From: a virus
Direction: 5' to 3' (one strand)
DNA length: 28,695 nt
Virus record (IMG/VR): IMGVR_UViG_3300025282_000178
Span: 1-28,695 of that record
The notes beneath the pieces are model-generated. The model worked only from the letters and a program-made list of their open reading frames with translations. It was not told where the DNA came from and searched no databases. Of this stretch, positions 1-28,695 are shown piece after piece (positions within the stretch are counted from its first letter, which is position 1; each line of letters starts with the position of its first letter). Both the position numbers and the translations under genes were made by a program.

Positions 1-21
1 ATAGATGCCAGACGAGACTAA
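1..21 (+). CDS. 3' end of an upstream gene (partial)
   Basis: The first 21 bases read in frame as Ile-Asp-Ala-Arg-Arg-Asp followed by TAA. The TAA overlaps the ATG of the next gene (TAATG), the same coupling used at nearly every later junction, so this is probably the end of another late phage gene. Six residues are too few to assign a function. Confidence 0.3.
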   Translation: MDARRD

Positions 22-266
22 TGGATATAGCTCAATTAATAGCAGACTTTGGGTTCCCAATTGTGGCAATGGTTGGTCTTGGTTATTTTGTTTACTTTGT
101 TTGGGTTATGATCACAAGGGTTATAAACCCAACCATTAAAGATATGCACATCACACTTATTAAACTAATAGATCAAATAAGAATGTTAGATAACGATATG
201 ATTAGATTACAACAAAAAGTGAACACAGTTTTACAAATAAAAGAAAACGAAAAGAAAAAGAAATGA
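21..266 (+). CDS. Small membrane protein, holin-like
   Basis: An 81-residue protein with one hydrophobic segment at about residues 8-32, rich in Phe, Val and Gly. A predicted helical, charged region follows, and the tail ends in a Lys run. One N-terminal membrane helix followed by a soluble helix resembles small phage holin-like proteins of the BhlA/UviB type, but no diagnostic motif is visible. It starts inside the stop of the preceding gene and ends in an ATGA overlap with the csgF-like gene, so it is translated with the curli-like cassette. It could equally be a small inner-membrane partner of the secretion cassette. The holin assignment is inference from size, topology and nearby spanins. 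Confidence 0.45.
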   Translation: MDIAQLIADFGFPIVAMVGLGYFVYFVWVMITRVINPTIKDMHITLIKLIDQIRMLDNDMIRLQQKVNTVLQIKENEKKKK

Positions 267-736
267 AATGGCTACTTTATTATTTGATACTTTTTTTACT
301 AGGTTTTACTGCGACAGCATCTGGAGATGAGATAGTTCAAAGTTTTAAAAGCCCTAGTTTTAGTGGCATTAGTACGTCTTCACATTATTTAACCATAGAT
401 GAGCAAGAAAAGTCTCGGCGAGATGAAATCGCTGAAGATATAGAGAACGCTTTAAAAGAAGCGGAGCGAGAAGCAGATAACACGACTCTTGCTAAATTTT
501 TAAGAAATCTTGAAAGCAGAGTATACAGTCAGCTTTCAAGAGACATAGCAGAGTCTTTATTTGATTCTGATAAAGGTGGAACGGGGGGCAGTATCGTGTT
601 GGAAGGCAGCACTATAAAGTTTGTTAATGACGGAACCAGTATAACGCTTACTGTTATTGATGAAGACGGGACAATAACTGAGATTATTATTCCCGTAGGG
701 ATATTTGGAATATGTTCAGACGACTGTGGAATTTAA
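263..736 (+). CDS. csgF: CsgF-like curli assembly protein
   Basis: A 157-residue protein with an N-terminal signal peptide of about 21 residues. The mature N-terminus carries FKSPSFSG, matching the FRNPNFGG element of Escherichia coli CsgF that inserts into the CsgG barrel. The C-terminal half has the CsgF pattern: a helix (about residues 85-105, LESRVYSQLSRDIAESLF), then a beta-rich part including TSITLTVIDEDGTITEIIIP. In curli systems CsgF sits at the outer face of the CsgG pore and couples secretion to fibre nucleation. At 157 residues it is slightly longer than E. coli CsgF (about 138), mostly through extra charged residues in the linker. The start forms ATGA with the preceding stop, and the end overlaps csgG by 25 bases. 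The assignment rests on residue patterns plus the adjacent csgG. Confidence 0.85.
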   Translation: MKWLLYYLILFLLGFTATASGDEIVQSFKSPSFSGISTSSHYLTIDEQEKSRRDEIAEDIENALKEAEREADNTTLAKFLRNLESRVYSQLSRDIAESLFDSDKGGTGGSIVLEGSTIKFVNDGTSITLTVIDEDGTITEIIIPVGIFGICSDDCGI

Positions 737-1542
737 GCCTACTGGCTTTATTGCCTTTTATCCTATCAGGATGTGCTAGTTTTGCCCCGGTGGGACACTC
801 AGGATGTGCTGATATTCTTGAGTGTGTTGAAGAACCAGAGGTTGTTAGACCCACACAAAAAAAATTAATAGAGCTAAGACCACCTAATCAACAAGCTGTG
901 GTCGCTGTTTATAATTTTATGGATTTAACTGGGCAACGTAAAAGTTCACAAAAAATGGCTTTATTCAGTACCGCAGTTACCCAAGGAGCTGACAACTATC
1001 TTATAGATGCCCTTAGAAGTGCAGGAAATGGCACATGGTTTGTTGTTGTAGAACGATCTGCACTAGATGCTTTAACCAGAGAACGACAGCTTATAAAGCA
1101 AACCAGACAGACCTATGATGGCGAGAATGGAAATACACTAAAGCCTTTATTGTTTGCTGGAATACTAATAGAGGGTGGAATTGTTCAATACGACACCAAT
1201 ATTGGTACTGGCGGGAATGGGGCTAGATACTTGGGTATAGGCTCTAGTAACCAATGGAGAAAAGATGAAATTACTGTTTCTTTAAGAGCTATTCTTGTTC
1301 AAACAGGAGAGGTAATGATAAATTGTATGACAAGCAAGACTGTGCTGAGTGCGGGCGTGAGCCGAGACGTGTTTCGTTTTGTTGAAATGGGCACTGAACT
1401 TGTAGAAGTTGAAACAGGCTACACAGAAAATGAAGCTATAGGTTACGCAACTAGATCAGCAATTGAAGAAGCAGTCTATACCTTAATTATGAAAGGATTA
1501 GAACAACAAATGTGGGATTTTAATTATGAAGAAACTAATTAG
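712..1542 (+). CDS. csgG: CsgG-like outer-membrane curli secretion pore
   Basis: A 276-residue lipoprotein with lipobox L18-S19-G20-C21, so it is likely acylated at Cys21 and placed in the outer membrane. The body follows E. coli CsgG closely: VVAVYNFMDLTGQRK, FSTAVTQGAD, WFVVVERSALDALTRERQ, then GGIVQYDTNIGTGGNGARYLG, ITVSLRAILVQTGEV, SKTVLS, VFRFVEM and YTENEAIGYATRSAIEEAV. CsgG oligomers form the channel that exports unfolded curlin subunits. In the constriction loop the Phe before Ser-Thr-Ala-Val is kept. By my alignment the Tyr and Asn that E. coli has nearby are replaced by Gln and Leu, so the pore lining may differ. The length matches CsgG (277). The gene overlaps csgF by 25 bases and the curlin gene by 17 bases. 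Confidence 0.93.
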   Translation: MFRRLWNLSLLALLPFILSGCASFAPVGHSGCADILECVEEPEVVRPTQKKLIELRPPNQQAVVAVYNFMDLTGQRKSSQKMALFSTAVTQGADNYLIDALRSAGNGTWFVVVERSALDALTRERQLIKQTRQTYDGENGNTLKPLLFAGILIEGGIVQYDTNIGTGGNGARYLGIGSSNQWRKDEITVSLRAILVQTGEVMINCMTSKTVLSAGVSRDVFRFVEMGTELVEVETGYTENEAIGYATRSAIEEAVYTLIMKGLEQQMWDFNYEETN

Positions 1543-2209
1543 TTTTATAGCAATCTTTGCTGTTTCTGCAAGCTATGCTGGCAATAACGATATTTACATA
1601 ACCCAATCAGGAACTGGGCTGACAATGAACGTAGATCAGATTGGTGATACCAACAAGGTGGGTACGTCACAAGCAAGGGCTACCTTTACGGGTACCTCAA
1701 TGACCGTGGACATCGATCAAGTGGGCGATAGCAATACAATGGCAGCTTCAGTGGCTCAAGGTAATAGCACCTCATTCACAGCAACACACACTGGAGATAG
1801 TAATACAACTACCCTAGCTTTAGGAGCGACAGGCGATGTTGCCAATACAGATTTTGATTATGCTGCAACAGGTGATTCTAATGTTTTAACAATGACTCAA
1901 GGCGCAGCAGCCACAGCAACCGCAGGTAATCAGGATATAGTGGTCGCAGGTACTTCAAATAATATTAATGCAACTTGTGAAGTTGTAGGTTGTATAAACA
2001 ATTGGAATGTTGATGGGGATTCAAATGATATTGATACTACACAAACGGGAAACTCAGATCATGCCATAACCGCGATTGTAACTGGTAGCACCAATAATAT
2101 AGACATAGATCAGACCAATAGCACTGGCTCGGTATCTGATGTGGTAGTTATTACATCAACTACAAGCAATGGGACTATAGACATAGACCAATGCACAAGT
2201 GGCTGTTAA
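1526..2209 (+). CDS. Curlin-repeat secreted protein 1 (CsgA/CsgB-like)
   Basis: A 227-residue protein with a Sec signal peptide ending SYA (cleavage after about residue 18). The mature part is repetitive, low in complexity and rich in Asn, Asp, Thr, Ser and Gly. Irregular units carry curlin-type signatures such as MNVDQIGDTNKVG, VDIDQVGDSNTM and IDIDQTNSTG, that is, an alternating strand, I-D-Q, then G-x-x-N. Curlin repeats stack as a beta-solenoid amyloid fibre, and this is the likely substrate of the CsgG/CsgF pore. It has two Cys pairs (CEVVGC in the middle and CTSGC at the end), unlike the Cys-free E. coli CsgA, so disulfides or a capped fibre end are possible. The gene overlaps csgG by 17 bases and the FecR gene by 19. 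A tail-fibre origin is less likely given the signal peptide. Confidence 0.8.
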   Translation: MKKLISFIAIFAVSASYAGNNDIYITQSGTGLTMNVDQIGDTNKVGTSQARATFTGTSMTVDIDQVGDSNTMAASVAQGNSTSFTATHTGDSNTTTLALGATGDVANTDFDYAATGDSNVLTMTQGAAATATAGNQDIVVAGTSNNINATCEVVGCINNWNVDGDSNDIDTTQTGNSDHAITAIVTGSTNNIDIDQTNSTGSVSDVVVITSTTSNGTIDIDQCTSGC

Positions 2210-3291
2210 TCGCTTTAATTTTTTCATTAAACTCTTATGCAGAGATAGGTGAAATATCGGAATTAAGAGGAAATGGAGAAGTTCTACGAAAAGATCAAGC
2301 AGATAAACTACTTGCCAAGACTGCTCTTGGTATTTTCAGCTATGATGATGTGCGCACTGGTAATGGTCGTATTGGCATTACATTTCTTGATTCTACTATT
2401 ATTCGTCTTACTGAGCATAGCAAGATTATTATTGATGAGTATATCTATGATCCTGATCCAAGCAAAAGCAGAATGGCGCTCAAAATGGCAGGCGGAACAG
2501 CCAGATTTATTACTGGTGCGTTGGGAAAAATAGATAAAGAGAACATTTCCATTGAGACACCCAGTGCCTCGATTTTTATTAGGGGCACAGATTTTACAAC
2601 CACAGTTGATGAACTAGGAAGAAGCCTAGTTATATTACTGCCTAGCCCTGACGGCAGTAGCTCTGGTGAAATTACAGTAGAAACATTAGCGGGCATTGAA
2701 GTATTAAACCAACCGTTTCAAGCCACCATGGTCAGTATGTCGGAAAGCCCGCCTACTAAACCAGTTACCTTGTCTAATATGACTTTGGGTTTTATAGATA
2801 ATCTTTTAATAGTGACCCCTCCCGATGAGGTACAACAAGCGGTAGACGAACAATCACAAAGCTCAAGCAATGTACTCGATGCCGATTTCTTAGAAGAAAA
2901 CGATTTAGATGATGACAGTGATTTATCTAAAGACGAGTTGCAAGAGGAGATCACCAGACTGGATATAGACTTATTGGCAGTAGACTTTTTGCAAGACCTG
3001 CTAGAAATGATTGAAACAGTCGCCGCAGGCGGTAAAGATGACGGCGATGCAGGAGAGTTAGATGGGGTAAAAATAGAAGGCATTATCCCCGGCTTTGACC
3101 CAAATGCTCAAGTTTATACTTTTGTAGAAGGTGAAATACTTACTTTATTTAGGCAGGTAGAAAACACAATTGATTTAGAATTAGATAAGTCAGGCGGATA
3201 TAATATAGAAATTCTTTCTGCTGGAAAACAAATTAGCATTAGAACAAATGGGGGCGGTGAAAATGAGATTATTATTAATCAGTCTGATTAG
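2191..3291 (+). CDS. Periplasmic or secreted FecR-domain protein
   Basis: A 366-residue protein with a signal peptide ending SYA and no further membrane segment. Residues of about 50-165 form a FecR domain (PF04773-type): SYDDVRTGNGRIGITFLDST, a GGTARFITGA segment and the characteristic ETPSASIFIRGTDF. A very acidic linker follows (about 225-255, LDADFLEENDLDDDSDLSKD). The C-terminus IRTNGGGENEIIINQSD resembles a curlin repeat, so the protein may dock onto or cap the fibre made by its neighbours. There is no FecI sigma factor or TonB receptor nearby, so classical iron signalling is unlikely. FecR proteins also occur beside CHASE2 cyclases in bacteria, as recalled from general knowledge, which fits the cyclase two genes downstream. 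The ATG start lies inside the curlin 1 gene and has a weak ribosome site, so coupled translation is likely. Confidence 0.85.
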   Translation: MHKWLLIALIFSLNSYAEIGEISELRGNGEVLRKDQADKLLAKTALGIFSYDDVRTGNGRIGITFLDSTIIRLTEHSKIIIDEYIYDPDPSKSRMALKMAGGTARFITGALGKIDKENISIETPSASIFIRGTDFTTTVDELGRSLVILLPSPDGSSSGEITVETLAGIEVLNQPFQATMVSMSESPPTKPVTLSNMTLGFIDNLLIVTPPDEVQQAVDEQSQSSSNVLDADFLEENDLDDDSDLSKDELQEEITRLDIDLLAVDFLQDLLEMIETVAAGGKDDGDAGELDGVKIEGIIPGFDPNAQVYTFVEGEILTLFRQVENTIDLELDKSGGYNIEILSAGKQISIRTNGGGENEIIINQSD

Positions 3292-3967
3292 CTTGAATCT
3301 CTACGCGGGTGATAACAATGTTGAGATAAGAACGAAAGGCAGTTCTTCGCTTATACATATTGACCAAATTGGCTCAGGAAATACGGCTAGGGTTTGGTGT
3401 GGTTTATCTGAAGGCACTTACACTACCCATAATTGTAGTAATGCAGAAATAGATATAGATCAAAATGGCACAGGGAACACTGCTAGAGCCTATAGCCAAG
3501 TGGCTAATCACACAGGTAACGAGTATAAAATAGATCAAGATGGTAACGATAACTTCGGATACATTGATGCTGACGATGATTCAAATGATATGGATATTAT
3601 ACAAAACGGCAACGATAATGATGCCGAAATCTATATGCAAGGGGACGATAATGTTTATAAGATCACCCAAACAGGCGATGATAAAGAAGGCGAGATAAGG
3701 GCTTTTGGTGACGATTCAGAGTTTACTATAACCCAATCAGGGACAGGCGAACACTATGCCAAGATTTATGCCAGTGGTTCAGCAGATAATAACGATGCGA
3801 CCATAACTCAAACAGGTAGTGGAGATCACTATATGAAGCTAAACTTCTATACCGATGATTATAATGTGGATGCCACACAATCTGGTGCTACTAACAAAAG
3901 CATTACTGTTAATTATAATTGTTCCACAAACTGTAATAAAACTGTAACTATCAATCAAGGTGACTAG
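3263..3967 (+). CDS. Curlin-repeat secreted protein 2 (CsgA/CsgB-like)
   Basis: The start at 3263 is preferred over 3248 because the GGGGGCGGTGA stretch immediately upstream gives a ribosome site and the protein then opens with a proper signal peptide (MRLLLISLISLNLYA). The 234-residue product has at least seven irregular curlin-like units, for example IHIDQIGSGNTA, IDIDQNGTGNTA, YKIDQDGNDN, YKITQTGDD, FTITQSGTGEH and ATITQTGSGDH. These keep the I-x-Q-x-G-x-x-N/H ladder expected of an amyloid beta-solenoid. It is strongly acidic and has two Cys pairs (WCG with HNC, and NCSTNC near the end). It is a diverged partner of curlin-repeat protein 1, so the pair could play major-subunit and nucleator roles like CsgA and CsgB. 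Which is which cannot be told. It overlaps the FecR gene by 29 bases and the cyclase gene by 8. Confidence 0.8.
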   Translation: MRLLLISLISLNLYAGDNNVEIRTKGSSSLIHIDQIGSGNTARVWCGLSEGTYTTHNCSNAEIDIDQNGTGNTARAYSQVANHTGNEYKIDQDGNDNFGYIDADDDSNDMDIIQNGNDNDAEIYMQGDDNVYKITQTGDDKEGEIRAFGDDSEFTITQSGTGEHYAKIYASGSADNNDATITQTGSGDHYMKLNFYTDDYNVDATQSGATNKSITVNYNCSTNCNKTVTINQGD

Positions 3968-5738
3968 ATTTTTCCAGTTGTTCGTTATTATTGTCTTATT
4001 GGGTGTACCTTTGGTACAGCAATGGACACCGCTTCAAATATTAAAACTCAAGACCTTTGATACGTTTGTTACAGAACAAAAGCCTTCTGGTTATTTTTCA
4101 ATCCTTAATATTACTGAAGAAAATGTTGAGGTAGAAGGCGGTTATCCGTTTCCCAGAAAACGATTAGCTGAGATACAGGATGACCTTGTAGCACAAGGGG
4201 CATTAGGGGTCGGTTGGGTTATTAGCTTTCCGCAGAAGGATCGTCTTGGTGGCGATGTGGAGTTTGCCAAGAGTCTTGCGTCTGCGCCTAGTGTGGTCGC
4301 AACTTTTGAAAACGATAACGGCACTTATCCAATGACCACAGGTACAGTTATTTTGGGCAAGGATCATGGTGGGTTTAAGGCTAAAGGTGTGGTACAAAAT
4401 ATCCCCTTACTTCGTGAATCGGCTTACGAGGGCATAGCAGTAGCTCCCACAGAAGTTGACCAATTAGTTAGGCGTATGCCATTATTACTAAGAACCCCTG
4501 ACGGATGGGTTTCTGCCTACGGCACAGAGGTTCTAAAAGTTTTAACTGGTGCGGACACCTACCTAATAAAAACTTCAGAAGCAGGTATACAAGAGATTAG
4601 AGTTAAGGGATTGCCGCCAGTTAAGACCGATACCTTGGGCAGAAAATGGATCAGTTGGGTCAACACACCTGAATTTTCTCTAACAGAGATTAAAAGCACA
4701 GAGCTTATTAAAAATCGTTTTGTGTTTGTCGGTGTCACAGCAAAAGGGGTTATGCCTCAAATAGCAACGCCTGCGGGTCTTTTAGAACCACACAAAATAC
4801 AAACAGCGTTGTCTGAAAGCATTTTAATAGAAGACAGCCCATTAATTCCTGATTATGCTTTGCTCGCTGAGTTAGGTATATATCTATCGACAACGGTTCT
4901 GGTTTGGTTTTTTCTAAACTTCTTTGGTGTCACATGGGGTTTGGTATTCTTTTTGCTTACAAACGCTCTAATCGCATATTTGGGCGTTTATTTTATCCAG
5001 TCTAATTTATTAATCGATGTTACTTGGTCGTTAATAGCTGGTTTTATTACAGGGTCTATTGCGTTTTACTTGAATTTTAGAGAGCAGTACAAGCTCAGAC
5101 AGCAGATTAAAAAGCAATTTGAACATTATCTTGATCCTAGACAAGTTAAAAAATTACAAGATAACCCAGAGCTGCTTAAATTAGGTGGCGAAAAAAGATA
5201 CGCAACCTATTTGTTTACCGATGTTAGAGGGTTTACCTCTATGTCTGAGTCGTTACCGCCAGAAGATGTCACCTACATTATGAATAGAGCTTTGACAGCA
5301 CAACAAGAATCGGTACAAAAATACGAAGGTATGGTTGATAAATACATAGGCGATGCAATGATGGCAATATTTAATGCGCCTTTAGACCAGCCTGCCCATG
5401 AAAACTTAGCAATTGACTGTGCATTAGACATTATGAAAAACATGGAAGAGCTAAACAAAGAGCTTAAAGGTAAAGACTTACCACCAGTAGCCATAGGTAT
5501 TGGCATTAATTCAGGTGAGGCAGTAATTGGTAATATGGGTAGTGATAGTCGGTTTGACTATACAGCTATTGGCGATGCGGTAAACACGGCAGCACGACTT
5601 GAATCGGCAACTAAAGAGGTGGGTGTTGATCTTCTTATAGGAGAAAGCACTGCTCAATTTACAAAATTTAAGTTAAACTTAATATCAACAATTAAAGTTA
5701 AAGGCAAGGCTGATGCCTTGGACGTATATACAGTATAG
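3960..5738 (+). CDS. CHASE2-domain class III adenylate cyclase
   Basis: A 592-residue membrane protein. It has an N-terminal membrane helix (about 4-20), a periplasmic CHASE2 sensor region (about 28-290; F-D-T-F near its start, PFPRKRLAEI, and FVFVGVTAKG near its end), three closely spaced helices (about 297-372) and a cytosolic class III cyclase domain (about 405-592). The catalytic set is complete: metal-binding Asp421 (FTDVRGF) and Asp465 (KYIGDAM), purine-selecting Lys461 with Thr535 (DYTAIGD), and transition-state Asn542 and Arg546 (VNTAAR). Lys plus Thr is the class IIIb adenylate-cyclase pattern. It should make cAMP in the host cytosol in response to a periplasmic cue. The start is GTG, read through coupling with the curlin 2 stop. 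It ends the curli-like cassette, 7 bases before the next membrane protein. Confidence 0.93.
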   Translation: MTRFFQLFVIIVLLGVPLVQQWTPLQILKLKTFDTFVTEQKPSGYFSILNITEENVEVEGGYPFPRKRLAEIQDDLVAQGALGVGWVISFPQKDRLGGDVEFAKSLASAPSVVATFENDNGTYPMTTGTVILGKDHGGFKAKGVVQNIPLLRESAYEGIAVAPTEVDQLVRRMPLLLRTPDGWVSAYGTEVLKVLTGADTYLIKTSEAGIQEIRVKGLPPVKTDTLGRKWISWVNTPEFSLTEIKSTELIKNRFVFVGVTAKGVMPQIATPAGLLEPHKIQTALSESILIEDSPLIPDYALLAELGIYLSTTVLVWFFLNFFGVTWGLVFFLLTNALIAYLGVYFIQSNLLIDVTWSLIAGFITGSIAFYLNFREQYKLRQQIKKQFEHYLDPRQVKKLQDNPELLKLGGEKRYATYLFTDVRGFTSMSESLPPEDVTYIMNRALTAQQESVQKYEGMVDKYIGDAMMAIFNAPLDQPAHENLAIDCALDIMKNMEELNKELKGKDLPPVAIGIGINSGEAVIGNMGSDSRFDYTAIGDAVNTAARLESATKEVGVDLLIGESTAQFTKFKLNLISTIKVKGKADALDVYTV

Positions 5739-5745
5739 GTGAATT

Positions 5746-6141
5746 ATGAGTGATGAGCATTATCCAACCGGCAGATTTGGCGGCGACATGGATCGCAATG
5801 AAGTCGAAATGGACCTTAGTAAGTTCATGGCGATGGTGCAAGAAATTGGTGCACTTAAAGACAAGATCAGGGACTTAGAAGATGTTAATAACAACAACCC
5901 TTATCAAAAGATTATCTTTGTGGCTCAAGCTGTTGATAGCTGGAGAATCTTTCCTAGAGCCTTTTTGTCTATTTATATGTACTTGCTCTATTACACAACC
6001 TTTTGGTTTATGGATTTACCAGAACCTAGTTTTGAACAATCGGGTTTAATATCTATTGTTGTTGGTGCAGGTGCAGCATGGTTTGGATTATATGCAGGAA
6101 CATCAGGAAGCTCAAAGAGCTTTAAGGGTGAAAAAGAATAA
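5746..6141 (+). CDS. Two-helix membrane protein, holin candidate
   Basis: A 131-residue protein. The N-terminal half is soluble with a heptad-like stretch (DLSKFMAMVQEIGALKDKIRDLE). Two membrane helices follow: FPRAFLSIYMYLLYYTTFWF (about 73-92) and a Gly-rich second helix, ISIVVGAGAAWFGLYAG (about 102-118). Membrane proteins of this design, with an Arg-Ile-Phe-Pro-Arg entry and an AGAAWFGLY exit, are common next to spanins in marine phages as I recall, and are usually considered holin-like. Position supports this: the two spanin genes follow within 600 bases. It is a better holin candidate than the gene at 21, but a second membrane protein of other function remains possible. A ribosome site (AGGTGA) lies just upstream. 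Confidence 0.5.
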   Translation: MSDEHYPTGRFGGDMDRNEVEMDLSKFMAMVQEIGALKDKIRDLEDVNNNNPYQKIIFVAQAVDSWRIFPRAFLSIYMYLLYYTTFWFMDLPEPSFEQSGLISIVVGAGAAWFGLYAGTSGSSKSFKGEKE

Positions 6142-6153
6142 ACGGAGAATAAT

Positions 6154-6321
6154 ATGGCTATTGGTTTAAGTAATTGGTTTAAGAAAACTTTTCTTGGTTA
6201 TGAAGAGAAAAGGGTTCGTTCCAGAGATGAAGATGGCAAATATGTGGGTGATGATAAATCAACGCCTAATATTAATGAAGCCTACACAACTGTAAACGTC
6301 AAAATAAAAAAAGATAAATGA
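6154..6321 (+). CDS. Small conserved-looking protein, 55 residues
   Basis: A short gene with a good ribosome site (GGAG at 6144-6147) and ATG at 6154. It encodes a 55-residue basic protein beginning MAIGLSNWFKKTFLGYEEKR and ending in a Lys-rich tail. The middle holds RDEDGKYVGDDKSTPNINEA. Its TGA overlaps the ATG of the i-spanin gene (ATGA), so it is translationally linked to the lysis genes. An amphipathic N-terminal stretch (LSNWFKKTFLG) could touch the membrane. I recognise no family. Its job in lysis is inferred only from position. Confidence 0.65.
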   Translation: MAIGLSNWFKKTFLGYEEKRVRSRDEDGKYVGDDKSTPNINEAYTTVNVKIKKDK

Positions 6322-6740
6322 AGCTGGCTCTAGTTTTAGGGGGACTTTTATTTGTCTCCGTTTCTATTAATGCGATTGTGTTCACTAAATTGGACAAAGC
6401 AAAAATAGAACTACAAACCGCTATCAGTAATCAAGCGGTACTTGAAAGAACTATTCAAGAGCAAAACGAACAGATTGTAAAAGCGCTTGAATCGGCTAAA
6501 AAAACTCAAGCTCAAATTCAAAACTTGAACTCCCAGTATTCTGCAAGCCAAGCGCAAGTTACTAATTTAAGAAATAAGTTTGCTAAACACAATCTTGAAG
6601 GTATGGCGCTCGCTAAACCAACCTTGTTACAAGGCAAAGTTAATAAGGCTTCGGCGAGAGTAATTGCAAATCTAACCACAATAACCAATCCAGACCAATT
6701 CAATGAAAAAGCTGCTGATAATACCATTACTACTAATTAA
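6318..6740 (+). CDS. i-spanin (Rz-like inner-membrane lysis protein)
   Basis: A 140-residue protein with one N-terminal membrane helix (about residues 3-22) and a long periplasmic coiled coil (about 25-85, with many Gln/Lys/Glu heptads). A conserved patch LRNKFAKHNLEGMALAKP follows, then VNKASARVIANLTTIT. This patch is typical of Rz-like spanins in marine and T4-like phages, as recalled. The i-spanin spans the periplasm and binds the outer-membrane o-spanin to disrupt the outer membrane at the end of infection. The o-spanin gene starts inside its 3' end, the usual nested arrangement. Its presence shows the host is Gram-negative. Confidence 0.75.
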   Translation: MKLALVLGGLLFVSVSINAIVFTKLDKAKIELQTAISNQAVLERTIQEQNEQIVKALESAKKTQAQIQNLNSQYSASQAQVTNLRNKFAKHNLEGMALAKPTLLQGKVNKASARVIANLTTITNPDQFNEKAADNTITTN

Positions 6741-7086
6741 CGGGTGTGGCACATATTCGCTTTTAGGTGAGTTGGCAGACAGACAACCACAAGTTAAGCC
6801 TGTGGAAGTGGTCAGTGTGGCAAAAAGAACACCAATCTACCATCCACCGCTGCCAGAACCCATTGAATCGGCTGCGATTGAGTGGCGAATACTCTCTCCT
6901 GATGTGATGCAGGAATATTTAATCGCAATTGAGGCTGGAGAAGAACCAAGAGTCGCGTATTATGGATTAACTTCTCAAGGTTATGAGAATTTATCGATGA
7001 CAATGGGCGAAGTTACCCGATACATAGAACAAATATTACACATTGTAGGATATTACAAAGATATTGACGAAGAAGAAGAGGAATAA
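6703..7086 (+). CDS. o-spanin lipoprotein (Rz1-like)
   Basis: A 127-residue lipoprotein with a short signal peptide and lipobox L11-I12-N13-G14-C15. The mature N-terminus continues with a proline-rich region (RTPIYHPPLPEPIES), then EWRILSPDVMQEYL, and ends in an acidic run. Lipobox, proline-rich stretch and a start nested 38 bases into the i-spanin gene are the marks of an o-spanin, the outer-membrane partner of the i-spanin. It is longer than lambda Rz1 and similar to larger o-spanins of marine phages. The stop (TAA, 7084-7086) abuts the ATG of the next gene with no gap. Confidence 0.75.
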   Translation: MKKLLIIPLLLINGCGTYSLLGELADRQPQVKPVEVVSVAKRTPIYHPPLPEPIESAAIEWRILSPDVMQEYLIAIEAGEEPRVAYYGLTSQGYENLSMTMGEVTRYIEQILHIVGYYKDIDEEEEE

Positions 7087-8934
7087 ATGCCGTTATTAAA
7101 ATATCAATTTAAGCCGGGAATAGACAAAGAGGGAACATCCTACACTAATGAATTTGGTTGGTATAACTCTGATAAAATTCGTTTTCGTTCTGGGCATCCA
7201 GAAAAAATAGGAGGTTGGGCTAAATATTCAATCAACACTTTTTTAGGAACAGCACGATCTTTATACAATTATTCTGCTGCTACTGGTACAAACTATATAG
7301 GTATAGGAACCCATCTTAAATTTTATATTGCTGATGGAAACACTTATAACGACATAACGCCAATTAGAGCCACAACTTCGGCGGGCGATGTTACTTTTTC
7401 AGCGTCTAATGGAGACGCTACGATTACTGTAGCAGATACTGCGCATGGAGCAGTTAAAAATGATTTTGTTACCTTTAGTGGTGCTGCCACTTTGGGTGGT
7501 TTAATTACTGCAACTGTTCTTAATCAAGAATATCAGATTGCTACTATTGTTAATGCTAATAGTTACACTATTGAAGCTAAAGACACTGATGGCGACACAG
7601 TTACAGCTAATAGTAGTGACTCTGGAAACGGTGGTAGTAGTGTTGTTGGAGCTTATCAAATTAATGTTGGGCTAGATGAATATGTTTCTAGTACAGGCTG
7701 GGGGGCGAGTGCGTGGGGCGATGGTACTTTTGGTTCTGCTGCATCTTTAGATGATACCAATCAATTAAGGCTTTATAGCCAAGATAATTTTGGTGATGAT
7801 TTAGTTTTTAACCCCAGAGCTGGTGGTATTTATTATTGGGATCAAAGTTCAGGAACTAGCACAAGAGCAGTTAATTTTTCTTCTTTAGGTAGCGCATCTA
7901 ATGTGCCAACAAAATCATTGCAAATAATGGTGTCTGATGTTGATCGTCATATTATTTGTTTTGGCTCTAATCCTATAGGATCATCAACGCTTGATCCTTT
8001 ATTGGTTAGATGGTCGGATCAAGAGTCTGCTGTTGATTGGACACCAAGCTCTACTAATTCAGCAGGCGGTGTAAAAATAAGTAGTGGTAGTAAAATTGTA
8101 GGCGCATTAAGAACCCGACAGGAAATTCTTATATGGACTGATTCTGCTTTACATTCAATGAGATTTGTAGGCGCACCTTTTATTTTCTCATTTAATGAGC
8201 TGAAAGCAGGGGTTTCTATGATGTCGCCCAATTCGGCAGTGAATGCTAATGGCATGGTTTATTTTATGGATCGTGGTGGTTTCTTTACTTATTCAGGTCA
8301 AGTCAGTCCATTGCCTTGTTCGGTAAGAGATTATATTTATAGTGATATAAATATAGGTCAAGCCTATAAAGTGTTTGGTACTGCAAATATCGATTTTAAT
8401 GAGGTCATGTGGTTTTATCCTTCGTCCGGCTCTGATGAAATAGATCGTTATGTTTTATATAACTATATTGAGGGTGTCTGGTCTGTTGGAACAATGGTTA
8501 GAACGGCTTGGATTGAAGCTCATTTAGAGAATAATCCAATTGCTGCTGGTAAAACAGGAACAGGCTCAAATTATTTATACAACCAAGAGTTTGGGCATGA
8601 TGACGATGACAGTGCGATGACTGCTTATATTGAAACCGCAGACTTTGATATACAAGATGGCAATAATTTTATGCTGGTTTCAAAAGTAATTCCAGATATA
8701 CAGTTTAGAGATGCTGACAGTGAAAATGAATTAGATATTTCTATTAAAGGTAGAAATTATCCAAGCGATAGTTTGTCTACTTTATCAACATCTTCTTTAA
8801 CAAACTCAACACAACAAGCCTTTGTTCGATGTCGATCCAGACAAGCTGTTTTAAGATTTGAAAGCAGTGGGTCAGGATATGGATGGAGATTGGGATATTT
8901 TAGGCTTGATACAAGATTAGATGGGAGACAATAA
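7087..8934 (+). CDS. Tail/hub structural protein, P22 gp10-like
   Basis: A 615-residue protein starting MPLLKYQFKPGIDKEGTSYT and continuing with YNSDKIRFRSGHPEKIGGW. This opening is shared by many marine-phage proteins annotated as DNA-stabilisation or tail-needle-base proteins of the P22 gp10 class, as recalled. The rest is beta-rich with many Gly, Ser, Asp and aromatic residues and short W/Y-containing strands (YYWDQSS, LVRWSDQES, MWFYPSS), which fits a beta-propeller tail nozzle. There is a Thr/Ala-rich insertion at about residues 95-190 (ATITVADTAHGAVKNDFVTF), which could be an added Ig-like or decorating domain. No signal peptide or catalytic motif is seen. It heads the virion block, and the last base of its stop is the A of the next ATG. 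Confidence 0.55.
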   Translation: MPLLKYQFKPGIDKEGTSYTNEFGWYNSDKIRFRSGHPEKIGGWAKYSINTFLGTARSLYNYSAATGTNYIGIGTHLKFYIADGNTYNDITPIRATTSAGDVTFSASNGDATITVADTAHGAVKNDFVTFSGAATLGGLITATVLNQEYQIATIVNANSYTIEAKDTDGDTVTANSSDSGNGGSSVVGAYQINVGLDEYVSSTGWGASAWGDGTFGSAASLDDTNQLRLYSQDNFGDDLVFNPRAGGIYYWDQSSGTSTRAVNFSSLGSASNVPTKSLQIMVSDVDRHIICFGSNPIGSSTLDPLLVRWSDQESAVDWTPSSTNSAGGVKISSGSKIVGALRTRQEILIWTDSALHSMRFVGAPFIFSFNELKAGVSMMSPNSAVNANGMVYFMDRGGFFTYSGQVSPLPCSVRDYIYSDINIGQAYKVFGTANIDFNEVMWFYPSSGSDEIDRYVLYNYIEGVWSVGTMVRTAWIEAHLENNPIAAGKTGTGSNYLYNQEFGHDDDDSAMTAYIETADFDIQDGNNFMLVSKVIPDIQFRDADSENELDISIKGRNYPSDSLSTLSTSSLTNSTQQAFVRCRSRQAVLRFESSGSGYGWRLGYFRLDTRLDGRQ

Positions 8935-9137
8935 TGGCTGAGAAAAGTGCAATACCCTTACCTGTGGCTCCTCCAGAATATTCAAATATTGACCAGTCAA
9001 TATTAAGATCAACCATTGAAGGAACTATTGTTGATATTAATTCTGACATTGGCGGAGCTAATCAAATGAAGAACAAAATATCTTCTCTTTCTGTAAGGAG
9101 ACATCAGTTCTTATTAATGGGAGCCTCTGGTGGCTGA
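8934..9137 (+). CDS. Small phage protein of unknown function
   Basis: A 67-residue protein between the tail protein and a small beta-rich structural protein. It overlaps the upstream gene by one base (TAATG) and the downstream gene by 8 bases. It starts with a Pro-rich stretch (IPLPVAPPEYSNIDQSILRS) and ends LLMGASGG. There is no membrane segment and no recognisable motif. Its place in the structural operon suggests a minor virion or assembly component, but this is inference only. Confidence 0.6.
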   Translation: MAEKSAIPLPVAPPEYSNIDQSILRSTIEGTIVDINSDIGGANQMKNKISSLSVRRHQFLLMGASGG

Positions 9138-9465
9138 TACCTTAAAGGTTTTAGGGCAGTTAGACCCATCAGCGACAACAACAACGACCTTATATACTGT
9201 TCCTGATAAAACCATGACTACAATTAGTTCTGTGGTAGCCGCTAACAGAACAGGCTCTGCTATAACATTTAGACTCAGTGTTCATGTGGGCGGAGCAGGT
9301 GCTGATGATAAACAGTATTTGTATTATGACAAATCAGTAGCGGCAAATGATTCATTAACAATAGTAATAGGCATCACTTTGAATCAAGATGATGTTTTAA
9401 AAGTTTATACAAGCGCAGTAGATATGAGTTTTAACTTATTTGGCTGTGAAACAAGCAACGATTAG
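9130..9465 (+). CDS. Small beta-sandwich structural protein
   Basis: A 111-residue protein with a GTG start at 9130 preceded by GGGAG. The sequence alternates short hydrophobic strands with Thr/Ser/Gly turns (TTTLYTVPDKTMTTISSVV, ITFRLSVHV, SLTIVIGITLNQDDVLKVY), as in small phage decoration, joining or tail-fibre-accessory proteins. Proteins of this size and pattern sit beside tail genes in several marine phages, as recalled. A virion role is likely, but the exact one is not clear. Confidence 0.6.
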   Translation: MADTLKVLGQLDPSATTTTTLYTVPDKTMTTISSVVAANRTGSAITFRLSVHVGGAGADDKQYLYYDKSVAANDSLTIVIGITLNQDDVLKVYTSAVDMSFNLFGCETSND

Positions 9466-9474
9466 GAGAAAGTT

Positions 9475-11568
9475 TTGGCAAGAAGAAAGTATTTAGGTAG
9501 AGCAAATGAAGAATTAGATGCTATGTTTGCGGAGCTTGAGTCTATTGACAGGAGCACAAAAACAGGTAGAAGAAAACACCGTGCTTTATCTAATAAAATA
9601 AGACGTAAAAGGGAAGATAGAATTTTATCTGGAATTAGAGGTTTGTTTGGTTCTAGGAAATATCCTGTTCCAGCAACCGCTTCAGGCGCTGCATCAACAA
9701 TGGGTTTTCCGGGTGTTCCTGAAAGCCCTATTGGGATCGGAACTATGGCAGAAGCGCCACCTGTTCCTGATATTCCAATAGAAGAAATTACTGTTGATGC
9801 TAAAAGAAGGAGGAGAAGCGAACCAAATATAGAGCTTGCCGAACTTCCTGTTACTCAGAGTAGAGCGCCATCATTAAGAGCACAGGTTCCATTTGGAATT
9901 TATACTGGCGAATTGGCAGAACAATTTGGGAATGAAACAGAACCACAAAAAAGCATGATATCTAAATTAGGTAGAAATCAACTTAGAAGCCTTGAAAGAA
10001 GAAAGAAAAGAGTAGCTCAATATCCAGATGCCTATCCGCCTGATTATGCAACTCCTGAAGGAATGTTTAAGTACGCAGAAGGTAAAACCATAGAAGGAAA
10101 CAGAATGATAGGCGAAGGCGGAACTCTATTTGATCCAACTGATCCTACAGATTTAGCTTTACTGGGATTGGGAATGGCACCTATACCCGGTGCAAGAATA
10201 GCTGCTGGCGCTGGCAAACTTAGGAAATTAGCAAAACTAAAAGATTTTCGTAAGTCTAATTTTATAAGAGATAATCAGACAAGAGATATAGTGCATAAAT
10301 TAGCAAACCTAAAATCTGGTATGAATCCTAAAAATATGAAATTTGATCCAGTATTTACTGGTGCTGACGCTCCTCTTACATGGGCACAATTAGGAGCGAG
10401 AGCAAAAACAAAAAGCGGTGTAACAGCACTACAGCCAACAAGAGAAGCATTAGAAGAAATGGCAGAGAAGCAATTATTTGAAGGGGTTAAAAAAGGAGGT
10501 CTTGGAATTACTGCTCTTGCTGGATATATGGCAAACAGAGATACTTCTAAAGACGAAAAAGAGATAAAAGAATTAACAGAAGAAGAAATGGATAAAATGG
10601 AAAGAATATTATCTGAAATTGAAAAAGAAAAAGCATTTTATGGAGAAGATGTTGATGCTTGGAGTCCTGAAAATATGAACAGTAATTATGCAGGCGGTGG
10701 ACAACTAATGGGTCATGCACAACAGCTTGCCAATGCAGGTCGTGGTGAAGATACCATGTTAATGCACGTTACTCCTAGCGAGGTTCAAGGCATTGCATCA
10801 TTAGCTCCCGGCATGATGACCACTAATCCACAAACAGGATTGCCTGAAGCTGGAATTTTTAAAGATATACTTGGTTTTGCTTTACCATTTTTAGGCACAA
10901 TGGTTGGTATTCCACCGTGGTTGAGTGGCGCAGTCGGCGCAAAACTTAGAGGTGGCGACTTTAAAGATATGGTACTTGGTGCAGGAACTGGTGCTTTGAT
11001 GGGTAAACTTGGTGGCAAGTTATCTGAAGTACCTGATATTGGTGCAGTTAATCTTGCTAATGAGGCTGCAACTACAGCCCTATCTAGTCCAGAAACTTTT
11101 TCGCAAGCAATGCAAGGAATTGGAGAAGAGGGATTTAAAAATATTGCTGCTAAAGCTGCAATTGATCCTAATTTGTTACAAACAGCAGTAAGCGGAGGAG
11201 CTGACCCTCTTTCTTATTTATCTACAGTAGCTAAACCAGCACAGATTTCTTCTTTTGCATCAGGATTATCAGATGTTGCTCAAACAAATCTTCCTAATAC
11301 TTTTGGTCAAAATATTAAAAACATAGGCGCTGGACTTCCAGCAGTAACAGATGCGCTAATGAGTCCTGAAGGTATGCTTACAATAGCAGGAACAGGATTA
11401 GGCGCTACTCGCGATGCAACCAGAAGATGGGATCAAAGCATATTAGACAGAGAAGAACAAAGAAAAAAAGAAGAAGAAGAGCTTTATCGTATGTACCCTG
11501 AAAATATACCTTATAGGGGTGGTGGATCACTTTACAAGAATCGTTATATTAATGGGAACTGGAGTTAA
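9475..11568 (+). CDS. Large internal or structural virion protein
   Basis: A 697-residue protein. The start is TTG at 9475, chosen because AGGAG (9464-9468) lies six bases upstream and the reading begins right after the previous stop. The N-terminus (1-60) is very basic ([25 protein letters not shown]), suggesting nucleic-acid contact. A hydrophobic module sits at residues of about 216-250 ([16 protein letters not shown], then [14 protein letters not shown]), followed by a charged helix (about 360-385). A conserved-looking segment has [18 protein letters not shown] and [15 protein letters not shown], then Gly/Ala-rich potential membrane stretches (about 460-510). This mix fits an internal or ejected virion protein. 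It shares the DP-module with the protein at 15697. No enzyme motif is seen. Confidence 0.6.
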
Positions 11569-11570
11569 TT

Positions 11571-14087
11571 ATGGCAGCACGACCTAAAACAACAGGTGTT
11601 AAAACTCCTACTCCGAGAGTAACAAGAAGACCTGATAGAGAGTGGATAGAGGAACAACCACGCTTTGAAGGAGATAACCCTCGTTTTAATATACCTGCTC
11701 CCGGCACATATATGCCTCCACAATTTGTTGCTGATCCAGAAACTATTGGTCAACCAGAATTGTTCGGAACAGATTTACCTCCAATTACCCCGCCCCCGCC
11801 ACCTATGATTCAACCACCTAGTGTCGGTACACTACCAACTTTTGATCCAAATTTAGGACAACCTCCTCCAGAGTCCTTTGGTATAGGCAATACTTTGATG
11901 CCGCCAGACCCATATGCCTCTCCATATTTTAATGATCCTTATTCTTATCTTCCTGATGAGCCTCAGCCTTATTCATATATTCCTGAATCAGATGTTAGAA
12001 CTGCGGGAAGTGGCGCTGGAATAGGAAGCGTTACCAACAATCCTTTTAATCCAAATTATGGGAGAACTGGCGGACCTAATAGAAGTGGTGGTAATAATCC
12101 AATATACAACAACCCAATGAACAATATGGGAAATCAAAATATAGTACCGACAGCAGCAAGAACTCCTGTTGCTCCACCACCCGGTTACAGACCGGGCATT
12201 GATCCTGAATGGAATTATTTTCCTAATTCAAATCCGCCTGCAACAACAATGGGTCAATATCCTTATGGCATTACAACTCCTGCTAACTTACCAAATTTTG
12301 GTAATGCTTTAGCTGGGGTTGAAAATTTAGATTTTTCTAATTTTGATTTATCCAATTTAGATTTATCAGGCTTAGGTTTTTCTCAACCCTCAACCCCTTC
12401 TGTGCAACAACCGGAAATGCCTCAGATAGCACAGCCAACAATGCCAGAAATAGACTATGATCTTCTGGCTAGCAAGATTAATCTTCCCAGTCAACCTGCT
12501 TTTGAAATGCCAGATTATAGTGATTTAAGCGAAAGATTGGCAGGGATAGAAACTGGTTTAGGTGGATTACAAAATAGATTCCAGAATTTTCAGGCTCCTG
12601 AATTTAAAGCTCCAGAAATTAATTACGATCTTTTGGCAGGTAAAATTAATATGCCAGATTACACACAACAATTTGAAAACCTACAAACTGGTCTAGGCGG
12701 TCTAGGACAACAGATAGGAAATATGCCGTCATTCCAGATGCCAGATTACTCTCAGCAATTCGAGAGCTTACAAGGAAGTCTTGGTGGATTAGGAGAACAA
12801 ATAGGTGGATTACAGACTCCTAGTTTTGAGATGCCTGATTATAATCAGCAATTCGAGAATTTACAGCAACAGATAGGAGGCATGGGTTATGGCGGACCTA
12901 GTTTGGAAGACATACAGGGAATAATGCCTAGTTATCAAACGCCTGATTATTCTTCGCAATTTGAAAATCTACAACAACAGATAGGTGGTCTTGGTTATGG
13001 TGGTCCAAGTTTAGAGGACATTCAAGGAATAATGCCATCGTATCAAGCTCCTGATCTTAGTAACTATATGACTGGGGAAGCATTGGAATCAGCGATTCAA
13101 AATGATCCTCGCTTGCGTGGACCACAGGGACTACAGGGACTACAGGGACTCCAAGGAATGCAAGGTCTCCAAGGTCTCCAAGGAATGCAAGGACTAGCTG
13201 GAGCTATAGGGGCACAAGGAATGCAAGGCTTAACAGGTGCCGCAGGTGCTCAAGGACTCCAAGGCATTCAAGGAGAGCAAGGCTTAACAGGTGCTATGGG
13301 AGCCACAGGACTAACAGGAGCTGCCGGCGCACAAGGTTTACAAGGGCTTCAAGGATTACAAGGACTCCAAGGGCTTCAAGGACTAACTGGAGCGACAGGT
13401 GCTATGGGAGCTATGGGAGCTACCGGAGCACAAGGGCTTCAAGGAATGCAGGGTTTACAAGGAGATATAGGTTTAACAGGGGCGGCTGGAGAGTCTATTG
13501 ATCCTTCAGAGCTTGAAGCATTAATTGCTGCAAGCCAACAGTCTTATGATCCTTACAATCCAATGCTTGGTCCAAGCGATAGACCTCTAGGCTTTGCAAA
13601 GGGCGGATTGATTCGATATCAAGAAGGAGAAGGAATTGCTGGGTTAGGAGATGATGCTGAGATGACAGAAGGCAATCAACAATTGATAGAAGCTACCATA
13701 ATGACTATTCAAGGGATGGCTCCAGATCAAGCAACAGCCGATGCCATTATTAATCAGTTTATTGGATTATATGGACAAGAAGCATTTATGGCTTTAAGAG
13801 AACAGGTATTAAATCCTGATGGTGGAGCACAAACTCAAGGAATGATAGAAGGATTTGGCGGTGGTATGGATGACTTTGTTCAAGGGGTTGCTGGCAATCA
13901 AGATAGAATAGCCGCATCACCCGGTGAATATATAGTGCCAGCCGATGTTGTCTCTCAATTAGGGGATGGCAATTCTACTGAAGGCTCAAGAAAGTTGGAT
14001 GGAATGCTAGAGAGAACTCGGATGGCGAAGACAGGCACAATAGAACAAGCGCCACCTATAGATAGTAGAAGAGTATTGCCCGCATGA
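11571..14087 (+). CDS. Collagen-like virion protein with tandem repeats
   Basis: An 838-residue protein. Residues 1-250 are Pro/Asn/Tyr-rich and probably disordered. Then comes a set of degenerate repeats built on PDYxxQFExLQ plus GGLG, including two nearly identical 36-residue units. Residues 517-642 are 42 uninterrupted Gly-X-Y triplets (mostly [15 protein letters not shown]), a collagen-like stalk that should trimerise. The C-terminal part has [14 protein letters not shown] and the segment [19 protein letters not shown] followed by [15 protein letters not shown], an ending I recall from many marine phage proteins. Collagen-like stalks are typical of phage fibres, but the C-terminal segment is also found in internal virion proteins, so a surface location is not certain. 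The stop overlaps the next ATG (ATGA). Confidence 0.7.
12852..13058 (+). repeat. Two-copy 36-residue tandem repeat in coding sequence
   Basis: The first unit begins near 12852 and the second at 12960, a 108-base period. Both encode [10 protein letters not shown], then [18 protein letters not shown] and a PD end. The proteins differ at only two of about 34 positions (Met/Leu and Thr/Ala), while about 20 bases differ, mostly at third codon positions. Looser versions of the same unit precede it from about 12500. Confidence 0.85.
13119..13496 (+). repeat. Collagen-like Gly-X-Y coding repeat (42 triplets)
   Basis: A 378-base stretch encoding 42 consecutive Gly-X-Y triplets with no interruption. 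X is usually Leu, Ala or Met and Y is usually Gln, Thr or Ala. Only one Pro occurs, in the first triplet. At DNA level it reads as repeats of a CAAGG-containing 9-mer, so copy-number change by slippage is likely. Confidence 0.95.
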
Positions 14088-14536
14088 ACGAGCCTGCTTT
14101 AAAATATGAGTTAGAGTGGTCAATGGTACACCCAGAAATATTAGACAATTGTTGGGATGAGTGTGCAAAACTATTAAGAAGATCAGTTAAAAGAAGCGGT
14201 GGTCGGGTTACTATTGATGATGTTTATAGAGATGTTGACTCTGGTAGATGTCAAATCTGGATAGTTTATGATACATCTACTCTTAAAATTATAGGTTGTA
14301 TTGTTACTTTTTTAAAAGAATATCCTACAGATTTAAGAATGTTGCATATAGACCATATATCAGGCAGTGATATGAACAGATGGATGGATGATGGATTAGA
14401 AATGTTAATTAATTTTTGCAAAAAAAATGGTTACGATGGCATAGAAGGAATTGGCAGAAAGGGTTTTTGGAATTGGATTAAAAATATAGGGTGGAAAAAA
14501 CACGCCACCTTTTTTGAAGTTAGAATACAGGAGTAA
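14084..14536 (+). CDS. GNAT-like acetyltransferase-fold protein
   Basis: A 150-residue protein with a GNAT-like layout: N-terminal helices ([17 protein letters not shown]), a strand with QIWIVYD followed by [14 protein letters not shown] (the beta4-like strand), then [11 protein letters not shown], a helix ([18 protein letters not shown]) and [20 protein letters not shown] near the end, the usual GNAT finish. The classic acetyl-CoA loop (Q/R-x-x-G-x-G/A) is not clear, so activity is uncertain. Similar proteins occur among structural genes of marine phages, as recalled. They might modify a virion or host protein or act as assembly factors. It overlaps the collagen-like gene by four bases and lies four bases before the next gene. 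Confidence 0.6.
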
Positions 14537-14539
14537 TAA

Positions 14540-15700
14540 ATGGGCGGAAGTAGCGGTGGCTCTCAACCACAACCAGTGGATCAAACAATAACACAAACAC
14601 AGTTTCCCGCAGAGGCGAAACCTTATTATAGTCGTCTCCTCTCAAGAGGAGAAGCGGAGAGTTTGCAGCCTTATGCGGCTTATCCAGCTCAACGATTAGC
14701 TCAGTTTGCTCCAGAAGAGCAACAAGCCTTTGGTATGACCACACATCTTGCCAATCAGGGAACGCCGTGGTCAATGCAACAGGCACAGCAAACCGCAGGT
14801 CAACAAGCAAGAGGTAGACCTTTTGAGCCGTGGACAGGATTTCAACCACAAATACCTCAACCGCGCATACCACACCCAAGGATGTGGGGACCTAATTTAG
14901 GTGTAGACGACAGAGGATTAAGACAGCCTATGTATGGTGGACAAATGGGTCCGCAACAACAAATGATGCAACAACCAATGACCCCTGCTCCACAGCCTTA
15001 TGGAAGAGGAAGACAGCCGTGGCAACAAGACACAACGCTTATGGGCGCTAATTATGGAATACCCGGCATGAGCACAGGCTACCAAAGCCCAAGAGAGCGT
15101 TATATGTCTCCTTATCAACAGGGAGTAACCGATATTGCCAAGGAACAAGCAATAAGAGATGCCAATAGAATGCGCTCAGAGATCGGTTTGAATGCCGCCT
15201 CACAGGGCGGATTAGGTGGCTATAGAGAAGGGATTGTAGAATCCAATCTCAATAGAGATTTAATGAGAAACCTAAGTAATATACAGACACAGGGTTTACA
15301 ATCTGGTTATCAAAATGCCCAACAAATGTTTGAAGCAGATCGTGCGGCTCGACTAGGACAAGAAGGTGCACAACTTGGTGCGGCTCAACTCTTAGGTGGG
15401 TTTGCTCCACAAGCACAGCAAATGGCACTTGAAAGAATCGGTGCTCTAGGCGGTGTCGGTGGACAAAGACGAGGCTTTAGACAAGCTGGAATGGATATTG
15501 GTTATGAGGACTTCCTTAGACAACAAGGTTATCCACAGCAACAAATCGGATTCCAAAGCAATATTATTCGTGGACTTAACTTACAACCATCACAGACTGT
15601 TAGTAGTTATGCTCAACGACCCGGCTTATTTCAACAAACATTAGGCGCAGGGCTTGGTGCTCTGGGTCTATATCAAGGCATGGGAGGGAGACAAGGATGA
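14540..15700 (+). CDS. Internal virion/ejection-type structural protein
   Basis: A 386-residue protein with a ribosome site AGGAG at 14529-14533. It is rich in Gln, Gly, Pro and Met. The middle and end carry ERYMSPYQQGVTDIAKEQA, then RDANRMRSEIGLNAASQGGL and YREGIVESNLNRDLMRNLS. This Y-x-S-P-Y-Q-Q-x-V motif followed by a long helix with a G-GG turn occurs in a family of podovirus and marine-phage internal proteins, as recalled. A role in the internal core or DNA ejection is likely, given the giant ejection-type protein two genes downstream. It has no signal peptide or catalytic motif. Its stop overlaps the next ATG (ATGA). Confidence 0.6.
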   Translation: MGGSSGGSQPQPVDQTITQTQFPAEAKPYYSRLLSRGEAESLQPYAAYPAQRLAQFAPEEQQAFGMTTHLANQGTPWSMQQAQQTAGQQARGRPFEPWTGFQPQIPQPRIPHPRMWGPNLGVDDRGLRQPMYGGQMGPQQQMMQQPMTPAPQPYGRGRQPWQQDTTLMGANYGIPGMSTGYQSPRERYMSPYQQGVTDIAKEQAIRDANRMRSEIGLNAASQGGLGGYREGIVESNLNRDLMRNLSNIQTQGLQSGYQNAQQMFEADRAARLGQEGAQLGAAQLLGGFAPQAQQMALERIGALGGVGGQRRGFRQAGMDIGYEDFLRQQGYPQQQIGFQSNIIRGLNLQPSQTVSSYAQRPGLFQQTLGAGLGALGLYQGMGGRQG

Positions 15701-17190
15701 GCCTAATTGATCAACAAAAGGAACTAGAATACTATCCTGATGAGGTATTAGCTCAGGAAATGATGCAACCCACTGGGATTGCTCCTAGCTTTTTGGTTGC
15801 TACTGAGATTAAAAGACGAAACGATATGCGTAATTCTTATCAAGCACAAATGAATCCACAGCCTCAAACAAGTGTGGTTGAGGAAGAGGCTATGGAATTA
15901 GGCGGAATTGCTAATGCTGATCCTAATGCAATGCAACAGCAAATGATGCAACAGCCTATGCCACAACAACAGATGCCACAGGGCGCACCTATGCAGATGA
16001 GAGAGGGTGGCGCTGTTCGGTATCAAGAAGGCGAAGATATTGATTTTGATGAAACAGGAGGCTTTATTAGAGGACCTTTGGGCAGGAAGATGCTTGGTAA
16101 AGATGGTTGGCTATATGACCCAAGCAGCAAAATTGATAATGCTTTGTTAGCTGCATCTGTGGTACTTCCTTTTGGTGGTAGATTAGTAACTGGTGCGGGC
16201 TTATTAGGAAAAGCTGGCATTAAGGGCGCTGTTAGTGGCGCCAAAGCATTAAAAGGAAAGATTGCTGAAAAATCTGCCGACCCAATAAAGAATCTTCTTG
16301 AAGGTATTGGTAGTTTTTCAACCAAACGGCTTGGATTTAAGCCTTCTTATGGGGGCGCAGGCTCAATACCCATGACAGAAGTTGGAAAACAAGCAATAAA
16401 AGGATATGGAAATCCGCTTCCATTATCTTTATCATCTCCATTCTGGTCAACAACCGCACCTATTGGTGCAGTCGGTGGACTGCTTTCTGGAGTTGGTGGC
16501 GAAGATTCAGGAATAGGAACCGAATCAGATGCTTCTATAATTGAAGATGTGAATGCTGAAACTATATCAATAGATGATATGACTATAGAGGACCTTCAAG
16601 CAGTGATAGCAGAAAGGCAAAATGACAACAGACTGCAAGAGCTTGCTGATAAACTATCCGCAGAAAAAACAGCAGTAGAAGATGCAGAGCGAGACAGAAG
16701 AGCAGCCCTACCAGAAATTGGAAGAATAATGGAAGATGCTATGGCGAATGTGCCTGAAAACGAAACCTTCCAAGACTATCTTTCTACATTAGAAGGTATG
16801 GAAGAAAGTCGTAAGGGTCAGGTTCTTATGGATTTAGGCGCAGCTATTGCTAATGCCAGTCATGGTGGTGATATTGCCAAAGGTTTCCAAGAAGCTGGTA
16901 CTAAAGCAAGAGCCGAACAGATTGAAGTAGCTAAAGAAAGAGCAAGAGTTCTTGGAGAATCAAGAGCAATGGATATTGATGTTGCTATTAAGATGGCAAC
17001 AATTCAAGCTGATATCGAAAATCGAACAGGAAGAACTTTACAAGAGTTGCTTCGTTTATTGCAAATAGAAGGAGTAGATTTTCTTACAGAGAATTATCCA
17101 GATAGCGCTGATTCAATTTTAGCTCAAATAGAAGAGGCAATAAAATTAACATTGCCACCAGTTCCAGAAAAAGAAGAGTCTCCTGAATAA
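15697..17190 (+). CDS. Virion-associated protein with hydrophobic module
   Basis: A 497-residue protein. The N-terminus (EYYPDEVLAQEMMQPTG, then PSFLVATEIKRRNDMRNSYQ) is a pattern I recall from marine-phage virion proteins. It is followed by a Gln/Met-rich linker, GGAVRYQEGEDID (shared with the collagen-like protein), and a hydrophobic module GWLYDPSSKIDNALL plus GGRLVTGAGLLGKAG (residues of about 137-172) shared with the protein at 9475. The C-terminal half is helical and charged, probably coiled coil (ERQNDNRLQELADKLSAEK, EDAERDRRAALPEIGR). An internal or ejected virion protein fits best. The gene is coupled by ATGA upstream and lies two bases from the next start. Confidence 0.6.
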   Translation: MSLIDQQKELEYYPDEVLAQEMMQPTGIAPSFLVATEIKRRNDMRNSYQAQMNPQPQTSVVEEEAMELGGIANADPNAMQQQMMQQPMPQQQMPQGAPMQMREGGAVRYQEGEDIDFDETGGFIRGPLGRKMLGKDGWLYDPSSKIDNALLAASVVLPFGGRLVTGAGLLGKAGIKGAVSGAKALKGKIAEKSADPIKNLLEGIGSFSTKRLGFKPSYGGAGSIPMTEVGKQAIKGYGNPLPLSLSSPFWSTTAPIGAVGGLLSGVGGEDSGIGTESDASIIEDVNAETISIDDMTIEDLQAVIAERQNDNRLQELADKLSAEKTAVEDAERDRRAALPEIGRIMEDAMANVPENETFQDYLSTLEGMEESRKGQVLMDLGAAIANASHGGDIAKGFQEAGTKARAEQIEVAKERARVLGESRAMDIDVAIKMATIQADIENRTGRTLQELLRLLQIEGVDFLTENYPDSADSILAQIEEAIKLTLPPVPEKEESPE

Positions 17191-17192
17191 TA

Positions 17193-20100
17193 ATGGCTTT
17201 TTCTGTAGAAGAATTTAAGCGACAGAATCCTCAATTTCAAGATATACCAGACGAGGAAATTCTAGCTATGTACGAATCCACTTCTCCTTCTGGAGAGGTG
17301 GCACAACCTACGCTTAGTCCTAAGCAAAAATCCCCTTTAATTGAAGAAGATACATCCTTTCGCTCGGCTATTTCCTATGGAATAGACCAGCCTCTTGAGA
17401 ATATTGGCATTACTCTTGAAGCATTAGGTGCTGAAGGAGTCGGAGAATGGTTGCGTGATCTTACAGATCAACCAGAAAACTATGAAAATGCTACAGAAGA
17501 TTTTATCAATAAGCAGGGCAAAGGCTTTAATTGGGGATATTTACCTAGAGCGGCTGTTGAACAAGCGGGTCAACTCGCAGGATCGTTAGCTGCAAGAGGG
17601 GTTGGGGCTGCTGTTGCTGGTCCAGTAGGTGCATTAGCTGGTCCGGGATTATTTGAGGCAGTGCAATTACTTGGTCCGGTTGCTTTAAGCAGAGCCAGAA
17701 ACAATAAAAGAGATGAGCCAACATGGAGAGATTGGACTATAGCTGCTAGTTCTGCTGGTTTATCAGGCTTATTGAATGCTATCGGTATTAAAAATGTAGG
17801 ACTTCTTAATAGTTCTTTAAAGGCAGGGCTTACTGCTGTTGGTACAGAGGCTCTTACAGAAGCTACTCAGTCTATTGTAGAGCAAACAGGAAGCACCGCA
17901 GGAACTTTAGCGGGCTTGGATATTGATCCGAAGCAGGCAATTGGTGAAGGTATATTAGGTGGAACAGCCGCAGGGGGTGTGCAAGTACCCACAATGATGC
18001 TGGCAAGAAACCAACAGGTTGCTCCAGAAACACAAGACAGTTATCAATTAGCTTTAGAGGCTGTCGCTGATGCAGAGTATGTGAATATTCCGATGCTAAG
18101 AACAGCAACTGGTCTTAAATCTAATACTGAATTAAAAGCATTAAGAGATAGATTGTTTGCAGACAATGTTATCCAGAAAGAAGGTAGTCGCTTTGTGCCT
18201 AATGGGAATTTTGTCACGAACTTCAAAAATGCTCGAAGATTGAAAATAGATGAGGAAGAAAGTGCAAAAGAAAACATTGTTTCTCAAACACTTGAAAGAT
18301 TCAATCTCTTTCAAACTCCAAGCATTGATATAGAACCGAATGCAGGTGTTCAATTCAATCAGTCGGACAACACTAACACCACTAATTTTCTTTATTGGAT
18401 TCAAGACAAATACATTGATCTGAAAAAAATACAGGAACAGATTACAAAAAAGCGCAAGAAAGAAGGGCTAGACCCTATTGCAGATGAGGCTGATGCGTAT
18501 GGAGGTATATCCATATTTGAAGGAAAAGCAGAGGATCAGATAAGAGAGTTTGAGAACACCGAGATCAAACCAATGATTCAGGACATGAAGGCAAGAAAGG
18601 TTGATCAGGATATGATTGATGAGTTTGCACAGAATCGTCATGCACCAGAAAGGAATGCGTTTGTTGCAAGTATTAATGAGAATCAGCCTGATGGCGGTTC
18701 TGGAATTAATACAGCCGATGCAAAGGCAATCATGAAGTCTAAGTATGGGTTTGATTTAAAGCCAAATGTCATTACTGAGCAGGTTGTTAATCCAGATTAT
18801 CAGAATCTAATTAATGTTATTGCTGAGATGCAATCAAGAACTGCTTTAAATGCACAAGAACAAACCAGATTAAAGAAACTTCAGGAACAATTAAATAAGA
18901 CTAATCAGGTTGAGAATGTTGACAGAATTAGTTATGAGTGGACTGGTGGCAATCAGCTTGGGAGAAAGATGCAGACATTCTTTGAAACCCATATCGACCC
19001 AATGTTGCAAAAGAATAGAGATGTGATTCGTGAAGGCGGTTTGGCTACCAATGAAGAAGTTGATGGTTGGCAAAAGAACTATAATAATTATGTGCCGTTA
19101 AAAGGTTTAGCTGGAGATGAAAGCTCACAGGGATTTCCTCCGACAACTGGCAAAGGAATGAGTATTATTGGGAGAGAAAATAGAAGGGTTAGAGGAAGAA
19201 GCGGTGTAGAATCAGCTTCACCTTTGTTAAATACGATTGCCGACAGAACAGCAAAAATTATTCGATCTGAAAAGAATACAGTTTTAAATGAACTTCTAAC
19301 TCTAGCAGAACAGAATCCTAACGACCCACTGTGGACTGTGTTTACTGAAGATACACCTATCTTTGAAGAAGCCTTTTCAGTTAATTATATTAATCCCGCA
19401 ACAGGTCAGACAACCAATACTAGAAAAGAGGGTTATTATAAGAACTATCAAGTAAAGACTCAGGCAAGATCACAATACCAATTAAATAACATGGAAGACT
19501 TGGTTGGTGTTAAGCGTGATGGAAAGCAACATTATATTAAGATAAACAACACTAGATTATTAAATGCCCTAAAGAACTTAGGGGTTGATCAAAGCAATAA
19601 AATAACTAAGATTTTTGGTCCAGCCAGTCGTTTTCTTTCAATGGTTAATACATCTCTTAACCCAGAGTTTGTAATTTCAAACTTTTCAAGAGATATACAG
19701 ACTGCTGTTGGAAACCTTTTGGCAGAGGAAGAAATAGGAACTCTTGCGGATAAAGATACTATTGTGAAACAAGTAATGGCTGATGTTTTTAACCCAAAAT
19801 CTTCAGCAGTAAAAACAATGTGGGTAGGATTTAGAAAATATCAAAACCCAAAAGCCTTTGCTAAACTTCCGCTAGAAGAACAGCAAATGTTTAATGATTT
19901 TCTATCATCAGGCGCAAAAGCAGATTGGTTTCATGTTCCTACTTTGAATGAAGTAGCAAAAAATGTTAATAACCTAATCGAAATGCAAGAGGGAACTTTT
20001 AAAGGGGACTTTAAGAAAAGAATGGGCGCATTAAAAACATGGGTCGATGACGGCAATGCTTCGGTGGAGAATGGGGTTCGTTTTGCAGTATATAAAAATG

Positions 20101-21359
20101 CTAGAAAACAAGGCGTTTCTAAGAAACAGTCAGCCATTCTCGCTAAGAACTTAACAGTAAACTTCAACAGAAAAGGAATGAGTGGTCAGACCCTTAATAG
20201 TCTTTACTTATTCTTTAATGCCAGTGTTCAAGGTACAGCCAATATGCTTAGAGGCTTGAGAACATCAAAAAGAAAACAGGCTGCTGTTGCAGGGTTGGCG
20301 AGCTTTGCAATGGTTCAAACCGCCTTAAACGAAATGATGGGCGGAGATGATGAAGAAAGTGGTCGCAGTCATTATTCTCAAGTGCCAGATTATGTTAAAG
20401 AAAGAAACTTAGTCTTTATGAAACGAGATGGATCGGGAGAATATTGGAAACTGCCACTGCCTTATGGTTATAGTGTTTTCCATAACTTAGGAACAGCAAC
20501 TGCTGAAATGCTATTGGGAATCAGAAGTCCTGCGCAATCTGCTTCGTTATTGACATCTGGCTTTCTTGGTTCTTTCAACCCTCTGGGGTATTCTCGATCA
20601 GACAGTTATGCTGGAACTCTTGGTAAAACAGTAACACCAACTGTGCTCGTACCTACTATTGATATCATGATGAACGAGAACTTCTTTGGTGCACCAGTTT
20701 ACACAGAGAACTTTCCTATAGGCGCACAGAAAGCGGATAGTGCTTTAGCCAAGAGGAACACAAACGAGTTTATTAAAAAGTTAATGCCCTTCCTTAATGA
20801 AATGACTGGCGGTAGCAAGTATAAGTCTGGGGCAATTGATGTATCTCCAGATGTCATTCAGCATTTATTTGACACTGTATTCGGTGGCGCAGGAAAAACC
20901 TTTGGTCGAAGCACCAATGCGATTAGAGAAACCATCACATCACAGCTTGTTGAAGGCAAGATGCCAGAATTGGATAAAACACAGATACCTTTTCTTAGAA
21001 GGATTATGGGCGACCCAGATCAATTCTCAGCACAGACTGATTACTTTAGAAGAAAACAGTTGATCACTAATGCGGTGGCTGAGTACGATGAGTTCTCTGG
21101 CACAGTACAAAGTCAAAGAAAAAGAGACTTTAAAGCAAAGAATAAGCCATTGATGAAAATGGAGAATGATGTTAAAAGAATCGACAAGAAATTAAAGCGA
21201 TTAAGGGATAGAAGAAACAAGTGGGATGCAAAAATCCCTGCAACGACAACAGAAGCACTAAAGATAGCAGACGAAATAGAAGCTATAGACGAAAAAATGC
21301 AAAGCATTTACAAGGATTTCAACAAGAAATACGATGAGAAAGTAGGTCGGTTCGACTAA
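17193..21359 (+). CDS. Giant ejection-type polyvalent virion protein (LPD38-like)
   Basis: A 1388-residue protein, the last gene of the rightward block. The N-terminus has FKRQNPQFQDIPDEEILAMY, an opening common in large phage internal proteins. A Gly/Ala-rich hydrophobic region (about 126-170, GVGAAVAGPVGALAGPG) could insert in the membrane. A winged-helix-like segment lies at about 282-340. A long middle region (about 800-1110) with NPEFVISNFSRDIQTAVGNL, KKQSAILAKNLTVNFNRKG and YWKLPLPYGYSVFHNLG resembles the large polyvalent protein domain 38 family, as I recall it. A basic coiled coil ends the protein (about 1305-1385). Proteins of this kind are packaged in virions and ejected with DNA. 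No transglycosylase or protease motif was seen. Confidence 0.65.
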   Translation: MAFSVEEFKRQNPQFQDIPDEEILAMYESTSPSGEVAQPTLSPKQKSPLIEEDTSFRSAISYGIDQPLENIGITLEALGAEGVGEWLRDLTDQPENYENATEDFINKQGKGFNWGYLPRAAVEQAGQLAGSLAARGVGAAVAGPVGALAGPGLFEAVQLLGPVALSRARNNKRDEPTWRDWTIAASSAGLSGLLNAIGIKNVGLLNSSLKAGLTAVGTEALTEATQSIVEQTGSTAGTLAGLDIDPKQAIGEGILGGTAAGGVQVPTMMLARNQQVAPETQDSYQLALEAVADAEYVNIPMLRTATGLKSNTELKALRDRLFADNVIQKEGSRFVPNGNFVTNFKNARRLKIDEEESAKENIVSQTLERFNLFQTPSIDIEPNAGVQFNQSDNTNTTNFLYWIQDKYIDLKKIQEQITKKRKKEGLDPIADEADAYGGISIFEGKAEDQIREFENTEIKPMIQDMKARKVDQDMIDEFAQNRHAPERNAFVASINENQPDGGSGINTADAKAIMKSKYGFDLKPNVITEQVVNPDYQNLINVIAEMQSRTALNAQEQTRLKKLQEQLNKTNQVENVDRISYEWTGGNQLGRKMQTFFETHIDPMLQKNRDVIREGGLATNEEVDGWQKNYNNYVPLKGLAGDESSQGFPPTTGKGMSIIGRENRRVRGRSGVESASPLLNTIADRTAKIIRSEKNTVLNELLTLAEQNPNDPLWTVFTEDTPIFEEAFSVNYINPATGQTTNTRKEGYYKNYQVKTQARSQYQLNNMEDLVGVKRDGKQHYIKINNTRLLNALKNLGVDQSNKITKIFGPASRFLSMVNTSLNPEFVISNFSRDIQTAVGNLLAEEEIGTLADKDTIVKQVMADVFNPKSSAVKTMWVGFRKYQNPKAFAKLPLEEQQMFNDFLSSGAKADWFHVPTLNEVAKNVNNLIEMQEGTFKGDFKKRMGALKTWVDDGNASVENGVRFAVYKNARKQGVSKKQSAILAKNLTVNFNRKGMSGQTLNSLYLFFNASVQGTANMLRGLRTSKRKQAAVAGLASFAMVQTALNEMMGGDDEESGRSHYSQVPDYVKERNLVFMKRDGSGEYWKLPLPYGYSVFHNLGTATAEMLLGIRSPAQSASLLTSGFLGSFNPLGYSRSDSYAGTLGKTVTPTVLVPTIDIMMNENFFGAPVYTENFPIGAQKADSALAKRNTNEFIKKLMPFLNEMTGGSKYKSGAIDVSPDVIQHLFDTVFGGAGKTFGRSTNAIRETITSQLVEGKMPELDKTQIPFLRRIMGDPDQFSAQTDYFRRKQLITNAVAEYDEFSGTVQSQRKRDFKAKNKPLMKMENDVKRIDKKLKRLRDRRNKWDAKIPATTTEALKIADEIEAIDEKMQSIYKDFNKKYDEKVGRFD

Positions 21360-21361
21360 TT

Positions 21362-21382
21362 TTGACCAGTCAATATTTGATT
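21362..21382. repeat. Dyad repeat, copy 1 (TTGAC-CA-GTCAA)
   Basis: A 21-base element containing the palindrome TTGACCAGTCAA followed by TATTTGAT and T. It is identical to the copy at 23906-23926, and a diverged copy lies at 26164-26181. Here it sits three bases after the stop of the giant virion gene and is followed at once by another GATTGACC half-site. It could be an operator or part of a terminator region. Confidence 0.6.
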
Positions 21383-21421
21383 GACCTATTGCTACATTCC
21401 TTGCACCAGTCGTGTTCAAAC

Positions 21422-21503
21422 TAAAATATTTAACTACGCCAACACTACAGGTAAATCAATAAACCTGTAGGATTTAAAATATTTAACCACGCCAACAGCT
21501 ACA
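21422..21503. repeat. Direct repeat pair in convergent intergenic region
   Basis: Two copies of TAAAATATTTAACYACGCC followed by AACA and CTACA lie at 21422-21449 and 21475-21503, differing by one substitution and one inserted base. A partial third copy (AAACTAAAATATTT) lies at 21545-21558 within a perfect palindrome TAAAATATTTTA. The spacing of the two full copies is 53 bases. The region lies between the rightward virion block and the leftward methyltransferase gene. Confidence 0.75.
21445..21470. terminator. Hairpin, possible bidirectional terminator
   Basis: A perfect 8-bp stem, CTACAGGT paired with ACCTGTAG, encloses a 10-base AT loop. It lies between the convergent ends of the late block and the early operon, where termination is expected. 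No long T tract follows directly on the plus strand (GGATTTAAAATATTT), so it may be a weak or factor-assisted terminator. Confidence 0.45.
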
Positions 21504-21548
21504 TTATTAGATTAATTTCCGCGAACAATAATACTGCTGTCGGTAAAC

Positions 21549-21596
21549 TAAAATATTTTACCGGCTTGGGCCGGCAGCCGGATGAAAATATTTTTG
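21549..21596. terminator. GC-rich hairpin flanked by AT tracts
   Basis: CCGGC-TTGG-GCCGG (21561-21574) forms a tight stem-loop. A further GCCGG follows at 21577-21581 and gives an alternative pairing. It is preceded by the palindrome TAAAATATTTTA and followed by GAAAATATTTTT, so it has an A/T tract on each side, the layout of a bidirectional intrinsic terminator for the converging operons. Confidence 0.55.
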
Positions 21597-21628
21597 TACT
21601 GAAAAAGTTAGGGTAGATTTAGGGTAGA

Positions 21629-22558
21629 TTATTCTACATCCACGAAAAGTGGAGCATCATTATAGAGTCGATCTCTGGACATCTCAGCATATTCATCGTT
21701 GAGTTCAATCAATATGGCATTACGACCATTTCGGTCAGCAACCAAGCCAGTAGTCCCCGCACCACCAAAAGGATCAAGAACAGTTCCATCTTCGGGACAA
21801 CCCGCAAGAACACAAGGCTTTATTAAATCAGGCGGAAACACAGCAAAGTGTGCGCCTTTAAATGGTTTTGTGGTGACAGTCCAAACAGATCGCTTGTTTG
21901 CAGTCTCATAAGAATCTTCTAATCCAGTATGTGGAGACAGCCCAGAACCTTCATTGTGGTATTTTCCATCAGTTCTATCCCTTGTTCCCCAATCTTCTTT
22001 CACTGGGTATTTGATTGCCTCATGATCGTAGTAATACTTCTTTTGTTTAGTAAGTAGGAAGATGTATTCATGTGCTTTGGTGCATCGGTCAGTCACACTT
22101 TCAGGCATTGGATTAGGTTTGTGCCATATAATGTCTTGTCTTAGATACCAACCATCTTCTCTTAAAGCAAAGGCAACCATCCAAGGAATACCCATCAAGT
22201 CTTTTACCTTAAACACTCCCCTCGCACCACCTGCTCTCGCTTGATGTCCTTGAGAGAGTTCTCCATGTTTCCATCCAGTATCGGAATCTCTTGCTCCAGT
22301 GTAGTGATTACTTGCATAAGAGTCCCCAAGATTTAACCAAACAGTTCCCTCGTCTTTTAGCACTCGTCTAACTTTCCTAAAGACTTCCACCATTTTATCA
22401 ACATATTCTTCTGGCGTTTCTTCAAGCCCTATCTGACCTTCTCTTTCGTAATCTCTGAGTCCATAGTAAGGCGGAGAGGTAATACAAGTATCAACTGACT
22501 TTTCAGGCAGTTGATCAAGCACTTCCGAACAATCCCCATTTAATACTTTAATGCTCAT
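21629..22558 (-). CDS. DNA methyltransferase, TSPPY type (class beta)
   Basis: A 309-residue protein from the ATG at 22558; a TTG three bases earlier is less likely. Motif IV TSPPYYGLRDY lies at residues of about 27-37 and the S-adenosylmethionine-binding motif I DPFGGAGTTG near 262-271. Motif IV before motif I is the order of beta-class amino-methyltransferases. TSPPY is common in N4-cytosine enzymes but also occurs in N6-adenine ones, so the modified base is open. The target-recognition part lies at about 80-220 (SQGHQARAGGARGVFKVKD, WHKPNPMPESVTDRCTKAHE). No restriction endonuclease is present, so self-protection or gene regulation is likelier than a restriction-modification pair. It overlaps the next methyltransferase by 11 bases and ends the leftward operon. 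Confidence 0.9.
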   Translation of the reverse strand: MSIKVLNGDCSEVLDQLPEKSVDTCITSPPYYGLRDYEREGQIGLEETPEEYVDKMVEVFRKVRRVLKDEGTVWLNLGDSYASNHYTGARDSDTGWKHGELSQGHQARAGGARGVFKVKDLMGIPWMVAFALREDGWYLRQDIIWHKPNPMPESVTDRCTKAHEYIFLLTKQKKYYYDHEAIKYPVKEDWGTRDRTDGKYHNEGSGLSPHTGLEDSYETANKRSVWTVTTKPFKGAHFAVFPPDLIKPCVLAGCPEDGTVLDPFGGAGTTGLVADRNGRNAILIELNDEYAEMSRDRLYNDAPLFVDVE

Positions 22559-23609
22559 CAAACAAACTTACTTGCATATTCTTCTGCACATCTTCCAATC
22601 TGGCACAAGCAATATCAAAATACTCTTGCTCCATTTCAATTCCTATAAACCTAAACCCTTCCAGTAATGCACCTTTGCCAGTGCTGCCACTGCCCATAAA
22701 AGGATCGAGAATAACACCACCTTTCGGTGTGACTAGGCGACATAAATACTGCATCAACTCTGTTGGCTTGACTGTTGGGTGGGTGTTTTTTCTTTTTGTT
22801 TCCCTCAAATTACCACTTCCAGTAAGCATTGAACCATCTGCTGTTGCACTCATAGCTCCAGTTCTAACTTCTTGGAAGCCATCCAACCCATCATCTCTAT
22901 CTTGCTTACTCGCTTTCGCACAATAGAAGTAGCGCGACTTATCACCGAATACATCTTGCACCAGCTCAGAACCATCGTGCATGACATTGGCAGGGAATCT
23001 GCCTTGTTCAGATGATGATATGTTTTTGCCTTCATAACCACCTTCATATACATTTTTTGCAGTCTTATCAGTCTTCCACTCACCTCGACCACCCAACCTT
23101 TTATCATCTACTTCTGGATTGATACCAACCCTACATTCATCTATGTTAATCCCACCAGTACCATGCTCTAGGACATTCTCAGCCACAGTTCCCTTAAATG
23201 GTTTCCTCGCCATGACAATCGGCTCGTGAGCTGGCTTGAGTGCTGTACCCCACCCTTCGTATTCTTTTACTTTCTTACCTATGTTATGCGACTTAGGAAA
23301 GCCACTGCCATAAAGCCACATCAATTGATCTCGTATCTCAAATCCAGCATCTTCAATCGGGATAACTCCCCTGTGATAAGTTCGTGAGCCAAAGAATGAT
23401 AGAAGGTGTCCACCTTGCTTGATGGATTGATATATTTTTTCCCATAACTCCTTTTGTGGCACATCATAATCCCATTGCTTGCCCATAAAGGATAAGCCAT
23501 AAGGCGGATCAGCCACACAACTGTCTATGTTTTCTAGGGATTCCAATGCTTCCATGCAATCGCCATGATAGATTGTGGCATCTCCAATAATTTCTTTTTC
23601 AATACTCAT
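22548..23609 (-). CDS. DNA N6-adenine methyltransferase, DPPY type (class beta)
   Basis: A 353-residue protein with ATG at 23609 and a strong ribosome site (AGGGAG). Motif IV is CVADPPYGLSF (residues of about 31-41), typical of N6-adenine methyltransferases. NTHPTVKPTELM precedes motif I DPFMGSGSTGKGA near the C-terminus. The order IV then I marks a beta-class enzyme. A long central region (about 130-275) with GRFPANVMHDGSELV is the likely recognition domain and is common in phage adenine methyltransferases, as recalled. It probably marks phage DNA against host restriction or affects replication timing. It is tandem with a second methyltransferase whose motif IV differs, so two specificities are expected. 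It overlaps the gene before it by 11 bases. Confidence 0.9.
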   Translation of the reverse strand: MSIEKEIIGDATIYHGDCMEALESLENIDSCVADPPYGLSFMGKQWDYDVPQKELWEKIYQSIKQGGHLLSFFGSRTYHRGVIPIEDAGFEIRDQLMWLYGSGFPKSHNIGKKVKEYEGWGTALKPAHEPIVMARKPFKGTVAENVLEHGTGGINIDECRVGINPEVDDKRLGGRGEWKTDKTAKNVYEGGYEGKNISSSEQGRFPANVMHDGSELVQDVFGDKSRYFYCAKASKQDRDDGLDGFQEVRTGAMSATADGSMLTGSGNLRETKRKNTHPTVKPTELMQYLCRLVTPKGGVILDPFMGSGSTGKGALLEGFRFIGIEMEQEYFDIACARLEDVQKNMQVSLFDEH

Positions 23610-23898
23610 CTTCTCCCTTTAGTTTCTTAGTTCTAAAAAAGCCATCGTATTCTGGATGTTTCACATGGAACAATCTGGAATAGAAAGCTATGTAATCGTT
23701 TGATATTTTGAAATCTGCACCTTGTGTTTCTATCGTTGTGTGCCAACGAATCCTCTGAATGACTGCCCATGCACTGTAGTTCTCTCTACCGCTTTTGATT
23801 GCCTCGAAACTGTACTTCTCAAACAATCTCCAGACATGAGGGTTCAGCCTATGCCATGCCCACCAGTCCTGTTTTCTATCGTCAAGTTCCTTGCTCAT
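23599..23898 (-). CDS. Conserved phage protein of unknown function
   Basis: A 99-residue aromatic-rich protein: DDRKQDWWAWHRLNPHVWRL, then ENYSAWAVIQRIRWHTTIET, FKISNDYIAFYSRLFHVKHP and FFRTK. I recall similar sequences in many phages and prophages beside replication or modification genes, without known function. No signal peptide or zinc motif is present. The ATG is at 23898, and no ribosome site is visible. Instead the upstream bases hold the palindromic repeat TTGACCAGTCAA (23906-23917), so its expression may be controlled there. Confidence 0.7.
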   Translation of the reverse strand: MSKELDDRKQDWWAWHRLNPHVWRLFEKYSFEAIKSGRENYSAWAVIQRIRWHTTIETQGADFKISNDYIAFYSRLFHVKHPEYDGFFRTKKLKGEDEY

Positions 23899-23905
23899 CG
23901 TTATA

Positions 23906-23926
23906 TTGACCAGTCAATATTTGATT
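23906..23926. repeat. Dyad repeat, copy 2 (putative operator)
   Basis: An exact 21-base copy of the element at 21362-21382, including the palindrome TTGAC-CA-GTCAA. It fills most of the 32-base gap between two leftward early genes, ending eight bases before the start codon of the 99-residue protein gene. That position suits a repressor or activator site or a ribosome-site mask. Confidence 0.6.
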
Positions 23927-23930
23927 CATT

Positions 23931-24140
23931 TTACTGGTTTGTTTTTTCCATATAGTTTATATAGTCTTGTACTGAAGATAGTTTTTCTTCCAGTTGCTCT
24001 ATGTAAATCTCTTTCTCTGCAAGAACCCTTCTTAAAGATTTAGCCATGCTTTCCCAGTATTCTGCCTTTTGTTTATTGCCTTTTGGCTTAGGCTTGTCCA
24101 ATCCCCACGCTTTAAGTGTGTCGTATGTTTCCTTAGCCAT
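23931..24140 (-). CDS. Small coiled-coil protein
   Basis: A 69-residue charged protein. The N-terminal part is KETYDTLKAWGLDKPKPKGN, followed by a single long predicted coiled coil (KSLRRVLAEKEIYIEQLEEK and onward to the end). Its start overlaps the stop of the next upstream gene (ATGA). The family is not recognised. It is an early-operon protein, possibly a small regulator or adaptor. Confidence 0.6.
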   Translation of the reverse strand: MAKETYDTLKAWGLDKPKPKGNKQKAEYWESMAKSLRRVLAEKEIYIEQLEEKLSSVQDYINYMEKTNQ

Positions 24141-24331
24141 CAGTTAATTTTTGTGAAATCGTTTAAAGGCAACACATCGACTATAAAGTTAGTTCCTTCG
24201 TATATATTATGTGCCCAATCTTCTGCTTGTTCTTTTGATTCAAACACTCCCATAGATGTTTTCAGTGCTTCATGTGTGTTCGGATCGCCATATTTTATAA
24301 CCGCAATCCATTGTTGGTGTTCTTCACTCAT
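24140..24331 (-). CDS. Small acidic early protein of unknown function
   Basis: A 63-residue protein (EEHQQWIAVIKYGDPNTHE, then FESKEQAEDWAHNIYEGTNF and a beta end VDVLPLNDF). The strand-helix-strand pattern resembles small SPOR-like or inhibitor-like folds, but no family is recognised. It is coupled at both ends: an 8-base overlap upstream and an ATGA overlap downstream. Confidence 0.6.
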   Translation of the reverse strand: MSEEHQQWIAVIKYGDPNTHEALKTSMGVFESKEQAEDWAHNIYEGTNFIVDVLPLNDFTKIN

Positions 24332-24563
24332 CTTTTTGTTCCTCTTTTTTTATTAGTTTACGCAGATACCACTCTGCCTTCTTTAAATCTTCCAACCCAT
24401 TCTTATGCTTGTATCTCGCAATATACTTCACAATGTTCCCCTCAAGAAATCCCATTTCGTATTCAACAATGAAGTCTGTGACCTCTATGGACTTACGATA
24501 ATAGGGTGGATTAATCTTTTCTTCTGCCCTCTCCCATTCTTCCTTTCTCCAAATCTTAGTCAA
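24324..24563 (-). CDS. DUF3310 protein (putative nucleotide kinase-like)
   Basis: A 79-residue protein with the DUF3310 (PF11753) pattern: INPPYYRKSIEVTDFIVE, then GFLEGNIVKYIARYKHKNG and LEDLKKAEWYLRKLI. These proteins are common in phages and often annotated as nucleotide kinase-like, though the activity is not established as far as I know. The start is TTG at 24563, inside the stop of the preceding gene (TTGACTAAG), with no clear ribosome site, so it depends on translational coupling. An early nucleotide-metabolism role fits its place. Confidence 0.8.
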   Translation of the reverse strand: MTKIWRKEEWERAEEKINPPYYRKSIEVTDFIVEYEMGFLEGNIVKYIARYKHKNGLEDLKKAEWYLRKLIKKEEQKDE

Positions 24564-24765
24564 GGGAAGGTTCTTTTTCTAGTTTGCCTTTTATAACAAT
24601 AACCTCATAAGGGGTTTCCCCAGTACCAGTATCAACCTCATCTGGTTTGTTTCTGCTGACTGCTCTAAACAAAGCCTCATGTTCAGTCAGAGCCACATCT
24701 GATTCTATCTTATAAAATTCTGTTACCGACACTTGCATTTCTACTATGTATTTATTGTTTGCCAT
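24556..24765 (-). CDS. Small early protein of unknown function
   Basis: The open frame extends much further upstream, but the real start is probably ATG 24765 (MANNKYIVEMQVSVTEFYKI) or ATG 24774, because the upstream part overlaps another gene and has unlikely composition. The 69-residue product is strand-helix-strand like (YIVEMQVSVTEFYKIES, TEHEALFRAVSRN, PYEVIVIKGKLEKE). No family is recognised. It overlaps the upstream gene by 14 bases and the DUF3310 gene by 8. Confidence 0.55.
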   Translation of the reverse strand: MANNKYIVEMQVSVTEFYKIESDVALTEHEALFRAVSRNKPDEVDTGTGETPYEVIVIKGKLEKEPSLD

Positions 24766-25174
24766 TTTTTTCATACCATTGATTATATTTATCGTTAATG
24801 TTTTCAAAAAGAATTTGAGCAAACTCGTTATTTTTGAGTTCACTTCTTGAATGTATGTTACAGAAGTTCCTAATAAACTCAGACGCATCTGCCTCGTTGT
24901 CCACCTCTGAGAATTTCCAAAACTCCTTTTCTCTTGCCATGATTCCTGCCCTATCAACAAATTTCTGCCCATGACTTTTCTTGGTTATGGGTTTATGTGG
25001 CGCTGGTGTCTCATCATCTTGTATTCCTACCATTGCACAGTAATACCTTGTTCCTACCCAACTTCTTAGCAAGTCCTCTGGTACTTCGTCTGGGTGGACA
25101 CTAAGCACCAGATAAACTCCTTGCTTGTTCTGGGTTATCCTAACCTTGACAGCTTCAAAACTTAAAGCGCTCAA
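24752..25174 (-). CDS. Recombination-module protein of unknown function
   Basis: A 140-residue protein read from TTG 25174, which overlaps the stop of the SSB-like gene (TTGA). The N-terminal half is beta-rich (FEAVKVRITQNKQGVYLVLS, then HPDEVPEDLLRSWVGTRYYC), like a nucleic-acid-binding or nuclease-inhibitor fold. The C-terminal half is helical, with AGIMAREKEFWKF and FCNIHSRSELKNN. I recall related proteins beside single-strand annealing proteins and SSBs in other phages, suggesting an accessory recombination or replication role. No catalytic motif is obvious. Confidence 0.65.
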   Translation of the reverse strand: MSALSFEAVKVRITQNKQGVYLVLSVHPDEVPEDLLRSWVGTRYYCAMVGIQDDETPAPHKPITKKSHGQKFVDRAGIMAREKEFWKFSEVDNEADASEFIRNFCNIHSRSELKNNEFAQILFENINDKYNQWYEKNGKQ

Positions 25175-25443
25175 AATGGAATCTCATCATCAAAAGGATC
25201 AACTTCTTCTTCCTTAATCTCTGGAAGTTCTATGGAAACATACTTGTAAACCTTTCCATCTTTAGAAACCCTGTCCCACATAGCCATACTAATAGAAAGG
25301 TCTTGGTTGGCTTTCGCTCTCTCGACCAACGCTTTTAATATGGTTTTAGACAGTTCAATTTTCCCAGTAAAGTCTGGGTGTTTTGGTTGCTTTTTGTAAG
25401 TGTTAGCAAACACTGCGCCTTCGACTTTAATTCGATCAGCCAT
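25171..25443 (-). CDS. SSB-like single-stranded DNA-binding protein
   Basis: The start is ATG 25443, chosen over 25458 because GAGGAG then lies at ribosome-site distance. The 90-residue protein has a compact beta-rich body (KVEGAVFANTYKKQPKHPDF, LSISMAMWDRVSKDGKVY, KYVSIELPEI). It ends in the acidic tip DPFDDEIPF, the signature tail by which single-stranded DNA-binding proteins recruit partner enzymes. It is shorter than bacterial SSB (about 178 residues), as is common in phages. It sits directly after the annealing-protein gene with an 8-base overlap, so the two likely work together on single-stranded DNA. Confidence 0.75.
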   Translation of the reverse strand: MADRIKVEGAVFANTYKKQPKHPDFTGKIELSKTILKALVERAKANQDLSISMAMWDRVSKDGKVYKYVSIELPEIKEEEVDPFDDEIPF

Positions 25444-26140
25444 CTTTCTTCTCCTCATTGGTTAGTTCACTTTTTCTTTTTGCAAAAGATTCAAGCAAGC
25501 CATTGTATATATCCTCTTGACCTTCCTTGATTTTCTTAAACTCTTTGGCATTTTCTTTCCAGAAGGATTCAAGAGACTCAATGGTATTACAGTCAGCTAA
25601 GAAGGCTTCCACCAACTTAACAAAACCATCGTCATTGGATTCGGCAGACTCGTCACTTGTGGGTGATTTATTCTCGTTATTGAAGGCATCTGCCGAACCA
25701 CTGTCTTCTTTTGTTTCTTTTTTATCTTGTGAGGGCAAATCTTCACCAGCATAGATATAATGTCCAAGACCAAACAGTGCTATCGCTTTAACCAGACACC
25801 TCATTTTGGCATCAGATATCTGTCTAGCAGATGGATTAGAAATTGCATTGTTCTTGTAATCCATAACAGGCAACCACATTGATCTAGTAAGATTGCCTAT
25901 AGAAACAGTGACATGAACACTGGCACTCCCATCGGGATAAAACATTGCATCACGCATGATTTCATCTGAATCGGTGAATGCTTGAAAGGTAAACTGTGCA
26001 TCAGCATAGTGTTCCATCAACACTCCCCAAGCCCAAGCCCATGATAAGTAGGATAAGTTCATCTTCTTTTCGATATGCTCTGAGCAATCTACTTTAGATA
26101 AGGTTTCCCAAACCTCTTTGTGTGTTAACTTGTCAGCCAT
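25436..26140 (-). CDS. Sak/ERF-family (DUF1071) single-strand annealing protein
   Basis: The true start is ATG 26140 (MADKLTHKEVWETLSK), with AAGGAG upstream; the frame continues further upstream but overlaps the exonuclease gene there. The 234-residue protein shows the DUF1071 pattern: KKMNLSYLSWAWAWGVLMEH, FYPDGSASVHVTVSIGN, then NPSARQISDAKMRCLVKAIA and FGLGHYIYAGED. This is the conserved core of Sak-type recombinases that anneal complementary single strands during phage recombination. The tail after about 150 is acidic and Ser-rich. It is followed by an SSB-like gene and preceded by an exonuclease gene, the usual three-part recombination module. Confidence 0.85.
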   Translation of the reverse strand: MADKLTHKEVWETLSKVDCSEHIEKKMNLSYLSWAWAWGVLMEHYADAQFTFQAFTDSDEIMRDAMFYPDGSASVHVTVSIGNLTRSMWLPVMDYKNNAISNPSARQISDAKMRCLVKAIALFGLGHYIYAGEDLPSQDKKETKEDSGSADAFNNENKSPTSDESAESNDDGFVKLVEAFLADCNTIESLESFWKENAKEFKKIKEGQEDIYNGLLESFAKRKSELTNEEKKDG

Positions 26141-26163
26141 AATATACTCCTTGTGATTAAATA

Positions 26164-26181
26164 TTGACTCGTCATTATTTG
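26164..26181. repeat. Dyad repeat, copy 3 (diverged)
   Basis: TTGACTCGTCATTATTTG matches the elements at 21362 and 23906 at 15 of 18 positions and keeps the TTGAC-NN-GTCA half-sites. It overlaps the stop codon of the exonuclease gene and lies in front of the annealing-protein gene, 24 bases from its start. Confidence 0.45.
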
Positions 26182-27041
26182 CCCAAAAACTGTGAACAAA
26201 ACTGGTTAGCGGGACAATAGTTTTCACATTTGTTAGCTTTGCCCTCACGAAATTCTACATACTCATTGTCTCCAATGTTTTGAAATGCCTCTGATTCAGT
26301 GTTATACAACTTCAATGCTCTCTTTTTTCCTTCTGTCATCAATGCCCACTTGTCTGGAATTTTCCATCGCTCCTCATCGGTGCATTCTGGGGTTTCTCCA
26401 GTAATTAAATATTCTTTTCTTGCTTGTTCATGCACTCTTACCCTGTCAAAGATGAAATCATGTTGTTCCTTCTCGCTCCACAAGGGTATCTCTAAGCTAA
26501 CGATTGGCGTTTTAGGGTAGTCTTTGTTCCTGAATGACATTGCTCTACTCCAGTCCCTTAGAATCGCTATAACCTTAATTCCTCTGACCGCATAACCATT
26601 CCTTCGCCACATATAAGCATAGCCATTGGTTTGTTGTTCCCAATCTAGTTTGACCTTGCCATAAGCCAAAGCATCTTTGACCGCATAGTAAGAGGTGGTT
26701 TTATAATCAACAACTTCGTGTTTAACACGATCATAGACATCGGTTGCTCCTGATATAGTAACTCCATCTATAGTGATAGTGTGTCTTTGCTCACAGATTA
26801 TGTCATCGTTATCTCTGTTGGCTTTCTCAAGTCCTTCATGAGTCCATGTGCCCATTCTTGAAAAGAAAAGATCGGAAACATCTTGCACCAATGCGCCTTC
26901 GTTTTCATTTTTTAGTATTACTTGTTGGGGTGCTTTCAAAAGGGTGGTCATGCTGTAGTCTGCACCGCCAGCACTATATTCATCATGAGTTAATGCGGTG
27001 ACTATGATCTGATCAAGATTATAAACGTTGGTGTACTTCAT
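26175..27041 (-). CDS. Cas4-like PD-(D/E)XK exonuclease with Fe-S cluster
   Basis: The start is ATG 27041 (MKYTNVYNLDQIIVT), chosen because GGAG lies six bases upstream and it forms ATGA with the previous stop. The 288-residue protein has the nuclease core ISGATDVYDR (Asp101) followed by EVVDYKTTS (Asp112, Lys114), with THEG (His68, Glu69) before it. C-terminal cysteines (one in PECTDEERW and three in KCENYCPANQFC) fit the four-Cys iron-sulfur cluster of Cas4/AddB-type nucleases. It probably resects double-stranded ends to give single strands for the Sak-type annealing protein encoded next. No cas1 or cas2 gene is present, so a CRISPR role is unlikely. Confidence 0.85.
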   Translation of the reverse strand: MKYTNVYNLDQIIVTALTHDEYSAGGADYSMTTLLKAPQQVILKNENEGALVQDVSDLFFSRMGTWTHEGLEKANRDNDDIICEQRHTITIDGVTISGATDVYDRVKHEVVDYKTTSYYAVKDALAYGKVKLDWEQQTNGYAYMWRRNGYAVRGIKVIAILRDWSRAMSFRNKDYPKTPIVSLEIPLWSEKEQHDFIFDRVRVHEQARKEYLITGETPECTDEERWKIPDKWALMTEGKKRALKLYNTESEAFQNIGDNEYVEFREGKANKCENYCPANQFCSQFLGK

Positions 27042-27316
27042 CTTATTCTCCAAATACCTATGCCTCGCCAACCTAGTTCCTTGGCTACATCGTTTAAGAC
27101 GAGCCTTACTGTAAATTTTTTTGAGGGGGTTTTTTTCTGGAATCTATGAACGATTGTTCTTATGGTATTGCTGTTGTCTCTTGCACCATCCTCTGTCATT
27201 TCTAGTTTAATCAGTTCCCCTTTTTTGATAGACTCAAGGGGCAGATTCCATTTAGACCAGCTTGATTTTTTGGGAAGTTCAGCCTTCAAAACAACTGGTT
27301 TGATTGGTTTATTCAT
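27038..27316 (-). CDS. First early gene, basic protein of unknown function
   Basis: A 92-residue strongly basic protein (LKAELPKKSSWSKWNLPLES, then RTIVHRFQKKTPSKKFTVRL and ELGWRGIGIWRI). It is the first gene after the leftward promoter, with AAGGA at ribosome-site distance. The conserved-looking end GIGIWRI and the basic middle suggest nucleic-acid binding, but no fold is recognised. First-in-operon position fits a regulator or host-takeover protein. It overlaps the exonuclease gene by four bases. Confidence 0.65.
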   Translation of the reverse strand: MNKPIKPVVLKAELPKKSSWSKWNLPLESIKKGELIKLEMTEDGARDNSNTIRTIVHRFQKKTPSKKFTVRLVLNDVAKELGWRGIGIWRIR

Positions 27317-27353
27317 AAGAATCCTTGTGATTTTTTTTCCTTGTGAAATAGAA

Positions 27354-27381
27354 AGTGTATAGAACGTACATAAAATGTCAA
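27354..27381 (-). promoter_or_regulatory. Sigma70-like promoter for the leftward early operon
   Basis: Read on the minus strand, TTGACA (27381-27376) is followed after 16 bases by TACACT (27359-27354), inside TATACACT. The predicted transcript would start near 27347, about 30 bases before the first start codon. TTGACA is a perfect -35 consensus. This is the only strong promoter-like site seen upstream of the 12-gene leftward operon. Confidence 0.6.
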
Positions 27382-27414
27382 GGGGTTGTTGATAATAACT
27401 TGTAAGAGGTATTA

Positions 27415-27780
27415 ATGAGTGATAAGATTAAGTTTGTTGTCAAGGGACAATGCTATAGCAAAGCCAATAGTAGAAGGCTTGTTTCGATAGGTGGCAAACC
27501 ACGATTTATCAAATCAAAACAAGCACTTAAATACGCTGAAGACTTTTCTTGGCAATGCCCTCAACAAAAAACTTTAATACCAAAAGATAAGGATGTTTCA
27601 GTAACCATGACTATTTACTACTCTAACCGCAGACCAGATTTAGATGAATCTTTGGTTCTCGATTTGATGCAAGGAAAGATTTATGAGAATGATCGTAGCG
27701 TGAAAGAGAAACACATTTATCATGGTTTAGATAAAGAAAACCCAAGAGCAGAGATAGAAGTAAATGTTATCGATGGATGA
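27415..27780 (+). CDS. rusA: RusA-like Holliday junction resolvase
   Basis: A 121-residue protein, the size of RusA (about 120). It has the RusA core: KGQCYSKANSRRL near the N-terminus, YYSNRRPDLDESLVLDLMQG with the acidic catalytic cluster, then YENDRSVKEKHIYHGLD and ENPRAEIEV at the end. RusA cuts four-way DNA junctions left by recombination or replication, so it completes the exonuclease, Sak and SSB pathway encoded divergently. It is the first rightward gene after the 98-base divergent gap, with AAGAGG as ribosome site (27404-27409). It overlaps the next gene by up to 17 bases. Confidence 0.85.
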   Translation: MSDKIKFVVKGQCYSKANSRRLVSIGGKPRFIKSKQALKYAEDFSWQCPQQKTLIPKDKDVSVTMTIYYSNRRPDLDESLVLDLMQGKIYENDRSVKEKHIYHGLDKENPRAEIEVNVIDG

Positions 27781-28054
27781 AAGAATGGCTTTCAATTTAA
27801 GCAGAGCAATTTTGAAACAGGCATTGAGAGACTTCCATTCTTCTGACTCAGGAAAAGTTACAGATGTAGCAGATTGGGTTGCTAGTGGTGAGGAGTTTCA
27901 TATGATTTGTGAAGGTGCAGACATTGACCCAGATTACTTAGCAATGTTCTTTCTTGAAATGAGTAAAAGACCAAAGATAGAAAGAAGAATATTGGCTGAC
28001 AATGCGATTAGTGTTCTCGATAGTTTCTCTATGCAAGAGCCTTCTGCAAATTAA
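27764..28054 (+). CDS. Small early protein of unknown function
   Basis: A 96-residue helical protein (RAILKQALRDFHSSDSGKVT, then VADWVASGEEFHMICEGADI and DPDYLAMFFLEMSKRP). Starts at 27764, 27773 or 27785 are all possible; the last has GGA at better distance. The helix-turn pattern around ADIDPDYLAMFF could be a DNA-binding helix-turn-helix, but this is weak. It is coupled to the RusA gene and followed by the AT-rich repeat region. Confidence 0.6.
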   Translation: MLSMDERMAFNLSRAILKQALRDFHSSDSGKVTDVADWVASGEEFHMICEGADIDPDYLAMFFLEMSKRPKIERRILADNAISVLDSFSMQEPSAN

Positions 28055-28232
28055 AAATCTACAGAAGGCTACAAGGAGATACTCATTACGAGTAATTATG
28101 AATAACTGATCTCATCGACCAGTAATAGCTAGTATATATATATATCTAGTATATTACTAGCTAGTATATAACCAGTCTGTTTTATAACTGTTAGTTTAAT
28201 AATAGTTGGTATATATACAGTAGGAATAAATT
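28055..28232 (+). other. AT-rich repeat region, possible origin or control site
   Basis: A 178-base gap before the primase gene. It holds a short hairpin TACTC-ATTAC-GAGTA (28080-28094). It also holds a near-perfect inverted repeat at 28121-28158 (AGTAATA...TATTACT around CTAG and TATATA tracts) and two identical direct repeats AGCTAGTATATA at 28127-28138 and 28159-28170. A further imperfect inverted repeat AACTGTTA/TAATAGTT lies at about 28186-28207. ACCAGT flanks the array on both sides (28118 and 28171). AGGA at 28222-28225 is the primase ribosome site. Confidence 0.55.
28121..28158. repeat. Near-perfect 38-base inverted repeat
   Basis: The left arm AGTAATAGCTAGTATATA pairs with the right arm TATATCTAGTATATTACT, with one small internal mismatch (G against TA). 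The core is an alternating TA run that should melt easily. Confidence 0.8.
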
Positions 28233-28695
28233 ATGAGTATAAACACGAATCTTCAAAATGAATTATTAACGATATCAAAAAGACTGGATTATGGGACACA
28301 CAAAATCGTATGCCCTTCATGCAGTCATACTCGCAAGAAACACAAACACGACAAACCCTTGTCTCTAACAGTCACTTCTGACTGTGCTTTGTATCGTTGT
28401 CATCATTGTGGAGTTGAGGGCAGAGTTTCGGAAGCGAAGCAAAACAAAATATTTTACAAAGAGCTGGACACAACAATTTACAAGCCTGACACCACAGCTA
28501 AAGACTGGCTGATGAGCAGAGGCATATCCGAAGAAGTTATCAAAGAGTTTGGGATTATCTTTTCAACACAAAAGTTTAATGGTAGTGGGGAGTTGCCGAG
28601 CGTGGGATTTCCCTATAAAAAACAAGGAATTACTTATGCGATTAAGTGGCGATCAGCAAGTGATGAGCACAAGCATTTCACACAGACAAACGGTG
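28233..28695 (+). CDS. Primase/helicase N-terminal part (runs off the window)
   Basis: An open frame of 154 codons from ATG 28233, with AGGA seven bases upstream, continues past the window end. The N-terminus has a zinc ribbon: C27-P-S-C30 and C56-H-H-C59, with a basic stretch between them (HTRKKHKHDK). This is the usual opening of T7 gp4-like and Twinkle-like phage primase/helicases. Next comes a helix-rich linker (TAKDWLMSRGISEEVIKEFG) and the start of a TOPRIM-like beta region (LPSVGFPYKKQGITYAIKWR). The primase core and helicase should lie to the right. It would make primers and unwind DNA at the fork, and the repeat region in front is a plausible place for it to start. Confidence 0.8.
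   Translation, partial: MSINTNLQNELLTISKRLDYGTHKIVCPSCSHTRKKHKHDKPLSLTVTSDCALYRCHHCGVEGRVSEAKQNKIFYKELDTTIYKPDTTAKDWLMSRGISEEVIKEFGIIFSTQKFNGSGELPSVGFPYKKQGITYAIKWRSASDEHKHFTQTNG

Follow-up and report, generated by a model that had tools for sequence, protein, structure and literature searches.

The window (i.e., the whole stretch of DNA that was analysed) is a linear virus record of 28,695 bases. Between positions 263 and 5738, on the plus strand, it carries six consecutive open reading frames (ORFs), whose neighbours overlap by 8 to 44 bases and which Pfam assigns, in this order, to CsgF, CsgG, a curlin-repeat protein, a FecR-domain protein, a second curlin-repeat protein and a CHASE2 adenylate cyclase. 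The cassette is located in the late region of a podophage, and the first base of the window already lies inside it. On the 3′ side of the cyclase there follow, in order, a membrane-type protein, a small ORF, two spanins and a structural protein that the annotation of the relatives names a phage stabilisation protein. The features are as follows:

21–266, plus strand: P2, 81 aa; phrog_18771, E 1.2e-26
263–736, plus strand: CsgF; Pfam PF10614, E 8.8e-12, above the cut-off
712–1542, plus strand: CsgG; Pfam PF03783, E 2.3e-53
1526–2209, plus strand: curlin-repeat protein 1 (CsgA/B-type substrate); Pfam Curlin_rpt PF07012 in three stretches, E 3.6e-4
2191–3291, plus strand: FecR-domain protein; Pfam FecR PF04773, E 2.6e-10
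3248–3967, plus strand: curlin-repeat protein 2 (CsgA/B-type substrate); Pfam PF07012 in five stretches, E 2.8e-16
3960–5738, plus strand: CHASE2-domain class III adenylate cyclase; Pfam CHASE2, E 2.1e-23, and Guanylate_cyc, E 6.1e-20
5746–6141, plus strand: membrane-type protein, neighbour outside the cassette; phrog_10198, E 4e-21
6318–7086, plus strand: inner and outer spanin, neighbours outside the cassette; phrog_739, E 1.5e-5, and phrog_812, E 7.1e-11

The ORF positions and Pfam families agree throughout with the gene list and coordinates that the first-pass annotation gave for 263–5738, and its central claim, that a phage encodes a curli-like cassette together with a sensor cyclase, was right. 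The strong family calls that it made for CsgG and for the cyclase are borne out by the E values listed, and in the profile searches CsgF and the curlins both matched above the Pfam cut-off, curlin 1 marginally (20.9 bits, with a gathering cut-off of 20.7). In the window, no tRNA genes were found and promoter-like sites showed no excess over shuffles; terminator-like sites numbered 9, with 5.2 expected.

First of all, CsgG is a predicted outer-membrane pore lipoprotein with an LSGC lipobox in its sequence, and the viral CsgG profile matched the E. coli CsgG structures 3x2r, 4uv3 and 6l7a over the full length (E 2.4e-68). CsgF has an export signal, and its mature N-terminus DEIVQSFKSPSFSG is kept among viral CsgF proteins. 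An export signal is also found in each of the two curlins, whose repeat motifs exceed shuffles (2000 of them in the case of curlin 2). The AlphaFold2 model of curlin 1 is regular and all-beta (pLDDT 83, pTM 0.81); a Foldseek search with this model found nothing significant, CsgA 8enq standing at E 4.7. By its CsgG, CsgF and curlin-repeat substrates, the cassette would be classed as a type VIII (curli) secretion system. These three components it has in common with E. coli curli (csgBAC-csgDEFG), from which it differs in having no CsgE and no CsgC, and in possessing FecR, the CHASE2 cyclase and the small genes P1/P2 in addition. CsgE is the periplasmic gate of the E. coli curli system. The first-pass annotation had listed CsgE and CsgC as missing, and this holds: models of both, positive in an E. 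coli control, returned no hit from the window, from two longer relatives, from the complete genomes of HTVC008M and Melnitz, or from a Caulobacteraceae genome with a curli operon. Both proteins are reported not to be present in alphaproteobacterial modules, and hence not to be universal (Wittmers et al. 2022, PMC9599517).

The last gene of the cassette encodes a predicted class III adenylate cyclase with a CHASE2 sensor. According to Pfam and hydropathy, it consists of an N-terminal transmembrane segment, a predicted periplasmic CHASE2 domain, three transmembrane segments and a cytosolic cyclase domain, and it matches class III cyclases in the PDB. Alignment showed that the catalytic residues D421, K461, D465, N542 and R546 are present in the window; across the viral set N542 is nearly invariant and the other four are invariant. 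Moreover, in the pairs nearest to the window, the membrane segments and CHASE2 are more variable than the catalytic domain.

The FecR-domain protein is built, in the AlphaFold2 model, of an export signal, a FecR beta domain, a disordered linker (of low confidence) and a C-terminal beta domain whose final strand is curlin-like. Its beta domain resembles the periplasmic domains of FecR-family anti-sigma factors, and Foldseek retrieved the FecR-family anti-sigma structures 4m0h/4m0n and PupR 6ovk (E about 1e-4). Hydropathy revealed no hydrophobic 19-mer past the N-terminal signal, and the FecR domain was the sole Pfam match in 17/17 homologues; the protein lacks the transmembrane and cytosolic parts of an anti-sigma FecR. 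The usual anti-sigma regulator was rejected on this ground, there being neither a transmembrane helix nor a cytosolic anti-sigma region. A fusion of FecR with a curlin was also rejected: Pfam Curlin_rpt is silent, and a curlin HMM scores the FecR tails no better than shuffles. All 17 homologues carry a C-terminal [IV]x[IVL]xQ tail. In the window, the start of curlin 2 overlaps the C-terminal codons of FecR; the tail is kept in the relatives L022, L025 and L040, which have no such overlap. The curlin-like tail is thus a hint only.

Viral contigs with the same cassette gene order as the window were found. The junction from cyclase to spanins recurs in five IMG/VR contigs (L002, L004, L005, L006 and L029), and two more (L007 and L028) show the same passage from cyclase to phage genes as far as each of them reaches; the cassette genes of the contigs sharing the junction are 74–100% identical to those of the window. 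A chimera with a bacterial chromosome, which the first-pass annotation had named as a finding that would refute its claim, was rejected, as the junction recurs in independently assembled contigs. Since, in addition, the terminase and the portal of two longer relatives, L004 and L019, are of HTVC023P type, a contig chimera is very unlikely. Compared with 023Pt_psg01, an HTVC023P-type podophage, their TerL is 58–62% and their portal 49–50% identical. As the window itself has no terminase, it is through these relatives that it can be assigned to the HTVC023P-type group of podophages.

All cassette genes are under purifying selection: dN/dS (Nei-Gojobori) is 0.03–0.10 for CsgF, CsgG, both curlins, FecR, the cyclase and P2 when the window is compared with its nearest relatives L004–L007, dS being near saturation in more distant pairs. 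The curlins and the cyclase are therefore maintained. The first 9 kb of the window gave no megablast hit among phage records. Among 50,697 phage records, the window FecR and the full-length window cyclase were each found in only six, those of HTVC008M and Melnitz; CsgG was found in these six and in one record of 1.5 kb.

The first-pass annotation thought that such a complete set looks unusual, which is wrong, because the same genes in the same order have been published. Wittmers et al. (2022, PMC9599517) described the cassette in nine HTVC023P-type genomes and in pelagimyophages, with CsgF, CsgG and CsgA/B always placed after one or two genes called histidine kinase, FecR next, and often then another CsgA/B gene and an adenylate cyclase. 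All 65 GOV2.0 stations yielded the cassette, and metatranscriptomes showed its expression. Their type VIII module thus matches the window in its order, FecR, second curlin and cyclase included, and like it resides in a phage genome. Two other studies report csgG-csgF in pelagimyophages and in Melnitz (Zaragoza-Solas et al. 2020, PMC7029224; Buchholz et al. 2022, PMC9004378). Both the cultured HTVC008M and the Methylophilales phage Melnitz have the order P1-P2-CsgF-CsgG-curlin-FecR-curlin-cyclase; their proteins are 43–47% (CsgG), 35–37% (FecR) and 32–33% (cyclase) identical to those of the window, and they are Kyanoviridae myophages, whereas the window belongs to a podophage. The cassette of the window is real, intact and of a published kind. 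Related ocean phages with it were reported in 2022, and the novelty here lies chiefly in correcting some of its parts; the recurrence of a whole secretion system with its substrates in marine phages of unrelated types is confirmed.

The first of these corrections concerns the small genes before csgF. P2 (21–266) has one N-terminal hydrophobic segment and a polar tail, probably a coiled coil; its homologues take the place directly 5′ of csgF in HTVC008M, in Melnitz and in almost every other viral-type locus. P1 is a second, more distant paralogue, usually placed before P2; as the window begins inside the cassette, its own P1 copy would lie 5′ beyond the contig edge. Thirty-seven viral-type loci extend 1.2 kb or more beyond csgF on its 5′ side, and 34 of them have both genes, the exceptions being the two Caulobacteraceae operons described below and L052. 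P2 occurs in exactly six of the 50,697 phage records, all of which carry the rest of the cassette. Because of this conserved place before csgF and this occurrence only with curli genes, P2 is a gene of the cassette and not of its boundary. The proposal that 21–266 is a phage holin was rejected, the match to the holin family phrog_4898 being weak (E 0.019) and the distribution tracking the curli genes; a holin-like membrane activity of P1/P2 is still compatible with these data, and one P1/P2 homologue gave a weak YvrJ match (E 0.0099). P1/P2 are probably the "histidine kinase" genes of Wittmers et al. (2022), as matched by position and number. In contrast to that name, they are membrane proteins of 81–115 aa with no detectable kinase domain: kinase models run to E 10 against 20 homologues gave no catalytic or dimerisation match, and neither HisKA nor HATPase is present in them. 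For any test of function, it matters that this gene pair bears no sign of a histidine kinase and that FecR departs from the usual architecture of an anti-sigma factor. The pair belongs in any reconstitution of the cassette and, together with the link of FecR and cyclase to bacterial curli operons, is worth following.

This link emerged when genomes were scanned with the viral CsgG alignment, 79 loci being kept. Two contigs of Caulobacteraceae MAGs (L034 and L035) contain csgF-csgG-curlin-curlin-FecR-CHASE2 cyclase as a single run, which includes a full-length FecR relative and differs from the window in its gene order; P1/P2 were searched in both whole genomes and were not found. The L034 operon looks chromosomal, because ordinary chromosomal genes surround it (amidohydrolase, acyl-CoA dehydrogenase, TetR-type and cytochrome genes). 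A further 25 alphaproteobacterial csg loci have no FecR, cyclase or P1/P2. At the level of the family, 2 of 249 genomes matched the viral FecR strongly over its full length; at that of the phylum 1 of 398 did so, a genome already among the family matches. Weaker matches occurred in 120 of 385 genomes of the class and, among the matches listed, covered the FecR domain only, save in that genome. Within the genomes scanned, the viral-type full-length FecR is thus confined in bacteria to two curli operons. Wittmers et al. (2022) stated that FecR and cyclase are not found in bacterial type VIII operons; contrary to this, L034 has both, and the two genes thus do occur in bacterial curli operons, albeit rarely. 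Since both occur there too, they are probably part of the curli machinery rather than a phage addition. In the CsgG tree, the viral and L034 sequences are grouped (100/99), with L034 on a long branch within the viral sequences (95/88). A single viral clade is not rejected (p-AU 0.153), so that the tree is compatible with either direction of transfer between phages and Caulobacteraceae.

As for function, we think it rather probable that the cassette is a working type VIII secretion system by which infected cells come to bear curlin fibres, FecR and the CHASE2 cyclase forming a periplasmic sensor pair. In favour of this reading stand the gene families, the order shared with HTVC008M, Melnitz and the viral contigs, the published expression, the low dN/dS, the full-length match of CsgG to its E. 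coli counterpart, the regular beta strands predicted for curlin 1 and the presence of FecR and cyclase in bacterial curli operons. Content, order, conservation, selection, co-occurrence and domain architecture of the genes are thus observed, whereas secretion, fibres, the pairing of FecR with CHASE2, the cAMP output and the ecological benefit are inferred from them. Late in infection, CsgG would be made and assembled into an outer-membrane pore with CsgF at its mouth; both curlin-repeat proteins would cross the inner membrane through the host Sec system, leave through the CsgG pore and form amyloid-like fibres on the cell. The exported FecR protein and the CHASE2 domain, both predicted to be periplasmic, could act as a pair that reports the state of assembly or of the envelope as cAMP; FecR is counted for this sensor reading because its fold lies near periplasmic signalling domains and it has no membrane segment. 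P1/P2 would be a small inner-membrane protein pair, a nearly constant addition on the phage side. The benefit is probably at the cell surface, in keeping cells or progeny together or in shutting out competing phages; sibling capture and lysis control have been proposed before (PMC7029224, PMC9004378). Three observations point away from secretion: CsgE and CsgC are absent, curlin 1 has no significant match to CsgA, and no clumping was seen in Melnitz cultures (PMC9004378).

An unlikely variant of this takes the cassette for a bacterial curli operon whose FecR-CHASE2 pair is a feedback sensor from periplasm to cAMP: phage-added P1/P2 would gate or energise secretion, and FecR, whose C-terminus ends like a curlin strand, would read the passage of curlins or the assembly of fibres.

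For Melnitz, Buchholz et al. (2022) proposed a pore for lysis or permeabilisation, i.e., CsgG-CsgF depolarising or opening the envelope and so timing lysis. For the window this is improbable. The cassette adjoins the spanins in its lineage, Melnitz cultures do not clump (PMC9004378), and the weak YvrJ and holin matches of P1/P2 would fit; however, both curlins, FecR and the cyclase are conserved and selected, which argues against the pore-only role before lysis that the first-pass annotation had also considered, and the phage possesses spanins of its own as well as a candidate holin. That annotation placed the cassette between a holin-like gene and the spanins: the spanins stand, both matching PHROGs spanin families, but the "holin-like" gene is the cassette member P2. 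A likelier true holin would be the 5746–6141 protein beside the spanins, a candidate with related stretches in 355 phage records. In HTVC008M and Melnitz, by contrast, the cassette is flanked by DNA-metabolism genes on one side and by a tail or hypothetical gene on the other, and the surrounding stretch that was read has no gene annotated for lysis. Since these neighbourhoods differ and the supposed holin is a cassette gene, the placement among lysis genes is local to the window's lineage; the selected curlins and the differing neighbourhoods together weaken the lysis pore.

Equally hard to credit is cAMP as the main output, in which FecR and the CHASE2 cyclase would act on cAMP-dependent regulators to reprogram the host, the fibre genes being secondary. 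The cyclase keeps its catalytic residues and is under purifying selection, and away from curli operons 3 of the 20 bacterial loci examined have CHASE2 or cyclase genes close to FecR genes; yet the restriction of the viral-type full-length FecR to two curli operons in bacteria ties it to curli and not to general signalling. Finally, an uptake channel, in which an ungated CsgG pore would admit cofactors or other nutrients to the infected cell (PMC7029224, PMC9599517), accords with the absence of CsgE and is nevertheless very improbable, given that the Caulobacteraceae genome, which does have a curli operon, likewise lacks CsgE, and that CsgF and the two substrates, for which such a channel has no need, are conserved.

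The sensor of the cassette, a CHASE2-domain adenylate cyclase (window 3960-5738), is 95% identical to its counterpart in the viral relative L006 and 76-77% identical to those in the relatives L004 and L005, whereas the other cassette genes of L004 and L005 are 86-95% identical to those of the window. Sequence comparison of the window with the three relatives thus suggests allele replacement of the sensor; the differences in the cyclase are greatest in CHASE2 and the membrane part.

Among loci binned as bacterial, L052 carries csgF-csgG-curlin in a Pirellulales MAG. P1 and P2, the small membrane protein pair that usually precedes csgF in viral-type loci, were not found at this locus, and its csg genes adjoin Hsp20, ClpS, heme oxygenase and a bilin reductase; taken together, these genes suggest that the contig comes from a T4-like phage and not from a planctomycete. 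In the MAG Rhodobacteraceae Water_Bin34 (G005), five P1-P2 pairs are spread over five contigs (L041, L042 and L048 among them), which are probably several co-binned phage contigs. OR851715.1, a short unannotated record (1,499 bases) that bears the name Salmonella phage S.Kent 1-2-1, codes for a CsgG (39% identity) and may be bacterial DNA under a phage label.

Elsewhere in the window, the following genes were located:
9475-11568, long ORF, 697 aa
11571-14087, tail fibre with collagen repeats
15697-17190, long ORF, 497 aa
21629-23609, minus strand, two adjacent DNA methylase genes

The two long ORFs beside the tail fibre had no matches in PHROGs or Pfam. Both methylases are full PF01555 matches, and the pair opens a leftward block preceded by rightward structural genes.
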